A stretch of DNA of 64,000 bases from Blastopirellula sediminis (GTDB lineage Bacteria > Planctomycetota > Planctomycetia > Pirellulales > Pirellulaceae), in contig NZ_JAJKFT010000010.1 of assembly GCF_020966755.1 (NCBI RefSeq), positions 2,196,720 to 2,260,719 on the forward strand. The letters are read 5' to 3'. This document shows, one piece after another, positions 1-64,000 of this stretch; within the stretch, counting starts at the first letter, position 1; the number at the start of each line of letters is the position of its first letter. Made by a program: the position numbers and the translations under genes. The notes beneath the pieces were generated by a model. The model was given only the letters and a program-made list of their open reading frames with translations. It ran no database searches and was not told the DNA's origin.

Positions 1-141
1 AATCAACCTCTTTCGGCAGTTGCCCGGTGCGTCCAGACGCACCCTTCCCAGACTGAAGTCGCGCGCCAATTCTGCGACTACGACCTTTCTATTTAGTAAA
101 CTAGCGACGAGCAGCGACCGTTTGTCTCCCTGAGCCTTCCC

Positions 142-732
142 ATGGCCGTCGTCTATCACATTTATTGCGAGTCGTGTGATCCGAAGCCGGAGAAGGAATC
201 TTGGTTCGACGAAGAGACCGGCTATGAGACTGCGTATCCCTGGGGATGGAAGGGTTCTGACTTGTACTTGGGGTATCTGAATGACGACGGAGAACTCGAG
301 GTTCTCTATCGATACCCGTCCAGAACGCTTGAAGATGGACGTGAAACGGCGGGACGCATATTTCTCATTGGAGTTTTGCTCTGTCGTCAATGCGGCGCAG
401 AGAATGAGTTTCCCAAACTAGCGCCGGGGCAGCTCGCGTTCGTTCCGACATTGGTCGTGACGACGGTTACCGGCATTGTTGTCGGCTTGATGAGTCGTTC
501 GTGGGTTGGCGGATTCGCGGCCGCAATCGTGATGCTAACTTTATCGATATTTATCGAAAGACGACTAGCGAACTGGCGATACGCAAAGAATGTCGCGAAA
601 GTGACGCGCCGCTGCTGTGTGAATTGTGGTGGAAAAAAGTTTATCTCGTTTCAATTGGCGACTTGGTACAAGCAAATCTGTCCCCAATGTCGGCGACGGC
701 TTCTGCGGGTAAGGGTCAGCGGCATAAGTTGA
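142..732 (+). CDS. Zinc-ribbon-like membrane protein, unknown function
   Basis: A 196-residue protein of unknown function. It has four CxxC pairs, at residues 9-12, 81-84, 159-162 and 180-183. They flank a hydrophobic block (about residues 99-138) that can form two membrane segments. The CxxC pairs suggest two zinc-ribbon knuckles on the same side of the membrane. The N-terminal region is acidic and aromatic-rich and the C-terminal tail is strongly basic. It stands alone, with a repeat-rich gap downstream. I do not recognise the family. The reading as a metal-binding membrane protein rests only on the Cys spacing and hydrophobicity. Confidence 0.6.
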   Translation: MAVVYHIYCESCDPKPEKESWFDEETGYETAYPWGWKGSDLYLGYLNDDGELEVLYRYPSRTLEDGRETAGRIFLIGVLLCRQCGAENEFPKLAPGQLAFVPTLVVTTVTGIVVGLMSRSWVGGFAAAIVMLTLSIFIERRLANWRYAKNVAKVTRRCCVNCGGKKFISFQLATWYKQICPQCRRRLLRVRVSGIS

Positions 733-774
733 CGAGCGTAAGGTTTGACTGAGCTTTGCCAAGCCACAGGGTGC

Positions 775-805
775 CCCAGCCAGTTCCCGCAAAGAACTGG
801 CTGGG
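775..805. repeat. Perfect 11-bp stem palindrome
   Basis: Arms CCCAGCCAGTT (775-785) and AACTGGCTGGG (795-805) are perfect complements around the 9-nt loop CCCGCAAAG. A hairpin with nearly the same loop and an AGCCAG core recurs inside the sigma-factor gene at 19947-19981, which suggests a dispersed palindrome family. Confidence 0.8.
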
Positions 806-815
806 TTGCGCAGCA

Positions 816-890
816 ACAAGATGCAGCGCCATCCGGTCGCGAAGCAACCACACGCTCAACCACCTCCCACCGCATGGCGCGGCATCTTGT
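816..890. repeat. 17-bp imperfect inverted repeat
   Basis: Arm 816-832 (ACAAGATGCAGCGCCAT) is complementary, with one mismatch, to arm 874-890. The 41 bases between them show no coding signal. It directly follows the 775-805 hairpin and precedes the 906-925 hairpin. Confidence 0.75.
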
Positions 891-905
891 CGCTAAAGCG
901 ACCTA

Positions 906-925
906 ACCAGTCGTCACCGACTGGT
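906..925. repeat. 8-bp stem palindrome
   Basis: ACCAGTCG (906-913) pairs perfectly with CGACTGGT (918-925) around the loop tcac. It is one of a run of hairpins in this gap. Confidence 0.7.
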
Positions 926-950
926 CGGGCCACCCGGCGGGCAGCAGTCT

Positions 951-1075
951 GCGTAGGTTGGGTGCAGCGAAGCGAAACCCAACAATGCGCTTGCCAGTCC
1001 AAGGTGGGTTGCACAAGCGAACCGCGTTTAACAAGCCAAATCGCCCTCTCCGCGCTTGCTCCACCCACCCTACGC
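951..1075. repeat. Inverted repeat of the GTAGGTTGGGTG type
   Basis: The outer arms GCGTAGGTTGGGTG (951-964) and CACCCACCCTACGC (1062-1075) are near-complementary. The inner part holds AGCGAAACCCAAC-type sequence. The GTAGGTTGGGTGCAGCGAAGCG motif is, from memory, a common dispersed element in several bacterial phyla; no search was run. Confidence 0.55.
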
Positions 1076-1245
1076 GGACCAAGAATTCTGCTTGCAAAAC
1101 GTACTGGCGTTTTGTATACTAAACCCCTCAAGGTGCGGGCGTCTGATCAACCGCGCAGCGTCCATTTTTCTACCCGCCTCAAACTCGGACTGAGGCGTTT
1201 CTCACAGCACGAAAGCACTACGACAGCAGCTCCGTGCGCGTCGCG

Positions 1246-1335
1246 ACGAAAAAGGGGTCTGGTCTCTTTTTCGCGACAAGGTTTTCTAGGCAACAAATGT
1301 CCAACCGCGAAAAAGAGACCTGACCCCTTTTTCGT
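1246..1335. repeat. 30-bp inverted repeat in the leader of the ATPase gene
   Basis: The left arm (1246-1275, starting ACGAAAAAGGGGTCTGG) and right arm (1306-1335) are complementary at 29 of 30 positions, separated by 30 bases. The core GGGGTCTGGTCTC resembles REP palindromes that RAYT transposases mobilise in other bacteria (established for that family; the match here is my judgement). The right arm ends five bases before the Shine-Dalgarno-like GAGGA of the downstream gene, so the element forms its 5' leader. Confidence 0.8.
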
Positions 1336-1352
1336 AATCAAGAGGAACGCTC

Positions 1353-3092
1353 ATGCGAAAGGCCCGAATCCGGCGCCTCGCCGCCCTGCTGCGCGCGAAG
1401 CAAAAGAAGAAACGCAAACAAGCTGACAACACCGCGGCGCATGAAGAGCTGATCGAAGCGCAGTGGCTCGCCTGCATGATGATGTACCCCGAGCGGTTGA
1501 GCGAAGATGCCCTCCCGCTGCAAGTGTTTCGCGTGCCGTGTCATCGCGACATCTACTCGGCCCTCCTCGGGCTGCACCTCACTGGCGACGAAGATCGCGA
1601 CGACCAGCAACTGCTCGCCGACCTCCTCACCTACGGCTACGACAAACTGACCGCGTCGGCGCTGATTCAAGCGGTGATCCACTCCGGCAGCGACCTGGAC
1701 AAATTTGCCGACTACGCAGCGGCCTTAAGAAAACGACTGACGCCGGAGCCGGAGCAAGTTGAATTGCCGCCCGATGGAGAAATCGTGCGACTCGAACTCG
1801 GCAGCGGCAGTTCGTTTCGAACGCTGACGACGGAAGAGCTCTTCGCCGAACAACAGCCGCGCGAGTGGCTGCTATCGAACTTCCTCACCCGCAACGAACC
1901 GGCAGTCATTGTCGGCCCCAGCAAAACGCTGAAGAGTTCCCTCGCCGTCGACTTGTGCGCAGCGCTCGCGAGCGGAGGAAAGTTTTTGAATCATTTCGCG
2001 GCCGAAAAACCGCTGCGCGTCGGCTTCGCGTGTAGCAGCCAGCAACAGCAAACATTGACCGATCTGACGCAGCGGTGGGGTGAAGCTCGTCAGGCGAAGC
2101 CCAATTCGAACAACTTCATGTGGCTCCTGACCACCGACGATCCGGCCGATCCCGAGAGCCTCGGCAAACTTCGCGACTGGATCACGAAGCATGAGCTGGA
2201 AGTCGTGGTGATCGATGCGATTCGCTTGAGTTCGACCGGCAAACGCAAACAGGCCGAAGCGCTGCAGGCTCTCGCACAGTGTTGTCTCGATTACGGCGCG
2301 ACGCCGATTCTCTGCATCCAAACGCGGAAGGAAATGAAGCCTGGCAAGTTGGAAGCATCGATCCTCGCCGGCAGTCTCGACTTCGCCCAGCAATGGCTGT
2401 TGGTGAATCGCCGCCAAACTTATTCGCCAGGCAGCGGAGAACATCGACTCTGGCTAACGCTCGGCGGTTACGCCGGGCAAGGTGGCGAGTGGGGCGTCGA
2501 TGTCGAAGAAGGAAGACTAACCGACGTAGGGCAGGCCGTGCCTGCCGAATTGTTGGCGCTCGCAAGCAGAGCGGCAGGCACGGCCTGCCCTACGACTACG
2601 ACCGGGCGACGCTGGCAAACGAACGTGCATGAGGCCGAAACGCTGCAAGACGAAGCCGAACGCTGGAAAGACGCCGCGCTCGACCAACGAATGCGGTCCC
2701 GAATTCGCCTGGCGATCACCGACCTCGGCGAGGCGCATGCGACGAAGCTCCGCGTCCGCGAAAACTGCGGCATGAACGGCACGAAGTTCGCTCGCGGTTG
2801 GGATCGGATGGTGGCGGCGGGGGAGATTGAAAAGATCGTTGACGAGAAACGGTTTTACGATCCGAGGTATCGATTGATCATGCCGGCCCCAGAAAAAAAT
2901 GACGCGGCCGAGTCCACTCCGTTCGTAGGGTCCGCTGTGCGGACCATGGGAAGCGATAGCAGATTGGCCACGTCGATTGACGCCTCTGCGGTCCGCACAG
3001 CGGACCCTGCCGTAGATGCGCTACGCGACGAAAAAAAATTGGGAGCTGCGGTCCAGTCGGTTGATTCTCGTTGCGCGTCCATCGCGAGTTGA
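1353..3092 (+). CDS. Orphan AAA/RepA-like ATPase with DnaB-N-like domain
   Basis: A 579-residue ATPase. A Lys/Arg-rich start leads into a helical region (about 28-130) like the DnaB helicase N-terminal domain. A RecA/AAA_25-like core follows, with Walker A GPSKTLKSS at 188-196 and Walker B VVVIDAI at 284-290. Related proteins (RepA type) act as hexameric DNA ATPases in plasmid or element replication. No primase, integrase or replication partner lies nearby. The start is supported by AGAGGAA just upstream. The coding region contains two inverted repeats, at 2526-2593 (residues 392-414) and 2927-3008 (525-552). It also holds a reversed copy of the DWTA-type motif at 3031-3058. The last roughly 55 residues therefore look repeat-derived rather than ancestral. 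Helicase activity is not shown. Confidence 0.75.
   Translation: MRKARIRRLAALLRAKQKKKRKQADNTAAHEELIEAQWLACMMMYPERLSEDALPLQVFRVPCHRDIYSALLGLHLTGDEDRDDQQLLADLLTYGYDKLTASALIQAVIHSGSDLDKFADYAAALRKRLTPEPEQVELPPDGEIVRLELGSGSSFRTLTTEELFAEQQPREWLLSNFLTRNEPAVIVGPSKTLKSSLAVDLCAALASGGKFLNHFAAEKPLRVGFACSSQQQQTLTDLTQRWGEARQAKPNSNNFMWLLTTDDPADPESLGKLRDWITKHELEVVVIDAIRLSSTGKRKQAEALQALAQCCLDYGATPILCIQTRKEMKPGKLEASILAGSLDFAQQWLLVNRRQTYSPGSGEHRLWLTLGGYAGQGGEWGVDVEEGRLTDVGQAVPAELLALASRAAGTACPTTTTGRRWQTNVHEAETLQDEAERWKDAALDQRMRSRIRLAITDLGEAHATKLRVRENCGMNGTKFARGWDRMVAAGEIEKIVDEKRFYDPRYRLIMPAPEKNDAAESTPFVGSAVRTMGSDSRLATSIDASAVRTADPAVDALRDEKKLGAAVQSVDSRCASIAS
2526..2593. repeat. Perfect 22-bp inverted repeat inside a coding region
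   Basis: The arm 2526-2547 (GTAGGGCAGGCCGTGCCTGC plus CG) is exactly complementary to 2572-2593, with a 24-base spacer. The element keeps the ATPase frame open and encodes VGQAVPAEL...AAGTACPT. GTAGGGCAGG-type palindromes are frequent between planctomycete genes from general experience. Here one sits inside a gene, after the ATPase core. Confidence 0.85.
2927..3008. repeat. Perfect 19-bp inverted repeat at the 3' end of the ATPase gene
   Basis: AGGGTCCGCTGTGCGGACC (2927-2945) is exactly complementary to 2990-3008. Each arm is itself partly palindromic (GGTCCGC/GCGGACC). The reading frame continues through both arms as VGSAVRT...SAVRTADP. Confidence 0.85.
3031..3058 (-). repeat. Isolated reverse copy of the GACTGGACCGCA...T8 motif
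   Basis: Read on the minus strand this is GACTGGACCGCAG, then CTCCCAA, then eight T. That is the same design as the six-copy cluster at 57856-58209, about 55 kb away. It lies inside the 3' end of the orphan ATPase gene and covers codons 560-569. Confidence 0.8.
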
Positions 3093-3136
3093 CGCGCGCG
3101 GGCGATCTTTGGCAATTCGATCTTGGCGTATCGCTT

Positions 3137-3250
3137 GCGGCCGCATTCCCTTGCTTGCGCTGCGGGCTAGTGTTTGCTTCTTGCCGCTTTCGGCTCTCCG
3201 CTTTCCGCTTTTCTTCCCGACCGCATTCCCTCGGCTTGCGCCTCGGGCTA
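3137..3250. repeat. Two direct copies of a GCATTCCC...CGGGCTA repeat
   Basis: Copies lie at 3137-3169 and 3221-3250, both reading CCGCATTCCC followed by a CTTGCGC/CTCGGGCTA tail. The same family, in either orientation, occurs at 57784-57814, 58509-58537 and 58629-58657. They occupy most of the 260-base gap after the ATPase gene; I see nothing else there. Confidence 0.7.
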
Positions 3251-3352
3251 CGATTGGGCGCGCATGCTGCTTGGGGGCTTTCTCTTGCCGTGTTCTTACC
3301 GTGACTCGTCCGTGGCTTCCGTGTTCTATTCTTCTTCCCCCTCGCTTCGCCG

Positions 3353-4321
3353 CTACTTCCACTGCCAGACGTCGGTGTCTTTCAGCGTCGTATCTTTGCG
3401 GACCTGATCCGACTGCAGCCACTTCTTGGCGGCGGGGTCGTTCTTTAGATAGGCGTCCCAGAACTTCAGGCTGATCTCTTGGATCGCGGGGTGATGGGCT
3501 GGATCGCGCCGTCCGATGCGGATTCCTTGGGCGTCCGAAAAGGTGGCGTGCGTGCCGCCGTCGAAGACCAGTTCGTATTTATCGCCGGGGGGAAGCGCTT
3601 TGTAGACTTCGCGGCGCGACGCCGGAGTGGTGTTGGGGCTGATCATGCTGCTGTCTTCGGTGCCGGTCATGCAGAGCATCGGGGCTTTGATTTCGCCGAA
3701 CGACTTTTCGGCCGACATCCCTTCGCTCGTCTGCGGGCTCATCGGCAGGAAGGCGTCGAGTCGCGGTTCGCTGGCGCTCATGCCGAGCGGAAACTTGCGA
3801 CCGGCGACCGCCGTGGTGGTGACCGCGCCGAAGCTATGCCCTGTCATGCCGACATGCTCCAGGTCGAGCTTGCCAGAGAGCGGGCTGTCGGCTTGCTTGC
3901 TCCAGACTTCCAACTGATCGAGGATGAACGAGACGTCCTTATTGCGGTCGAGCATGTTCTTGCCGTTGGCCGCTTGCTTCATCGCCGGCAAGATCTCGCG
4001 GCGCGTGACCGACTTCCAGACCTCTTCGTCGCTGCCGGCATGTTGCAGGAAGACGCAGACGTAACCATGCTCGGCCCAGAAGTTCCCCAGGTAAGGACTG
4101 TTCTTCCGCGAACCCCCTAAGCCGTGCGAAAAGAGAATGACCGGCAGCGGCTGCTCAGTCTCGGGAAGATAAATGCGGATCGGGACGACGCGATCACGAG
4201 CGGCGTCTTTCGGTTCGAGATCGATCTGGCGAACCTTCGCTTCTTCCGCCGCGGGCGCCGTGGTCAAAAACAGAGTCGTCAGCAGCAGCGTGCCGAGGAG
4301 CGATCGATGGAGCTTCGTCAT
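3353..4321 (-). CDS. Secreted alpha/beta hydrolase
   Basis: A 322-residue exported serine hydrolase of the dienelactone hydrolase / PAF-acetylhydrolase-like group. A signal peptide is visible (LLGTLLLTTLFLTTAPAAEE). HGLGG at 66-70 fits the oxyanion loop, and GHSFG at 161-165 is the nucleophile elbow with Ser163. Asp223 (in GTED) and His258 (in GGTH) complete a plausible triad. The fold and triad are clear but the substrate is not; ester or lipid acyl bonds are typical for the family. It is transcribed away from its minus-strand neighbour at 4476, which ends in its own terminator, so it is probably a separate unit. Confidence 0.85.
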   Translation of the reverse strand: MTKLHRSLLGTLLLTTLFLTTAPAAEEAKVRQIDLEPKDAARDRVVPIRIYLPETEQPLPVILFSHGLGGSRKNSPYLGNFWAEHGYVCVFLQHAGSDEEVWKSVTRREILPAMKQAANGKNMLDRNKDVSFILDQLEVWSKQADSPLSGKLDLEHVGMTGHSFGAVTTTAVAGRKFPLGMSASEPRLDAFLPMSPQTSEGMSAEKSFGEIKAPMLCMTGTEDSSMISPNTTPASRREVYKALPPGDKYELVFDGGTHATFSDAQGIRIGRRDPAHHPAIQEISLKFWDAYLKNDPAAKKWLQSDQVRKDTTLKDTDVWQWK

Positions 4322-4422
4322 GGCATGGTTCCCGTCAAAGTCAGCGGAAGAGCGTCTAGGAATGCTACTTCACTGCTGGCAGTCAGGTTTCGGGGGGATG
4401 CCGACGGCGGGTCGAATAGGCA

Positions 4423-4451
4423 GAAAAAAAGCCCCGACTGGAGCGGGGCTT
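4423..4451 (-). terminator. Intrinsic terminator after the 150-residue gene
   Basis: On the minus strand AAGCCCCG pairs with CGGGGCTT around a 7-nt loop and is followed by a T run (4423-4430 read in reverse). It lies 25 bases past the stop of the gene at 4476-4928. Confidence 0.85.
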
Positions 4452-4475
4452 GGTTGTTCGCTGGATGATAGCAGT

Positions 4476-4928
4476 TTACTTGCCTGGCGGATGCGGACTG
4501 CCGAGCTGAGCCAGCATTTGCAGCACGCCGTTCAAATGGGCGATGCGTGGTCCGAAGCGATCGACGAATTCGGTCAGCATGAATTCGCTGTCGACCATAT
4601 CTTCGCCGCTGTCGTCGATTTCGTCGGCGATCGAATCAAGAAATTCGGTGTGGACCTTGCTGAGCGCTTCGGCGGCTCGACGGCACTTATCGGCCAGTTC
4701 AGGGTTGGCTTTCCGCCATGCCGAGAGTTCGGCTTGTCGTTGCTTTTGCTGCGAGATTTGGTTCTGCAGCATTTCCTCCATCAGTTCCGCTTGGCGTTCC
4801 TGAAGCGTCACCATTCTTTGCAATAAATTGGCGATATTTCCGGCGCCGGCATCGTCGTTACCTGTGGGGGAACCGGCAGTTACGTCGACGTGGGTGAACA
4901 GGGAGGGAAAGTTGTTCGGGCTGGACAT
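4476..4928 (-). CDS. Small coiled-coil protein, unknown
   Basis: A 150-residue soluble protein of unknown function. Residues 31-75 are rich in Gln, Glu, Leu and Met in a heptad-like pattern (LLQRMVTLQERQAELMEEML) and likely form a coiled coil. The rest looks helical and acidic. There is no signal peptide, membrane segment or catalytic motif. An intrinsic terminator follows directly, so the gene is probably monocistronic. The reading frame and codon pattern look genuine, and the start is preceded by a plausible leader. No function can be assigned from sequence. Confidence 0.65.
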   Translation of the reverse strand: MSSPNNFPSLFTHVDVTAGSPTGNDDAGAGNIANLLQRMVTLQERQAELMEEMLQNQISQQKQRQAELSAWRKANPELADKCRRAAEALSKVHTEFLDSIADEIDDSGEDMVDSEFMLTEFVDRFGPRIAHLNGVLQMLAQLGSPHPPGK

Positions 4929-5105
4929 AGATTATGACTCCGTTTGGATGAACCAAGTATAGTCACGCTCGCCAGAGATTGTCGAGCATTTGCGGGTTTT
5001 GTCACTCCAGCTAGCAAATCCCGCTTTTGGTACCTTCGCTGCGACAGTTAAAGTCGACCGCCGCGCAGCACCGATTGTGAAGGATGCGTCGTCGCATGAG
5101 GGAAC

Positions 5106-5750
5106 ATGGACGATGTGATAGCACCCCGGAAAATGCACCCTGAGAGAAAGCCGCCTGTGACTGCGAGGGACAAGAGTTCCGTGCCGACTGTAGGATACTT
5201 AACGGTGGTCGAAGACGAGCAGCATGGGCTGTTCGGCGGGTACCTATTGCTTAACTCCAACGGTCGTCCGCTTGAGTTTCACTGTACGACGCCGGTTCGG
5301 GCGAATCGCGCCCAAGAGATCTTGTACGGCCCGACGCTTCGCGAATACCTCTGCGGAGAGCAGATCGCGGCCGCTTTGGTTCGCAAGACGAACCTCGCTC
5401 CGCGGTTGATCTGCACCGATATGACCGAAGTGCTCGCCGTTCGCCAACATGTCGACGTCCCGGTGATCGCCGTCGCCCAAGTCGCAGCCGAACAGCCGGC
5501 CGCGGCAACGACCGAAACCACGGACGGCCAAAGCTGGCGAGTCGACGCCGCGCATGCGGTCGTCGCGCCGAAGTCGCCGGCCTGGTTTGCGCTGGCCGGC
5601 GCCGAGGTGCTCGTCTCCGACACGTTTCCGCAAGATCGGAGCGACGTGCTGGAGATCTGGGAGACGTTCGCGGCGCGGATCGATTTGACCGAACCTTTCG
5701 GACGCATCCAGGAAGCGATCAGCGAAGCGCAGCAGTCGCAACGCGGCTAA
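5106..5750 (+). CDS. Unknown protein upstream of SNF2 helicase
   Basis: Up to 214 residues. An internal ATG at 5133 (MHPERKPP) could also be the start, since neither has a strong ribosome site. The N-terminal half is a compact alpha/beta region (VGYLTVVEDEQHGLFGGYLL). A second half ends in a helical acidic tail, with an Ala/Thr-rich linker between. There are no recognised catalytic residues. It sits 60 bases upstream of the SNF2-type helicase gene on the same strand, which suggests co-expression. Any functional link to the helicase is only an inference from position. Confidence 0.65.
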   Translation: MDDVIAPRKMHPERKPPVTARDKSSVPTVGYLTVVEDEQHGLFGGYLLLNSNGRPLEFHCTTPVRANRAQEILYGPTLREYLCGEQIAAALVRKTNLAPRLICTDMTEVLAVRQHVDVPVIAVAQVAAEQPAAATTETTDGQSWRVDAAHAVVAPKSPAWFALAGAEVLVSDTFPQDRSDVLEIWETFAARIDLTEPFGRIQEAISEAQQSQRG

Positions 5751-5809
5751 GCGGCGGATCGGTCGACCTGGCGTCGACCCGACGATACATAAAACCCAAG
5801 GATGGGAAG

Positions 5810-7582
5810 ATGAATCTGCCGGAAGCGGATACGGCGGCGCCGTCGATCGTTTCGTTCGCCAACATGGAAGTGAGCGTCGAAACGCGGAGCGAAGTTTTCA
5901 GCGAGCAGCTTGAGCTGTCGATCGAATCGACGTCGACCAACATCGACGCGCCGAAGGTGGTGTCGATTCCGTGTCGAGCGCCGCGCGTTGCGGTGAAGAC
6001 GTATGTCTTTCCCGAAGCGCCCGATTGGGCGGTCTCGCCGCCGCCGGCGAAGAAGCCGCCGGCCGAGAATCAGACCGCGACGGAGCCAAGCGAGGAAGAA
6101 GCCAAGCCGAGCCAGGGCAAGAAGCCGGCGACCCGAATCAAGCCTCCGGCCGACGTGATCAAGCTGCAGGATCGGCTTTACTATTTGTTGCAGCCGTCGC
6201 TTGAGTCGCTGGTCAGCACCGGTTCGCTGGAGTTTCCCTTCGAGCCGTTCCCGTACCAGTTTGAAGGGATCGCGTTTCTCTTCCCGCGGCAAGCGGCGGT
6301 CCTGGCCGACGAGATGGGGCTTGGCAAAACGATGCAGGCGATCTCGACGATGCGGATGTTGATCCGGTCAGGCGAGGCTCGCAACATTTTGTTGATCTGT
6401 CCGAAGCCGCTGGTGACCAACTGGAAGCGAGAGTTCGCCACGTGGGCGCCGGAGATTCCGGTTTCGATCATCGAAGGGGATCAAACGCGACGGACCTGGC
6501 AATGGCAATCGGCCGAAGCGCCGGTCAAGATCGCCAACTACGAACTTTTGATGCGCGACCAGGCGATCGTCAACGATGAGTCGCTGAAGTTCGACCTGGT
6601 GGTGCTCGACGAAGCGCAGCGGATCAAGAACTCCGGCAGCACCACCGCCCAGATCGTGCGAGCGATTCCGCGCGACCGGAGCTGGGCGCTGACCGGCACG
6701 CCGATCGAGAACTGTACCGACGACCTGGTGGGGATCTTCGAGTTCCTGGTGCCGGGCTATCTGTACAAGGGGATGCCGCTGAAGCAACTCTGTGCGGCGA
6801 CCAGCGAGTACATCATTCGCCGTACCAAGGATATGGTGATGGAAGATATGCCTCCGCGACTTTATCGCGACGCTGATCTTTCCCTATCGCCGGCTCAGCA
6901 GGAAACGTACGAGTTGGCGGAGAACGAAGGGATCGTCCGGCTCGAAAAGATGGGGGAAGAGCTGACGGTACAGCACGTGTTTGAACTGGTGCTGCGGCTG
7001 AAACAGATCTGCAACTTCGATCCGCGGACCGGCGACAGCAGCAAGATGGAGCAGCTGCGGGCCGACATGGAAGAAGTCGCCGCGAGCGGCAAGAAGGCGA
7101 TCGTCTTCAGCCAATGGACGCAAACGATCGAGCAGATTCGGAAACAGCTGGAGCCGTTCGGACCGCTCGAGTATCACGGCAAGATCCCGAGCAAACAGCG
7201 AGACGGCGTGATCGATCAGTTCAAGCATGATCCGTCGAAGCATGTCATTTTGATGAGCTACGGCGCCGGCAGCGTCGGCTTGAACTTGCAGTTCTGCGAG
7301 TACGTCTTTTTGTTTGACCGCTGGTGGAATCCGGCGATCGAAGATCAGGCGATCAACCGGGCGCATCGGATTGGCGCCAAGGGAGCGGTCACCGTTTCAC
7401 GCTACCTGGCGATGAATACGATCGAAACGCGAATCGATCAGGTGCTCAACGAGAAGCGTGAATTGTTCAACACGCTGTTCGCCGAAGCGGGAACGCCGCA
7501 GCCGGGCGGTTTGTCGAAAGATGAGATCTTCGGTCTCTTTAATCTGCGAAGTCCCAAGGGTCCGATTCGACTGGCCGCGTGA
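5810..7582 (+). CDS. SNF2-family DNA-dependent ATPase/helicase
   Basis: A 590-residue superfamily-2 translocase of the bacterial SNF2/RapA-like type. A low-complexity Pro/Lys/Glu linker (about 75-115) follows a unique N-terminus. Motif I is DEMGLGKT (167-174), motif II is DEAQ (267-270) and motif III is TGTPIEN (295-301). The second RecA lobe holds IVFSQW and ends with the arginine-finger motif QAINRAHRIG. All key motifs are intact. These proteins move on duplex DNA and remodel protein-DNA complexes; the specific target is unknown. There is no methylase or restriction partner nearby, so a defence role is not supported. It likely shares a transcript with the gene at 5106. Confidence 0.9.
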   Translation: MNLPEADTAAPSIVSFANMEVSVETRSEVFSEQLELSIESTSTNIDAPKVVSIPCRAPRVAVKTYVFPEAPDWAVSPPPAKKPPAENQTATEPSEEEAKPSQGKKPATRIKPPADVIKLQDRLYYLLQPSLESLVSTGSLEFPFEPFPYQFEGIAFLFPRQAAVLADEMGLGKTMQAISTMRMLIRSGEARNILLICPKPLVTNWKREFATWAPEIPVSIIEGDQTRRTWQWQSAEAPVKIANYELLMRDQAIVNDESLKFDLVVLDEAQRIKNSGSTTAQIVRAIPRDRSWALTGTPIENCTDDLVGIFEFLVPGYLYKGMPLKQLCAATSEYIIRRTKDMVMEDMPPRLYRDADLSLSPAQQETYELAENEGIVRLEKMGEELTVQHVFELVLRLKQICNFDPRTGDSSKMEQLRADMEEVAASGKKAIVFSQWTQTIEQIRKQLEPFGPLEYHGKIPSKQRDGVIDQFKHDPSKHVILMSYGAGSVGLNLQFCEYVFLFDRWWNPAIEDQAINRAHRIGAKGAVTVSRYLAMNTIETRIDQVLNEKRELFNTLFAEAGTPQPGGLSKDEIFGLFNLRSPKGPIRLAA

Positions 7583-7605
7583 TCGTAGAATTCGGCAGGA
7601 AAAAG

Positions 7606-7633
7606 TTGTAAACCGCGCTGTAGTTACTAGGAT
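7606..7633 (+). promoter_or_regulatory. Possible sigma-70 promoter
   Basis: TTGTAA (7606-7611) and TAGGAT (7628-7633) are separated by 16 bases and lie about 45 bases upstream of the membrane-anchored unknown protein. The hexamers are only moderate matches. Confidence 0.35.
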
Positions 7634-7678
7634 GGGACCCGATTAACGCTCCCATCCTCAATTACTCTTCGAGGCGGT

Positions 7679-8269
7679 TTGATGACTTGGCTTTTGGTTG
7701 GCGGCGGCGTCTGTGCTGGGGTCGTCTTGTTGTTGGTTTTGACGATCGTCGCCCTTTCGATTTACGGTTCGATTTCGGACGCGGCCGCCGAAAAGCGGAT
7801 CCGCGAGAATGGGAAGCCGGTGTTGGCGGTGTTGGTAATGGCCAACTCCGAATTCTTACGCAAACAAAGCATTGCGTCGGCGCCGGCGCTCGTCATCTTT
7901 ACGCTTGAACCTCCCTCGACTTCGTTGGCCGACGTGATGCGTGAATTGGCGTCGGAACTGTTTGAGCTCTACACGGCTGAGCCAGGGGACGTCGCCGGAA
8001 TGTCGAAGCCGCAGCGCAACGCGGCGGAGCGGCTCAAAGACGATTCCTATCGAGAAGCCCGTCGGACGCGCGTGCCGCTCGAATTATCCAGCGGACGCGT
8101 CATCTATATGGCCGACATCTGGATTGACCGAGACCGTCTGCCCGATCATGTGGCGTTTACGCGCGTGTTGGCCTGTATGGCCACCGGCCAGGACGAAGGG
8201 GAAATTATGGCGTTGCCGCTGGATGAAGATGGGGCGAAGCGGATCTACGCGGCGGTAGGGGCGTCGTAA
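7679..8269 (+). CDS. Membrane-anchored unknown protein
   Basis: A 196-residue protein. One N-terminal membrane segment (about 4-30, very Val/Leu-rich) precedes a cytoplasmic-looking alpha/beta domain of about 160 residues containing ADIWIDRDRLPD and VAFTRVLACMATGQDEGEIM. TTCGAGGCGG just upstream of the ATG at 7679 includes GAGG at ribosome-site distance. I do not recognise the family. It stands between the helicase and the convergent Cys-rich genes and is probably transcribed alone. Confidence 0.65.
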   Translation: MMTWLLVGGGVCAGVVLLLVLTIVALSIYGSISDAAAEKRIRENGKPVLAVLVMANSEFLRKQSIASAPALVIFTLEPPSTSLADVMRELASELFELYTAEPGDVAGMSKPQRNAAERLKDDSYREARRTRVPLELSSGRVIYMADIWIDRDRLPDHVAFTRVLACMATGQDEGEIMALPLDEDGAKRIYAAVGAS

Positions 8270-8275
8270 CGTGAC

Positions 8276-8542
8276 TTAGGCGATCGTGCAGAAGTCGTGC
8301 TCGCGAGTTTCGACCAACTCGTGCGATGGATCGAGCCGCGTGACGTGATCATCGCTCTGCGTGAGCAGGATCGGCAGTGCGACTTCCGAAGTTGGTTGTT
8401 TCTTCGGCGGAGGAGAACTCCAAGAGCCGCGGCAGCTGAAGCGAGAGATGCAGCCGGTACAAGGAGAGAACGCGACGCCATCCTGGTTCACTTGCTGTCC
8501 GCAGAAGGGAAGCAGCGTTACGGATTCGGTGAAATGGCTCAT
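8276..8542 (-). CDS. Small Cys-rich protein, tandem copy A
   Basis: An 88-residue protein with start MSHF at 8542, chosen because AAAGGGAGATC sits just before it and is identical in copy B. Cys residues 14, 28, 31 and 37 fall at exactly the same positions as in copy B (8833-9063). The shared core reads CxGCxSRFSCRG. The C-x13-C-x2-C-x5-C pattern could hold zinc or an iron-sulfur cluster; this is inference. A longer frame from 8602 exists, but the matching leader of copy B is shifted out of frame, so the leader is probably untranslated. There is no signal peptide. The middle and C-terminal parts diverge from copy B except for an ending CTIA versus CSLA. Unknown function. Confidence 0.65.
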   Translation of the reverse strand: MSHFTESVTLLPFCGQQVNQDGVAFSPCTGCISRFSCRGSWSSPPPKKQPTSEVALPILLTQSDDHVTRLDPSHELVETREHDFCTIA

Positions 8543-8600
8543 GATCTCCCTTTCCGAAAAAGGTGGGACCAGCGGCGATGGAATAGCCATCTGGCTACTC
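8543..8600 (-). promoter_or_regulatory. Leader of copy A, duplicated ahead of copy B
   Basis: The roughly 58 bases before the MSH start closely match 9064-9117 before copy B. They share GATCTCCCTTTC next to the start, then GCGGCGATG, GCCATCTG, ACTCATC and ATAGCT blocks (plus-strand reading). Conservation of non-coding leader as well as protein means the duplication included regulatory DNA. Confidence 0.6.
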
Positions 8601-8832
8601 ATCTATAGCTTGCCATTTCGCATCTGCGCAAAGCGTCTTGTGAATTTCTGAAGAGAGGCTGCAAGAAGAAAATTGCCAGAACGGCGATTCTTTTGCTCGA
8701 CGAACGACGCTCAAATCAGCGGATGCGAATGCGTCGTCGATGCGGGAAGGGGAGAGAAGGTCGCGCGGTTCAGGTTTTGCCCTGAGATCTCTGTTCGCGA
8801 CTTGGCGCCCCTTCCCGGTAGAAGAAGTGAGG

Positions 8833-9063
8833 CTAGGCGAGCGAGCAATACTCACTGGAGCGATCAGCTCGCGACTCGCAGGGCGTCGGAGCGTACGACG
8901 ACAACGTCGCGGCGCTGGTCGACTTTGCGGCGGTCGCATGACCGCATCCACGACAGCTGAAACGCGACATGCAACCGTCGCAAGGACAGTAGGCGGCGGC
9001 CAGCGGCGTCGTCTGATTGGTGCAGAAAAACGGCAGCGAATTACAGGCAGTTGGATGGCTCAT
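8833..9063 (-). CDS. Small Cys-rich protein, tandem copy B
   Basis: A 76-residue paralogue of copy A starting MSHP, with the same AAAGGGAGATC ribosome site. Cys14, Cys28, Cys31 and Cys37 match copy A exactly, inside YCPCDGCMSRFSCRGC. It has additional Cys at 7, 26, 40, 62 and 73, making it the more Cys-rich copy. There is no membrane segment and no known motif beyond the Cys pattern. The tail is Ser/Thr/Ala-rich and looks disordered. The pair lies on the opposite strand to the sigma/kinase genes that follow. A metal-binding or redox role is possible but unproven. Confidence 0.65.
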   Translation of the reverse strand: MSHPTACNSLPFFCTNQTTPLAAAYCPCDGCMSRFSCRGCGHATAAKSTSAATLSSYAPTPCESRADRSSEYCSLA

Positions 9064-9483
9064 GATCTCCCTTTCGTGAGTGCGAGGGGCGCGGCGATGA
9101 ATTTGCCATCTGATGACTCATCGATAGCTCCTTGATAAGGGGCTATGCAGGCGTCCGCTCAATTTCAAAAAGTGGTCTCAATGTCCGACGTCCAAATTGC
9201 CAGTACGACAATTCCGCCTCTTGGCGAACTAGCGTTTTCTATTGGATCTAAATGTCCAGTTTACCAAATGTCCGCGTTTGGAAAAGGGAGAAAATCAAGA
9301 ACATCCATGAAGAATGCTTACGGCGAATTCCTGGGAATAGATTGGCGATTTCGGCACGAGAAAGGTAATAGCAGCTCCATTCTTTCGGGCGGTATGCGTG
9401 CTACAATAAAGCGGCGGTTCCGATGGTCTGGACGCCGCACTTCAAGACTTTCTCCCCATTGATAGCGACAGGCCGGGCAGGGC
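9064..9483. other. 420-bp divergent intergenic region
   Basis: It holds the duplicated leader of copy B (9064-9117) and a candidate extended -10 (TGCTACAAT, 9399-9407) facing the sigma-factor gene. A 105-codon open frame at 9145-9462 has no recognisable content and is not treated as a gene. The rest is AT-richer than its surroundings with no clear repeats. Confidence 0.6.
9399..9407 (+). promoter_or_regulatory. Candidate extended -10 for the sigma/kinase pair
   Basis: TGCTACAAT matches the TGnTATAAT extended -10 form. It lies about 77 bases upstream of the sigma start. No good -35 is visible at the expected distance, which is tolerated for extended -10 promoters. Confidence 0.4.
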
Positions 9484-10074
9484 ATGGCGGACGAATCAAT
9501 CGATATCGCGGAGCTCATCCGCCAAATCCGCCGTGGGCAACCGGCCGCGGCTGAGCAGTTGTTTCGTTATTACGAGCCAGAGATTCGGGCCGAAATTCGG
9601 TATCGCTTGCGGAGTACTGCGGTGCGCCGCGTGGTCGACTCGCAGGACATCTGCCAGTCGGTGATGATCTCGTTCTTTTTGCGCGTCGGCGCCGGGCAGT
9701 ACGAAATTGCCGAGCCCCAAGAGCTGCTGCAACTGCTGCTGAAAATTGCTCGCAATAAGACGAACGACGCCTATCGCGCCCAACTGGCCGACAAGCGAGA
9801 CGTCCGCCGGGTACGTTCGCTGGACGCAGCGAAAGAGTTGGAGGAGAAAGTGGGCCGGGAGAAAGTGGCGACCAATGCCGCGGAAATGGCCGACCTGTTG
9901 CAAGAGTTGGAGCGTCAACTGTCGACGCAAGAGTTTGAGATTGCGTCCCTGCGTCGACAAGGTTTTCAGTGGGATGAAATCGGACAGAAGATGGGGGAAT
10001 CGCCGGAGGCGCTTCGCAAACGATTTCATCGCGCCGTCGAGCGAATTGGGCGCACGTTGACTCCTTGGTTTTAG
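9484..10074 (+). CDS. ECF-like RNA polymerase sigma factor
   Basis: A 196-residue sigma-70 family protein of the short ECF type common in planctomycetes. The sigma-2 region spans about 12-95 (FRYYEPEIRAEIRYRL, VDSQDICQSVMISFF). A Glu/Lys-rich linker follows, then a sigma-4 helix-turn-helix at about 135-190 (QGFQWDEIGQKMGESPEALRKRFHRAV). ECF factors redirect RNA polymerase to a small regulon. Its last codons overlap the region before the Ser/Thr kinase gene, so the two are almost certainly co-transcribed. In such pairs the kinase is thought to control the sigma factor, since no anti-sigma gene is present. That is family knowledge applied here, not shown by the sequence. Confidence 0.9.
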   Translation: MADESIDIAELIRQIRRGQPAAAEQLFRYYEPEIRAEIRYRLRSTAVRRVVDSQDICQSVMISFFLRVGAGQYEIAEPQELLQLLLKIARNKTNDAYRAQLADKRDVRRVRSLDAAKELEEKVGREKVATNAAEMADLLQELERQLSTQEFEIASLRRQGFQWDEIGQKMGESPEALRKRFHRAVERIGRTLTPWF

Positions 10075-10082
10075 GAACGCCG

Positions 10083-11816
10083 ATGGATATGCATGAGCAC
10101 GACGATTCGCGTTCCCCTTACCGACTCATCGATCGGCTTTGCCATGACCAGACGCGCCGGTGGCGCGAAGGGGAACAGCCGACCGTCGAGCAATATCTTT
10201 CGCAGCACCCGGAACTCGCGGACAACGAGGAGGATTTATTCGATCTGGTCTACAACGAACTGCAGTTGCGCCGGACGCTGTTGGGAAGTGAGTTTGAGCT
10301 TTCCGAACTAACCGCCCGCTTTCCGCAGTTCTCGCGTCGACTGGAGCGGCAGTTGCAGCTGCATGAGGCGATCCAGTCCCTCAAAGACTCGAGTAAATCG
10401 ACGCGCGAAACCTTGACGGGCGGTTCCCCAACCCCGGCGACCTTAGGATTGTCGCCTGGTCAGCAATTGGGGCGTTATCGGGTGCAGCGATTAATCGGGG
10501 CTGGCGGTTTCGGCGTCGTCTACTTGGCGACCGATACGCAACTGAATCGAGACGTCGCTCTGAAGATCCCCCGCGTTGATGATCTCCCTGACTTGCAGCG
10601 GAAGCGTTTTCTGCAAGAAGCGGAGTTGGCGGCGTCGCTGGAGCACCCGCATCTCGTCGCGGTCTACGACGCTGGACAAATTGATGAGGTTTCGTACATC
10701 GCTTCGGCATTCTGTCCAGGCCGGAACTTGGCGCAATATCTGCGCGAACATGGGCAGCCCCGCAACGTCCGGACGGCTGTCGAGATCGCGGCGCGTTTGG
10801 CTGATGCGATGGATCACGCGCACCAACGAGGGGTCGTGCATCGCGACTTGAAGCCAAGCAACGTGATGCTGACGAACAAACCGTGCGGCGATTTGCCGTT
10901 TACGCCGCAGATCACCGATTTCGGCCTCGCGAAGTTGGGGGAGCAGCGGATGCGCGAGACCACCACCAGCTTGGTGATGGGAACGCCCCTTTACATGGCG
11001 CCGGAGCAATATCGGGGACGCGGTCCGACCGGCGAGCATACCGACATTTATGCGCTCGGCGTCATCCTCTACGAAATGCTGACCGGCAAGCCGCCGTACG
11101 AAGGAGAGAATTACTTCGAAGTGGCGAACGCCGTGATTCGCGGGCAAATCGTTTCGCCGCAGCGACTGAATCCCGCCGTTTCCCGTGATCTGGCGGCGAT
11201 CGTCTTGCAATGCATCGAACGCGATCCTGCACATCGCTACAAGAATTGCTCCGAATTGGCTCGCGATCTCCGTCTCGCCTTAGCGGGCCGACGGGTCAGT
11301 ATTCGTCGCCCGAACGCTTGGGAACGCTTTGTTCAATGGGCCAACGAACAGCAGCGCGTCTATGACGCTGGCGCCGTCGCATGTTGGTTGGCGGTCTGCA
11401 TGGTGATTTGGATGACGACCACGAACATTGGCGCCGAGTTGCTGTTCGCCGGTAACAAAGATGTGGAGAACGCCGATCTCGCCAGCGAACATGTCACCGC
11501 CGCCGTGATGGTCTTGACCCTCGTCTTGCCGTTGTTTTTGGCTGGGGTCGCAGTTCTGCGCGACAAGGCATGGGGGATTTATCTCGGCATCCTCCTTACC
11601 GCGATCCCGGTCATAATGACGCTCCTTTCGATTAGCGACGATCCCGTCGTGCACAAAACGGTCTACGGCGACAATCTGCTGGCCCGCTTCTTGGTTTTCA
11701 CGCTCGTCTTTCTTACCCATTTCGTCCTCTTGGTGATGATGACGAACGCCCTGCGCGTCGTCTGGCGCGAGCGATGGCTAACGCGTCGTTATTCTCAGAC
11801 CGAGTCGAAAGAGTAA
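10083..11816 (+). CDS. Membrane-tethered Ser/Thr protein kinase
   Basis: A 577-residue Hanks-type kinase; the frame can extend to a TTG at 10065, but ATG 10083 is preferred. The N-terminal 125 residues are a helical adaptor-like region. The kinase has P-loop GAGGFG (139-144), catalytic Lys161 (VALKIPR), HRDLKPSN with Asp255, DFG with Asp279, and an APEQY activation-end motif. All catalytic residues are present. About four membrane segments fill the last 150 residues, so the kinase faces the cytoplasm with no large outer sensor. It follows the ECF sigma gene within a few bases, pointing to a sigma-kinase signalling unit. It is paralogous in plan to the kinase at 39602-41092. Confidence 0.9.
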   Translation: MDMHEHDDSRSPYRLIDRLCHDQTRRWREGEQPTVEQYLSQHPELADNEEDLFDLVYNELQLRRTLLGSEFELSELTARFPQFSRRLERQLQLHEAIQSLKDSSKSTRETLTGGSPTPATLGLSPGQQLGRYRVQRLIGAGGFGVVYLATDTQLNRDVALKIPRVDDLPDLQRKRFLQEAELAASLEHPHLVAVYDAGQIDEVSYIASAFCPGRNLAQYLREHGQPRNVRTAVEIAARLADAMDHAHQRGVVHRDLKPSNVMLTNKPCGDLPFTPQITDFGLAKLGEQRMRETTTSLVMGTPLYMAPEQYRGRGPTGEHTDIYALGVILYEMLTGKPPYEGENYFEVANAVIRGQIVSPQRLNPAVSRDLAAIVLQCIERDPAHRYKNCSELARDLRLALAGRRVSIRRPNAWERFVQWANEQQRVYDAGAVACWLAVCMVIWMTTTNIGAELLFAGNKDVENADLASEHVTAAVMVLTLVLPLFLAGVAVLRDKAWGIYLGILLTAIPVIMTLLSISDDPVVHKTVYGDNLLARFLVFTLVFLTHFVLLVMMTNALRVVWRERWLTRRYSQTESKE

Positions 11817-11836
11817 ACCGCAAAGAGAGAGCGTCG

Positions 11837-13282
11837 TTAGAACAAAGGCTCCGCCATCTCCTGATTGAGACTTCGCCAGACGCGGAGGAGGTCCTCTTTC
11901 CGCTTCCCCAGCTCCGGCGACGCCGACAGATCGGTTTCTTCGCTGGCGTCGCTCCCCAGGTCATACAGTTCCCAGTCGGTCTCAGAACCGTAGCCCCGAT
12001 CGGTCACGATCTTCCAGTTTCCTTGTCGTAATGCAGCTCGCTTTCCTTGACGCCAATAGAGCGTCCGCTCTGGTGGAGCGGCCGACAAACTTTGCGTCCA
12101 CGACACGCCGTCGAGCGGATACGGCGTCGGGCGACCGACTAGCTCCGCCATGGTCGCGTAGAGATCGAGCGAGCTGACGACGTTGTCGGTCGTCGAGCCT
12201 GCCTTCGTATGTCCAGGCCAATGCAGGATCATCGGAATCCGAATTCCCCCTTCGTACATCGAACCTTTCCCCGCTCGCAGCGGCAAATTGCTGGCGGTCG
12301 TCTCGCGCGTCGGTCCGCCGTTGTCGCTGAAAAAGAGGATCAACGTGTTGTCCATCTGGTTAGTGTCTTTCACGGTCTGCAGAATCGCGCCGATGCTTTT
12401 GTCCAGATCGGCCAGCATCGACAGAAAGATCCGGCGGTGGATGTCTTCCACGTCAGCGAACTGCTCCAGCGTCTCATTCTTCGCTTGGAGCGGACTGTGA
12501 ACCGCGTTGTAGGAGACGTACAGGAACCACGGATTCCGTTGATAACGCTCTATAAACGACACCGATTCTCGCGTGATCGCGTCGGTCAAATAGTCGAGTT
12601 CCTGAACCGGCTGACCGCCGCGCAAAATGGGATTGTTGGCGTCATAGGCCGGTTCGTCATGCCCCATGTGCGACGAATAGATGAGCTGGCCATTGATTGC
12701 GTAACGTTCGCCGGCGCCGCTGGGGAGTCCACGTCGACGGAGCCAAGTGGTCGTCCCTTGCCAGGGAGAGGGAACGAAGTAATGTCCCTCATGCAGAAAG
12801 CCATAGAACTCGTCGAAGCCATGACGCTGCGGATGAAAGTCGGCGGCGCCTCCTAAGTGCCACTTGCCGACCAGACCGGTCGTGTAGCCTTCGTCATGCA
12901 GATACTCGGCCAACGTCTTTTGTTGCAAGGGAATCCCGGTGCCGAGATCATCATTGCGAGCGCCGATCGGATTGAACTCGTAACCGAATCGCGTCGGAAA
13001 TCGTCCCGATAGAAAGCCGGCGCGACTGGGACTGCAATTGGGCGCCGCGACGTACGCTTGCCGACACAAAAGCGACTTGGCGGCAAACTGATCGATGTGC
13101 GGCGTGCGCACCTGCGTATTGCCAACGCAACCGAGTTCCGCGTAGCCGAGATCATCAGCGACCAGCAGCAAGACGTTAGGCGGCCGAATAGCTTTCGCTT
13201 CGTCCGCGCGTGTCGCCGGCAGAAAGAATCCCATCGTCATGAGAACGCAAAGCGGCAAGCGGATATCAAGCGAGCGAGTCAT
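11837..13282 (-). CDS. Secreted sulfatase
   Basis: A 481-residue type I sulfatase exported by an N-terminal signal peptide (LCVLMTMGFFLPATRADE). Metal ligands Asp43-Asp44 (VADDLGYAE) and the formylglycine motif CSPSR (Cys83-Arg87) are intact. The Cys must be oxidised by a formylglycine-generating enzyme, which is not in this window. WPGHTKAGSTTDNVVSS and SDNGG are further family signatures. Sulfatases of this type remove sulfate from polysaccharides or small esters, and planctomycetes carry many for marine glycans. No glycoside hydrolase or polysaccharide-use cluster adjoins it, so the substrate cannot be named. It converges on the kinase gene with a 20-base gap. Confidence 0.92.
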   Translation of the reverse strand: MTRSLDIRLPLCVLMTMGFFLPATRADEAKAIRPPNVLLLVADDLGYAELGCVGNTQVRTPHIDQFAAKSLLCRQAYVAAPNCSPSRAGFLSGRFPTRFGYEFNPIGARNDDLGTGIPLQQKTLAEYLHDEGYTTGLVGKWHLGGAADFHPQRHGFDEFYGFLHEGHYFVPSPWQGTTTWLRRRGLPSGAGERYAINGQLIYSSHMGHDEPAYDANNPILRGGQPVQELDYLTDAITRESVSFIERYQRNPWFLYVSYNAVHSPLQAKNETLEQFADVEDIHRRIFLSMLADLDKSIGAILQTVKDTNQMDNTLILFFSDNGGPTRETTASNLPLRAGKGSMYEGGIRIPMILHWPGHTKAGSTTDNVVSSLDLYATMAELVGRPTPYPLDGVSWTQSLSAAPPERTLYWRQGKRAALRQGNWKIVTDRGYGSETDWELYDLGSDASEETDLSASPELGKRKEDLLRVWRSLNQEMAEPLF

Positions 13283-13444
13283 CGTACCTTCGCAGCCAAA
13301 TGGAGGAGGGGGGCGAAGCTGGAACGGAACTCGTCGAGTGCGATCAGGAGGGGAGGAGTTCGGCGCTTCGCAGGAGGACTCGTTCCATAATAGGGGAACG
13401 AGATTCCGATTCCATCGGTTTTTGCCGAATTCCGTTTTCGCCTC

Positions 13445-13882
13445 TTACGCGGCTGACTGGCGGTTAACCAGGTCGTGCGTGATCGCCGAAAAGACTTGAC
13501 GCAGTCGGTCGAACTCGCGATCTTCTCCCTGAAACATCACCAGCACTTTGGCGTCAGGGAACTCAAAAGCGCGGACCTGTGCCTGGACGAGCATGTCGAG
13601 GCAATAAAAGTGCATGTTAGCGCCGTACGTTTCGTAATCCGCGAACGTTTCGGTCGTCATCTCGTATTCGAAGTCGTCGTACGTCTCGTCCATCGCGACC
13701 ACCACGGCGTCGATCGCTTCCCGCAGATCAGTGTCGCTGGGATGGACCGTGATGTTCCAGAAGGCGTCGCTGGGACTGTAGACCGAGGTCGAGCGGGGCC
13801 ACTCTTGGGCTTGTTCTTCCACCAGCTTCCAGTTCTCGGGATAGGAGAAGCTGATCCCAAAATTTTCGTAAACGGCCGCCAT
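13445..13882 (-). CDS. PsbP/DcrB-fold small protein
   Basis: A 145-residue protein that resembles the DUF1795/DcrB/PsbP-like fold, with an opening YENFGISFSYPENWKLVEE (an 'F-PenW' signature) followed by a beta-sheet core and a closing helix. There is no signal peptide, so it is probably cytoplasmic. Members of this fold have diverse and mostly unknown roles. It stands alone between the sulfatase and the TPR lipoprotein, whose gene runs the other way. The fold assignment is by motif resemblance only. Confidence 0.6.
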   Translation of the reverse strand: MAAVYENFGISFSYPENWKLVEEQAQEWPRSTSVYSPSDAFWNITVHPSDTDLREAIDAVVVAMDETYDDFEYEMTTETFADYETYGANMHFYCLDMLVQAQVRAFEFPDAKVLVMFQGEDREFDRLRQVFSAITHDLVNRQSAA

Positions 13883-14081
13883 CGGTCGGGCTCCCAGGGA
13901 CGATTAGTTCTCTAAACACCCGATTTTACCGATCTGGGCAAGAAACGTAACCGGCGCCGCTCTGGCTGGATTTGGCCGGTTTTGATATCGTCCGGCGCCA
14001 ATACCTTCCTCCCCCTCAAATTTACCGCTTATGCTGCGGCTTTTCGGCGATTGCAGAGATCGAATTTCGTGCCAGACCGGC

Positions 14082-14978
14082 ATGCAGGTCGTGCTGCGCC
14101 TGGTTCTGGCGGGAACTCTGCTAGCACTGACCGGCTGTGCCGCCTTTTCGCGGCATAGCGCCGAGCATCAAAAGGTGGTCAACGGGCGATTGCTGACGCA
14201 GCAAGGAGTTGACGCCCTGCAGCGCGGCGACGTCGAACGGGCCGAATCGCTGTTGTCCAAAGCGAAGAAGTCGTGCCCGGTCGACGTGCATACTCGATCG
14301 CAATACGCCGAAGCGCTCCATCGCAAGGGAGACATCGACGGCGCGATTGTCGAAATGAAAGAGGCGATTCGCATCTCGGGGGACGACGCCAACCTGATGG
14401 TTCGTCTGGGACGCATCTACTATCTTGCCGGTCGTTTGCCGGAAGCCAGCGAGCAGGCGGACCAGTCGATCGCCAAGTATCCGCGCAATGCCGACGCCTG
14501 GCTGTTGGCCGGCGATCTGGCTGAGCGGCGCGGCGATTGGAAAGGCGCCGAAGCGTGTTACCTGCGTTGCGCTTCGTTTGCCGAAGACTTGCCGCCGGTT
14601 CACATTCGGCTGGCTCGGACGCAGCGTCATCTCTCTCAGCCGGACCGTTCGCTAGCGAGTCTGACTCGCGCCGAACGCGCCTATCCGCAGGGAGAAGCGC
14701 CGCTCGAGCTATTGGTCGAACAAGGGTATACCTGCCAAGCGGCGGGACGCTACGAATCGGCTTGCGACTACTTCGTCGCCGCGATGGAAAAGGGGGCGCC
14801 GACGCCGGAGCTGATGTCTCGTTTGGCGCAATGCGAGCTGGCGGCGGGACGGATCGCGCGGGCCGAATGGGCTTTGCGGCAAACTTTATCGATGGATCCG
14901 CAAAACGCGCGAGGACGAGAGATCGCCGCAGAAATCCCCCTTGCTCGGCAGCGAATGGAGGAGACGCTGCGGCGATAG
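14082..14978 (+). CDS. TPR lipoprotein
   Basis: A 299-residue lipoprotein if translation begins at ATG 14082; an upstream ATG at 14031 would add 17 residues but spoil the signal peptide. The lipobox LTGC places the lipidated Cys at residue 19. The rest is a chain of tetratricopeptide repeats (GVDALQRGDVERAESLLSKA, ADAWLLAGDLAERRGDWKGA and more) covering most of the mature protein. Such proteins sit on the outer face of the inner membrane or in the outer membrane and scaffold complexes. There is no partner gene next to it. The repeats and lipobox are clear, but the role is unknown. Confidence 0.8.
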   Translation: MQVVLRLVLAGTLLALTGCAAFSRHSAEHQKVVNGRLLTQQGVDALQRGDVERAESLLSKAKKSCPVDVHTRSQYAEALHRKGDIDGAIVEMKEAIRISGDDANLMVRLGRIYYLAGRLPEASEQADQSIAKYPRNADAWLLAGDLAERRGDWKGAEACYLRCASFAEDLPPVHIRLARTQRHLSQPDRSLASLTRAERAYPQGEAPLELLVEQGYTCQAAGRYESACDYFVAAMEKGAPTPELMSRLAQCELAAGRIARAEWALRQTLSMDPQNARGREIAAEIPLARQRMEETLRR

Positions 14979-15054
14979 CCGCACAATCGCTACGACCGGC
15001 GTAACCCTACGCTGGATAGCTCATGCGGCGTAGCGCTTAGCGGGTGGCGTCCGT

Positions 15055-15082
15055 TTGACAAGCGTCGGTTCGGTTCTACGTT
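15055..15082 (+). promoter_or_regulatory. Promoter before the 74-residue gene
   Basis: Consensus -35 TTGACA (15055-15060) and TACGTT (15077-15082) are spaced by 16 bases. The start codon of the small gene lies about 60 bases downstream. Confidence 0.5.
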
Positions 15083-15142
15083 ATCCCTAGAAGCGCCAAA
15101 GTCGGCGAATTATTCACTGACACGGGGAACCGAGGTTCAATC

Positions 15143-15367
15143 ATGTCACACTTGCTTGACGCGAATTTTGTGGATCGGCGCGATCCGAATCGACAATCTT
15201 CGCAACAGCACGAACGACGCCAATTTTCCAACAGTCATAGCGACCTGTCGGATGCGGCTCGTGAGATTGCGGACGCGATTGACGGCTATAAGATCAAGCA
15301 TCGCCGTCGTTTCGTGACCTACGAAGAGATCTTCCAGGTAATCTCGGAACTTGGCTATCACAAATAG
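15143..15367 (+). CDS. 74-residue conserved-looking small protein
   Basis: A small soluble protein. The first 35 residues are polar and Gln/Arg/Asp-rich (disordered). The second half is a well-formed two-helix region (SDAAREIADAIDGYKIKHRR, TYEEIFQVISELGY) that could be a small helical binding domain. The ATG is preceded by a clear promoter candidate (15055-15082) and a polar leader. It is too short for the family to be recognised. The helical C-terminus with a basic KHRRRF patch might bind nucleic acid or a partner protein, which is speculative. It converges on the CNNM gene. Confidence 0.6.
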   Translation: MSHLLDANFVDRRDPNRQSSQQHERRQFSNSHSDLSDAAREIADAIDGYKIKHRRRFVTYEEIFQVISELGYHK

Positions 15368-15376
15368 TCGGCGCCG

Positions 15377-16342
15377 TTAGCTTTCGCTGTACAAGATCGG
15401 CCGCATTAGCTGGTCCAGAGTGACGATTCCCAACGTCTTCCCGTCGCGGGCTTTGACGATGGCCATGCTTTCCCCACTGCTTTGCATTCTTAGCAGCGCT
15501 GCGATCTGCGTATCGCTACCGGCGACCACCGGCAGCACGCGATACGACTGAATCGTCTTTTCCGGCGCCAGAATCAGATCGCACGTCCGCAGATAGCCGA
15601 CGATGTCGCTCTTCTCTCCCTTGTTCGCCACCGGCAGCGAGCTGACCTTGTTCTTCTTGGCGTAGGCCAGGGCCGCCGACTTGTCCGCGCCCAGAGTCGC
15701 CACATGGGTTCGCGACAGCGGCGTCGCCAAAGCGCCGACCGATTGATTCGCCACCGCGAACAGACCTTGCGCCAATCGCCGTTGCCCGGCGTTCAACAGT
15801 CCCGCTTCGCCCCCTTCTTCCAGCACATCTTCCAGCTCTTTGCGGGCCAGTTGCAAGCGAACTTGCGTCGGCGATTCGCCGAGCAACCACTGCAGCGCTT
15901 GTCCCAGCACCCACAGCACGGCCGAGAACGGCGCGAAGAGAATGGTCACCAAGAAGAACAACGGACTGCCGCGCAGCAGCAGTTTGTTGGGGGCATGAAA
16001 GAAGAGGTTCTTCGGCAGCGATTCGCCGTAGACGAAGAGGGCCGGAGCGAGCAGGGTCGGCAGTAACAACTCGGCGGTCGAATTGCCTGGGAAGAGCGCG
16101 CCCGCCGCGAGCACGATCGACAACGAGACGAGGTAGTTCGCCAGGTTGTTGCCGATCAGCGTCGTCGCAACGAACAGCGCTGGATGGTTGGTCAGGAACA
16201 GCAGGAACTTCGCCAGGAAGCGGCCGTCGAGCGCATCCAGGACCAGGCGGATCCGTGTGACCCGATAAAAGCCGGTTTCGGTGCCGCTGAAAAACGCTGA
16301 CAGAAACACGGAGAAGAAGAATAGTCCCACGATCCAGATCAT
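15377..16342 (-). CDS. CNNM/DUF21 membrane protein with CBS domain
   Basis: A 321-residue membrane protein of the hemolysin-like/CNNM family. The DUF21 membrane region fills about residues 1-165, with helices including IWIVGLFFFSVFLSAFFSGTE. A CBS pair follows at about 195-315. It lacks the C-terminal CorC domain present in its upstream partner. The families act in magnesium or cobalt transport or efflux, with CBS domains sensing adenylates. Its start overlaps the stop of the partner gene (16339-17610) by four bases, giving translational coupling, and the two may form a heteromer. The transported ion is not shown here. Confidence 0.85.
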   Translation of the reverse strand: MIWIVGLFFFSVFLSAFFSGTETGFYRVTRIRLVLDALDGRFLAKFLLFLTNHPALFVATTLIGNNLANYLVSLSIVLAAGALFPGNSTAELLLPTLLAPALFVYGESLPKNLFFHAPNKLLLRGSPLFFLVTILFAPFSAVLWVLGQALQWLLGESPTQVRLQLARKELEDVLEEGGEAGLLNAGQRRLAQGLFAVANQSVGALATPLSRTHVATLGADKSAALAYAKKNKVSSLPVANKGEKSDIVGYLRTCDLILAPEKTIQSYRVLPVVAGSDTQIAALLRMQSSGESMAIVKARDGKTLGIVTLDQLMRPILYSES

Positions 16343-17610
16343 GTCGACTCCTCCTCTTTCTCAACAAGAGAAAGCCGAACGATCGGCTGACCGCGTTGCG
16401 GCACCGAGACGACATGAAAATGAAACGGTCCCCAGGTAACTTCGTCCCCCGGCTCCGGCAATTGCTCCAGCTCTTCGTGCAGCAAGCCGTTGACCGTCGT
16501 CGGACGAACCGGCGGGACCTCAACGCCAAAGCGTTTCGCCAAACGTCGCAAGCTGGTCATCCCCGGGATCAGCCAAACGCCCGGCTCGACTTGCTCGAAC
16601 GTTTGACGCTGCAGCAAGCGTTCGCTGCGGCCGGAGTGGTAACTGAAGATCGCTTCGGCCGCATCGCTCAGCGTCAGCACGCCGATCACTTCGCCCAACT
16701 CATTCACGATTGCGGCGACTTCGCGCTGCCGGGTGATCATCTGTTGGAGGACGACCGACGCCTTGGTGCACCACGGCGCGTATAGGACCGGAACCGCGAG
16801 CCGCTCCAGGTTTTCTTCCGGCAGTTCTGTCGCCGTCATCAGGTTGAACGCCCCGGCGACATCTTCCGAGTCAGGTTCGGTCACCAGCAGGTAGCCGCTG
16901 GGAGGAACTTCGCCGGCCAGGTCCGCTTTCGCCACCGGCGGACGGAACGAACGGTATTGGCGCCGCGGCCGCATCAGTTCGTTCACCGTCAGGTCGGAAA
17001 GGGAAACGATGTTTTGCAGCGCGACTTGCTCTTGCTCCAACAGGGCGGCGTTCTCGGTTGAGAACTGGATCGCTCGCTCCAGGTCGGAGACCTGCAGATA
17101 CGGTTCTGGCTTAAAGCCGGGCCAGATCAGTCGCCGCGACAAGGTGATTACGGTTCGCAGCAGCGGCAGGATTGGATCGGCCAGTTTGCACGCCACGACG
17201 ACCGGCAGCGCCAAAAAGGTGGCGATCTCGGGGGCGCGAAGCACCGCCAGACTCTTCGGCAGCATTTCGCTGGTAAAGATAATCACCATCAACGAGCCGG
17301 CCGCGAAACCGGCTGCGGCGGCGCCCCCAAAATCCTTTTCGATCCGAATGCCGACGACCGACGCCAGGCTGAAGTAGAGGACGTTGACGACCAGGTTCCA
17401 GAACAACACGGCCGACAGCAGACGATCGGGGTCGTTCAGCAACTGCGCAGCGATTTGCTGCGTGCTGGTTCCCGAGGCGAGCTTACGGCGGTCTTCGATC
17501 TTCAGATAGAAGAAGGCCGCTTCCGCTGCTGAAAAGATCCCTGATAAAGCGAGTAGCGCCGCCATGAAGATCAACCACGGCGTGATCGCCGTAATCAACT
17601 CCATGACCAT
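16339..17610 (-). CDS. CNNM/CorC family membrane protein
   Basis: A 423-residue protein with an N-terminal DUF21 membrane domain (ALSGIFSAAEAAFFYLKIE and two to three further helices), a CBS pair at about 210-335, and a C-terminal CorC/HlyC-type domain (PTTVNGLLHEELEQLPEPGD). This is the full CNNM/YhdP-like plan associated with magnesium or divalent cation homeostasis. It is the first gene of a two-gene unit with the shorter paralogue at 15377, joined by an ATGA overlap. The older name 'hemolysin' for this family is misleading and no toxin role is implied. Confidence 0.88.
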   Translation of the reverse strand: MVMELITAITPWLIFMAALLALSGIFSAAEAAFFYLKIEDRRKLASGTSTQQIAAQLLNDPDRLLSAVLFWNLVVNVLYFSLASVVGIRIEKDFGGAAAAGFAAGSLMVIIFTSEMLPKSLAVLRAPEIATFLALPVVVACKLADPILPLLRTVITLSRRLIWPGFKPEPYLQVSDLERAIQFSTENAALLEQEQVALQNIVSLSDLTVNELMRPRRQYRSFRPPVAKADLAGEVPPSGYLLVTEPDSEDVAGAFNLMTATELPEENLERLAVPVLYAPWCTKASVVLQQMITRQREVAAIVNELGEVIGVLTLSDAAEAIFSYHSGRSERLLQRQTFEQVEPGVWLIPGMTSLRRLAKRFGVEVPPVRPTTVNGLLHEELEQLPEPGDEVTWGPFHFHVVSVPQRGQPIVRLSLVEKEEEST

Positions 17611-17634
17611 GCTCCGGCGTGAGGGCGATTCTCC

Positions 17635-19515
17635 TTACGAGTCATCTTGCCCAGACGTTCTCCCCATTTCGACATCAAATTCAAAGATTGCTGGAATCAG
17701 CATAGCGCATGTCGTGAAGCCGTAGGAGAGGGCAGTCACGAGAAAGACTTCCAGATTTTTGTTCAGCAGCAGCGTGGTGATCGCGTAGAACGTCGCCAGC
17801 GGCACCACAAACGCGGCCGTGGCGATCGCCGGCGAAGGATTGCGATGCCCGATCGCTACGTACAGCCCCAGGCCGCCGCCGGCGATAAAGCCGAGGAACG
17901 GGAAGAGCTGGAAGTGGAACGAATCGCTGAACGAAATCATCAGCAAGATGCAGGTAATCACCCCCAGGAACAGGAAGAAGACTGTCCCCAGGCTCACGCC
18001 GATCGCCACGCGACTGCTGGCGTAGATCATCCCGCAGTGGATGCCGAGCGTCGTCACAAACATGTACATCACCGCCAGGCCGAGCGTCAGGAAGACGAGG
18101 TTCTCGGTGTACATTCCCCCTTGCCACCAGAGGTAGAAGGTGAGTGCGAGCGGCGCGAGGACCATTTCCTTCGTCACCCAGAGCACGCCGGCCAGTTTGC
18201 CGAAAATGAACTCGCGTGGCGTCAGATCGGTCACCAGCAGGATATCGAGCGATCGTCCGTCCCGTTCGTTGGTGATCGACGTAACGGCCAGGGCGTTCAC
18301 AATCACCATGCTGACCAAGTAAAGCGGCGTCAACGCTTGAGCGGCGTCCGGAATGATCGCGCCAGCCTGATCGATGACCGACTTGGCGGCGTTGGTCGCA
18401 ATCAACTGATGCAGCGCCACCGCCGCAGCCGCGACCAGCAGCATGTAGACGATGCGAATGATGATCACTTTGCGACCGTACGCCCAGGTCTGCGTCTCAC
18501 GCCACAAGACCGGGTTGTCCCACACTTCGCGATGCTTGGTCGCCATCTTGCGGGTGCGGGCGTCCACGTGCTCGGCACGTCGCGATTCGTCCGCTTCGGC
18601 GCCTGCCGGTTTTCCTTTTTGAGCCAGGTCGTGTTCGGCGCCCCAGATCGACTCTTGCGTTTCCGCTTTTGGACCCGCGTCGCGGCGAGCTTCTCGCGAC
18701 GGATTCCAAACTCGAACCAGGGCGATCGCCAGGCCGTTCAAAACGAGCGTCGTCACGGCGGCGATCGCCAGGTAAAGCCAGATCGGATTGCCGAAGACGC
18801 CGAGTTCGGTCGAAAGGGTCGGAAACGGCCGCGCCGCTTCCAGGACCGCTCGAATCGGACTTAGCGCGGTCGCCAAGGTCGCCGGCGACATCCCGAGCGG
18901 CATATCGCCGATCAGTGGCGTCAACGCTCCAGCGGCGATCGCTTCGCAGAAGCCGAGCCAGAAGACGATCGTCAATGCGGTCAGGGCCAACGTCTGGAAG
19001 GTCTTTTCACGCCACAGCGCCAAGGTCGAACCCAAGCTGCCGGCTGTGATCGCGGTGAAGAAGGTGACCAGAAAGACGTAGGTGATTTGCGAAGGAGAAA
19101 CGCCGCCGAACAGCACGATCGCCGTAAAGAGCGGCAGCGCGGCCAAAATCAGGACCAGCACGTTCAGGAGGCTCGCCAGCATTTTGCCGAGAACCAGCTC
19201 GGAGTTGTTCAGCCGGGTCATCAGCAGCAGGATCAGGGTCTTTTTGTCCTTTTCCTGGGCGACGGCGGAAGCGGACGAGAAGGCGGCGAAGAAGATCACC
19301 AGGCTCAGCTGAATCGGCGCCAGAATCTGAAACAGGACCGCCCCGAACCGGGCCATATCACCGACGTTGCGAATGATTTGCGTCCCGGCCATTACCAGCC
19401 AGGCGGTGCACATTAGCAGGAACAGAGCGGCGACGTAGACGGTGCGGTAGGTGTAAAACTTGCTACGCCGCGGCGTAACGGCAGCTTCTCGCGTAAAGAC
19501 GGGCCCGATGAACAA
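17635..19515 (-). CDS. ABC-2 type permease, two-unit fusion
   Basis: A 626-residue membrane protein made of two ABC-2 permease halves in one chain. The first half (about 1-275) starts GPVFTREAAVTPRRSKFYTY and holds six or so helices. A charged linker (AKGKPAGAEADESRRAEHVD) separates it from the second half, from about residue 335 (NPVLWRETQTWAYGRK), with six or more helices. Both halves contain the DGRSLDILLVTDLTPREF / DKKTLILLLMTRLNNSEL motif typical of NatB-like exporters. No ATPase gene is adjacent, so its partner must be elsewhere. The substrate is unknown. A divergent sigma-factor gene lies upstream. Confidence 0.8.
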   Translation of the reverse strand: MFIGPVFTREAAVTPRRSKFYTYRTVYVAALFLLMCTAWLVMAGTQIIRNVGDMARFGAVLFQILAPIQLSLVIFFAAFSSASAVAQEKDKKTLILLLMTRLNNSELVLGKMLASLLNVLVLILAALPLFTAIVLFGGVSPSQITYVFLVTFFTAITAGSLGSTLALWREKTFQTLALTALTIVFWLGFCEAIAAGALTPLIGDMPLGMSPATLATALSPIRAVLEAARPFPTLSTELGVFGNPIWLYLAIAAVTTLVLNGLAIALVRVWNPSREARRDAGPKAETQESIWGAEHDLAQKGKPAGAEADESRRAEHVDARTRKMATKHREVWDNPVLWRETQTWAYGRKVIIIRIVYMLLVAAAAVALHQLIATNAAKSVIDQAGAIIPDAAQALTPLYLVSMVIVNALAVTSITNERDGRSLDILLVTDLTPREFIFGKLAGVLWVTKEMVLAPLALTFYLWWQGGMYTENLVFLTLGLAVMYMFVTTLGIHCGMIYASSRVAIGVSLGTVFFLFLGVITCILLMISFSDSFHFQLFPFLGFIAGGGLGLYVAIGHRNPSPAIATAAFVVPLATFYAITTLLLNKNLEVFLVTALSYGFTTCAMLIPAIFEFDVEMGRTSGQDDS

Positions 19516-19767
19516 CTTGCGGTCCTTGGTCGATCGAAAGCGATGAGGAGCGGAAAAGCTTCGATTATAGCTGGAGCCGTACGGATTTAGGACGCCGACC
19601 GCCCCAGCGGCGTGTTAAAACCTGAGGTGTTTTCCCGCCTGACGCCCACCAAAATCCCCCCAGATGGGTTTTTCGGCGCGATTTCTCGATTTTTCGCCAA
19701 TAACGATTCCCATCGGCGGCTCTTAGCTGTGGTTCATCGCGACGACCCAACACGACAGAACGAGCCT

Positions 19768-20325
19768 TTGAGCAAGGAAGACGCCGCATTCCAAGAGGCG
19801 GCGCTTGATGCTGCCGCCGTTGAGACGTACTACCGCCAGCATGCTGATCGATTGCAACGATTTGTCTGGGGCGTGGTGCGTGACGCGCCGACGGCGGCCG
19901 ATGTGGTTCAAGCGACGTTCGTCAAATTCGCCGCGTTAGGCGGTTCGGTAGAGCCAGCTGCCCGCAAAAGCTGGCTCTACCAAGTCGCCTATCGAGAAGC
20001 CTTAGCGATTCGCCGCCGTCAGGCCACCGGCCGTAAAGTGGACGAGCGATTGCAATGGCTGCACGAAGGTTGGGACTCGGCGGCGCCAGATACCGAGCTG
20101 GTCCGCGGAGAACTGGTCGACCAGGTCCGTGAGGCGATTGACCGTCTGCCGGACGAACTGAAACAAGTCGTTCACCTCCGGACCTACGAGGAACGAACCT
20201 TCGCCGAAATCGCCGAACAGTTGCAGATCCCGTTGGGAACGGCGCTCGGACGGATGCGAAACGCCCTCGCCAAATTAAAAACGACCCTCGCGAAACTGAA
20301 TCAGCAAACGAAACGCGAAAACTAA
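19768..20325 (+). CDS. ECF RNA polymerase sigma factor
   Basis: About 185 residues if begun at TTG 19768; in-frame GTG 19729 and ATG-less extension to 19612 are alternatives. Sigma-2 is at about 20-85 (YYRQHADRLQRFVWGVV, ADVVQATFVKFAAL) and sigma-4 at about 125-175 (LPDELKQVVHLRTYEERTFA, EIAEQLQIPLGTALGRMRNA). It is followed 11 bases later by an anti-sigma-like membrane protein and then a secreted protein, so it is a classic sigma/anti-sigma operon. The likely output includes the downstream DUF1549/DUF1501 pair, by position only. The coding region contains a 13-bp perfect palindrome at 19947-19981. Confidence 0.85.
   Translation: MSKEDAAFQEAALDAAAVETYYRQHADRLQRFVWGVVRDAPTAADVVQATFVKFAALGGSVEPAARKSWLYQVAYREALAIRRRQATGRKVDERLQWLHEGWDSAAPDTELVRGELVDQVREAIDRLPDELKQVVHLRTYEERTFAEIAEQLQIPLGTALGRMRNALAKLKTTLAKLNQQTKREN
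19947..19981. repeat. 13-bp perfect palindrome inside the sigma gene
   Basis: GGTAGAGCCAGCT (19947-19959) and AGCTGGCTCTACC (19969-19981) enclose GCCCGCAAA. The encoded PAARKSWLYQVAYREA matches normal sigma-2 sequence, so the palindrome is compatible with the protein. The loop resembles that of the intergenic hairpin at 775-805. Confidence 0.7.
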
Positions 20326-20336
20326 TCGCCCAGCTC

Positions 20337-20894
20337 ATGAATTCAATTCCGGAACCTGACGACTTTGACCTCACCGCGCTGCGGTATCTGACCGGCGAGC
20401 TTTCGCCGGAGGAGACCGAAGCGTTTGAGCAGCTGTTAGCGGATGACGTCACCGCGTGCGAACGCCTGGCTGACGTCGTCGAGCTGTCCGCAGCGATGCT
20501 GACCGCCCCGAGTGCGCCGGATGCGCGGACGACGCGGGGCGGTCTCGCTGCGGCGCCCAAGCGTTCGTTCTCGATCTGGTCGGCCGTGCTGGCCGCGTCA
20601 GTTCTGTTGGCGTTGGTCGGCGGTCTGGTCACGCTCATGTCTTCTGGCGACGACGCCCAAACCCAACTCGCCCAATCGTGGATCGACTCGTCAGACGCCG
20701 TCGATCAAATGCTCGAAGTCGACAATCTGCTGGTTGCCGAGCAGCCCCTGGCGCCGCAATTAGACGTTCTTCCCTTGGATGACGCCGACGACGCCAGTTG
20801 GAATACTCCTCCTGCCTGGATGTTGGCCGCCGTTGAGCTGGACCAAGAGGATGATCTCGATCGTGAAGTTGGCGAAGACGAGGTGAATCAATGA
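20337..20894 (+). CDS. Anti-sigma-factor-like membrane protein
   Basis: A 185-residue protein with a cytoplasmic N-terminal helical region (LRYLTGELSPEETEAFEQLL, a typical planctomycete anti-sigma opening). One membrane helix follows at about 80-100 (AVLAASVLLALVGGLVTLM), then a highly acidic outer tail. It lacks the ZAS zinc Cys/His motif. Position after an ECF sigma gene and the topology support an anti-sigma role that releases the sigma factor on an envelope signal. The stop overlaps the next start by four bases (ATGA at 20891). Confidence 0.75.
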   Translation: MNSIPEPDDFDLTALRYLTGELSPEETEAFEQLLADDVTACERLADVVELSAAMLTAPSAPDARTTRGGLAAAPKRSFSIWSAVLAASVLLALVGGLVTLMSSGDDAQTQLAQSWIDSSDAVDQMLEVDNLLVAEQPLAPQLDVLPLDDADDASWNTPPAWMLAAVELDQEDDLDREVGEDEVNQ

Positions 20895-21571
20895 TCCGCA
20901 TCGCCGCCGGCAAAGCGCTGCTTTGCCTTCTGCTGTTGGTCTCTACCGCCGCTGCCCAAAAGCAAGGCGAAACCAAAGCTCGCGTCGTCGCCCAAAACGC
21001 CGTTTCGATCGAAGCGAAGTCGCCCGAGAAGAAACCGGCCAAGGACGATAAGGAAGACGCGGTCAGCGAAAGCGAGAAAGCGCGACGCGAAGAGCTCGCC
21101 TTCGCGCTGGTTCGCAAGCATCATCCCGAACTCGCTTCGCTGCTTCGTCCCCTCAAGCGTCTCCGTCCCCGTCAATACGACCAGGCGGTTCGCGAGTTGT
21201 CGCGCGTCAGCGAACGGTTGAGCCAGATCGAGCAGCGTTCTCCCGAACGGTACGAGGTGGAGCTTGCGCTTTGGAAGTCGAAGTCGCGGATTCAGCTGTT
21301 GACCGCTCAATTGCAGATGACGCCGGAAAACGAAGAGCTGCGTCAGCGGTTGCGTGATGCGATCGCCGAGCAGATCGTTTCGCAGCGAGAGCTGTACGAG
21401 ATGGAAAAAGCCCGCGTTACGCAGCGGCTTGAGTTTTTGAACGCCCAGCTCGATCGGCTGGAAGGAGACATGGAGACCTTGGTCGACGAACGTCTCCGCT
21501 CGGCCGACGCCGCCGCTAAAAAGAAGTTTCGCGAGTCGACCCCAGCGTCGAGCGAAACGCCCAAGAAATAG
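20891..21571 (+). CDS. Secreted coiled-coil protein of sigma operon
   Basis: A 226-residue exported protein. The signal peptide (AAGKALLCLLLLVSTAAAQK) is followed by a Lys/Glu-rich stretch and long amphipathic helices (REELAFALVRKHHPELASLL, RDAIAEQIVSQRELYEMEKA) typical of coiled coils. It is the third gene of the sigma/anti-sigma operon, coupled by ATGA. Periplasmic helical proteins in such operons can act as sensors (as CnrX or CpxP-like proteins do elsewhere). Here that is only a suggestion from architecture. Confidence 0.7.
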   Translation: MIRIAAGKALLCLLLLVSTAAAQKQGETKARVVAQNAVSIEAKSPEKKPAKDDKEDAVSESEKARREELAFALVRKHHPELASLLRPLKRLRPRQYDQAVRELSRVSERLSQIEQRSPERYEVELALWKSKSRIQLLTAQLQMTPENEELRQRLRDAIAEQIVSQRELYEMEKARVTQRLEFLNAQLDRLEGDMETLVDERLRSADAAAKKKFRESTPASSETPKK

Positions 21572-21633
21572 CGATTCAATACGCCCCGCCTAGTTGAACG
21601 TCGGTTCGACCTGAATCGAACAAGGAGTTTTCG

Positions 21634-24339
21634 ATGACGCACCGCCTGCTTGCCCCACTTGGTCTGTTGGCCGCCTGGCTTTGCTACTTCGCCGCCAGCG
21701 ATGTTATCGCCGCCGAATTGCCGACGCTGGATCAGCGCTTCGCTGACGAGAACGTCGACGAAGTCCCGAACTTCCAACGTCACGTCATTCCGTTGATGAG
21801 CCGCTTGGGCTGTAACGGCCGCTCTTGCCATGGTTCGTTCCAGGGACGGGGCGGTTTCCAGCTTTCGCTCTTCGGCTACGACTTCCAGGCCGACCATGAC
21901 GCGATGATGAAGGGGGAGAACCCGCGGATCAATCTGGCCGACATCGACGACAGCCTGGTCATCTCGAAGCCGACTGACGAATTTACCCACGAAGGGGGCG
22001 AACGCTACAAGCTCGGTAGCTGGGAACATCGCGTCTTCAAGAATTGGATCGCCGCCGGCGCCAAGTTCGACAAAGACGAAGTCGCCAAGTTGGAACGTCT
22101 CGAAGTCACTCCGGCCGAAGTGTTGTTTGGCGCCGAGCCGCAAAAGGTTCAGCTGAAAGCGGTCGCCGTCTGGGCCGATGGGACTCGTGAAGACGTCACG
22201 CCTCTTTGCCGTTACACCACCAACGACGGCGAAATCGCCCCGGTCGATGGCGACGGCGTGATTAGCTCTGGCGACAAGGGTGACACGCACGTTATCGTCG
22301 CTTATGACAAAGCGGTGATCTCGGTTCCGGTCTTGCGACCGATGACCAACTTGACTGGCGACAACTATCCCCAGGTCGCCGCTGCGACCAAGATCGACGA
22401 ACTGGTCGTCAGCAAACTTCGCAAGCTCGGCGTCACCCCGTCGCCGGTCGCGAGCGACGAAGAGTTCCTCCGTCGCGTCAATCTCGACATCGCCGGCACG
22501 CTGCCGACTCCGGACGAAGTTCGCGCGTTCGTCGCCGACAAAGATCCGCAGAAGCGTCAAGCCAAAATCAACGAACTGCTGGAAACGCCGGCCTACGTCG
22601 CCAAGTGGACGACGCTGCTGTGCGACATCACCGGCAACAATGACGAACAGCTGAACAACGTCTCGCCGGTTCGTTTGGGACCGAGCCAGGAATGGTACGA
22701 CTGGATCTATCGACGCGTCGAGCAGAACATGCCGTACGACGAACTGGCGACCGGGATCATCATGGCCCGCAGTCGTGAACCGGGCGATTCGTACCGCGAA
22801 TATTGCGAAGAGATGAGCGATCTCTATCGCAAGAATGAATCGTACGCGACACGTGATACGCTCACCCACTACTGGGCGCGTCTCAACTTCCGCACGCCGG
22901 AAGATCGCGCGATCGGTTTCGCCTACGCCTTCATGGGCATTCGCATCCAGTGCGCCCAATGCCACAAACACCCGTTCGACGTCTGGTCGAAGCAAGACTT
23001 CGACGACTTCAAGACCTTCTTCACCCAAGCTCGTTTCACGCGTCAACCGCGTCGAACCGACGCTTCCTACGAAGAGTACCAGGCCCTGGTGAAGGAGTTG
23101 GACGTTCAAGGGAAGAACGGCGGCGAAATGCGTCGCGACATCGCTAAGAAGCTGACCCAAGGGAAGACTGTTCCCTTCCCGGAAGTCGAACTGCTGCCGA
23201 CCGCGGCGGTCTTTCGTCAGCCGCAGCAGCGGGGGAAGAGGAATCGCGACATGCCGAAGCCCGAAATGATGGCGAACATCCTCGGGGAAGAGGAAGTCGA
23301 TCTGTCGAAGGTCGAAGATATTCGGGAGCCGCTGATGAAGTGGCTCGGTAGCGAATCGAATCCCTACTTCGCCAAAGCGATCGTCAATCGCGTCTGGTCC
23401 GTCTACTTCAACGTCGGGATCGTTGATCCGGTTGACGATTTGAGCCTTGGCAATCCGCCGTCGAACGGCCCGCTGCTCGACTACCTGGCGGCTGGTTTCG
23501 TGAAGAGCGGCTACGACATGAAGTGGCTCCATCGCGAAATCGCCGGTAGCGACACCTATCAGCGAACCTGGAAGCCGAACGACACCAATCGGATGGACTA
23601 CCGCAACTTCAGCCGGGCGATTCCGCGTCGCTTACCGGCCGAAGTCGCGTACGACATCGTCAATCAGGCGACCGCCAACGATAAGACGCTCGAAAACTAC
23701 GCGGCGACCTTGGAAGACCGCGCGATGTCGATTCCCGGCACCTCGCCGCAAGGCAAGGCTCGTAACGCCCAGTACGCTCTGCAAGTGTTTGGACGTTCGA
23801 CCCGCGACAGCAACTGCGAATGCGATCGTTCGATGGAAGCGAGTCTGTTGCAGACCGTTTACCTGCAAAACGACGCCGACGTGCTGAAACGTTTGACCGA
23901 CAACGGCGGCTGGGTTGCGGAACTGAATAACCAGATCAACGGCAATCAAGACGTCGACAAACAGTTGGAACGCCGCGTCGAGCAAGGACGCGAGCTGATC
24001 AAAGAAGGTCAAGCGAAGATCGCGCGTATGCAGAAGAACGGCACGAAGCAGGAGGCGATTGAGCAAGCCAAGAAGAAGTTGGCCGCCGCTCGCTCGCGTC
24101 TGGAAGTGCTCGAACGCCAACTGCATCGTCAGAAACTGCCGGCCGCCGAGAAATCGACGCCGACCGATATCGCATCGCTCGTGGACGAGGCCTACCTCCG
24201 TACGCTTAGCCGTTTGCCCGATGCGGAAGAAAAGTCGATCGCCGAGCGTCACTTCCAGAAAGCGGCCAATCCGGTCGACGGCATTCGCGATCTGATGTGG
24301 GCCTTGGTCAACACCAAAGAGTTCATCGTTAATCACTAA
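21634..24339 (+). CDS. DUF1549/DUF1553 cytochrome-like secreted protein
   Basis: A 901-residue exported planctomycete protein; AAGGAG precedes the ATG. After the signal peptide comes a Cys-rich module with CNGRSCH (Cys60, Cys65-His66), a CX4CH variant, then GGFQLSLFGYD. A bacterial Ig-like domain (about 145-232) follows, then DUF1549 (about 265-470) with a true haem c motif CAQCH at 440-444, then DUF1553 (about 560-890). Residues 770-815 form a coiled coil. Such proteins are paired almost always with a DUF1501 protein, as here (24400). They are thought to act in periplasmic redox or polymer processing, but the reaction is not established. Confidence 0.88.
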   Translation: MTHRLLAPLGLLAAWLCYFAASDVIAAELPTLDQRFADENVDEVPNFQRHVIPLMSRLGCNGRSCHGSFQGRGGFQLSLFGYDFQADHDAMMKGENPRINLADIDDSLVISKPTDEFTHEGGERYKLGSWEHRVFKNWIAAGAKFDKDEVAKLERLEVTPAEVLFGAEPQKVQLKAVAVWADGTREDVTPLCRYTTNDGEIAPVDGDGVISSGDKGDTHVIVAYDKAVISVPVLRPMTNLTGDNYPQVAAATKIDELVVSKLRKLGVTPSPVASDEEFLRRVNLDIAGTLPTPDEVRAFVADKDPQKRQAKINELLETPAYVAKWTTLLCDITGNNDEQLNNVSPVRLGPSQEWYDWIYRRVEQNMPYDELATGIIMARSREPGDSYREYCEEMSDLYRKNESYATRDTLTHYWARLNFRTPEDRAIGFAYAFMGIRIQCAQCHKHPFDVWSKQDFDDFKTFFTQARFTRQPRRTDASYEEYQALVKELDVQGKNGGEMRRDIAKKLTQGKTVPFPEVELLPTAAVFRQPQQRGKRNRDMPKPEMMANILGEEEVDLSKVEDIREPLMKWLGSESNPYFAKAIVNRVWSVYFNVGIVDPVDDLSLGNPPSNGPLLDYLAAGFVKSGYDMKWLHREIAGSDTYQRTWKPNDTNRMDYRNFSRAIPRRLPAEVAYDIVNQATANDKTLENYAATLEDRAMSIPGTSPQGKARNAQYALQVFGRSTRDSNCECDRSMEASLLQTVYLQNDADVLKRLTDNGGWVAELNNQINGNQDVDKQLERRVEQGRELIKEGQAKIARMQKNGTKQEAIEQAKKKLAAARSRLEVLERQLHRQKLPAAEKSTPTDIASLVDEAYLRTLSRLPDAEEKSIAERHFQKAANPVDGIRDLMWALVNTKEFIVNH

Positions 24340-24399
24340 GACAATACAGGCATCCCTTAGCGCATCGGCGCTACGATCATTTTTACGGAGACTCGGGAT

Positions 24400-25698
24400 A
24401 TGGCGATTCATCGAACTTGCGACGGGGTACGCCGCCGCGACGTGTTGAAAATCGGCCTGATGGGCGGAGTAGGACTCAGCTTGTCCGGCTACCTTCAGCT
24501 TTCGCACGCCGGCCAGGTAGCCGACAAGAATGCGAAGGCGGGCATCTTCGTCGACCTCACCGGCGGACCGACCCATCTCGATACGTTCGACTTGAAGCCT
24601 GACGCGCCGAAGGAATTCCGCGGCGAGTTCAACCCGATCGAAACGAACGTCCCCGGCATGATGATCAGCGAGCACTTGCCGAAGCTGGCCAAGCAAGCCG
24701 ACAAGTTCTGCATCTTGCGGGGCGTGTCGCACACGTTGGCGGCCCATCGTCTCGGTTCGGAATACGTCAACACCGGCACGCGTCCGATCGCGTCGCTCTC
24801 CTATCCTTCGTACGGTTCGGTCGTCGCCAAAGAACTGCCGGCCCCATCCGACCTGCCGCCGAACGTCGCGATTCCTCGCGCGTCCCACACGTCAGGTTTT
24901 CTGGGAGTGAAGTACGCTCCGCTCAATACGAACTCGGCGCCAAGGGCAGGCGCACCTTACTCGGTGCGCGGCGTCAGTCTAAGCGGCGGTTTGACGCTCG
25001 AAGAAGTGAATCGACGTCAGGATTTGCTCACCTCGCTCGACCGCAAGTTCCGCGGCTACGAGTCGGACGACCAATTGCTGGAAGGGCTCGATCAGTTCAG
25101 CCAGCAAGCGCATGCGATCATCACCTCGAAGAAGGCCCGCGAAGCGTTTGACGTCAGCAAAGAGTCGCCGGCGTTCGCCAAGTCGTTTGAAGCCGACAGC
25201 TTCAGCATGAGCTGCCTCTTGGCGATTCGCCTGGTCGAAGCGGGCGTCCGCTTCGTCACGATCACCAACGGCGGTTGGGACACGCACCAGGACGCCTTCG
25301 CGCGGCTGAAAGATCGCCAACTGCCGCCGCTCGATAACGGTCTGGCCGCTCTGTACAACGGTCTGGCCGAGAAAGGCCTGCTCGATCAGACGGCGGTCTT
25401 CGTCACCGGCGAATTCGGCCGTACGCCGAAGATCAACGCCAACGGCGGTCGCGATCACTATCCGCGCTGCATGACCATGCTGATGGCCGGCGGCGGCGTT
25501 CGCGGCGGTCAGGTGATCGGCGAAAGCGATGAAAAAGGATCGGCCCCGGCCGACGGTCACGGCATCACGCCGGATGACGTCGCCGCTTCGTTCTATCATG
25601 CCCTCGGCATTGACCATACCAAGGAATATCACACCAACACCGGCCGCCCGATCACGATCGTGCGCGACGGTCACGTGATTGAAAAGCTGTTTGCGTAA
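24400..25698 (+). CDS. DUF1501 protein, Tat-exported
   Basis: A 432-residue protein with a twin-arginine type signal (RRRDVLKIGLMGGVGLSLSG, residues 11-30). The DUF1501 domain fills the rest, including DLTGGPTHLDTFDLKPDAP, MMISEHLPKLAKQADK, GWDTHQDAF and EFGRTPKINANGGRDHYP. DUF1501 is related to the sulfatase/phosphatase-like superfamily, and the His/Asp residues in GWDTHQD and GRDHYP are candidate metal ligands. It is 60 bases after the DUF1549/1553 gene, its standard partner, with GGAGA close to the ATG. A hairpin at 25716-25762 ends the unit. Confidence 0.88.
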   Translation: MAIHRTCDGVRRRDVLKIGLMGGVGLSLSGYLQLSHAGQVADKNAKAGIFVDLTGGPTHLDTFDLKPDAPKEFRGEFNPIETNVPGMMISEHLPKLAKQADKFCILRGVSHTLAAHRLGSEYVNTGTRPIASLSYPSYGSVVAKELPAPSDLPPNVAIPRASHTSGFLGVKYAPLNTNSAPRAGAPYSVRGVSLSGGLTLEEVNRRQDLLTSLDRKFRGYESDDQLLEGLDQFSQQAHAIITSKKAREAFDVSKESPAFAKSFEADSFSMSCLLAIRLVEAGVRFVTITNGGWDTHQDAFARLKDRQLPPLDNGLAALYNGLAEKGLLDQTAVFVTGEFGRTPKINANGGRDHYPRCMTMLMAGGGVRGGQVIGESDEKGSAPADGHGITPDDVAASFYHALGIDHTKEYHTNTGRPITIVRDGHVIEKLFA

Positions 25699-25715
25699 AT
25701 CGATTGAGAGCCCAA

Positions 25716-25762
25716 ACCTGGCGCCATTTGCATTTGACGATGCGTCAAACGCGGCGCCAGGT
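25716..25762 (+). terminator. Nested hairpin after DUF1501 gene
   Basis: Outer arms ACCTGGCGCC (25716-25725) and GGCGCCAGGT (25753-25762) enclose a second perfect stem TTTGACG-ATG-CGTCAAA (25733-25749). CTCTTTTC follows. This is probably a transcription terminator for the sigma-to-DUF1501 block; the inner stem could also be a protein site. Confidence 0.65.
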
Positions 25763-25788
25763 CTCTTTTCTTAGGTGGAGACCCCCCA

Positions 25789-26283
25789 ATGAAGAATGTT
25801 GTTCGTACCTCTTTGATTTTGACTTTCGCCGTCTTGGTCGCTCTTCCCGTTTTGGCCGCCGACAAGCCCGAAAAGAAAGAGAAGAAAGCGAAGCCGGGCG
25901 CCAACGCCGGCGTCTTCGCTCTCGTCAGCAAGATCGAACTGACCGACAAGCAGAAAGAGCAAGTCGCCGCGTTGAAGAAGGAATTCGGCAGCAAGCTGGC
26001 CGAAGCCAACAAAGCGGTCGCCCTGACCGACGAGCAGAAAGAAGCTCGCAAAACCGCGACGCAGGAAGTCAAAGACAAAGGTCTGAAGGGTAAAGAAGCC
26101 CGCGAATACATCGCCGGCAAAGTGAATCTTTCCAGCGAACAGCAAGAAGCCCAAAAGGAAGTCGCCGCGCTGACCGGCGTCGTTCGCACCAAGCTGATCG
26201 CGATCCTGACTCCGGAACAAAAAGAAGCCGCCGGAATCAAAGACATGCCGGCCAAGAAGAAGAAGGAAAAGGCCGAGAAGTAA
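25789..26283 (+). CDS. Secreted Lys-rich helical protein
   Basis: A 164-residue exported protein. The signal peptide (SLILTFAVLVALPVLAADKP) leads to a mature part very rich in Lys, Glu, Gln and Ala. The text IELTDKQKEQVAALKKEF and LSSEQQEAQKEVAALTGV resembles the LTxxQ motifs of the Spy/CpxP periplasmic chaperones, with repeats of 'LT-(D/P)EQK'. A Spy-like chaperone or stress protein is therefore a fair guess. GGTGGAG precedes the ATG. A strong terminator follows at 26315. Confidence 0.7.
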   Translation: MKNVVRTSLILTFAVLVALPVLAADKPEKKEKKAKPGANAGVFALVSKIELTDKQKEQVAALKKEFGSKLAEANKAVALTDEQKEARKTATQEVKDKGLKGKEAREYIAGKVNLSSEQQEAQKEVAALTGVVRTKLIAILTPEQKEAAGIKDMPAKKKKEKAEK

Positions 26284-26314
26284 GCTTCGCCTCTTTCTTT
26301 CTCCAAGAAACGAA

Positions 26315-26344
26315 AACGCCGACGGTTATCCGTCGGCGTTTTTT
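26315..26344 (+). terminator. Intrinsic terminator
   Basis: AACGCCGACGG (26315-26325) pairs perfectly with CCGTCGGCGTT (26330-26340) around ttat and runs into T residues. It serves the Lys-rich secreted protein and may also stop convergent transcription. Confidence 0.92.
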
Positions 26345-26368
26345 GTTGCTTGCGATTTTGGACTGCGA

Positions 26369-27154
26369 CTATTCTTCCAGTTCCATGATCTCGACCTTGC
26401 GGAATTCGCACGGGTGGCTTTCCGATTGCAGCGAGATCGTGCCACCGCTCAGCATCAGGTCGCCATCTTTGGCCAGGCTCTTGGCATGAGCGTCGCGGGC
26501 GTCGAGCTGCGATTTTTCGTATTCCAGCACCAGCTTGCCGTTGACGAAGTGTTTGATCACGCCGTTGCCGTGCACTTCGACTTCGCAGGTGACCCACTGG
26601 TCGCCGTCGAACGTGTCGCTGCTGCTGTTGGTGCAGTGGGGCATGAAGAGGTCACCCTTCATCACGACGTTCGTTCCCGGCGTGCAGAGGTTGGCGGTCG
26701 AACGTTTTCCTTTGCCGCTGCCGCCCAAGAGTTGCACTTCGATCGAAGCGGGGAAGTCCTGGTCTTTGGTCATTTGCTGCGGCGTTTCGCCATGGATCAT
26801 GATGCCGCTATTGCGGAACGCCCAGCCGGGGCCGCCCTTGCACTGATCGCCGACAAAGCGGTATTCGACGCGCAGGCGGTAGTTCGAGAACGGCTCGTTG
26901 AAGAAGAGGTGGCCGAACGTTTCGTTGAAGGTCGGGTATTTTTCGGGATCGTAACCGACTTTCAGCACGCCGTCTTCGACGCGGAACGTGTTGCCGTAGT
27001 TTTCGCCCGCTTCGTGGTAACGAATTTTCGGCGTCCAACCTTCCAGGTCTTTGCCGTTGAACAACGGACGCCATTTGCCTTCTTCGGCTAGCGCGGCGCC
27101 AGCCATCAACAACGTCAAACCAAGGGCGAGAGCTCTCATTTCGGTCGCTTTCAT
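26369..27154 (-). CDS. DUF1080 / 3-keto-disaccharide hydrolase family protein
   Basis: A 261-residue exported protein with a short signal peptide (ALALGLTLLMAGAALAEE). The mature protein opens with WRPLFNGKDLEGWTPK, the hallmark of DUF1080, a concanavalin-like jelly-roll. The core contains GPGWAFRNSGIMIHGETPQQ and GDQWVTCEVEVHG. The family includes 3-keto-glycoside hydrolases, and planctomycetes encode many. No dehydrogenase or GFO/IDH partner is adjacent, so the substrate is open. It is transcribed toward the terminator at 26315. Confidence 0.88.
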   Translation of the reverse strand: MKATEMRALALGLTLLMAGAALAEEGKWRPLFNGKDLEGWTPKIRYHEAGENYGNTFRVEDGVLKVGYDPEKYPTFNETFGHLFFNEPFSNYRLRVEYRFVGDQCKGGPGWAFRNSGIMIHGETPQQMTKDQDFPASIEVQLLGGSGKGKRSTANLCTPGTNVVMKGDLFMPHCTNSSSDTFDGDQWVTCEVEVHGNGVIKHFVNGKLVLEYEKSQLDARDAHAKSLAKDGDLMLSGGTISLQSESHPCEFRKVEIMELEE

Positions 27155-27498
27155 CTCGAGATGGGGGGAATGTGCGGGCGCCCGGAACCAGGCGATGGGG
27201 AATCGGAGTCGATTCAGTTCAACTATAGTCGATCAAATCGGAGTCGTCTCGCTACGACGGGGGATTCGCCCCAATCGGGACTATTTTCGCCGATGGCCGA
27301 AGGTTTTTTACCAATTCGAACCGCCAGAGCGGCTATGCCGCCATCATTATAGGGGCGGTGATTTTCGCCGCGGCTGGCCGCTTGGCCCGCGTGGGCGGCA
27401 AAAACGAATGTCCCTGCTTTCGCGGCGGCTCTTCTCTGCAAATACTAGGATTGCCTGCCCCACCTCCTACCTGATCCCACGTCGAAAGTTCTAATCTC
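27155..27498. other. 344-bp divergent intergenic region
   Basis: This lies between the divergent DUF1080 and EEP genes. It contains short palindromic bits such as GACTATAGTC near 27221 and a possible -10 (TAGGAT near 27450) facing the EEP gene. There is no clear operator, RNA gene or coding frame. Confidence 0.5.
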
Positions 27499-28290
27499 GT
27501 GACCCGCAACCTACTGGCGATTGCGATGGTGCTGCTTGGCGCCGCGATCGCTTCGGCCGAAACGCAGCAACCGCTCCGCGTTCTCTCTTACAACATTCAC
27601 CATGGCGAGGGGATGGATCGGAAGATCGACTTGCCGCGGATCGCCAGCGTGATCAAGTCGGTTTCGCCTGACTTTGTGATGCTGCAAGAGGTTGATCGGA
27701 ACGTCGCGCGCTCTGGCGACGTTGACCAGGCGACGGAACTCGGCAAGCTGACCGAGATGCATGTGGTTTTCGGTGGGAACCTGAAGCTCGGCGAAGGAGA
27801 CTACGGCAACGCGATTCTCTCTCGCTATCCGTTAAGCGAAGTGGAGAATCGTCAGCTTCCCAACAGCGACGGCGGCGAGCCGCGCGGCGTACTGAGCGCC
27901 AGCGTGACATTGCCGGAGACGCATGGCGGGAAGACGATTCGCATCTTGGGAACGCATCTCGATCATCGTCCTGCCGAGACCGATCGACTCGGCTCGATTG
28001 ATGTGATCACCGACTTTGTCGCCCAGGACGAGCGGATGGTGATTATTGGCGGCGACTTCAACGCAATCCCGGCAAGCGCCGTGATGAAGAAGTTTCGCGA
28101 GCAGTGGAAGCTGGCCGGCAGCGGCGAGTTTCCGACGGTTCCTGTTGCGGAGCCGACGCGTCAAATCGACTACGTTGGGTATCGCTCTCCGGCGCCGATT
28201 GCAATCGGCGAGGTGCGCGTCTTGGACGAAGCGGTCGCTTCCGATCATCGCGCGATTCTGGCGGCGCTCATCCTCTCGCCGCAAGAATAG
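27499..28290 (+). CDS. Secreted endonuclease/exonuclease/phosphatase-family protein
   Basis: A 263-residue exported EEP-fold hydrolase starting at GTG 27499. The signal peptide is LLAIAMVLLGAAIASAE. Family motifs are in order: VLSYNIHHGEG (Asn/His), MLQEVDRN (metal Glu), GTHLDHR, GGDFNAIPAS (Asp/Asn) and ASDHRAIL (catalytic His-Asp pair). All active-site residues appear present. EEP enzymes cut phosphodiester or phosphomonoester bonds in nucleic acids, lipids or inositol phosphates; an exported one suggests phosphate or DNA scavenging. It ends 16 bases before the convergent TMTC-like gene. Confidence 0.85.
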   Translation: MTRNLLAIAMVLLGAAIASAETQQPLRVLSYNIHHGEGMDRKIDLPRIASVIKSVSPDFVMLQEVDRNVARSGDVDQATELGKLTEMHVVFGGNLKLGEGDYGNAILSRYPLSEVENRQLPNSDGGEPRGVLSASVTLPETHGGKTIRILGTHLDHRPAETDRLGSIDVITDFVAQDERMVIIGGDFNAIPASAVMKKFREQWKLAGSGEFPTVPVAEPTRQIDYVGYRSPAPIAIGEVRVLDEAVASDHRAILAALILSPQE

Positions 28291-28306
28291 GGCTCGGCGA
28301 GAACCG

Positions 28307-30241
28307 TTATTCCGAAGCGGCGATCGCTTGCTCAACCGCGGCGAGATTACGACGCACCGTTGAATTTTGCGGATCGACGGCGAGCGCGGCTTTCAAGTGC
28401 GCCTGCGCCAGATCGTAACGTCCCAAGCGGACGAACAGGTCGGCGACGTTGTTGTGGGCTTCGACGCTTTGGGGATCGAGTTGGATTGCCGTGAGAAAAT
28501 GAAGCGCCGCTTGCTCGTCATCTTCTTTGGTCAGGCAAACCCCGAGCATGTTGTGAGCGATCGGATCTCGAGGATTGACGTTCAACTGTCTTAGGAGGTA
28601 TTTCTTCGCGTCCTCCTTGTCGCCCAGGTGAATGTCGATGGCGGCCAGCGTCACCCGAATCCGTGGGAACTGGTCGTTGATCTTGTAGGCTTGTTCCAAC
28701 TGCACTTTCGCTTCTGCGTATCGCCCAAGTTTGTTGAGAAACGCTCCGTAGTTGTAGCGGACCAGGCCTGCCTCTGGGTTGTCGATGAGCGCCCGTTGAT
28801 AGCAGGTTTCGGCAAGCGGATAATCTTGTTTAAGCGTTTCGAGAATCGATGCATAGTTGCTAAGCACCCGATGGTCGGACGGATGGAGTTCGTAAGCCTT
28901 GGTGAAGTAGGAGAGCGCTTTGGCGAATTCTTTCCTCTGGGCGTAGTAGTTGCCAATGTTCAGGTAGCTGCGCCAGTGATGAGGCGCCTTGTGCATTACG
29001 TCAGTCCAGAGGGAGAGGGGCGTGTCGTAAACCTCGTTTCGCAACATCGTCGTTGCGCCGAGGGAGAGGATGACGACCGCGGAGAGGACGCCGGCGACCG
29101 TGACGCGTTGCAGCGGTTTCGCCAAGCGAACGATCAATTCGTAACCGCCGACGACCGTCAGCGCCGCCAGCGTCAGTAGCGGAAGATACATCCGATGTTC
29201 AAACGCCAGGTCGATGATCGGCGCGAAGCTGGAGGATGGCGCCAGGATCACAAAGAACCAGCCCCCGAGAAAACCGAGAACCGGCGCTTTCCAGATCGCC
29301 CAGATCGTAAGCGCGAGCAGGATCAGAATCACGAGGTCAGCGGCGTAAAGGGCCGCGTAGTCTTCCGACGGACGCCACCCGTAGTCAAGGTTCTGCCCCT
29401 GCGGCCAGAAGGCCAAGCGAATGTAGTGCAGGATCACGGGCCCTTGATTCATCGCATAGGCGAGCGGCGAGAGATGCTCGTTAAAGAGGGTGCCTCGCTT
29501 CGCGATCCAGTGCCACTGCGACGCAATAAAGAAAATCAAAGCGGCGAAAGCGAGCAAATAGACAGCGTAGTAGGCCCAGCGTTTACGCCGCAACTCGCGC
29601 CAGCTTTCGGAAAGAAAGACGCGATCGTACCACAAGGCCATGATCGGAGCGGCGGCCATCACTTCTTTGGTTCCCATGCCGAGCATGCAACAGCCAAGCG
29701 ACGCGACGTACCAGATCGACTTGCCGCTGTCGGCCCCGCGTACCAGGCAGGCGATCGTCAACAGAAAGAAGAGTCCCATCAGCGACTCGTAACGTTGCAC
29801 GATGTAGGTGACGCTCTGCGTTTGCAGCGGATGTAGCGCCCAGACGAGCGCAATGACGCCGGCCAGTGGGATTGCGGCGGCCGCGTAACGCTCAGCGAGA
29901 CGGGGCGATTGGAATGTGCGCCAAGTCAGCCAATACAAAACAATCGCGGCGCTGATATGAATTACGAGGTTCAGCAAGTGATAGCCGAACGTGTTCAGTC
30001 CCCCAAGCTTATAGTTCAAGCCGAAGGTAGCGGCGCCGACGACGCGGGGACTGGGGCGGAACCATTCTTGCAACGGCGCTTTCGCCAGGCCCTTCGAGTG
30101 CGTGATCATCATCTCGTCGTCGAAGACGAATTCGCCCCGAAAGCTGTTCGCGTAGAAGATCACGCCCAACAGTACGATCAACGCGATCCAAAATCCATGC
30201 ACGCGATAAAGCGGGGGCGAGTTGACGTGACTGGGAGGCAT
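28307..30241 (-). CDS. TMTC-like membrane protein with TPR domain
   Basis: A 644-residue protein. The first roughly 395 residues hold about ten membrane helices with the lumenal acidic motif FVFDDEMMI and WALHPLQTQSVTYIVQRYES, as in GT-C fold mannosyltransferases (TMTC/PMT). Residues about 420-640 are tetratricopeptide repeats in the periplasm (HHWRSYLNIGNYYAQRKEFA and following). This membrane GT-C plus TPR plan is common in planctomycetes. A protein glycosyltransferase activity is likely by homology, with donor and target unknown. Confidence 0.82.
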   Translation of the reverse strand: MPPSHVNSPPLYRVHGFWIALIVLLGVIFYANSFRGEFVFDDEMMITHSKGLAKAPLQEWFRPSPRVVGAATFGLNYKLGGLNTFGYHLLNLVIHISAAIVLYWLTWRTFQSPRLAERYAAAAIPLAGVIALVWALHPLQTQSVTYIVQRYESLMGLFFLLTIACLVRGADSGKSIWYVASLGCCMLGMGTKEVMAAAPIMALWYDRVFLSESWRELRRKRWAYYAVYLLAFAALIFFIASQWHWIAKRGTLFNEHLSPLAYAMNQGPVILHYIRLAFWPQGQNLDYGWRPSEDYAALYAADLVILILLALTIWAIWKAPVLGFLGGWFFVILAPSSSFAPIIDLAFEHRMYLPLLTLAALTVVGGYELIVRLAKPLQRVTVAGVLSAVVILSLGATTMLRNEVYDTPLSLWTDVMHKAPHHWRSYLNIGNYYAQRKEFAKALSYFTKAYELHPSDHRVLSNYASILETLKQDYPLAETCYQRALIDNPEAGLVRYNYGAFLNKLGRYAEAKVQLEQAYKINDQFPRIRVTLAAIDIHLGDKEDAKKYLLRQLNVNPRDPIAHNMLGVCLTKEDDEQAALHFLTAIQLDPQSVEAHNNVADLFVRLGRYDLAQAHLKAALAVDPQNSTVRRNLAAVEQAIAASE

Positions 30242-30326
30242 GTGGCGATCTGGTCGGCTGCGACGGAGAATCTTAGAGCCTTTCCAGTCTCTCCGCGCAG
30301 CGTTTAGATCTTGTGAAGAGTTTGTA

Positions 30327-30343
30327 AAAACGTGCCACGTTTT
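30327..30343 (-). terminator. Hairpin at the end of the altronate-dehydratase gene
   Basis: AAAACGTG-c-CACGTTTT overlaps the stop codon of the minus-strand gene and is followed in that direction by a T run (TTTTTACAAAC). It is a likely terminator that shares bases with the stop. Confidence 0.65.
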
Positions 30344-31904
30344 AGAGGGTTGGCCCTACCAGCCAGGGGACGAATTCTTCTTCTCCGATCCCTAACGCCT
30401 CGCTCTTGGTCGGTTTGCCGCTGGCGACCGCCAGGATCTCTTCAAAGATTTTTTCTCCCATCGCGTCAACCGAGACGCCGCTGAGAATCTCGCCGGCGTT
30501 GATGTCCATGTCGTCGACCATCCGCTGATACATCGGCGTGTTGGTGGCGATCTTGATCGATGGCGCCGGCTTACAGCCGAAGCAGCTGCCGCGACCAGTC
30601 GTAAAGACGACCACGTTCGCGCCGCCGGCGACCATGCCGGTGACGCTCGCCGGATCATAGCCGGGGGTGTCCATCACCATCATGCCGCGCTTCGTCGGCG
30701 CTTCGGCGTACTGCAGAACGTCGACGAGCGCCGTACTGCCTGCTTTGGCGACGGCGCCGAGCGATTTCTCGGCGATCGTGGTGAGGCCGCCTTCCTTATT
30801 GCCGGGGGAGGGATTGTTGTCGAGCTCAACGCCGAACATCGCGACGTACCGTTTCCACCACTCGATTCGCTCGATCAGTTTGTCGGCGACTTCGACGCTC
30901 GTCGCACGACGCGTCAGCAAATGTTCGGCGCCGTAGATCTCCGACGTTTCGGAGAGGATCGAAATGCCGCCGGCCGCGACAATCCGATCGGCCGCGGCGC
31001 CGACGGCTGGATTGGCGGTGACGCCAGAGTAAGCGTCGCTGCCGCCGCATTCGGTCGCCAGGACGATTTCGCTGGCCGGAATTGGTTGGCGGCGAACGTC
31101 ATTCACCCGCGGCAACATTTCGACGAGCCGAGCGACGCCTGCTTCGATCGTCTTGGCGGTTCCTCCTTGATCCTGCATCGAGAGAATCAGCGGAGCCCCT
31201 TCCGGTTGCGAATCGCCGCCATCCAACTGGATCAGCCGCTCTCGTTGCACCAGGTAGCCCATCGCGCCGGTCTCGCACCCCAGCCCGATCAGCAGATAGC
31301 CGCCGATGTTGGGATGCCGCGCGATGCCGGCCATCACGCGATTGAGCGTGTTGTGAGCGTCGCCGCCGAACTGCATGCCGCAGCCGCTTTGATGGGTGAA
31401 CGGGACGATCCCGTCGATGTTCGGGAAATTGGCCAGGCGGCTTTGGTCAAACGCATGGGCGACATATTTCGCGACGCTGGCCGAGCAATTGACCGTCGAG
31501 ATAACCGCAATGTAATTCCGCGTCCCGGCGCGACCATCGGCCCGTCGGTAGCCGTCGAAGGTGCGCCCGGTGATGGGAGTCGGCGGCGGCGGAGTCTGAC
31601 TCGCCCGGGCGTAGTCGAGATGCAACTCGCCCAGGTGGAGATTATGACTGTGGACAGGCTGACCCGGTTCGATCGGCTTCGAGGCGTACCCGATCACCTG
31701 GCCATACTTAAAGACTGGCTCGCCGGCCGAAATCGCCGTCAGGGCGACTTTGTGACCAAATCGGACCTCGCCGGCGGCCGTGAGGGAGCCGCCGGGAAAG
31801 GCGAATTTCTCGCCGCGAGCGAGGGTTTTGGCCGCCACGGCGACGTTATCGGCGGGGTTAAGTTGGATGACGCTCGGCGGGGCGGGGGAGTGGTGAGCAG
31901 GCAT
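30342..31904 (-). CDS. Altronate/galactarate dehydratase family (UxaA-like)
   Basis: A 520-residue enzyme with an N-terminal SAF domain (about 10-95) and a UxaA/GarD C-terminal domain. Motifs seen are VNCSASVAKYVAHAF, HQSGCGMQFGGDAH, GLGCETGAMGYL, TECGGSDAYSGVTANPA and GSCFGCKPAPSIKIATN. The Cys and His residues would bind the iron needed for sugar-acid dehydration. It probably converts a hexarate such as altronate or galactarate to a 2-keto-3-deoxy acid. Members also act on other sugar acids, so the exact substrate is not fixed. No uronate pathway genes adjoin it. Confidence 0.85.
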   Translation of the reverse strand: MPAHHSPAPPSVIQLNPADNVAVAAKTLARGEKFAFPGGSLTAAGEVRFGHKVALTAISAGEPVFKYGQVIGYASKPIEPGQPVHSHNLHLGELHLDYARASQTPPPPTPITGRTFDGYRRADGRAGTRNYIAVISTVNCSASVAKYVAHAFDQSRLANFPNIDGIVPFTHQSGCGMQFGGDAHNTLNRVMAGIARHPNIGGYLLIGLGCETGAMGYLVQRERLIQLDGGDSQPEGAPLILSMQDQGGTAKTIEAGVARLVEMLPRVNDVRRQPIPASEIVLATECGGSDAYSGVTANPAVGAAADRIVAAGGISILSETSEIYGAEHLLTRRATSVEVADKLIERIEWWKRYVAMFGVELDNNPSPGNKEGGLTTIAEKSLGAVAKAGSTALVDVLQYAEAPTKRGMMVMDTPGYDPASVTGMVAGGANVVVFTTGRGSCFGCKPAPSIKIATNTPMYQRMVDDMDINAGEILSGVSVDAMGEKIFEEILAVASGKPTKSEALGIGEEEFVPWLVGPTL

Positions 31905-32000
31905 GGTAGGGGCTCGGATGTGCGTAAATCGAGTGCTGTTAGCAGCTTACAGCCTGCCGCGGTTGTCGGCAATCATTCCGCCGGAAGCGGTAACCGCCCT

Positions 32001-32029
32001 TTGACACGCTGGGCGAAGATTCCTAAAAT
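32001..32029 (+). promoter_or_regulatory. Near-consensus sigma-70 promoter of rpmF-fab cluster
   Basis: TTGACA (32001-32006), a 17-base spacer and TAAAAT (32024-32029). It starts transcription about 95 bases upstream of the rpmF ATG and probably drives the lipid-synthesis genes as well. Confidence 0.8.
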
Positions 32030-32128
32030 GATCCGTTTACTCTGAGGCGATCGGGGCCGATTGTAGTCGAAGCTCCCGAGCAGCAGGGATCGAACCGGCC
32101 GCCCTTCTCAACGTAAAGCGAAGTCGCC

Positions 32129-32320
32129 ATGGCAGTACCGAAGCGCAAACAATCCAACTCTCGTACCGGAATGCGTCGCTCGCACGACGCTCTGAAAGCC
32201 CGTGAACTGCAATCCTGCTCGAACTGCGGGATCGCGGTGCCGACTCATGTCGTTTGCCCGAACTGCGGCACGTACATGAAGCGGGTCATCATCAAAGACG
32301 AACAAGCCGCCGCTGAGTAA
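32129..32320 (+). CDS. rpmF: Large-subunit ribosomal protein L32
   Basis: A 63-residue protein with the L32 opening AVPKRKQSNSRTGMRRSHDA. A zinc ribbon follows, with CSNCG (Cys 30, 33) and CPNCG (Cys 43, 46). The full length, four Cys and basic N-terminus are as in bacterial L32 proteins. It binds 23S rRNA in the large subunit. It is the first gene of the cluster, driven by the 32001-32029 promoter, and is followed directly by fabD. In many bacteria plsX and fabH intervene; they do not here. Confidence 0.97.
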   Translation: MAVPKRKQSNSRTGMRRSHDALKARELQSCSNCGIAVPTHVVCPNCGTYMKRVIIKDEQAAAE

Positions 32321-32389
32321 GTTCGCTCACGCGTCGCGCTTGTGCAGCAGCACGCTTAGACGCAGCGCGACCATGAGAAGGGGAATCGC

Positions 32390-33298
32390 GTGAGCAAAAT
32401 CGCGTTTTTGTTCCCTGGTCAGGGAGCTCAATACGTCGGCATGGGCAAACAACTCGCCGCTTCGAGTCCGAAGGCGGCCGAGTTGTTCGAGCGCGCAGCC
32501 GAAATTCTCGGATATGACTTGGCGGAGCTTTGCTTTAACGGTCCGGCCGCTCGGCTTGATTCGACCGTCTTCAGCCAGCCGGCTCTATTCGTTACCAGCA
32601 TCGCCGCGCTCGAATCGATGCGCGAAGAGAACCCTGACGCGCTGCTGTCGTGCGAAGGGACCGCTGGGCTCAGCTTGGGCGAGTACACCGCAATGGTGTT
32701 CGCCGGCGTGATGCAGTTTGAAGACGCGCTGAAGGTCGTGCAGATCCGTGGCGCCGCGATGCAAGAAGCGGCCGACGCCGTGCCGAGCGGCATGGTCAGC
32801 GTGCTGGGGCTCGAGCGAGACCAGGTCGCCGCCATCTGTGCGGAGGCGCGCGAAAACGATATTCTCGAAATCGCCAATCTGCTTTGCCCGGGCAATATCG
32901 TCGTTTCCGGCTCGAATGACGCCTGTGAACGAGTCCCGGCGATCGCCGAAAAAGCAGGCGCGATGAAAGTCATGCCGCTGGCCGTCGCCGGCGCGTTTCA
33001 TACGCAAATCATGCAACCGGCGGTCGAGAAGTTGGCTGCCGCGTTGGCGGACGTGCCGATGTCGGCGCCGCGGATTCCGGTGGTGTCGAACGTCGATGCG
33101 GTTCCGCACAACGACCCGGAAGAAATTCGTCAGCTGCTGATTCAGCAGGTTTGCTCCCCGGTTCGCTGGGAAGATTCGATGCGATTCCTGCTCGAAGCGG
33201 GATTCGACGAGTTTTTTGAGATCGGCGCTGGTCGCGTGTTGCGCGGCCTGATGAAGCGAATCGATCGTAAAGCGGAATTCAATAACATTTCGGCCTAA
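32390..33298 (+). CDS. fabD: Malonyl-CoA:ACP transacylase
   Basis: A 302-residue enzyme starting at GTG 32390. It transfers malonyl from CoA to acyl carrier protein for fatty-acid elongation. FLFPGQGAQYVGMGK opens the fold. The catalytic Ser95 lies in GLSLGEYTA; the usual His before the Ser is Leu here. The second catalytic residue is His204 in AGAFHTQIM. It is 69 bases after rpmF and 40 before the fabG start, in a compact fatty-acid cluster with acpP and fabF. GAAGGGGAAT near the start could serve as ribosome site. Confidence 0.93.
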   Translation: MSKIAFLFPGQGAQYVGMGKQLAASSPKAAELFERAAEILGYDLAELCFNGPAARLDSTVFSQPALFVTSIAALESMREENPDALLSCEGTAGLSLGEYTAMVFAGVMQFEDALKVVQIRGAAMQEAADAVPSGMVSVLGLERDQVAAICAEARENDILEIANLLCPGNIVVSGSNDACERVPAIAEKAGAMKVMPLAVAGAFHTQIMQPAVEKLAAALADVPMSAPRIPVVSNVDAVPHNDPEEIRQLLIQQVCSPVRWEDSMRFLLEAGFDEFFEIGAGRVLRGLMKRIDRKAEFNNISA

Positions 33299-33338
33299 GG
33301 CCGCAACGCCCCTGAGCCAACAACGTAAGGTGATTTTG

Positions 33339-34109
33339 ATGAGCGACAACGCCCACGCCGCACTGCCGGTCGACTTGAACGGACTAACCGCCATCGTCAC
33401 TGGCGCTTCGCAGGGGATCGGCCGATCAATCGCGATCGCCGTCGCGTCGCGCGGCGCCAAAGTCGCCGTCGTCGCTCGCAACGCCGATAAGCTGGCCGAC
33501 ACCGTCAAGACGATCGAAGAAGCGGGCGGCGTCGCCGAAGCTTATAGCTGCGACGTGACCGAGCGTGAAAGCGTCGAAGCGGTCGTTGACGCGGTTGTTG
33601 AGAAGTGGGGCAAACTGGATATTCTGGTGAATAATGCCGGCGTAACCCGCGACAACCTGTTGCCGGTAATGACCGACGACGAATGGGACAACGTCATCGA
33701 TACGAATCTCCGCGGCATGTTTCTGTTTACGCGTGCCGCGTCGAAGCAGATGATGCGTGCTCGCTTTGGCCGAATTATCAACATCAGCTCGGTTTCGGGT
33801 TTGATCGGTAACCCGGGCCAGACCAACTACTCGGCCTCGAAGGCGGGGATGATTGGTTTTACCCGCAGTTTGGCCCGCGAACTCGGGAAGCGCAAGGTGA
33901 CCGTGAACGCCGTTTGCCCCGGCTTTATTGAAAGCGACATGACCAAGGCCCTGGGCCCTGTGGTGATGGACGAGGTCAAAAAGCGGATTCCGGCGCAGCG
34001 AATGGGAAAACCGGAAGAGATCGCCGATGGCGTACTTTTCCTGGCAAGTCCCCAGGCTGCCTACATTACTGGGCAAATTCTGACAATTGACGGTGGAATG
34101 ATCGGTTAA
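33339..34109 (+). CDS. fabG: 3-oxoacyl-ACP reductase
   Basis: A 256-residue short-chain dehydrogenase; ATG 33339 is preferred over GTG 33330 because TAAGG lies 8 bases before it. The NADPH-binding TGASQGIGRSIA and NNAG motifs are intact. The catalytic Ser-Tyr-Lys set is in NISSVSG and NYSASKAG, and TIDGGMIG closes the protein. It reduces beta-ketoacyl-ACP in the elongation cycle. The context of fabD upstream and acpP/fabF downstream supports FabG over other SDR roles. Confidence 0.92.
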   Translation: MSDNAHAALPVDLNGLTAIVTGASQGIGRSIAIAVASRGAKVAVVARNADKLADTVKTIEEAGGVAEAYSCDVTERESVEAVVDAVVEKWGKLDILVNNAGVTRDNLLPVMTDDEWDNVIDTNLRGMFLFTRAASKQMMRARFGRIINISSVSGLIGNPGQTNYSASKAGMIGFTRSLARELGKRKVTVNAVCPGFIESDMTKALGPVVMDEVKKRIPAQRMGKPEEIADGVLFLASPQAAYITGQILTIDGGMIG

Positions 34110-34218
34110 TCGGCGTTCCCCTAATCGACGAAACTTGCTGACCTGAATACATTTAAGACTAGAGTTTCGCAAGTCTACCGGATCGGAACGAATTGCCGCG
34201 ACACAGGTCTCTTCCACC

Positions 34219-34248
34219 TTGACCTGTCTTGCAGAATTCCTCTATCTT
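34219..34248 (+). promoter_or_regulatory. Candidate promoter for acpP
   Basis: TTGACC (34219-34224), an 18-base spacer and TATCTT (34243-34248) lie in the 223-base gap after fabG. This would give acpP a separate transcript, as its high expression elsewhere demands. Confidence 0.45.
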
Positions 34249-34332
34249 GTTGGACTTGAATTTTTAACGTTTGCACAGTTTACAACAGTAAATAAGCCAG
34301 ATTCTTTGGTTTCTTGCGGAGGGCTTCACGCC

Positions 34333-34569
34333 GTGTCGGTACAAGAACGCGTATTTGAGATCGTCGCCAGCCAATTGGGCGTCGACCAAGACAAAATCAC
34401 CATGGAGAGCTCGTTCGTGAACGATCTCGGCGCCGATTCGCTCGATACGGTCGAGTTGGTGATGGAACTGGAAGAAGAGTTCGACATCGATATTCCGGAA
34501 GACGCCGCTGACAAGATCGAAACGGTCGGTCAGGCGATCAAGTTTATCGAAGAAGCTAAGAATTCGTAA
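34333..34569 (+). CDS. acpP: Acyl carrier protein
   Basis: A 78-residue ACP starting at GTG 34333, chosen because GGAGG lies about 11 bases upstream and the length is then standard. A longer frame to 34219 is not needed. Ser36 in GADSLDTVE receives the phosphopantetheine arm. Acidic helix II ([20 protein letters not shown]) is typical. It carries growing acyl chains between fab enzymes. It is preceded by a 223-base leader with its own promoter candidate and followed 30 bases later by fabF. Confidence 0.95.
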
Positions 34570-34599
34570 TTTCGTCGGCCTTCGAAAGAGTTCAAGGGA

Positions 34600-35841
34600 A
34601 TGAAACGACGCGTCGTCGTCACCGGTTTGGGAATCGTCACCTCCCTCAGCCATCGCCTGGATGAATTCTGGACGAAGCTGACGGCGGGTGAGAGCGGCAT
34701 TCACGATCTGAAGCTGCTGGATACCTCCCGGTTCAAAGTGAAGTTCGGTGGGGACGTCTACGACTGGAACCCCGTCGATTACTTTGATTCGAAAGAGATC
34801 AACCGCGTCGACCGCTTCACGCAATTTGCGATGGTCGGCGCCGTTGATGCGATCAGCGACTCCAAAATCGATTTCTCGAACTACGACTCTTTCCGCTGCG
34901 GCGTGATTCTCGGTTCCGGAATCGGCGGTCTGCAGACGATCGAAGATCAAGTCGAACGTCTGCTTATGAAGGGCCCCGATCGGGTCTCGCCGATGACGAT
35001 TCCGAAGCTCATGCTCAATGCAGCTGGCGGAAATATCTCGATTCGCTATGGGCTGCGTGGTCCCAACTTCACCGTTGCGACCGCGTGCGCCAGCGCCACC
35101 AACGCCATCGGCGACGCGATGAAGGCCATCCAATACGATGAAGCCGACGTCATGATCACCGGCGGTACCGAAGCCGCGATCACGCCGATGGGCATGAGCG
35201 CCTTCGCCAACATGCGAGCTCTCTCGACTCGCAATGAAGAGCCGACCCGAGCCAGCCGCCCGTTCGACCTCGGTCGCGACGGTTTCGTCATGAGCGAAGG
35301 CGCCGGCATCGTCGTGTTGGAAGAGTTGGAATCGGCCAAGGCTCGCGGCGCCACCATCTACGCCGAACTCGTCGGCTACGGATGCAGCGGCGACGCCGGG
35401 CATATCACCTCGCCGGATGAAGAAGGTCGCGGCGCCGCTCGTGCGATGCAAAACGCACTGAACGACGGCAATCTGAAGCCGAACCAAATCGACTACATTA
35501 ACGCCCACGGCACGAGCACCCCTCCGGGCGACGTCGCCGAAACGACGGCGATTAAGAAGGTCTACGGCGAACACGCCTATCGCTTGAGCGTTTCCAGCAC
35601 CAAGAGCGCCTTGGGGCACTCGCTTGGCGCCTCGGGCGGTATCGAACTGGTCATCTCGATCCTGGCTCTGAAGACCGGCACCATTCCGCCGACGATCAAC
35701 CTGGAAGATCCCGATCCGAAGTGCGACCTCGACTACACCCCGAACGTCGCCAAGCAGCGGGAACTGAAATACGCGATGAGCAACAGCTTCGGCTTTGGCG
35801 GTCACAACGCTTCGGTCATCGTCGGCAAGTACGAAGGCTAA
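34600..35841 (+). CDS. fabF: Beta-ketoacyl-ACP synthase II
   Basis: A 413-residue condensing enzyme. The catalytic triad is Cys163 (TACASATNAI), His303 (NAHGTSTPPGD) and His340 (GHSLGASGG). It condenses malonyl-ACP with acyl-ACP. Family length, all three residues and the closing GFGGHNASVIV are as expected for FabF. It is the last gene of the rpmF-fabD-fabG-acpP-fabF cluster, followed by a terminator at 35872. Confidence 0.95.
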   Translation: MKRRVVVTGLGIVTSLSHRLDEFWTKLTAGESGIHDLKLLDTSRFKVKFGGDVYDWNPVDYFDSKEINRVDRFTQFAMVGAVDAISDSKIDFSNYDSFRCGVILGSGIGGLQTIEDQVERLLMKGPDRVSPMTIPKLMLNAAGGNISIRYGLRGPNFTVATACASATNAIGDAMKAIQYDEADVMITGGTEAAITPMGMSAFANMRALSTRNEEPTRASRPFDLGRDGFVMSEGAGIVVLEELESAKARGATIYAELVGYGCSGDAGHITSPDEEGRGAARAMQNALNDGNLKPNQIDYINAHGTSTPPGDVAETTAIKKVYGEHAYRLSVSSTKSALGHSLGASGGIELVISILALKTGTIPPTINLEDPDPKCDLDYTPNVAKQRELKYAMSNSFGFGGHNASVIVGKYEG

Positions 35842-35871
35842 CTGGGCGATCGCTACCGCGGCAAAACGAAC

Positions 35872-35902
35872 AAAGGCGTTCCTATTGGGACGCCTTTTTT
35901 TT
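35872..35902 (+). terminator. Intrinsic terminator after fabF
   Basis: AAAGGCGTTCC (35872-35882) pairs with GGGACGCCTTT (35887-35897), with one G-T pair, around tatt, then a T run. It lies 30 bases past the fabF stop. Confidence 0.92.
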
Positions 35903-35922
35903 GCGCGCTTCCTAACCCGCAG

Positions 35923-38370
35923 CTAGTCCCGTTTGAGGAAAGGGGAAAGGTCCCAGATCCTCGCTTCCTGATCCGATCGGCTGACCAGGGAATCGCCGGT
36001 CGGCGAAAATTGAATGTGTTGCACGTTTGGATGAGGCATGGTGACGATCGGTTGCCCCTTGAGCGTGTTCCAGAGCGTGACGCCGGCGCCGGGATAGGGG
36101 CTGATCGTCGCGGCCAGATCTCCGCCGGCGCCGAATCGAACGAACCCATCGTGATAGTCGAGCATGGTGATTTCCCGACCGGTGTTCGAATCGAGAATGT
36201 ACGTCCTGTAGTCCAAGTCGGCGACGCCGGCGTCGAGGAGTTGACCGCCGTCAGGGGTGAACTGAACCGACCGTGCGGAGCCGGGAGACGTTAGGGGGAG
36301 AATCCAATTCTTTTCGGCGCCCACGATAACCAACTTGATCACGCTCGAAGAGGCGTCAGTCATTCGGATCGCCGAAAATGCGAACAAGGCCTGATCATCG
36401 CGACGGCCCACGGTCGCATCCGCACAATGGATCCCCAAGACCGCAATGGGGCGTTTCAGGGGACGGCTATCGATCGGCCAGTCTTCTTTCAAGTTCTCCA
36501 CTTTGAGCAGCGAGAGGTTGTTGTCGACCATATAGAAATAGGTTCCGGTCAAATCGAACCAGAGCGCGCAAATCGAATACGACATGTCCTTCACGAATTC
36601 GAGTTGGCCCGTTTCCAAATTCCAGAGGGTGAGTTGGCCCCAGACGCCGCCTGGTTCGCCTCCTCCCATCAGCAAACGCTTTCCATCCGGAGAGAAAGTG
36701 ATCGCGTTTACTCGATCCAGGCCGCGAGAACGGTCTTTTCCCTTTTCGATTATGAACGTCTGCTCACAGGCGAAAGTTTCCAAATTCCAAACGCGCACGT
36801 CCACGTAGAGGTCGGATACGTGGTTCTCGGGAGTAGCGTCATTGCGACTCGCGACGGCCAGGAACTTGCCGTCGGGACTGAACGTCATGTAGTGCGGATC
36901 ATCGTCGCACTTCTGGATCGTTTGCAGAAGTTCTCCGGTCTCCAGATTCCACAGCTTCACTTCGCTCGCGTGCGGCAAATTGTAGGAATGCGCTTGGTCG
37001 GTTGGGAGGCGAGATCCGGTCGCCAATCGTTTTCCATCCGTCGAGATCGCGATCGAAACGACCGGCGAATTGGGGGCCTCGATTTTGAATCGCTCGGTCC
37101 GCGCTGGCCAATCCCAGACCGAAACGTACGCAAACTTCCTGGTCGAAAATGGCGGCACTGAACCGTCCATCAAGATAACGAGCGATTTCCCATTCCTTGA
37201 GAGCAAGATTCGCTTGACCGGATTCTCGACCTCGATCGTTTCCTGCAATTGATAATTCGTCAGATCCCAAATGTTCAGTCGGCCGCGACGTCGCATGTTC
37301 AACGTCAGGGGCAAGATCCCATTGGAATAGACTTGCGGACCGAATTGACCGGAATATCCGATCTCGAAACCCTCCGGATCGCCGAACTGCGTTTCGAGGT
37401 CGACTTCGCTCAGTTGCCGCTGCGTCGACCTGTCTCGAATGATCAGTTTGTGATCCTCCTTGGTCGCCACTTTGTCCGGGGCAAGATCGTTCCAAGGTCG
37501 GCGTTTGGCGACGTCCATGTGGCGCTCCAATTCGAACCAAGAGTCAAACGGCTGAGATTCCGCTTTCTCGATGTTCCAAATCTCCATCTTCCCCTGGCGC
37601 GTCGGATAGCTGCAGATGCCGGAACTGTCTGGGGTGAATTCTTGGGCGTGAAAAATCAATTGATTGGCGAGCGTCTTGTATTTGGGGGCTTGCATCGGCT
37701 CGCCGGTTGCAATGTCCCAGATCCCAAATTCAATCCCTGCCCCAGCGCGGTTTTCGCGGGCTTGTTCTTTGTACCCAGCCAGATACTTTCCGTTGAGCGA
37801 AACGATCGGCTTGTAGAGCGGCGTCAGCGTCTCGACCTTGGATTCGATCGGCGTCAAGTCAGCGCGTTTCCAGAACTGCACCTTCAGCATTTTCTCGCTC
37901 GTCATGTTATCGACGGAAGCGAAGGTCACGACCGTTTCGCCGTCATCTTGAAATTGAACTCGGCTGACGTTTTTCAATTCGCGTGTGGCGCCTATTTTGC
38001 CGGTCGCGCAGTCCGCGATCGTGACCGCTGAATTGTCGAACCAGACGAGTTGTCGACTATCGGGGGAGAACGAAAAGCCGTTCCAACCGGCAGGCACGTT
38101 CAGGGTTTCTTCCCCGGTTTTCACGCGGCGAAGTGAAAAGAATTTTCCTGGATGTTTGATCGACCCACCGAAGAAGCCGCCCGATGTTGGTTTGTGGAAC
38201 ACGGCGACGAACTGGCCATCGGGGCTGTAAGCGACATCCGTTAGCGTTGGGTAGTGTCGGATGGTAGCGAGCGGAACAACGTCATCTGTCGACTGGGACT
38301 CCTGCTCTTGGGCGAGACTTGCCGCTGGTGAAATTGCCAGAAGCGAAAGGAGAAGTATGGCGCGGAGCAT
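35923..38370 (-). CDS. Secreted WD40 repeat protein
   Basis: An 815-residue exported protein with signal peptide LRAILLLSLLAISPAASLAQ. The mature part is a series of WD40-like beta-propeller blades, with recurring 'FSPDGKxLxxG' and 'VxLWNLETGxL' motifs (for example ITFSPDGKRLLMGGGEPG, LTLWNLETGQLE, VKLWNLETGELLQT). There are enough for at least one and probably two propellers. There is no enzymatic motif. Such proteins form scaffolds. It lies downstream, in transcription direction, of an ECF sigma gene on the same strand with a 410-base gap, so co-regulation is possible. Confidence 0.82.
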   Translation of the reverse strand: MLRAILLLSLLAISPAASLAQEQESQSTDDVVPLATIRHYPTLTDVAYSPDGQFVAVFHKPTSGGFFGGSIKHPGKFFSLRRVKTGEETLNVPAGWNGFSFSPDSRQLVWFDNSAVTIADCATGKIGATRELKNVSRVQFQDDGETVVTFASVDNMTSEKMLKVQFWKRADLTPIESKVETLTPLYKPIVSLNGKYLAGYKEQARENRAGAGIEFGIWDIATGEPMQAPKYKTLANQLIFHAQEFTPDSSGICSYPTRQGKMEIWNIEKAESQPFDSWFELERHMDVAKRRPWNDLAPDKVATKEDHKLIIRDRSTQRQLSEVDLETQFGDPEGFEIGYSGQFGPQVYSNGILPLTLNMRRRGRLNIWDLTNYQLQETIEVENPVKRILLSRNGKSLVILMDGSVPPFSTRKFAYVSVWDWPARTERFKIEAPNSPVVSIAISTDGKRLATGSRLPTDQAHSYNLPHASEVKLWNLETGELLQTIQKCDDDPHYMTFSPDGKFLAVASRNDATPENHVSDLYVDVRVWNLETFACEQTFIIEKGKDRSRGLDRVNAITFSPDGKRLLMGGGEPGGVWGQLTLWNLETGQLEFVKDMSYSICALWFDLTGTYFYMVDNNLSLLKVENLKEDWPIDSRPLKRPIAVLGIHCADATVGRRDDQALFAFSAIRMTDASSSVIKLVIVGAEKNWILPLTSPGSARSVQFTPDGGQLLDAGVADLDYRTYILDSNTGREITMLDYHDGFVRFGAGGDLAATISPYPGAGVTLWNTLKGQPIVTMPHPNVQHIQFSPTGDSLVSRSDQEARIWDLSPFLKRD

Positions 38371-38780
38371 GGCGTCGATCCTTACCAGATTCAGTCTGAA
38401 GTCGTTCTCAGAAGCTCAGCGATGCTTCTATTAAAAGAAACTTGGACTAACGGCGCCAAAGAAAATTATGGCCGCGAGACTCGCCAATACGCTTTAGAAA
38501 TCCATCATTTGCGTGCAAATGGAAAATCGACGTCGAAAACCGCCTACTGCGGCTCAGGCTCTTTCATGAGTTGCGAAGGATCCCAGAACCAGGCTTCTCC
38601 CTTTGAGCGACGTGCCGTTTCGTGTCCACCGTTCCTTGCGATTGGTAGGGACCGACTCGATATGGGGCGACATTATTGCTTGGCGCAAAAGTCTCGTCGC
38701 TTCAAAGACCATCCACCCGCTGGATGTCCTGTACGGTATAGGGATCGAGCGAAGATTCGTCGGAACCTGGCTTATCTGGT
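38371..38780. other. 410-bp gap with a possible coding relic
   Basis: No complete gene is seen. On the minus strand a short open stretch (about 38546-38674) ends GEAWFWDPSQLMKEPEPQ followed by a stop. This reads like the end of a protein, so a decayed gene is possible. It is also the upstream region of the WD40 gene. Nothing firmer can be said. Confidence 0.35.
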
Positions 38781-39410
38781 TCAGCCGGAGAATTCGTCGC
38801 TACGATCAAGTTCCTTTTGAAGTTGAGCGATGGCCGCCGCCCAGCGATTGCGCACCGTTTTTTCAGAGACTCCTAGCTCCTGGCCGATTTCCTTGTAGGT
38901 CAAGCCGCGACGGTGACGCATTTCGACCAAACGGCGTTGTTCGAGCGGCAGTTGGGCCAACGCTCGGAGAAGTTCCAGATCCGTTTCTTCGCGACGAATA
39001 ATACTGCTGGCGGTCGATTGTCGCCGATCGACAAGATCAATCGGCGTCTTGCCATTGAGGCTTTGTTCCAAGCTAACGTCGCGGCTTTTCGCGTGACGAA
39101 AGCGACGTCCGACGTCGATCAGATTGTGCTTTAGCAGTTGGCGAAGCCAGGACTTCAGCTCGGACTCCGAGTCGCCAGTAAAGCGAGAAAAATCACGTTG
39201 GGCCTCAAGTAGAGAATTCTGAACGATGTCAGATGCGTCGACTTTGGCCGTTAATCCGTCCCCCAGGCCGCTTTCGGCGATCAATAACAAGTAGGTGCGC
39301 ATACACCGCCAGAGGTGATCAATCGCCGCTTCATCGCCGCTGCGAGCGTCCGACAGCAATTGCGGCCAATCACGAATTTCTTCGGAAGAAATCGAATCTT
39401 TATCCGGCAT
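38781..39410 (-). CDS. ECF-like RNA polymerase sigma factor
   Basis: A 209-residue protein from ATG 39410 (MPDKDSISSEEIRDW); the frame runs further upstream but without a better start. Sigma-2 is near residues 25-95 (DASDIVQNSLLEAQRDFSRF, SWLRQLLKHNLIDVGRRFRH) and sigma-4 near 145-200 (LPLEQRRLVEMRHRRGLTYK, EIGQELGVSEKTVRNRWAAA). It belongs to the planctomycete ECF group that travels with Ser/Thr kinases. The kinase (39602-41092) lies immediately upstream on the same strand. A decayed close relative precedes that kinase at 41073-41453. Confidence 0.88.
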   Translation of the reverse strand: MPDKDSISSEEIRDWPQLLSDARSGDEAAIDHLWRCMRTYLLLIAESGLGDGLTAKVDASDIVQNSLLEAQRDFSRFTGDSESELKSWLRQLLKHNLIDVGRRFRHAKSRDVSLEQSLNGKTPIDLVDRRQSTASSIIRREETDLELLRALAQLPLEQRRLVEMRHRRGLTYKEIGQELGVSEKTVRNRWAAAIAQLQKELDRSDEFSG

Positions 39411-39601
39411 TTTGACGCCTGTTGAGGGGGAGTGGCCCGGAAACGCCAATCTAGTCGCCGACCGCTTGGGCGGCAACGAAAGTTGGCGATTTTTTCTATG
39501 CCTCGCTCCGCTCGCAAGTGCATCTGTCGGTATTGCAGACTAATAGGCGCCGTTCAGGCGGTTGCATCTTTCGATCCTTGGCGAAGTCGATCGTTCTGGC
39601 G

Positions 39602-41092
39602 CTAGCGACGCCTTTGTTGCAGATCCGCATATGCCGACACGCCCAGCAGAAATGCCTGGCCAAGTCCAAAGAACAGGATTTGCGTATGGTTGATCGTGTC
39701 GAAGAAAGGGTAGTCGCGATAAAGATCGGAAAAGGTTCGAATGGTACCGGTCAGGACGAGGAGCGGAACGAGGACCGTCACCCCCAACGTGAAAATCAAC
39801 GCAAGCGGCGTGCACCATTTGTGGCCAGAGAGACGTAGCCAGCAAAGGCCGACGACCGTCAAGTTGTAGCCCAGGGCAATCATGCCGACCTGGATGAAGA
39901 CGGTCCAGCGATCATCGCCAGGAAAATGTTCACCCCAAATGATCAACATCGAGGAAACCATCCAAATCGTCGTTAATAAATTGACGGGAATCATGAAGAA
40001 GCTGATTTGCGACGGTCTTTGCGGCTGGCTGGCCCACCGCGCAAACGAGTCGAGCCAGCTAAACTGCCGGGCCGAGATCCGCTCGCCAGCCAAATAGGCC
40101 GCCAGATCATCCGCTAATGCTGCGGCCGATTCATAACGTTCGATTGGATCTTTGGCGAGACTACGGGCTACGATAACCCGCAGATCGCTTGGGACGTCGG
40201 TCCGTTTCAAATCGGAATCGATCGGCTGTTCGCTTAAGAGGCCGGAAATGATGTCCGAATAGGTTTCGCCCTGTCGCGGCGGCGCTCCGGACAATAGTTC
40301 CCACAGCAGCGATCCAAGAGCAAATACGTCCGCCTTTTCTCCTACGGCTCCCCATTGCGGCAGCAGTTGCTCAGGCGCCATGTAGGTTGGCGTTCCCAGG
40401 ATCCAGCTGGAACGTGAATTCGTCAGCGGCACATCGGTCAATTTCGCCAGGCCAAAGTCCGTTAACCGTGGCGAGAAATCGTCCAGGCTGTCGCCGCGTG
40501 AAGTTTCGTCTTTATTCGTCAGCAGGATGTTGCTTGGTTTGATGTCGCGATGCACGACTCCTTGGCGGTGGGCATAAGCGACGGCTCGGACTACATCCAA
40601 CATTAGTCGGGCGACGCTTTGGCAATCGCGCGAATCGGACGGATGACTTTCGAGCCAGTCGGCCAGATCGGGACCCGCACAAAAGGCCGAAGCGATGTAC
40701 GGCGTAGGTCCAGCGAGGTCGGCTTCGTAGATCGGTACGATGCCAGGGTGATCGAGTTTCGCTGCGACTTGCGCTTCATCTTCAAAACGCTGCAATTTGT
40801 CGAAACAGACCAGCACTTCGGGACGCGGCACTTTAAGGGCCACGTCGCGGCGCAACCGCGTATCGGTCGCATGAAAGACGACGCCGAAAGCGCCATGCCC
40901 CACCGTGCGATTCACCACGTAGGGGCCGATCTGCATGTCGCCGCTTACGGGCGGTGCGGCGGATGCTCGTTCCGACTGCCAGAGGCGATCAAGGCGATCA
41001 ATCAACCGTTGATCGTGCGGAGAGAGATCGGCGGATGAATCGAAAGATGCGTCATCGGACGAATCTGGCTGTTCAGAGGGAAGGTTCGCCAC
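39602..41092 (-). CDS. Membrane-tethered Ser/Thr protein kinase
   Basis: A 496-residue Hanks-type kinase. The P-loop is GHGAFG (65-70), Lys87 lies in VALKVPR, HRDIKPSN holds Asp183 and DFG holds Asp212. MAPEQLLPQW closes the activation loop. The last roughly 130 residues form four membrane helices. The N-terminus is acidic with no extra domain. It is related to the kinase at 10083 but shorter. The usual sigma partner position ahead of it is taken by a broken sigma gene that overlaps its start; an intact sigma gene follows instead. Confidence 0.9.
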   Translation of the reverse strand: MANLPSEQPDSSDDASFDSSADLSPHDQRLIDRLDRLWQSERASAAPPVSGDMQIGPYVVNRTVGHGAFGVVFHATDTRLRRDVALKVPRPEVLVCFDKLQRFEDEAQVAAKLDHPGIVPIYEADLAGPTPYIASAFCAGPDLADWLESHPSDSRDCQSVARLMLDVVRAVAYAHRQGVVHRDIKPSNILLTNKDETSRGDSLDDFSPRLTDFGLAKLTDVPLTNSRSSWILGTPTYMAPEQLLPQWGAVGEKADVFALGSLLWELLSGAPPRQGETYSDIISGLLSEQPIDSDLKRTDVPSDLRVIVARSLAKDPIERYESAAALADDLAAYLAGERISARQFSWLDSFARWASQPQRPSQISFFMIPVNLLTTIWMVSSMLIIWGEHFPGDDRWTVFIQVGMIALGYNLTVVGLCWLRLSGHKWCTPLALIFTLGVTVLVPLLVLTGTIRTFSDLYRDYPFFDTINHTQILFFGLGQAFLLGVSAYADLQQRRR

Positions 41093-41453
41093 CGTTCTCC
41101 TTCGTCATGTGCGATCGCGCGAGCCCCGCGATTATGGACAGCACTCGCTGATCCCCTTCAAACTGGGAAATGGCCTGAATCGATTCCAGATCCGTCTTTT
41201 CCCCGCGAATGATACTGTTGGCGGTCGACTGCCGCCGATTAATAATTTCGCTACTGCGGCCATTGGGGGCTGTTTCAGGGAGACTTTCCCAATCGAGTTT
41301 TTCGAGATGAGTCGGATTTCCCCAGTTGCGTTGGCAACGTCCTCCTTCAGAGAGGCGTGCGTCTGTGTTGCAATGCCAATGTAATTGCCGCCTCTGGAAC
41401 GAACAACAGTCCCGGACGAGCTTTTCGAGGGGAACAAAAATCGGGACGCACAT
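41073..41453 (-). pseudogene. Decayed ECF sigma factor relic
   Basis: A minus-strand stretch whose peptide INRRQSTANSIIRGEKTDLE closely matches VDRRQSTASSIIRREETDLE of the intact sigma gene at 38781. The DNA at 41184-41240 matches 38973-39030 at most positions. Upstream fragments of the sigma-2/linker region (DVANATGEIRLISKNS) sit in a different frame, so at least one frameshift has occurred. The sigma-4 helix-turn-helix is lost: the relic ends in FEGDQRVLSIIAGLARSHM. Its 3' end overlaps the first codons of the kinase gene. It looks like the original sigma partner of that kinase, now inactivated. Confidence 0.75.
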
Positions 41454-41543
41454 TCAGGCGCATCACGAGTGATGACGATTGGAAAGGCTCCTCGAAAAAA
41501 CTAGGATAGATGCGTCATCCTCACTCACCACAGCCCCTGACTC

Positions 41544-42110
41544 ATGAAGACTCAATTTTTTACCGCTACCAGTCTGGATGGCTTTATCGCCGACGCCGAC
41601 CATTCGCTCGAGTGGCTGTTCCAATTCGGAGCAGGGCCCGGCGAAGAGTATGAAGCGTTTATCCGCGACGTCGGCGTGATCGCGATGGGCTCGCACACCT
41701 ACGAGTGGCTGTTGCGGCACATGGCGGTTTCGGGCGACGCGTGGTACTACGAGATTCCAACCTGGGTCTTCACATCGCGTACGCTGCCGATCATCGACGG
41801 CGCCGATATCCGCTTCGTCAGCGGCGACGTTCGCCCCGTGCATGAGCAAATGGAAGCGATCGCCGGCGAGAAGAATCTCTGGATCACCGGCGGCGGAGAA
41901 CTTGTCGGCCAGTTCTATGACGCCGGGCTGCTCGACGATTTGTTCGTGCAGATCGCGCCCGTGACGCTGGGGAGCGGGATGCCGTTGTTGCCGCGCAAAA
42001 TCGCTTCGCCGCCGCTACGACTCGTTTCCTGCAAAACGCATAGTGCGGGATTTCTGCTGACGCACTATCAGGTCGTGTATGACGACAAGACGCGTGAGGC
42101 CAAGGACTGA
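41544..42110 (+). CDS. Dihydrofolate reductase / RibD C-terminal family protein
   Basis: A 188-residue protein of the RibD C-terminal/DHFR-like fold. TATSLDGFIADADHSLEWL opens it. GSHTYEWL and WVFTSRTLPI follow, then WITGGGELVGQFYDAGLLDD, the nucleotide-binding GGG motif. ITPVTLGSGMPL-type text near the end (APVTLGSGMPLLPRKIASPP) is typical. It is probably an NADPH-dependent reductase. No riboflavin or folate genes lie near, so the substrate is not assigned. Confidence 0.85.
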   Translation: MKTQFFTATSLDGFIADADHSLEWLFQFGAGPGEEYEAFIRDVGVIAMGSHTYEWLLRHMAVSGDAWYYEIPTWVFTSRTLPIIDGADIRFVSGDVRPVHEQMEAIAGEKNLWITGGGELVGQFYDAGLLDDLFVQIAPVTLGSGMPLLPRKIASPPLRLVSCKTHSAGFLLTHYQVVYDDKTREAKD

Positions 42111-42124
42111 CCTACGTAGCTGGG

Positions 42125-43315
42125 CTACGACTCGAAGCGAGTATTGCGAGACGCGGTGACGCCGGTGTTGCCAAGGGTCGCTCCGCCTGAGGCGCCGGGA
42201 TTCGGATCGGGCGTCGGCGGAAGCGCCATGCTGGGCAAGGCCGGGGCCGGCGGCAGTTCCGTCGCATCGCTCAGTTCGGGCGTCACGGTCGACATGGCGA
42301 CTGAGCTGCTGTCGGGGAGCGCCGGCAGTTCCGGTTCGCTGGCCGGCGGCAATGCGGCGGCAGCCGCTTCGGCGGCGGCAAGTGCAGCCGCGGCGACTTT
42401 CGCTTCTTCGGCGGCCAGCTTCTCCGCTTCGGCCGCTTTGGCTCGTTCCCATTGGCGATCGAGCATCCGGCGGAGGATCGCCTGTTCGACGCGACCTTTG
42501 CGACGCGCCGGCGCGACGACGCGGACGACCAGTTCCAGGTCGCCTGCTTTCGGAATGCGGAAGGTGATGCGCGGATCGACCGATAACACGGTCAGCCCTT
42601 GCTGCTTGGCGAGCAGGTCAAAGTGTTGCCGCGCTTTCGAGAGATACGGTTCGCACTCGATCTTGGCCGCTTCCAACAGATCCTGTTCGGTCTGCCGCCA
42701 GTCGTCTTTCAGGCTGCAGGGGATCTTGAAGCAGTGGAGCACATATTCCTGCGTGAAGGTCTCGTTGATCACGACCTTGTTGAGGAACATGTTGTTCGGC
42801 ACCACGATCGCGCGGCCAGTCAATTGCTGCGTCATCTGATCGGGACCGATCTCCATGATCGTCGTCGTCAGAATGTTGTGGTCGATGACGTCGCCGCGGA
42901 TGTTATGGAATTCGATCCGGTCCCCCAGCTTGAACGGTCGACCGACCGCCTTCATCACCGAGCCGGAGATGCATTGAATCAGTTCCTTAAGCGCAATGAC
43001 CACGGCGACTGCGAACGCCAAGATCGAAATCGTGACGTGCTGAATCTGCGACGACCAGACGATCGTCATGCCGAGCAGGAACAGGAAGAGGAGACCGTTG
43101 CGAATCTGGACCAACCAACGACGACGGACGTCGCTCGGCAGCTTGTCGCTACGCCGGACGGCGCGCACCAGGATGCTGCGGAGGATCAGCAGCAGAAAGA
43201 TGATCACCAGCGTCGCGATGCCGTTTTTCAGTAGCTCGCCGCTGGAGAAGAACTCGCTGAACTGTTCCGCCTGTTGGGCCCAGTCGATTTTTTTCGCCGA
43301 AGGGAAAAGATCCAT
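42125..43315 (-). CDS. MscS-family mechanosensitive channel with Ala/Pro tail
   Basis: A 396-residue membrane protein. Two to three helices at about 30-120 (NGIATLVIIFLLLILRSILV and further) lead to the MscS pore and beta domain (KLGDRIEFHNIRGDVIDHNI, MTQQLTGRAIVVPNNMFLNK). A cytoplasmic alpha/beta part follows. The last roughly 110 residues are an Ala-rich coiled coil (EEAKVAAAALAAAEAAAAAL) and a Pro/Ser/Ala tail, unusual additions for the family. The channel releases solutes on osmotic downshock. The tail could bind a partner or the cell wall; that is a guess. Confidence 0.85.
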   Translation of the reverse strand: MDLFPSAKKIDWAQQAEQFSEFFSSGELLKNGIATLVIIFLLLILRSILVRAVRRSDKLPSDVRRRWLVQIRNGLLFLFLLGMTIVWSSQIQHVTISILAFAVAVVIALKELIQCISGSVMKAVGRPFKLGDRIEFHNIRGDVIDHNILTTTIMEIGPDQMTQQLTGRAIVVPNNMFLNKVVINETFTQEYVLHCFKIPCSLKDDWRQTEQDLLEAAKIECEPYLSKARQHFDLLAKQQGLTVLSVDPRITFRIPKAGDLELVVRVVAPARRKGRVEQAILRRMLDRQWERAKAAEAEKLAAEEAKVAAAALAAAEAAAAALPPASEPELPALPDSSSVAMSTVTPELSDATELPPAPALPSMALPPTPDPNPGASGGATLGNTGVTASRNTRFES

Positions 43316-43436
43316 TTACCGTCTCATCGCCAAATTGGGCGCGCATGCCCTAATCGGGATATTGTAGCTTTTTCGCCCAGCAGGACAGGGGCAATTTCCC
43401 AGGACTTGGGTAACCCGTAGCTCCATTAAAGCTGGT

Positions 43437-43898
43437 TTAATCGGCAGATGGCTCTTTTTTGATTGCAGATTTGCCCGGAAATTCACATAAGGGGACGCTT
43501 TCGCTTGGCTCGGCGATCACCTCGGCTAGCGTCGTCCCCCCGAACGCCTCCTCGACTCCTTTGAGCGCATTGTCGAGCCGGCGGTGGAGCGGGCAGAGCC
43601 GAACCCCGTGCGTCGAAATCCCTAGAGGGCACGTATGAATTCGCTGGATGGGATCGACGGCGTTCACCACCTCGAGGATCGTCAGCTCTTCCGGGGACTT
43701 GATCAGCGACATTCCGCCCCCGATTCCCCGCTGCGAACGGACGACGCCGGCCCTTGCTAGCCCTTGCAGCACCTTCGAGAGGTAGGCAAGCGGAACCCTG
43801 GTGCTGGTCGCGATCTCCTCGGTCGTGCAGGAATTGGGAGCGACGATCGCCAAGTGACAGACGGCTCGCAGGGCGTATTCAACGGTTTGAGAGAACAT
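43437..43898 (-). CDS. Rrf2-family transcription regulator
   Basis: A 153-residue DNA-binding protein. The winged helix is in residues 1-60 (MFSQTVEYALRAVCHLAIVA; TRVPLAYLSKVLQGLARAGV). GIGGGMSLIKSPEELTILEV is a second family motif. Three Cys (CPLGISTHGVRLC and a later CEF) fit an iron-sulfur cluster site like that of NsrR or IscR. It is divergent from a protoglobin gene, and a palindrome lies between the -35 and -10 of that gene's promoter. An NsrR-like nitric-oxide or oxygen sensor is therefore the leading idea. Confidence 0.82.
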   Translation of the reverse strand: MFSQTVEYALRAVCHLAIVAPNSCTTEEIATSTRVPLAYLSKVLQGLARAGVVRSQRGIGGGMSLIKSPEELTILEVVNAVDPIQRIHTCPLGISTHGVRLCPLHRRLDNALKGVEEAFGGTTLAEVIAEPSESVPLCEFPGKSAIKKEPSAD

Positions 43899-43921
43899 AG
43901 CTGGTCGGGTCCAAGTCGCTT

Positions 43922-43974
43922 AATCGGACATTGACATCCAATTAAGGATGGCCTATATTTTGGGAAATCGGACA
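43922..43974. repeat. Direct repeat AATCGGACA flanking the protoglobin promoter
   Basis: AATCGGACA occurs at 43922-43930 and again at 43966-43974, 44 bases apart (about four helical turns). The copies bracket the -35/-10 region and could be a second regulator site. Confidence 0.5.
43931..43959 (+). promoter_or_regulatory. Protoglobin promoter with embedded palindrome
   Basis: TTGACA (43931-43936), a 17-base spacer and TATATT (43954-43959) form a near-consensus promoter for the protoglobin gene. The palindrome CATCCAATTAAGGATG (43935-43950) fills the spacer, where a bound dimer would block RNA polymerase. The adjacent Rrf2 gene is the natural candidate repressor. Confidence 0.75.
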
Positions 43975-44047
43975 CAATCGTCCAGGTAAACGATTGCTCC
44001 TAATTCTAGCCAAAACAACCCATCCGGACAGATCGAAGGTGATCGCC

Positions 44048-44623
44048 ATGCAACACATTGATGAACCGCGTCTTGAGGAAGATGTCGCTTATCGCTTTCA
44101 GTACTTGCAAGAGTTCACCGGTTTTGGGGCGGACGACATCGCCGTGATCCATGGCGCCGCGCCCCTGTTGGCTCCGATCGTGCCGGCGCTGGTCGACGCC
44201 GTCTACGACAAGCTGCACCAATACGACGCCACCTGGCGGCACTTCATGCCGCGTCAGCATGGGTATGACGGGCCCATGCCGGAGAAGATGGAAGACCTGG
44301 GCATGGACCATGACCAGATCAAGTTCCGCAAGCTCCACCTGAGCCGCTACTTGGAGTCGCTGGTCACGCGGACCTACGACGAAAAGATGCTCAGCTACTT
44401 GGATATGGTCGGTAAGATCCACACTCCGGACGCCGGCAACAAGGAGATCGTCGTTCCGCTGGTCCAAATGGACGCGTTGATGGCGTTCGTTTCCGATGCG
44501 ATCATCGCCACTATTTACAGCTTGAATCTGCCTCGCGAGACCGAGCTCGCCACGCTGCGGGCCTTTAACAAGCTTCTGTGGATTCAGATGGACCTGATTT
44601 CCCGCCACTACGTTCCGGCGTAG
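44048..44623 (+). CDS. Protoglobin family haem protein
   Basis: A 191-residue single-domain globin of the protoglobin/globin-coupled-sensor type. The start at ATG 44048 follows GAAGGTGATC. FQYLQEFTGFGADD is the pre-A/A helix region. The proximal His is His97 in FRKLHLSRYLESLV, matching the FRxxHLxxY motif of the family. There is no output domain. Such proteins bind oxygen, nitric oxide or carbon monoxide. Control by the neighbouring Rrf2 regulator is likely (see promoter). It ends in a strong terminator at 44645. Confidence 0.9.
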   Translation: MQHIDEPRLEEDVAYRFQYLQEFTGFGADDIAVIHGAAPLLAPIVPALVDAVYDKLHQYDATWRHFMPRQHGYDGPMPEKMEDLGMDHDQIKFRKLHLSRYLESLVTRTYDEKMLSYLDMVGKIHTPDAGNKEIVVPLVQMDALMAFVSDAIIATIYSLNLPRETELATLRAFNKLLWIQMDLISRHYVPA

Positions 44624-44644
44624 TCCAAAATTCAACATGGATGC

Positions 44645-44685
44645 AAAGGGGATCAGCGGCCGCATGTCGCTGATCCCCTTTTTTT
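44645..44685 (+). terminator. Intrinsic terminator after protoglobin gene
   Basis: AAAGGGGATCAGCG (44645-44658) pairs perfectly with CGCTGATCCCCTTT (44668-44681), followed by a T run. It begins 22 bases past the stop. Confidence 0.95.
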
Positions 44686-44813
44686 ATGTCGCGGCATCGC
44701 TTGGGCGGTTTGCCGGAAGGGGGAAATCGGACTATTCTGAACATGGTCCTCCGCGCCGCTGAGCCTGGTTTCGCTCACTGGCGTTTTCCCATCCGCTAAC
44801 CATCTGCCGCCCC

Positions 44814-47800
44814 ATGCTTCGATACGCCTTTCTCGGCTTTTTGTGCTTTTTTGGCTCGACAACGTTCCTCCTCGCAGAAGAACCGGCCGAGTTGCCGCTG
44901 GTCATCTCCGAAGACTTTGAACGCGGCACGAACGCCTGGAGTCCGACCGATCCTGCGACCTGGTCAATCGTGGAAGTGGAGGGGGGCAATCATGCCTACA
45001 AGCTGAGCGGCGTCGGCAAGTACAAGCCGCCGTTTCGCAGTCCCTTTTCGCTGGCGATCTTGAAAGGAAAGCTGTTTGGCGATTTCGTCCTGACGGCGAA
45101 AGCGAAGACGCTGCAAACGTCGCGCGGACATCGCGACATGGTGGTCGCGTGGGGCATGCAGGATCCGGCGAACTTCTACTACGTTCACCTCGGTGAGAAG
45201 ACCGACGATCACTCGAATCAGATCTTCGTGGTCGACGACGCTCCCCGGATCAAGATCAGCGAAAAGACGAGCGACGGCACGCCGTGGAAGGACGACACTT
45301 GGCACAACGTGAAAGTGGTCCGCAAGGTCGATAGCGGTTTGATCGAAGTTTATTTCGACGACATGGAAACGCCGCAGATGGTCGCCCACGACAAACGCTT
45401 CAAGTGGGGACAGATTGCGATCGGTTCGTTCGACGACCTGGGCCTATGGGATGACGTCAAAATCAACGGCGAGTTGGTCGCGCGTGGCGCCGCTGCTGAA
45501 AAGCCGGAAGAGAAGAAAGAAGAAAGCAAAGAGCCGGCGAAGGAGAAAGAGGCTGACGCCAAGAAGGTGTCGAAAGCCGATCCTGCGACGCTGGAGTTCA
45601 TTCGCTGGAGCGGCGATGTCAACGTTCCGGATCCGGTGGCGATCAGTCTCGACTATCAAGGTCGCGCGTACGTGACGCAGACGATGCGGCGAAAGTCGCA
45701 AGACCTTGATATTCGGGCAAACACCGACTGGATACCCGACGATGTCGGGTTCGAGTGGCCTGCCGACAAGCAGGCCTTTTTTCATGCGCAAATGCCCAGC
45801 GGCGGCCCCGAGCCGAAGAAGAAGCGGGTCGACGACATGAACAACGATGGCGTCAAAGATTGGCATGACCTGACCGTCTTGTCTGAGAAGATTCACCGCC
45901 TGGAAGATGTCGACGGCGATGGAACCGCCGACAAGATCGAAACCTACGCCGACGGTTTTCAAACCGAAATCACCGGCATCGCCGCCGGCGTCCTGTGGCA
46001 TGACGGCGACGTCTTCGCGACGATCGCGCCTGACGTCTGGCGGATGCGCGATACCGACGGCGACGGCAAAGCGGACCAGCGCGAGATCATGGCGACCGGC
46101 TTCGGTTTTCATATCGCTTACGCCGGCCATGACATGCATGGTCTGACCGTTGGGCCCGACGGCAAGATCTACTGGTCGGTCGGCGACAAGGGGATCCACG
46201 TCATCGCAAAGGAAGGACGCGAGTTCCGCTTTCCGAACCAGGGGGGCGTCATGCGTTGCAATCCGGATGGGACTGACTTTGAAGTCTTCGCTCATGGCCT
46301 GCGGAACGTGCAAGAGCTGGCGTTCGACACATACGGCAACTTGTTCGGCGTCGATAATGACTCGGACCAAAAGGGAGAGAAGGAACGCTTCGTCTACATC
46401 GCGAAGGGAATCGACGCCGGCTGGCGCTGCAACTATCAGTACCGAGGCGATCGCTACAACCCCTGGATGGAAGAGAAGCTGTGGCAGACGCGGCAGACGA
46501 CGCAGCCCGCTTATCTGACGCCGCCGCTCGCCTATTCGCTCGATGGCCCGGCCGGCTTCACGTTCAATCCGGGTACCGCCCTCAGCCCTGAGTACAAAGA
46601 CTATTTCTTTCTGACCGGCGCTCCCGGCGGCGTGCAGATGGCGTTTCAGGCCGAGCCGGTTGGCGCTTCGTTCAAGTTGATCAACGACCACCGCATCGGT
46701 AACGGCATTCCGCTGGTCGGTATCAACTTTGGACCCGACGGCGGGCTCTATGGCGTCGACTGGGGTGGCGGTTATCCACTGAACGAAAAGGGCGCCGTCT
46801 GGAAGATCGACGTCCCGACCGCAGCGACTTCGCCAGCTCGCCAGGAAGTGCGTGAGCTGTTGGCCGCCGGTTTCGCGGATCGTTCGAATGCCGAGCTGAT
46901 CAAGCTGCTCGCTCATGCGGATCAACGGATTCGGCTGGAGTCGCAGTTCCAATTGGTCAAACGAAAGGAGTTTGCCTCGCTCGAATCGGTCGCCACGTCG
47001 AACCCCGAGCTTTTGGCCCGCATTCATGCGATCTGGGGCCTGGGGCAGCTTGCTCGCCAAGGAAACTCCGGCGCCGTGACGACGATCGGCAAGTTGACCG
47101 GCGACGCGGATGTTGAGATCCGGGCGCAAGCGTTACGGATGATTTCGGACAATCCCAGCTATGACGGACCTCAACTGACGTCGCTGTTGAACGACAAAAG
47201 CCCACGCGTTCGTTTCTTCGCCGCTCAGGCTTTAGCGGCTCATCCGGAAGCGGACGGGCTCACCGCCATCGCCGCTCTGCTGGCCGAAAACGACGGCAAA
47301 GATCTCTACCTGCGACATGCCGGCGCAATGGCCATGGCGGCGCAGAAGGACGTCGCTTCACTCGCCAAGCATCCCTCGGCCGAAGTTCGCCTAGCCGCGG
47401 TCGTCGCGCTGCGACAACAAGCGAATCCTGCGATTGCAGCGTTCCTGCAAGACGCCGATCCTCGCGTTGCCCGCGAAGCGGTCTTGGCGATTCATGACGA
47501 CTTTTCGATTCCGGCCGCGATCCCGGCGGTGGCGGAACTGCTCGCCGGAACGAAGTTGGATAACGAAGGGGCGATCCTCCGGATGATCAACGCCAACTAT
47601 CGTTTGGGAGACTCCGCGAGCGCCCAGCGCGTGATCAACTTCACCAGCGACGCCGAACAATCGCTGGCGATGCGTTTGGAAGCGATCGACACGCTGACCA
47701 ATTGGCGCAAAGAGCCGCGACTCGATCGCGTTGACGGACGTAACCGCGAAAAGTATCGCCTGGCGAAAGAACGAACTTTGCCGACCGAACGGCTGGCGCC

Positions 47801-48788
47801 GCTGGTTGCGACGTTGCTCGCCGATCCGAGTCAGAAGGTGAAGGCCGCGGCGTTGGCGCTCGCGTCCGAACTTGATGTGACGCTTCCGCCGACCACGCTT
47901 CAGCAGATCGCTTTGGACGACAAGCTGGAAGACGAGTTCCGTATCGAAGCGGTCAAATCGCTCGCCGCCGCGAAGTCCGATCTGTTCGACAAGTCGCTGC
48001 CAAAGATTTGGAATGCGAAGTCGACCGCGCTACGATTATCGACGCTCCGATTGCTCTCGAGTCCCAAACGGAGCGAAGCGGCGCTCAATCGCATTGGCCA
48101 AGTGCTGCCGAACGACAAGACGCCGCTGGCCGAACGGCAGTTAGCGATTTCCCTTCTCGGTGAGATCCAAGGAGCGGAAGCGGACGTGCTGCTTGCCGCA
48201 CAGCTTGAAAAGCATCTTGCCAGCAGCATGCCGGAAGTGGCTCTGGAATTGGAAGAAGCGGCGGCCGCGAAGTCGTCGACCTCGCCGCAAATCGCCAAGC
48301 TGGCCGAGCGTCTGGCGCCGAGCGCTGACGACATGACGCCGATCGCTCCGTTTCGAGCCGCTCTCTCTGGCGGCGACGCCAAACTGGGCGAGAAGATTTT
48401 CATGACTCATTTGGACGCGGCCTGCATTCGTTGTCACCGCATCGGCAAGCAAGGCAGCGACGTCGGCCCGGCGCTCGACGAGGTCGCGAAGCGTCGCGAC
48501 GCCGAGTACCTGCTGCGAGCGATGGTGGCGCCGAGCGCCGACATCGACGCGAAGTATCGCTCGACGATGGTCCTGCTGGTCAGCGGCAAAACGGTGCAGG
48601 GGATCGTCACCGCCGAGGATGACGACAAGCTAGTCCTCCGCGACGCCCAAGGGAAAGAAGTGGTTATCCCGCAGGATGACATCGACGACCTGGCCGAGCA
48701 AAAGCTGTCGCTGATGCCGGAGATGACGAAGGTCCTGACCAAACGCCAGTTGCGCGATGTCGCAGCTTATCTGCAGTCGCTGAAATAA
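44814..48788 (+). CDS. Giant secreted PVC-type haem protein with HEAT repeats
   Basis: A 1324-residue exported protein. A signal peptide (YAFLGFLCFFGSTTFLLAEE) is followed by a LamG/DUF1080-like jelly roll (about 25-225) and a Lys/Glu-rich linker (about 225-258). A membrane-bound-dehydrogenase type beta-propeller (about 260-680; ITGIAAGVLWHDGDVFATIA) and HEAT-like repeats (about 690-1150) come next. A C-terminal cytochrome c domain has haem motif CIRCH at 1204-1208 and a PVC-specific tail (SGKTVQGIVTAEDDDKLVLR). Planctomycetes use these proteins in periplasmic oxidation of unknown sugars or alcohols. Two adjacent hairpins with a T6 run sit within the coding region at 45734-45782. Confidence 0.9.
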   Translation: MLRYAFLGFLCFFGSTTFLLAEEPAELPLVISEDFERGTNAWSPTDPATWSIVEVEGGNHAYKLSGVGKYKPPFRSPFSLAILKGKLFGDFVLTAKAKTLQTSRGHRDMVVAWGMQDPANFYYVHLGEKTDDHSNQIFVVDDAPRIKISEKTSDGTPWKDDTWHNVKVVRKVDSGLIEVYFDDMETPQMVAHDKRFKWGQIAIGSFDDLGLWDDVKINGELVARGAAAEKPEEKKEESKEPAKEKEADAKKVSKADPATLEFIRWSGDVNVPDPVAISLDYQGRAYVTQTMRRKSQDLDIRANTDWIPDDVGFEWPADKQAFFHAQMPSGGPEPKKKRVDDMNNDGVKDWHDLTVLSEKIHRLEDVDGDGTADKIETYADGFQTEITGIAAGVLWHDGDVFATIAPDVWRMRDTDGDGKADQREIMATGFGFHIAYAGHDMHGLTVGPDGKIYWSVGDKGIHVIAKEGREFRFPNQGGVMRCNPDGTDFEVFAHGLRNVQELAFDTYGNLFGVDNDSDQKGEKERFVYIAKGIDAGWRCNYQYRGDRYNPWMEEKLWQTRQTTQPAYLTPPLAYSLDGPAGFTFNPGTALSPEYKDYFFLTGAPGGVQMAFQAEPVGASFKLINDHRIGNGIPLVGINFGPDGGLYGVDWGGGYPLNEKGAVWKIDVPTAATSPARQEVRELLAAGFADRSNAELIKLLAHADQRIRLESQFQLVKRKEFASLESVATSNPELLARIHAIWGLGQLARQGNSGAVTTIGKLTGDADVEIRAQALRMISDNPSYDGPQLTSLLNDKSPRVRFFAAQALAAHPEADGLTAIAALLAENDGKDLYLRHAGAMAMAAQKDVASLAKHPSAEVRLAAVVALRQQANPAIAAFLQDADPRVAREAVLAIHDDFSIPAAIPAVAELLAGTKLDNEGAILRMINANYRLGDSASAQRVINFTSDAEQSLAMRLEAIDTLTNWRKEPRLDRVDGRNREKYRLAKERTLPTERLAPLVATLLADPSQKVKAAALALASELDVTLPPTTLQQIALDDKLEDEFRIEAVKSLAAAKSDLFDKSLPKIWNAKSTALRLSTLRLLSSPKRSEAALNRIGQVLPNDKTPLAERQLAISLLGEIQGAEADVLLAAQLEKHLASSMPEVALELEEAAAAKSSTSPQIAKLAERLAPSADDMTPIAPFRAALSGGDAKLGEKIFMTHLDAACIRCHRIGKQGSDVGPALDEVAKRRDAEYLLRAMVAPSADIDAKYRSTMVLLVSGKTVQGIVTAEDDDKLVLRDAQGKEVVIPQDDIDDLAEQKLSLMPEMTKVLTKRQLRDVAAYLQSLK
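45734..45782 (+). repeat. Two tandem hairpins and T6 inside the giant gene
   Basis: ACCCGAC-gat-GTCGGGT (45734-45750) and GGCCTGC-cgacaa-GCAGGCC (45757-45776) are both perfect, the second followed by six T. The reading frame is kept (IPDDVGFEWPADKQAFF). The second unit looks like an intrinsic terminator placed within a gene. Confidence 0.65.
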
Positions 48789-48891
48789 CGGAACTAGCGG
48801 CGACTTTTCCGGAAAAACTAGCCACCGAGTGCGATCCTCGGCGGCGTTGGTTGCGTCTAATGGGCGCCGCCTATGGCGACGGTCCGATTTT

Positions 48892-48900
48892 GCTAGAATT
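48892..48900 (+). promoter_or_regulatory. Extended -10 upstream of tRNA-Arg
   Basis: TGCTAGAAT matches TGnTATAAT and lies 22 bases before the tRNA. Confidence 0.5.
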
Positions 48901-48921
48901 AGGCGGCAGCTTGCTGCACGT

Positions 48922-48995
48922 GTCCCCGTAGCTCAACTGGATAGAGCACCCGCCTTCTAAGCGGGATGTTGCAGGTTCGATCCCTGCCGGGGATG
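48922..48995 (+). tRNA. tRNA-Arg, anticodon TCT
   Basis: A complete cloverleaf. Acceptor GTCCCCG (48922-48928) pairs with CGGGGAT, with G1-T72 wobble. The D loop contains AACTGGAT. The anticodon stem CCCGC/GCGGG encloses CTTCTAA with anticodon TCT (reads AGA). The T arm GCAGG-TTCGATC-CCTGC is perfect. The discriminator is G, and no CCA is encoded. Confidence 0.95.
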
Positions 48996-49024
48996 CCTTT
49001 TTCTGTCTTACTTACCCGCGGGGC

Positions 49025-49190
49025 CTATTTGTCGACTGGCGCCGACTCGGGTTGTGCTGTTGCACGTTCGCCCGGTTCCGTCTTGAAGAAACTCGCGTAG
49101 AGGAAGCCGGCGGCTGATTCTTGTGGAGTGATCACGCGCTTCTTCCCCTCTCCCAGATCGCCAAATTGTCGCTGCGCGGCGTGAGGAAAA
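49025..49190 (-). pseudogene. Possible coding relic after tRNA
   Basis: Minus-strand text KKRVITPQESAAGFLYASFF followed by KTEPGERATAQPESAPVDK and a stop looks protein-like. It has no clear start, because the frame further upstream has no coding feel. It could be the decayed 3' end of a gene. Low certainty. Confidence 0.25.
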
Positions 49191-49290
49191 CCGCTCTGCC
49201 GGAGGCGAGAAACTTTGCAGGCGTCGTCGCTGGAGGTTAGATTGGGCCTGAGCAAGTCCCCGCCTCCAATCTCCTTCCAGGATCGTTTCG

Positions 49291-51237
49291 ATGCTACCGA
49301 TTCGCTATGCCTGCTGCTTGCTGTTGTGGTTAGCATTCTTGTCGGCCCATGCGTCGGCGGCCGAGTTTCATCAGCCGGCGAAAGAGGCGTTGCCGGATCT
49401 CTATCAATACGACAGTACGTGTAACGTCTATGTGTTGAAGGATGGCGATGCGGCGATCCTGTTCAACTTGGGAGACGGATCGGTTCTCGATCAGCTCGAC
49501 AAGATCGGCGTGAAGCAGGTCGATTGGCTGCTGATCAACAATCATCATCGCGAGAACCTGCAAGGGATCGCGCGTTTGAGCAAACGCGAAACGAAGATCG
49601 CCGCGCCGGCTGTCGAAGCGGAGATCCTGGCCGCTCCGACCGAGTATCGCAAATGGTTCCCGAAGTTGGGGGATAAGTACACGGTCTATGGCGCGAGCTA
49701 CGCTCGCCCGCCACGCGAACCGATCGTCGTTGATCGTGCGCTGGAACCGGGTGATCTGTTTGAATGGCACGGGTATCAGCTGACATGTTTGGCGACGCCC
49801 GGCGATGCGCCGGGGAGTATGACCTATCTGCTGCAGAAGGATGGCAAGACCTATGCGTTCTCCGGCGGCGTGATGCATGACGGAGCTCAGGTCGTTCACT
49901 GGTACGATTCCGAGTGGGATTATGGTTTCGCGATCGGCATTGATGCGCTGCTCGCTTCGGTCGATCAGTTGATCGGCGAAAAGATCGACGTGGCGTTTCC
50001 GGTGCAAGGTCCGGTGATCGCAGGCGCCGATCAGCAGCTGCGCGACTATCGCGAAAAGCTGACCCGGTTTCGCGCCAGCTACGTGCGAGGGTATCCGGTC
50101 TTCAACAAAGATCCGCTGGAGCATGACGCGATTTCGGAGCCGACCGCTGTGCCGCAGATCCGTCGTGTGACGCCGCATCTCTACAAGTTGAGCCACGACT
50201 TCATGGGGCGCAACTTCTACATCATTATCTCCGACAACGGGCATGGGTTGATTCTCGACTGCGGACTTTTTCCGAAGCCGGTGCTGGAAGAGATGATCCT
50301 CGGCATGCGGCAACATCTGGGGCTGAAGCAGATTGACGCCTTCTGGATCTCGCACATGCACGGCGATCATTTCCTGCTGGGGCCGCTGCTCAAAGAAAAG
50401 TATGGGGCGAAGGCCTGGACGCTCGACAAGATTGTCGACCGCTGCGAGCATCCACGGCGGTATGATTACGCCGCGCTCGTCTCGACCTATGGCGATGGTT
50501 TCGACGGGATGAAGATCGACAAGGGCTTCAAAGATGGCGAAACGGTTGAGTGGGAAGGGTACACGATCCATGTCGACTGGATGCCTGGACAAACCGAGTT
50601 CGGCAACTGTCTCTGGCTGGAGATCGACGGCAAGCGGATCGCGTTTACCGGCGACAACTTGTTCGGGAACCCCCGCGACGAAACGCAGACGGCGCATGAC
50701 TGTTTCGTCTGTCGCAACAGCGCGATCCTGGAAGAAGGGCACATCCTGGGAAGTAAGTATCTGCTGGATCTGAAACCCGATATTGTGATGGCGGCTCATT
50801 CGTACGTGATGCCCGAGCCGCAAGCGATGCTCGAGCGGTATCACAACTGGTCGAAGGAGATGGCCGGTCTGTTTCGTGAGATCCTGCCGGAGAAGGACTA
50901 CGAGTATCTGTTCGATCCCTATTGGGTTTCGGCCTATCCTTATCGCGTTGATCTGAGCCAAGAGACCGAACAGGAAGTGACGATCACGGTTCGCAACTTC
51001 CGCAGCATGCCGCAACAGCATCATATTGAGCTGCGACTGCCGGAAGGGGTGACCGCCGATCCGCCGATTTTGACCGGAACGGTCGCTGCCGAGAGCCGAG
51101 AGAAGTACCCGGTCAAACTTACGATCGACCGGAACAAGTCGGCGCACGGCTTGCAGATGGTTACCTTCGACATCGAACTGGATGACAAGCAATATGGCGA
51201 GCTGTTCGACTTCGTTCCCCTGCTTCCTGAAAAGTAG
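49291..51237 (+). CDS. Secreted two-domain MBL-fold hydrolase
   Basis: A 648-residue exported protein. The signal peptide is [18 protein letters not shown]. An N-terminal metallo-beta-lactamase-like domain (about 30-265) has degenerate ligands: NNHHREN stands where HxHxDH is expected. A second MBL domain (about 285-535) has an intact [14 protein letters not shown] motif plus FTGDN and AHSYVMP metal-site segments. A C-terminal beta-sandwich (about 560-648) closes the protein. The second domain is probably the catalytic one. The substrate is unknown. Confidence 0.8.
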
Positions 51238-51404
51238 TCCATTGCATTTGCCCATCTTTCGTTGCCAGTGGTCATACGCCCTTTTCTTCGCAAGAACTTA
51301 ACTCGAAGCAAACGAGAGTCACCGCGTTTCCGCATACGCTGAACGATTGTCGCTTCCAGCACGAAAGCGGAAGCAATCGGGAATCGTCGGGAATCTCCGG
51401 TCCA

Positions 51405-52409
51405 ATGTCGTCGCCAGAGCAGGATGTTCGTGCCGAATCGCCGCAGCCGGGCGGGTTGTACGTCACCGGTTACGACGAAATTCGAATCCTGGTTGTAGAC
51501 GATAACCCGGTCGATCGAACGCTGATCGAAGGGCTGTTGGCGAACAACAATCGGGGCAATCTCCAGGTCGCCCTCGCCGCGTCCGGCGAAGAGGGGCTTC
51601 GCGCCATCCCCGATTTTCGCCCCGACGTCGTGTTGACCGACATGCAGATGCCGGGGATGGACGGGCTCGAGCTGGTCGAGCGAATCCGCGAGCAATTTCC
51701 CCTGATTCCGGCGGTGCTGATGACGGCGTTCGGCAGCGAAGAGCTGGCGATTACGGCGCTGCAGCGCGGCGCGGCCAGTTACGTCCCGAAACGGAATCTC
51801 GCCGCTTCGCTGATGGAAACGCTGGGCAAGGTTCTGGCGTCGGCCCATCACGATCGGCAGCAAGCGCGGCTGGGGCAATGTTGGAGTCAGACCGAGTTTC
51901 ATTTCGTCCTCGAAAACGACGTGCAATTGATCGGCGCAGTTACGGCGCATGTCCAACACTACCTGAAGCAGTTCCGTCATCTCGACGACAGTCAGCTACT
52001 GCGAGTCGGCATCGCACTCGACGAGGCGATCCGCAACGCGATGCATCATGGCAACCTTGAGCTCAGTTCGTCGCTGAAGGAGTCGGGCGGCGATCGCTAC
52101 TTTGAAGAAGCGGCGCGGCGGCGCAGTATCGCTCCCTATCACGAACGCCGCGTCTTTTTCACCGCTCGCGAACTGGGCAACGAATCGCACTACATCGTGC
52201 GGGACGAAGGGCCCGGCTTCGACGTTTCTAAGGTCCACTACGACCCGGAAGACATCGAACAACTGACGCGTCCCAGCGGTCGGGGGTTGTTCCTGATTCG
52301 GACCTTCATGGACGACGTCCGTTTCAATGAGCATGGCAACGAAATCACGATGATCTTTCGTCGCACCGACTCTCCGGCAAAAACCGAAGCGGCGCCGGCA
52401 GCTCAGTAG
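51405..52409 (+). CDS. Response regulator fused to RsbW-like ATPase
   Basis: A 334-residue protein. A receiver domain (about 25-145) has ILVVDDN, the phospho-Asp in VVLTDMQMPGMDG and the conserved YVPK Lys. The second half is a GHKL ATPase of anti-sigma kinase type: N box ALDEAIRNAMHHGNLELSS, G1 box RDEGPGFDVS and G2 box GRGLFLIRTFMDDV. About 40 extra residues (ESGGDRYFEEAARRRSIAPY region) are inserted between the N and G1 boxes. Such fusions usually regulate partner-switching systems through phosphorylation. No partner gene is in the window. Confidence 0.85.
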   Translation: MSSPEQDVRAESPQPGGLYVTGYDEIRILVVDDNPVDRTLIEGLLANNNRGNLQVALAASGEEGLRAIPDFRPDVVLTDMQMPGMDGLELVERIREQFPLIPAVLMTAFGSEELAITALQRGAASYVPKRNLAASLMETLGKVLASAHHDRQQARLGQCWSQTEFHFVLENDVQLIGAVTAHVQHYLKQFRHLDDSQLLRVGIALDEAIRNAMHHGNLELSSSLKESGGDRYFEEAARRRSIAPYHERRVFFTARELGNESHYIVRDEGPGFDVSKVHYDPEDIEQLTRPSGRGLFLIRTFMDDVRFNEHGNEITMIFRRTDSPAKTEAAPAAQ

Positions 52410-52488
52410 CGACTCAGCTTCGGGTTTCCGCAGGCCCTCTCTGCAAAGGCGCAACTGGGCCCCGTCTCTAAGCTTCGTCTCCCTCCGT

Positions 52489-52509
52489 GTAAGGGAAAAA
52501 AGCCCTTAC
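52489..52509 (+). terminator. Hairpin, likely terminator
   Basis: GTAAGGG (52489-52495) pairs with CCCTTAC (52503-52509); the loop is A-rich and there is no long T run. Moderate strength. Confidence 0.5.
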
Positions 52510-52661
52510 TTGCCACCTATGGTAGGATTGCGCCAGATTAAACCAGGCAAAAATCCTCATACGAAAGTTCAGTGGGGTTATTTCTTTCCTAAATACGATG
52601 TAAAGGAACTCAAAAGCCGGTTGTTCAAAACTCATTGATGAGCTTTGGGATCAACTTAGAA

Positions 52662-52687
52662 TTCAGGTGTTCCTGAACTTTTTTTGT
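52662..52687 (+). terminator. Terminator-like hairpin just ahead of the DUF1559 start
   Basis: The six-pair stem TTCAGG/CCTGAA with loop tgtt is followed by C and a T-rich run. Placed within the leader of the gene, it could act as an attenuator or mark the end of the upstream unit. Confidence 0.5.
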
Positions 52688-52709
52688 TTCTCGTCGAAGG
52701 CCATCTATC

Positions 52710-53651
52710 ATGTCCATTTCTAAATCGCGATCAGGCTTCACGCTTGTTGAGCTTTTGGTCGTAATCGCCATCATCGGCGTCTTAATCGCGTTGCTCTTGC
52801 CGGCGGTTCAACAAGCTCGCGAAGCGGCTCGTCGCACCCAGTGCGTAAGCAATATCAAGAACGTCGCGCTGGCGATTCACAACTACCACGACACCTATCG
52901 CAACTTGCCGTATCTCGGCTTCAGCGGTTGGGCCGGGGATACCATTTCGTGGGAAGGACGCATTTTGCCGTTCCTCGAACAGAACGCGATTTACGATACG
53001 TTGGATTGGACTGATCGCGTCAACGGCGGTCGTAATCCGATTTATCGCGGCACCTCGTTGTCGGTGATGTCTTGCCCGTCGGACAACATGACGATCGGCG
53101 AGTTGAACTCGGACGGCACCCTCGGCAGTTGGTCGCATCAGCGGGCCAGCTACGCCGTTTGCGTCGGCAACACCAACTACGCCCAGCATGACGCCAATAA
53201 CTGGGACGGCCTCTGGACCTACAAAAACGGCGGTTCCGCGTTCCGCATGGACAAGATCTTCAACTTGGCGGTCGTGACCGACGGTACCAGCAACACGGTG
53301 ATGCTGGGTGAAGTTCCGGTCAATCAAACCACTTCGGGTTGGCAAGGGGGTTACGCCGTGACGATCTTCAGCAACGGCGCCGGCTTCACCGGCTACCTGA
53401 CGCCGAACACCAAGTCGTCGGTAGACGGCGGTCGTCGCTGCTGGAACCCGAACGACTACCCGACGCACAAAATTCCTTGCCATTCGTCGGGTAATTGGGA
53501 AAGCGCGACCTACGCCGCGTTCAGCATGCATCCCGGCGGCGTCAATGTCGGCAACTTCGACGGTTCGGTCTCGTTCGTGCCGGAAACGATTGACATCTGG
53601 ACCTGGCGTGCGATGACGTCGACCGGCGGTGGGGAAGTCATCAGCAAGTAA
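52710..53651 (+). CDS. DUF1559 protein with pilin-like N-terminus
   Basis: A 313-residue protein. The type III signal [20 protein letters not shown] (cleavage before F) and the following long hydrophobic helix are as in pseudopilins. [18 protein letters not shown] is the junction. The DUF1559 domain then includes [25 protein letters not shown] and FDGSVSFVPETID. These are abundant in planctomycetes and are thought to form surface or periplasmic filaments, without proof. A lipoprotein gene follows, as in the second copy at 61597-62998. Confidence 0.93.
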   Translation: MSISKSRSGFTLVELLVVIAIIGVLIALLLPAVQQAREAARRTQCVSNIKNVALAIHNYHDTYRNLPYLGFSGWAGDTISWEGRILPFLEQNAIYDTLDWTDRVNGGRNPIYRGTSLSVMSCPSDNMTIGELNSDGTLGSWSHQRASYAVCVGNTNYAQHDANNWDGLWTYKNGGSAFRMDKIFNLAVVTDGTSNTVMLGEVPVNQTTSGWQGGYAVTIFSNGAGFTGYLTPNTKSSVDGGRRCWNPNDYPTHKIPCHSSGNWESATYAAFSMHPGGVNVGNFDGSVSFVPETIDIWTWRAMTSTGGGEVISK

Positions 53652-53736
53652 CGCAGCCCAAAGGGGGCGAAGCGGCGAGTTGCACCTTCGCTCGCCGCTC
53701 GCGTCGCATCACACATTTCTGGCGGAGCATATTCCG

Positions 53737-54192
53737 ATGACGAATTTTAATCTTCATAACGTTTGGGGAGCGGTCGGCTTCGCCGTCCTGATGGCCGCTC
53801 TGGTCGGTTGCGGGAAAAGCGACGGCATGATCAAGGTGACCGGCAACGTCATGTTCAACGGCGAGCCTGTCGAAAACGGTTCCATTTCGTTCACCCCGGT
53901 CGACGGCCGCGGCTCGTCCGGCGGGGGCCTGATCGAAAACGGGCAGATCGTGCGGGGGAAGTCTTCTCCTGGCAATATCGCCGTACAGATTTACGCCAAC
54001 AAAACGGTCGAAAAGAAGAATCCCACGCGAGAAGAGATCGAACGAGGGATTACTTCCGATCAAGTGCAGATTCTGCCGGCTACCTACAATCGACAATCAA
54101 AATTGCGAATTACGATTTCTGATTCCGAGCGGCACTTTGATTTCGATCTGAACGACAAGGGAGAAATCCCTGCCGGGATGACCGGAACCTAG
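53737..54192 (+). CDS. Small lipoprotein with beta-sandwich, DUF1559 partner
   Basis: A 151-residue lipoprotein starting at ATG 53737 (GGAG upstream). The lipobox LVGC gives Cys at about 26. The mature part KVTGNVMFNGEPVENGSISF is a carboxypeptidase-regulatory-like (transthyretin-type) beta domain. It follows the DUF1559 gene by 85 bases on the same strand. It has the same plan as the lipoprotein at 61597-62028, which follows the second DUF1559 gene. Confidence 0.75.
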   Translation: MTNFNLHNVWGAVGFAVLMAALVGCGKSDGMIKVTGNVMFNGEPVENGSISFTPVDGRGSSGGGLIENGQIVRGKSSPGNIAVQIYANKTVEKKNPTREEIERGITSDQVQILPATYNRQSKLRITISDSERHFDFDLNDKGEIPAGMTGT

Positions 54193-54225
54193 TCGCTAAC
54201 GTACCAATCAGGAACGGCGCAATAT

Positions 54226-54256
54226 CAAAGGTCGCTTCCTTCGGGAACGGCCTTTG
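54226..54256 (+). terminator. Terminator with TTCG loop
   Basis: CAAAGG pairs with CCTTTG, and CTTCC/GGAA pairs sit around the stable loop TTCG. It lies just past the lipoprotein gene and before the convergent membrane protein. Confidence 0.6.
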
Positions 54257-54273
54257 GCGCTTTCTTGGGGACC

Positions 54274-54708
54274 CTAGTCTTGCTTCTCTTCTTTGGCCGC
54301 TTCTTCGGGCGGCGTCTCTTTTTTCTCGCGCCGCATGCCGTATTGCTGTTCCAAGGCGCGACGCCGGGCGATGTGCCGATCGCGCTCGATCAGCAGCAAG
54401 TTGCGAGTCGCCATGATGTCGACCATCGCCAACACCATCATCCACAGGACCAACAGCGACACGCAGCCCCAAAAGATCAGGTAATAGATCGAGTGGGGAA
54501 TGAAGTGGCCGATCATGATCGCCGCCGCGATTCCGGCCAGGATGTAGCAGACCGCCGTCCGCCGCTGAAATCGCTGAGCGTGGAAACTGCGCTGGTAGTC
54601 CTGTTGTTCCGGATCGTTGGAGGAGCGACGCCACGAGGCCTGATTCATCCCGTGCATCAAAATGGCCAGGCACAGCAGCAGCGAAGCGACGATTGCCGAA
54701 ATGAGCAT
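54274..54708 (-). CDS. Small three-helix membrane protein
   Basis: A 144-residue protein with three membrane helices at about 1-18, 53-72 and 76-100 (LISAIVASLLLCLAILMHGM; CYILAGIAAAIMIGHFIPHS). A long, charged cytoplasmic tail (RRALEQQYGMRREKKETPPE) with coiled-coil character follows. The family is unknown. It lies downstream of the M28 peptidase gene on the same strand with a 45-base gap, so the two may be co-transcribed. Confidence 0.65.
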   Translation of the reverse strand: MLISAIVASLLLCLAILMHGMNQASWRRSSNDPEQQDYQRSFHAQRFQRRTAVCYILAGIAAAIMIGHFIPHSIYYLIFWGCVSLLVLWMMVLAMVDIMATRNLLLIERDRHIARRRALEQQYGMRREKKETPPEEAAKEEKQD

Positions 54709-54753
54709 GAAATACCAGCGTTAGGCAGTGGGAAGAGATCCGCGGGCAATTCC

Positions 54754-55788
54754 TTACCGCGACGGCTCCAGGTCGTTAAGCCACGTCAGAATCACTTTGC
54801 CGACCTTGGCAAGCGATAACGCCGAGCAGTTTGCAGGGATATCTTTCTCGGTGTGCCAGTACTTCGGGCCGTAGCCGGGATTCGGATAGTCGAAGTCGAT
54901 GATGTCGCACGTGGGGATCTTCGCGATGTCGTTCAGCACCAAGTGGTCGTCGCGCACGTCATGGCGCGGCCGTGCGATGAACTCGCGAATCCCCAGCTTC
55001 CGCGCCGTTCCCCAGATCTCTTGCACCAGCGGCCGAACGTCGGGATAGCGGAGGCTGTTCTTCTCTTCAAAGATCTGCAGGTCTTTGTCGCCCACCATGT
55101 CGAGCAACACGCCGTAACGATAGCGATGTGCCGGCGGGTTTTGTGCGTAGTCGCGCGCGAAATACTCGGAGCCCAAAAAGTAAGGGTCGCGGCGGTTGTC
55201 GTAAATCAGCTCTTCGCCGTCGAACAACACGATGTCGACGCCGACGTTCGATTTCAGATTGGGGAGATGCCGCGCCAATTCGCACAGCACCGCGACGCCG
55301 CTCGCTCCGTCATTGGCGCCGACGAACGTTCCTTGCGGGTTGATCGGATCTTGGTCGGGAAAGGGACGCGTGTCGTAGTGAGCGCAGAGTAAGATCCGAT
55401 CGGCTCGATCGGGATGAAAGCGAGCGATCAGGTTGGCCATCGGCACCCGCGAGCCATCTTCGGGATGGCGAACGTCAAACTCTTGCCGGGTCACTTGGCC
55501 GCCGGCCGCTTCCAGAATCTTGGTCAGATACACTTGCTGGCGAGCCATGCCGGGCGAACCGCTGACTCGCGGCCCGATCGCACACATCCCTTCCAGGTAC
55601 TCCATCGCCTTGGCGCCGTCGAACGGAGCGTAGTCTTCCAGCTTTTCGGTCGGAACCGCCAGCGCCGCCGGTTGCGTCGAGTTCTGGTACTGAGAGTAGC
55701 CCATGTAGCCCAGCACGGCGATCGCGACGGCGATCATCGCCGCGAGAAAGAGAGTCGACCCGTCGAGTTTGCGCATTAGCTTTTCCAT
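54754..55788 (-). CDS. M28-family peptidase / glutaminyl cyclase-like
   Basis: A 344-residue protein with an N-terminal membrane anchor (FLAAMIAVAIAVLGYMGYSQ). The zinc-site motifs of the M28 family are in order: LLCAHYDTRP, GANDGASGVAVLCELA, LFDGEELI and FLGSEYFARDY. The match to the glutaminyl-peptide cyclotransferase branch (YDTRPFPDQDP, NDGASGVA) is good. It would act in the periplasm on peptide N-termini. The substrate is unconfirmed. Confidence 0.85.
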   Translation of the reverse strand: MEKLMRKLDGSTLFLAAMIAVAIAVLGYMGYSQYQNSTQPAALAVPTEKLEDYAPFDGAKAMEYLEGMCAIGPRVSGSPGMARQQVYLTKILEAAGGQVTRQEFDVRHPEDGSRVPMANLIARFHPDRADRILLCAHYDTRPFPDQDPINPQGTFVGANDGASGVAVLCELARHLPNLKSNVGVDIVLFDGEELIYDNRRDPYFLGSEYFARDYAQNPPAHRYRYGVLLDMVGDKDLQIFEEKNSLRYPDVRPLVQEIWGTARKLGIREFIARPRHDVRDDHLVLNDIAKIPTCDIIDFDYPNPGYGPKYWHTEKDIPANCSALSLAKVGKVILTWLNDLEPSR

Positions 55789-55835
55789 CGCATTCCGCTG
55801 AGCGAGAAGTTCGCTCGATTATACGGCGCCGATCG

Positions 55836-56873
55836 TTAGGCCGCTTCCCGGCTTTGCGGCTCGAAGAGCGATTCGATCGCTTCGATCACCATCGACGTCG
55901 AAATGGCCCGCATCGCCTCGTTGCCGGCTCGGGCCCTTTGCCGCGACGTGAGGGGCTGATAGTAGGCCTGGACAACTTTTTGATGCGGTCCGAGCGGCCG
56001 GCAAAGTTCGATCGGCGTGACGCCGAACAGGGCGATGCAGGGGGTCTCGACCGCCGCGGCCAGGTGCAACGGGCCGGTATCGCAGCCGACGAACAGGTTC
56101 GCTCCGCGGTAGAGTTCCTTCAGTTGCGAAAGCGACAACTTGGGCGCAACCGCCGCGGCGCCGTGCGACATTTGGGCGATCTCTTCGGCCCAATCCGCTT
56201 CTTTCTCGTTCCCCCAAGTCACCAGCGACGGGAGTTGGTACTTGTCGCTCAGGTGCTTGGCGACGTCGGCGAACCGCTGCGGCATCCAGGTCTTGCTGAA
56301 CCAGCCGGCGCCCGGATTGAGGACGGCGAAGTTGCGAGCGCGGTCCATCTCGCGGCGAATCGCGCTCACCTCGCTACGGGCCTGTTCGTCGATCGGCAGG
56401 CGAAACTCAATCGACGGCGAGTAAATGTCGACCGCCTGACCAAGTTCCAAATAGCGACGGACGACATGCGTTTGCCGCGGCGTCACCAGTTCGGTCGCCA
56501 GATTGGGAGCCAGTTCGCGGGCCTGGCCGCGGGCGAACGTAATCCGCCGCGGCGCACCGCTGAGCCACCCGGCGGCGGCGCTTTTGGTCAGGCCCTGGAC
56601 GTCGAAGACGATGTCGAACTTGGCGTCCTGCAGCTTGCGGCGGATCGCGAGGATCTCGCCGGGGCGTTTCAGCCAACCTTTGCGAACCGTCAACAGTTGG
56701 TCCAGGCAGGGGTGGCCAGCTAAAATTTGAGCAGCGACCGGTTCGGCCAGCCACGTGATGTGAGCGCCCGGATATTTCTCGCGGAGCGCACAGAGGAGCG
56801 GAAGCGTAAGGATCGCATCGCCCAGTGCGCTCAGCCGAATGATCAGTATTCGCGGCGAATCGGTCTCAGCCAT
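55836..56873 (-). CDS. Glycosyltransferase family 9 (heptosyltransferase-like)
   Basis: A 345-residue enzyme starting MAETDSPRILIIRLSALGD at ATG 56873; upstream in-frame codons are rejected because the family opening lies here. RILIIRLSALGDAILTLPLL and NPGAGWFSKTWMPQRFADVA are GT9 signatures, and FVGCDTGPLHLAAAVETPCI is the donor site. It probably adds heptose or another sugar to lipopolysaccharide core. The gene is divergent from a methyltransferase. Confidence 0.9.
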   Translation of the reverse strand: MAETDSPRILIIRLSALGDAILTLPLLCALREKYPGAHITWLAEPVAAQILAGHPCLDQLLTVRKGWLKRPGEILAIRRKLQDAKFDIVFDVQGLTKSAAAGWLSGAPRRITFARGQARELAPNLATELVTPRQTHVVRRYLELGQAVDIYSPSIEFRLPIDEQARSEVSAIRREMDRARNFAVLNPGAGWFSKTWMPQRFADVAKHLSDKYQLPSLVTWGNEKEADWAEEIAQMSHGAAAVAPKLSLSQLKELYRGANLFVGCDTGPLHLAAAVETPCIALFGVTPIELCRPLGPHQKVVQAYYQPLTSRQRARAGNEAMRAISTSMVIEAIESLFEPQSREAA

Positions 56874-57030
56874 GGCCGCTCTCCTTCCCTGAATGTCGAA
56901 CGAGCCGTTTCGGATTGCTTCCGGTGCAGCGACGAGCCCGTTCGAAATGCGTGCCCGCATATTAAATGCTGGCGCCCCACCGAGGCAAGGCGAACCGCCG
57001 TTTCGTTTCATCCCATCCACAGGTATTTGC

Positions 57031-57783
57031 ATGTCTTCCCTCGGCGATTTCTCGCATCAAGCCTCCGCCTACGGCCCCTCCCGCCCCGGATATCCGGCTG
57101 AATTTATTTCGCTGCTAGCGGAAAACGCAGGCGTCGACGCCGGCGATCCGGTCGTCGATCTTGGCGCCGGAACCGGAATCTCGACCCGTTTGCTGGTCGA
57201 AGCCGGCTTTCGCGTCACGGCCGTCGAACCGAACGAGGCGATGCGCGAACATGCCGACGTGCCTGGCGCCGTTTGGGTCGACGGCTCGTTCGAGGCGACC
57301 GGTTTACCCGATCAGTCGCAAGCTTGGGCATTCGCCGCGCAGGCGTTCCATTGGGCCTATCCGCCTAAGGCGCTGCCCGAAATTCGTCGCATTCTTCGTC
57401 CGCAAGGGAAGTTCACCGTTCTCTGGAACAACCGCGTCGCGGCGAGCGGCACGACGGTCGGCTGGACCGAGCAAGCGATCCGCCGCCATGTTCCTGACTT
57501 CAACGAGGCGTACCGCAATCGCGACTGGGATCAACTGCTCGAATCGACCGGCGACTTTCGCTTCGTCGCGCGGAACGAAACGAAGCATGCCGTCCTGATG
57601 TCGCCGGATCGCTACCTCCAACTTTGGCGCAGCCACAATCGCCTGGCCAATGTCGCCGGACCAGAACGCTTGGAGGCGTTCCTAACGGACCTGTCGGACT
57701 ACCTGCAGCGCGAGGAAATCCCCCAGATCGAAGTGGTCTACAAATGCGAAGCCTGGACCGCCGAGCGAGTCGATAAAAACTAA
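57031..57783 (+). CDS. Class I SAM-dependent methyltransferase
   Basis: A 250-residue protein starting MSSLGDFSHQASAYGPSRPG; in-frame codons back to 56893 are probably untranslated. DPVVDLGAGTGISTRL is motif I, VEPNEAMREHADVPGA holds the SAM-binding acidic residue, and AFAAQAFHWAYPPKALPEIR is motif II/III. The family is the Methyltransf_11 type that methylates small molecules. The substrate is unknown. Its stop codon is immediately followed by a dispersed repeat at 57784. Confidence 0.88.
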   Translation: MSSLGDFSHQASAYGPSRPGYPAEFISLLAENAGVDAGDPVVDLGAGTGISTRLLVEAGFRVTAVEPNEAMREHADVPGAVWVDGSFEATGLPDQSQAWAFAAQAFHWAYPPKALPEIRRILRPQGKFTVLWNNRVAASGTTVGWTEQAIRRHVPDFNEAYRNRDWDQLLESTGDFRFVARNETKHAVLMSPDRYLQLWRSHNRLANVAGPERLEAFLTDLSDYLQREEIPQIEVVYKCEAWTAERVDKN

Positions 57784-57814
57784 CCCGAGGTGCGAGCCGA
57801 GGGAATGCGGCCGC
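57784..57814 (+). repeat. GAGGGAATGCGG repeat at the methyltransferase stop
   Basis: CCCGAGGTGCGAGCCGAGGG continuing AATGCGGCCGC begins at the base after the stop codon. It is the same family as 58509-58537, 58629-58657 and, reversed, 3137-3250. Confidence 0.8.
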
Positions 57815-57855
57815 AAGTCAATGACGAATGTCGAAGCCCGCATGACGAATCAGCC

Positions 57856-58209
57856 GACTGGACCGGACATCACATTTTTTTTCTAAGCGTGCCACGGCTC
57901 TGTGAGCCGTGTCTTCCTTCGACCTACCGAGCGACTTGGTCAGCCACTGGACTGGACCGCACTCGAATTTTTTTACGTCAACTTACCCATCCGCCCCGCA
58001 GGGCAATCTGGGGGATTTGCTGATGCGAATAGGGGAGGCCGACTGGACCGCACGCCCTCTTTTTTTCGTTCTCCGAGAGTGGACTGGACTGCTCCGTTTT
58101 TTTTCTCTGGCGACATGCGGCGCCGTCCCATCAGTCAGTGCCGATCATATGGACCGCACCTCCTGTTTTTTTGAACTCGGAGTGGACTGGACCGCACGCA
58201 ATTTTTTTT
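57856..58209 (+). repeat. Six-copy cluster of GACTGGACCGCAC...T7-8 motif
   Basis: Copies are 57856-57882, 57950-57974, 58041-58066, 58082-58104, 58150-58172 and 58185-58209, all in the same orientation. Each has GACTGGACCGCAC or a close variant, 4-8 variable bases, and a run of 7-8 T. Start-to-start spacings are 94, 91, 41, 68 and 35, too uneven for a CRISPR. Copies lie in different reading frames, so they are not a protein repeat. A seventh copy is at 3031-3058. Confidence 0.9.
57893..57911. repeat. CACGGCTC palindrome between motif copies
   Basis: CACGGCTC-tgt-GAGCCGTG is a perfect 8-bp stem. It lies between copies one and two of the T-tract motif. Confidence 0.75.
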
Positions 58210-58508
58210 GTCGGCGGGCCATGCGACCTCTTTTCCTTCACCAGCGCGCACCTTGAGCGCCGGCGCATCGCCATCGCGTTTGCGCAAAATGAACCGCACG
58301 ACTGATTGGACGTCGAACTACGCTGCCAGGGGAAGAATTCCCGCCGTGGTTAAACCCGGTCCCAAACCGAGGTGAGAAGCACAACCGGACGTCACGCGGT
58401 GATCAGGCGCTGGCGTCCAGCAGCTTGAATTTTCCCAGAAGTCGAGCAATCGTGCAAGCGACAAAGGTGGCGTCAGTCGTTGGCGTGATGCGGCGTCGGA
58501 TCGCGATC

Positions 58509-58657
58509 GTAGCCCGAGGCGCGAGCCGAGGGAATGCGGCCGCAAGAATAGAAGAATGCCGCGCGGCGGAGGAAGCGTTCCTTCGGCCGAGCGGCATTTT
58601 AAGTTTGGTGTTGGTTGGACCGGGCGCGGCATTCCCTCGGCTCGCGCCTCGGGCTAC
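58509..58657. repeat. 29-bp perfect inverted pair of dispersed repeat
   Basis: 58509-58537 (GTAGCCCGAGGCGCGAGCCG then AGGGAATGC) is exactly complementary to 58629-58657. The 91 bases between them have no clear coding signal. It ends 20 bases before the matrixin stop. Confidence 0.85.
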
Positions 58658-58676
58658 TATTTGGCGCCGTTACCGA

Positions 58677-59717
58677 TTAGCGACGTCGATTAAGTACGAA
58701 GACGAAGAGTTCGCTGATCGGGCTCGTCTCAGTGACGCTGTTCTGCGGGGTATTTCCGGCAAACCGTTGGAACGGACCGCGGCCTGAACGGGGTGAGAAG
58801 CCTGAGAACGGGCTGCGTCCCCAGCGACGGCCAAACGGCGGGAAGGTCGGTTCCTCTTCGGTCGGCGGCTGGTCGGTATCGTCTTCGTCGTCATCCGGAT
58901 CGGTCGGATCTTCGGTCGGATCATCTTCCGACGGCGGAGTTTCTTCCGGATCGTCTTCCGGGTCTTCGTCGGTCGGCGGGTCGTCCTCGCCGTCATCCGG
59001 GTTGTCGGTCGGATCTTCCGTGGGGTCTTCGGTCGGATCGGTCGGCGGCGTTTCGGTGGGGGGCTCGTCGGTCGGAGTCTCCTCCGTCGGGGTTTCTTCG
59101 GTCGGCGTGTCGTCCGGAGCGGCGGTCGTCAGTTCGGCCGGAGCGTAGAGAGCAAGGGCGGCGTCGACATCTTCGGACGAAAGCTCGGTGAACGATTTCG
59201 AGGGGGAGACGCTGGGGTACATCACCGAGCCGGGCGTATCGGAATGTTCCAGGCCGAGCGAGTGTCCCAGTTCATGGACTAGTACGTAGGTCAGGTCAAA
59301 CGCGGCCGAGCCAAGGTTGTTGCCAATCTCCCAGGTCTCGGCGATGTCGACCAGCACGTCGCCGGCGATGATGGCCGGGTTCACGTCATCGGGAAAGTAG
59401 GCTTGGGCGAGCGTGCCGCCGGATCCGTCGATCGAACCGAATTCGATGTCTATCGAATCGCGTAAGTTGGCGATCGTCGTTTCGACAAAGGTAACGTCGA
59501 TCACGTCGCTCCACGCTTTTAAAGCGGCGGAGACGGCCGATTCGACCTCGGCTTGGGTGAGACTAAAGCTTTCCGGGACCTGACCGACGTAATAGGTCAG
59601 CGTCGCGGAGCCTTGGCCGGCGCCGTCCCAGCCGACGCTCGACAAACAGAGTCGCAACTCTAGCGTCTCGGCGGCGGGATTGTGGGCAGTAATCTCGAGT
59701 CGGCGATTCTTTCGCAT
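58677..59717 (-). CDS. Matrixin (M10) metalloprotease with acidic tail
   Basis: A 346-residue protein from ATG 59717 (MRKNRRLEITAHNPAAETLE). The opening AETLELRLCLSS resembles the planctomycete LEPR-XLL N-terminal motif. A protease domain follows (about 25-200) with HELGHSLGLEHSD zinc site and Met-turn SVMYP. A long tail of Asp/Pro/Thr/Glu repeats (EETPTEETPTDEPPTE and more, about 210-310) ends in an Arg/Phe/Gly-rich segment. The protease is likely secreted or surface-bound. The tail is repeat-rich at DNA level and may vary in length. It lies next to the repeat island. Confidence 0.85.
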   Translation of the reverse strand: MRKNRRLEITAHNPAAETLELRLCLSSVGWDGAGQGSATLTYYVGQVPESFSLTQAEVESAVSAALKAWSDVIDVTFVETTIANLRDSIDIEFGSIDGSGGTLAQAYFPDDVNPAIIAGDVLVDIAETWEIGNNLGSAAFDLTYVLVHELGHSLGLEHSDTPGSVMYPSVSPSKSFTELSSEDVDAALALYAPAELTTAAPDDTPTEETPTEETPTDEPPTETPPTDPTEDPTEDPTDNPDDGEDDPPTDEDPEDDPEETPPSEDDPTEDPTDPDDDEDDTDQPPTEEEPTFPPFGRRWGRSPFSGFSPRSGRGPFQRFAGNTPQNSVTETSPISELFVFVLNRRR

Positions 59718-60091
59718 TTGATTTCTTGGGCTCAATTTCAAGACGAGGGGAGAGGAGGCGATGTGCCTCGGGGGCTGGCCGAAATCGTGCCGGCGCAACG
59801 TAGGGTTGCCGCCGAAGCCGCCATTATGGCCAAGGCCGTTTTTGAGTCGAGCCGAATGCGTCTCATTTAAGCGTTCTTTCATCTCACCGTTGGCGCCAGC
59901 GTCTCATTTGCTATCGCAATCGTCTCGCTCTCGGCCTGCGAGAAGAAGCGAGAAGCAATCTTCGCGAGGGGACCATTCGCATGGACATGGGCAGCGGTTT
60001 GTGTCACAACGGAAATTGTCGCTTTGGGTTGCGCGCCTTGTTGGGGTAGGCGCGAAACCAGGCGGCATCCGTTTAAGCGGGCTGAATATCG
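59718..60091. other. 374-bp divergent intergenic region
   Basis: This lies between the matrixin start and the membrane protein start. No promoter, hairpin or gene can be named with confidence; open frames are matrixin frame extensions or shadows. Confidence 0.5.
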
Positions 60092-61600
60092 GTGACTACC
60101 AGTTCGATAACTACCGAGTCGGAACTTACTCGTTTGGAGGGTCCATCCGCAGGCGAAATGCCATCGCCCGGCTTGTCGAAGCGGCAGTACGGCATGTTGA
60201 TCGCCTGCGTTCTGACGCAAGCGATTACGATCTTGTACACATGGCCGTTGTGGCAAGTTCGTGAGGCGCCGGTTCATTTGCCGGCGATCGATCTCCCGCA
60301 AGTTCCATTCGGCATTTTGTTGCTGACGACGCTCGCGCTGACTCTGGTTCGTCCGCGCTTAGGCTGGGTCGTGCATGTCGCAACGTTGCTCCTCTCGTTC
60401 GTCTTCGATCAATTCCGGACGCAGCCGCAGTTCATTGCGGCCGCGGTCTTGATGGCGGCCACGCTGGATGAACGGGGCTTGCGCGTGGTCCGTTGGTTTC
60501 TCGCGTCGCTCTGGTGCTGGGCTGGACTACACAAGTTGCTTTCGCCTGACTGGTTCACCTTCAACGCGTGGAGCATCACGACGTCCTTGGGGCTCGATCC
60601 GAGCGAGTTTGGCGAGATCGTCGGTTGGGGAGTCGGATTAGGCGAATTGAGCGTCGGCTTGCTCGCGATCTTTTGGCCGCGAGGGGCTGCGATTCCTTGC
60701 GCGCTGATGCATGGCGGCATCGCTCTCTTTCTGACGCCGCTGGCGCACAACTGGAACTACAGCGTCATCCCCTGGAATCTATGTATGGCGGTGGTCGGCA
60801 GCTGGGTAATGTGGAACGTCACGCCGCAACTGCCGAAGTATCGCTGGGAATGGTTGGTAGCGCCCTTGATGCTCCTCTATCCAGCCGGGTTTTACGTCGG
60901 TTGGGTCGATCATGGAATCGCCAGCGTTCTTTATTCTGGCAACGTTCCTGATGGGTTGATTACGACGGAGTCAGGGCTGGAACTGATCGAAGGGTGGGGG
61001 GATCTGCGAGTGCCGTTCCCTAACGAGCGGCGTTTGCTACGGCAATACTTCGCGCGATCGGCGCCGCCGGGATCGAAGTTGCACATTGCCGAAACGCGAG
61101 CTGGGCTGGATGATCTCTACTACGTCAAACGGGCCGACGGGCAGTTTGAAAAGATCTCGATGGAAGAGTTTTACGCGTCGTCTCCGGGCGTCGTCGCGGG
61201 AGTCGGCCTGGATGATCAATACACGCTGTTCCGGCTTGGCGACGATGGCGTGACGATGCTCAAGCGAGCCGAGAAGGCGCCGATCTACGCGCTGGAAATC
61301 GATCCCGACGTCTATCGACCGGAAATGCTTAACTGGCTCCGCCGCGTCCCCAATTTGGAGCAACTGGATCTGTCGGGCTGCCCAATCGCCGATGAAGATC
61401 TCGCCCGATTGCCGATCATGCTGAAACTGAAAGGGATCGGCCTCGCCGATACGCAGGTGACCGACGCCGGATTGAAGTCGCTGTTGCGTCAACCAAAGCT
61501 GGTCTACATCGAATGGGAAGGAACGTCGATCACGCTGGAAGGATTGGAGGAGTTCTTGGATGCGCGGGAGTCTTCAGGCAATCCCGAAACCAACCCCTAG
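60092..61600 (+). CDS. Membrane protein with leucine-rich-repeat tail
   Basis: A 502-residue protein starting at GTG 60092 (the best start is uncertain). Residues 30-290 hold about seven to eight membrane helices (YGMLIACVLTQAITILYTWP; FLASLWCWAGLHKLLSPDWF). These resemble the HTTM/DoxX-like group, with a WCWAGLHKLLSPDWF motif. A soluble domain follows (about 295-410). The C-terminus carries planctomycete leucine-rich repeats (NLEQLDLSGCPIADEDLARL; LKGIGLADTQVTDAGLKSLL). The combination of transporter-like membrane unit and LRR tail is unusual. Function unknown. Confidence 0.75.
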   Translation: MTTSSITTESELTRLEGPSAGEMPSPGLSKRQYGMLIACVLTQAITILYTWPLWQVREAPVHLPAIDLPQVPFGILLLTTLALTLVRPRLGWVVHVATLLLSFVFDQFRTQPQFIAAAVLMAATLDERGLRVVRWFLASLWCWAGLHKLLSPDWFTFNAWSITTSLGLDPSEFGEIVGWGVGLGELSVGLLAIFWPRGAAIPCALMHGGIALFLTPLAHNWNYSVIPWNLCMAVVGSWVMWNVTPQLPKYRWEWLVAPLMLLYPAGFYVGWVDHGIASVLYSGNVPDGLITTESGLELIEGWGDLRVPFPNERRLLRQYFARSAPPGSKLHIAETRAGLDDLYYVKRADGQFEKISMEEFYASSPGVVAGVGLDDQYTLFRLGDDGVTMLKRAEKAPIYALEIDPDVYRPEMLNWLRRVPNLEQLDLSGCPIADEDLARLPIMLKLKGIGLADTQVTDAGLKSLLRQPKLVYIEWEGTSITLEGLEEFLDARESSGNPETNP

Positions 61601-62028
61601 TCCTTCAGCTCAATCACCAGGTGATTCTTCTCTCCCTTTTTCACCTCAAACGTGATTCCGCTGGTCGAGAACGCGGTGTACTTCTGCGGGATCAGCGACT
61701 TGGCGACTGGCGCTTCCATGCCGGGGTCGACCGGTTTGCTGGTACCTGCGTGGGCTTCGGTGACGTTGACCAGCACTTCGTTCAGGCCGACGATCGCGCC
61801 GTCGCCGTCGCGATAGGTGGACATGGTGAAGGAGCCGTCCGGTTGGATATCACCGGTTGCGGGAGTGCCGGCCTTAGGGCGGAAGCTGACGCTGCCATAA
61901 GGAAGCGGTTTGCCGTTGTAGATGACTTCGCCGGTGGTCGGCGCCGTATCGAGGCCGGCGCCTCGCCCGCAGCCGAAAAGCAGTATGCAGAAACAAACGG
62001 CGACGGCCCATCGATCAAAATGCAGCAT
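61597..62028 (-). CDS. Small lipoprotein, DUF1559 partner
   Basis: A 143-residue lipoprotein. The lipobox FGC places Cys at 20. TTGEVIYNGKPLPYGSVSFR is the beta-sandwich opening shared with the lipoprotein at 53737. The rest is a carboxypeptidase-regulatory-like domain. It follows the second DUF1559 gene (62090-62998) on the same strand with a 60-base gap. Its stop overlaps the stop of the convergent LRR membrane protein gene by four bases. Confidence 0.75.
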   Translation of the reverse strand: MLHFDRWAVAVCFCILLFGCGRGAGLDTAPTTGEVIYNGKPLPYGSVSFRPKAGTPATGDIQPDGSFTMSTYRDGDGAIVGLNEVLVNVTEAHAGTSKPVDPGMEAPVAKSLIPQKYTAFSTSGITFEVKKGEKNHLVIELKD

Positions 62029-62089
62029 CGAAAATCTCCAAGAACAAACGTCCCACGCGTCAGCGAAACCAGCGAACCGCGGCGATGCG

Positions 62090-62998
62090 CTACGGAAGCT
62101 GAGCCGTTTCGCCGCCGTTGATGGTCGCCAACCCTCGGTAGACGTCGAAGTCGATCGTCTCCGGCAGGAAGTGAACGCTGGCGTCGGCCATCAAAAAGTT
62201 AGCGCCGCCGGGATGCAAACTGATGAACGGCAGGTGGCTAAAGGCGACGCCGTCATTGCGGTCGCGGCGAGAATTGATCGTGTCTTGATAGATCACCTTC
62301 GCGCCGTAATACGCCTGATTGCTGAGAGCGCCGATGACCCAGACGCGAACGTTGCCGGGATAGCCGCTGTTGGTTCCGGTTCGATCGCGATGGGTGTACT
62401 CGCCGATCATCAAGGTATTGCTCATGCCGTCGGTAATGTCGGCGGCGCGACGAGAGCCGTCGAAGCGGAAGACGCCGTTGTTCGGAATCCTGCCATGGGC
62501 GGCCGAGATTAGCGTGCTGTCCTTCGTTGGGTCGTTGTAATAAACGCCGCCGACCCCTTGGTAGGTGAAGAGTGCGCCATCCGAGTACGCGGTCGCTGAG
62601 GTGCTGATCTCTTGACCGTTGTAGCTGGGACAGAAAAACGCGTTGACCGGCGATTTGCGGACGTTGGCGTTCTGCGTCGAGTCGGGCGAGTACGAAAAGT
62701 TGTATTGGTCGTAGAGCGAGTTCTGTTCAAGGAACGGCAGGATCGCCACCGCCAGGCCGTGCGAGTTCCAGGTATTGGTCGCTGCGACGTAAAAGGCGCC
62801 CGGCGGAAGATTGGTCGGATAAGTGTCCATGTAGTTGTGGCAGGCCAATCCCATTTGCTTCAGATTGTTGCTGCACTGCATCCGTCGGGCCGCTTCCCGC
62901 GCTTGCTGCACGGCCGGAAGCAGGAGGGCGATCAAAACGCCGATGATCGCAATGACGACCAATAACTCGACCAGCGTAAAACCTCGCGAATTGCGCAT
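62090..62998 (-). CDS. DUF1559 protein with pilin-like N-terminus
   Basis: A 302-residue protein from ATG 62998 ([20 protein letters not shown]); upstream codons to 63112 are rejected. The pseudopilin signal and DUF1559 domain ([48 protein letters not shown]) are intact. It is a paralogue of the protein at 52710 and is followed by the same kind of lipoprotein. The sequences have diverged outside the signal. Confidence 0.92.
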
Positions 62999-63266
62999 GG
63001 AAGTGCTCCCGCAGGTAATTATGAGAAAAAAGAATAGCGCCAAATGAATGGATGAGAGATCGTCCAAATGGGGGAGAGATCCGCCCGCGCAAACCTTAGC
63101 CGCACTTGGCAAAGGTAGATTGACCCGTACTAGACGATCTTTATGGAAATTGTAGCCGTCGAAACTTGCGCGCTAAATAGTTCGTGGCAATAAAAATGAA
63201 AAATAATTAAGCGAAATTGAGCTCGGCAATACCTTGCTGGATGTTTGCGAAGACTGGAGTGGCTGG

Positions 63267-64000
63267 CTAAGAGAGTGGAATCTCTTGCCGATCGTAGGCC
63301 AACTGCATGTTGCGCGGCAGCTTGGCGTTCGTCTCCTGATGATCCATGCGGCAGGAGATGTGGGTGAAGTAGGTCTGCTTGGCGCCGATCCGCTCGGCCA
63401 CGGCGACCGCTTCGTCCAAAGAATAGTGCGTCGGATGAGGATCGAAGCGCAGGGCGTCGAGGATCAAGACGTCGAGCCCTTGGAGCAGTGGGAAGCTTTC
63501 TTCCGGGATTTCGTTGGTATCGGTGCAGTAGGCGATATTGCCGATCCGGAAGCCGAGAACGTCGAACCGCGGGCCATGTTTCAGGCGAATCGGGGTCACC
63601 AGAGCGCCCTGGGTGATAAACGGGGTCAACCCAATCTCGCGAAATTCTAGCGCTGGCGCGGCGCCGATGTGGGTCGGCGTGAGGTTGGAGAAGGCGTAGT
63701 CGTAGGCGGTGCGGATCCGCTTTTCGACCTGCGGCTCGCAGTACAGCGGCACTGAATGCCCCAGGTAGAACTGAAATAGCCGCAAATCGTCGAGCCCGTA
63801 CAAATGGTCGGCATGCTCGTGGGTGTAGGCGACCGCATGGACGATGCCGATGTCTTCCCGCAGCAGCTGCGACCGCATGTCCGGCGGGGTGTCGATCAGC
63901 AGATTTCCTTCCGGCAGACCCCAAATGACCGAGCACCGCATCCGCTTGTTATGCGGATCGCTACTGGTGCAAACCGGGCAGCCGCAGCCGATCGCGGGTA
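63267..64000 (-). CDS. MBL-fold hydrolase, PhnP-like, cut by window end
   Basis: A partial gene; the frame stays open to the window edge, where IGCGCPVCTSSDPHNKRMRC is encoded, so the N-terminus lies outside. The Cys residues in GCGCPVC and the motif THEHADHLYGLDDL (HxHxDH) fit the PhnP/lactonase branch of metallo-beta-lactamase proteins, as do YCTDTNEIPEES and ILDALRFDPHPTHYSL. PhnP cleaves cyclic phosphodiesters. Whether this copy does so cannot be told. An internal ATG at 63941 is not the true start. Confidence 0.85.
   Translation of the reverse strand, partial: PAIGCGCPVCTSSDPHNKRMRCSVIWGLPEGNLLIDTPPDMRSQLLREDIGIVHAVAYTHEHADHLYGLDDLRLFQFYLGHSVPLYCEPQVEKRIRTAYDYAFSNLTPTHIGAAPALEFREIGLTPFITQGALVTPIRLKHGPRFDVLGFRIGNIAYCTDTNEIPEESFPLLQGLDVLILDALRFDPHPTHYSLDEAVAVAERIGAKQTYFTHISCRMDHQETNAKLPRNMQLAYDRQEIPLS

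Follow-up and report, generated by a model that had tools for sequence, protein, structure and literature searches.

The window, i.e., the whole stretch of 64,000 nucleotides that was analysed, contains a cluster of six copies of a short motif at 57856–58209 and an ATPase gene at 1353–3092 whose 3′ part carries the same motif. The copies of the cluster have one orientation and start at 57856, 57950, 58041, 58082, 58147, and 58185 (in-register spacings of 94, 91, 41, 65, and 38). These coordinates agree with the original prediction, which described the copies as a GACTGGACCGCAC-like core followed by a T-run and placed a seventh, reversed copy at 3031–3058. The prediction had also excluded a CRISPR and a protein repeat; both exclusions hold, the former in view of the irregular spacings (38–94) and the degenerate copies. 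The features of the two sites are the following:

1092..1120, plus strand: promoter-like sequence (class II) ahead of the ATPase gene, TTGCAA-N17-TATACT, aligned (row L244)
1353..3092, plus strand: gene for a DnaB-like AAA_25 ATPase of 579 aa, which has 12 copies above 200 bits in its own genome
2893..2916, plus strand: motif copy towards the 3′ end of the ATPase CDS, A7 TGACGCGGCCGAGTCCA
3031..3058, plus strand: motif copy towards the 3′ end of the ATPase CDS (the seventh copy of the original prediction), A8 TTGGGAGCTGCGGTCCAGTC
3106..3117, plus strand: boxA-like TCTTTGGCAATT just past the ATPase open frame, by sequence pattern
58429..58457, minus strand: promoter-like sequence (class II) preceding the window array, −35 TTGCAC 58457–58452, 17-nt spacer, −10-like GAAAAT 58434–58429
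58396..58409, minus strand: conserved CGCCTGATCACCGC box of the class II leader, from the class II alignment and Markov control
58355..58372, minus strand: leader stem CCTCGG...CCGGG, pairing by eye; CCTCGG...CGAGG or similar in other class II loci
58185..58209, minus strand: array motif copy 1 (promoter-proximal), A8 TTGCGTGCGGTCCAGTC
58147..58172, minus strand: array motif copy 2, A7 CAGGAGGTGCGGTCCATAT
58082..58104, minus strand: array motif copy 3, A8 CGGAGCAGTCCAGTC
58041..58066, minus strand: array motif copy 4, A7 GAGGGCGTGCGGTCCAGTC
57950..57974, minus strand: array motif copy 5, A7 TTCGAGTGCGGTCCAGTC
57856..57882, minus strand: array motif copy 6 (distal), A8 TGTGATGTCCGGTCCAGTC

The core together with the T-run was found 7 times in the window, compared with a mean of 0.1 (maximum 1) in 40 Markov-1 sequences. 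The bare 13-mer, at up to 3 mismatches, occurred 29 times against a chance mean of 23.25, i.e., not above chance; the T-run therefore belongs to the signal. Four of the five other copies of the array have 63–74% identity with the reference copy. Many arrays of the same genome are bounded by a conserved sequence, TTGTCTGTTGACAAAGCGCACGGATTCGTGGTCGATT, directed into the array and designated here as the class I leader; because of this direction, the strand to be read is the reverse complement of the one described originally. On this strand, each copy consists of A7–9, 3–10 bases, and GCGGTCCAGTCCA, with GTCC-N-GTCC as the core. The T-tract is an A-tract on the strand to which the promoters point. 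Of the Hfq-type or terminator element suggested for the original orientation, the terminator reading was not supported: one of the six copies was terminator-like, none folded clearly better than shuffles (best z −0.83), and leaders and boxA point in the opposite direction.

The motif was searched for in 40 genomes including the own genome (G000) and three other Blastopirellula (G001, G002, which is B. marina, and G003). The pattern TGGACNGC-N2–10-T7 gave 100 forward and 108 reverse raw matches in G000, with 0 for the reversed-pattern control; raw match numbers are inflated, since overlapping T-runs were counted more than once. G001, G002, and G003 yielded 71, 56, and 20 matches with the same pattern (controls 2, 5, and 0), and each of the other 36 genomes yielded at most 7. 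A slightly looser pattern revealed 205 copies in 52 fetched loci of G000, 48 of which contained at least two copies, and mixed orientation of copies was found in none of the 52. About 50 arrays like the window cluster are spread over chromosomal sites of this genome. Copies elsewhere are far above the reversed-pattern control, and neither of the outcomes that had been named as speaking against the original prediction, a chance-level copy number or a single local tandem duplication without copies elsewhere, was found.

The site of the window array is not conserved: no array follows the gene for the orthologous methyltransferase in G001–G003. Elsewhere, arrays of different species occupy syntenic loci (e.g., L078–L166, L142–L124, L143–L132, L154–L123, and L145–L141). 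Such arrays differ greatly; what is found again in different species is the leader, boxA, and the A-tract/GTCC core, and the intervening sequence changes. Comparison of the window array alone with phage and plasmid records gave no match at the sensitivity used, and on this basis a CRISPR-like acquisition was rejected. GTAG-type palindromic repeats, TAGCCCGAGGCGCGAGCCGAGGGAATGCGGC, flank the window array (58506–58540/58626–58660 and 57781–57817), and several palindrome families are recurrent within arrays; GTAG repeats are reported in the PVC group (PMC3733652). Tandem expansion was observed in G002, with 39–40 nt units present approximately 17 times in L147 and approximately 8 times in L151, and a 13-nt ACGGTCCAGTCCA unit repeated about 20 times in L154. 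Array units of G002 also contain a gene resembling, by eye, an IS4-like transposase (L051 2442–3818 and L052 2788–4086); the two copies are near-identical and have array motifs on their flanks.

Rfam searches of the window and 5 loci returned three tRNAs and nothing else, and those of 9 loci at E up to 1 returned two matches (E 0.46 and 1) far under the gathering scores; intron families were absent from these searches. Pairing of the core with 16S rRNA gave no match under two mismatches in three 16S genes in either sense. A unit hairpin of B. marina and G003 had 72% of cells paired, with covariation not above shuffles, in a set of 19 look-alike sequences (14 of 24 ATPase-end sequences, 10 being dropped, and 5 chosen by eye from arrays). 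A CsrA sponge was rejected because the GGA repeats sit on the other strand, the direction of leader and boxA making GUCC the RNA sense. No description of these arrays was found among the literature matches listed for Blastopirellula, noncoding RNA, and genome.

At up to 3 mismatches, the class I leader occurred 35, 26, 16, and 25 times in G000, G001, G002, and G003, respectively. Of 241 genomes of the family, four contained it, each a Blastopirellula (1 of 68 genera). Polarity was analysed for 96 leaders of the fetched loci at up to 5 mismatches (34, 24, 16, and 22 in G000–G003). The 1200 nt downstream of them contained the motif 320 times in sense and never in antisense orientation, with at least one copy behind 84 of the 96 leaders; upstream, the motif was found in neither sense. 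The sequence GTCCNGTCC occurred 490 times in sense and twice in antisense within 900 nt downstream, and once in each orientation upstream. The own-genome loci had partly been chosen for holding the motif; the 62 leaders of G001–G003, chosen by leader, alone gave 172 sense to 0 antisense copies. Among 53 loci of G000 (52 and the window), 35 had a class I leader at up to 7 mismatches, 4 lay at an ATPase gene, 13 had neither, and 1 was without the motif.

For the window array, the class I leader scored at best −28 in the region, the lowest training score being +35; on this score it was dropped, and a class II sequence was found instead. The class II type was recognised from the 13 own-genome loci without class I leader or ATPase. 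It consists of TTGCAA-N17-TATACT, followed by a CGTCTGATCA-CGC box and then a CCTCGG stem, and its alignment spans seven ATPase loci, the arrays L039, L048, L068, and L086, and the window array. The full, stricter pattern, which was tuned on these same loci, had one match in the window (minus strand, 58457–58396) and none in 40 Markov sequences; it misses the sequence at 1092–1120. Eight of the 13 loci were left unassigned by pattern, one of which (L077) is similar by eye. A generic sigma-70 consensus scan detected no promoter in 57700–58700. The window array is thus preceded, at 58457, by a promoter-like sequence of a type that it has in common with the ATPase gene.

Class I loci often have an rRNA-type boxA, an element that acts in RNA, in the form TCTTTGRCAATT 45–130 nt past the leader. 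With a pattern to which the G form had been added after inspection of the arrays, boxA matching at least 10 of 12 positions was found after 28 of the 96 class I leaders; for the same 96, the controls gave none on the reverse strand, 2 in an upstream stretch, and about 0.9 in shuffles. No clear boxA was present at the other 68 class I loci or, within the range searched, at the window array. The A form, TCTTTGACAATT, also occurs in the three 16S leaders fetched (G001–G003). Exact TCTTTGRMAATTNG was found 58 times in the four genomes (control 0). Twenty of these sites were inspected: several turned out to be additional arrays or ends of ATPase genes, some fall within apparent genes, four share a sequence taken by eye for a 23S leader, and three precede what by eye is a probable tRNA gene. 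Outside Blastopirellula, 32 boxA matches were found in 10 genomes of 10 genera. At L207, L123, and L154, an exact boxA is located after the array instead of before it. The own genome yielded no 16S rRNA gene, and its contigs have four exact boxA sites less than 1 kb from their ends; rRNA operons are therefore probably missing at assembly gaps. BoxA has been reported to protect rRNA and CRISPR arrays from early termination (PMC7862264).

The ATPase gene had been called an orphan; it is in fact multicopy, with 12, 16, 13, and 11 copies above 200 bits in G000–G003. The window protein matched AAA_25 at E 2.8e-17, the DnaB N-domain being below the curated cut-off. AAA_25 was found in all 26 family members and the DnaB N-terminal domain in 10 of them (E up to 0.01); residues G188, P189, S190, K191, K194, and S196 of Walker A are invariant. 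The structure model of the window ATPase is weak (mean pLDDT of 56), and its best structure matches are mostly DnaB helicases with TM-scores near 0.25. Nine other genomes yielded one distant match, in G006 (31% identity, E 1.3e-28); as far as 13 genomes show, the family appears to be close to genus-specific, like the class I leader. Neither a transposase or nuclease family nor a reverse transcriptase or homing endonuclease family was matched in the ATPase searches; a marginal AP_endonuc_2 fold match was noted in 2 of the 26 members (E 0.0085). PADLOC defence models gave no matches for the two ATPases scanned.

We examined 30 ATPase loci, 29 in the genus (of 52 genus copies) and one in another genus. 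A sense A-tract/GTCC motif was present near the end of the open frame in all 29 genus loci, the first copy lying from 431 nt before to 75 nt after that end. The original prediction was right in giving weight to the ATPase-gene copy. At the one locus examined in another genus, the motif was absent. Antisense GTCCNGTCC was found neither downstream nor upstream of the 29 genus loci; a looser motif gave one antisense match within 2.6 kb downstream in six of seven G000 loci. The ATPase copies read the motif in different frames (e.g., GAA AAA AAG GAT CCG GTC CTG TCC vs. GAA AAA AAT GAA ACG GAG CGG TCC AGT; automatic site-picking missed the motif in L251 and L259), and it is therefore conserved at the nucleotide level. 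Lysine codons elsewhere in the ATPase genes are AAA in 292 and AAG in 326 cases.

The starts of the ATPase genes have the same two types of leader as the arrays. The class I leader, at up to 7 mismatches, was found at 11 of the 14 examined genes of G002 and G003 and at none of the 15 examined copies of G000 and G001, and the class II sequence was found at seven of eight G000 loci. BoxA with at most one mismatch follows the ATPase gene in 8 of 8 G000, 5 of 7 G001, 0 of 7 G002, and 1 of 7 G003 loci; upstream of the gene, it was absent from the examined loci. Among the leader loci, L137 was the only one with an ATPase match. At L137 (2903, 3140) and L260, both of G003, three tandem leaders approximately 240 nt apart lie upstream of one ATPase gene, and at both loci a csrA-like gene (MLVLTRKQQEKIQIGDDIVIT..., by eye) follows the ATPase, with GTCC motifs between.

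Three syntenic sites contain the ATPase in one species and leader and array alone in another, with both flanks matching in the same orientation: G000 L261/G001 L167, G000 L273/G001 L173, and G003 L268/G001 L171. The last site is also matched by G000 L042, on its 3′ side only. In G003, near-identical ATPase units (99.4% over 1.92 kb) were found at different sites; they begin shortly upstream of the leader and reach slightly beyond the stop codon, their right ends varying among pairs; such units are therefore evidence of recent spread or gene conversion. In one compared pair, the left end of the unit is near the leader. An unsystematic comparison of unit ends revealed no target-site duplication, and the 3′ ends are fuzzy. 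In a tree of 30 ATPase copies, the eight of G000 and the seven of G001 each form one clade, and those of G002 and G003 fall into several groups; the copies were the best matches to the window protein, a choice that favours such clades.

The original observation is thus confirmed and its interpretation partly supported, an RNA or mobilisation-type signal being likely, as had been suggested. The arrays and the signal at the 3′ ends of the ATPase genes point to an apparently unreported kind of genetic element. With slightly better than even confidence, we regard them as a Blastopirellula family of elements that have a promoter-like sequence at one end and a motif array at the other, some of them enclosing a DnaB-like ATPase gene. 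Sequence comparison establishes the architecture, its strict polarity, the two ends common to both forms, and sites with and without the gene. It also shows that, in the genomes searched, four of which are Blastopirellula, the class I leader is confined to the genus. In this reading, each element has a promoter-like end, either of class I (TTGACA-type) or of class II with the TGATCA box, sometimes a rRNA-type boxA, and a tail of A-tract and GGTCC-N-GTCC motifs. The coding form carries the DnaB-like ATPase gene between the ends, and the noncoding form without the gene is the majority in the own genome. We infer that the noncoding copies are transcribed as long RNAs, some of which boxA may protect. 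The tail motif may be a cis tag recognised by the ATPase, as RNA or as transcribed or opened DNA, both in the mRNA or gene of the ATPase itself and in the noncoding arrays. ATPase units could spread among loci by recombination between the common ends, and the family could be either selfish or have a host role, e.g., with arrays as decoys of the ATPase. A more specific version is tentative, and we doubt it more than we trust it: the DnaB-like ATPase would maintain and spread its own gene by recognising the transcribed A-tract/GUCC tail, and a larger population of ORF-less noncoding RNA derivatives, keeping both ends, would depend on it in the way that SINE-type elements depend on LINEs, boxA having been taken over from the rRNA machinery.

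The same features may be read at the level of DNA. The sequence TGGACTGGACCGC with T8, as read on the other strand, would then be a duplex binding site next to an easily melted tract, loading the DnaB-like ATPase, and the arrays would be iteron-type sites, a remnant or analogue of a replication origin or recombination hot spot. Direct repeats beside AT tracts are in line with this, as are the DnaB-like character of the ATPase, for which structural support is weak, and the position of the motif at the end of the ATPase gene, since iterons lie near rep genes. We nevertheless consider it unlikely: the arrays have one polarity relative to the leader, boxA, acting in RNA, follows 28 of 96 leaders, the spacing is irregular, and the copies of one genome occupy about 50 chromosomal sites.

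Alternatively, the arrays might give rise to noncoding RNAs acting as decoys or sponges for some other RNA or RNA-binding protein. BoxA after many leaders and the many copies of one short motif per locus would suit such RNAs. The motif kept at the nucleotide level in the ATPase 3′ ends would in this case reflect autoregulation of the ATPase mRNA by the same binder. However, no candidate binder was found, and promoter types, loci, and presence in the 13 genomes tested track the ATPase itself, which makes such RNAs quite improbable. It is very unlikely that the arrays are passive interspersed repeats, i.e., a functionless intergenic repeat expanding by slippage and recombination near palindromic repeats. 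The great differences between syntenic arrays, their mixing with GTAG-type palindromes, and the tandem expansion in L147, L151, and L154 would be expected of such repeats, but the recurrence of leader, boxA, and A-tract/GTCC core across species while the sequence between them changes, the strict polarity, and the fixed position near the ATPase 3′ end would not.

If the RNAs of the proposed two-ended element family are made, one genus would have dozens of long noncoding RNA genes per genome, matching no Rfam family in the loci searched. A helicase-like gene family with the same terminal signal would make motif and ATPase a ready pair for binding studies. The three natural pairs of sites with and without the gene bear on how ORF-bearing and ORF-less forms interconvert without a recognisable transposase.

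Several known systems resemble this family in part. REPIN/RAYT systems combine hairpin REPs with RAYT, a tyrosine (HUH) transposase. A multicopy short repeat, a gene with the same repeat at its border, and copies with and without the gene are common to both; here, however, the gene encodes a DnaB-like ATPase, the array is polar and lies behind a leader, neither a Y1 transposase nor a palindromic repeat unit was found, and the GTAG-type palindromes beside the arrays are separate. Type III toxin–antitoxin systems (ToxIN) also combine a tandem-repeat RNA with a protein gene, but the Blastopirellula repeats are at the 3′ end of the gene rather than ahead of it, and the gene encodes an AAA_25 ATPase. 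Iteron plasmid origins with RepA or a DnaB-like helicase have direct repeats, AT tracts, and a helicase-like protein; in contrast, the arrays described here are chromosomal and dispersed, with fixed polarity behind a leader and with boxA. ORF-bearing and ORF-less group I/II introns and homing elements likewise occur as forms with and without a gene at the same site; unlike them, the searched loci matched no Rfam intron family, and the ATPase matched neither homing endonuclease nor reverse transcriptase families. CRISPR arrays with boxA-bearing leaders (Stringer et al. 2020, as cited in PMC7862264) have, as described there, a leader with boxA followed by a noncoding repeat array of fixed polarity. 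The Blastopirellula repeats differ in being short, degenerate, irregularly spaced, and distributed over about 50 loci, and the linked gene is not cas-like. With boxA-antiterminated stable RNAs, 28 of the 96 class I loci have in common a boxA like that of the rRNA leader after the promoter.
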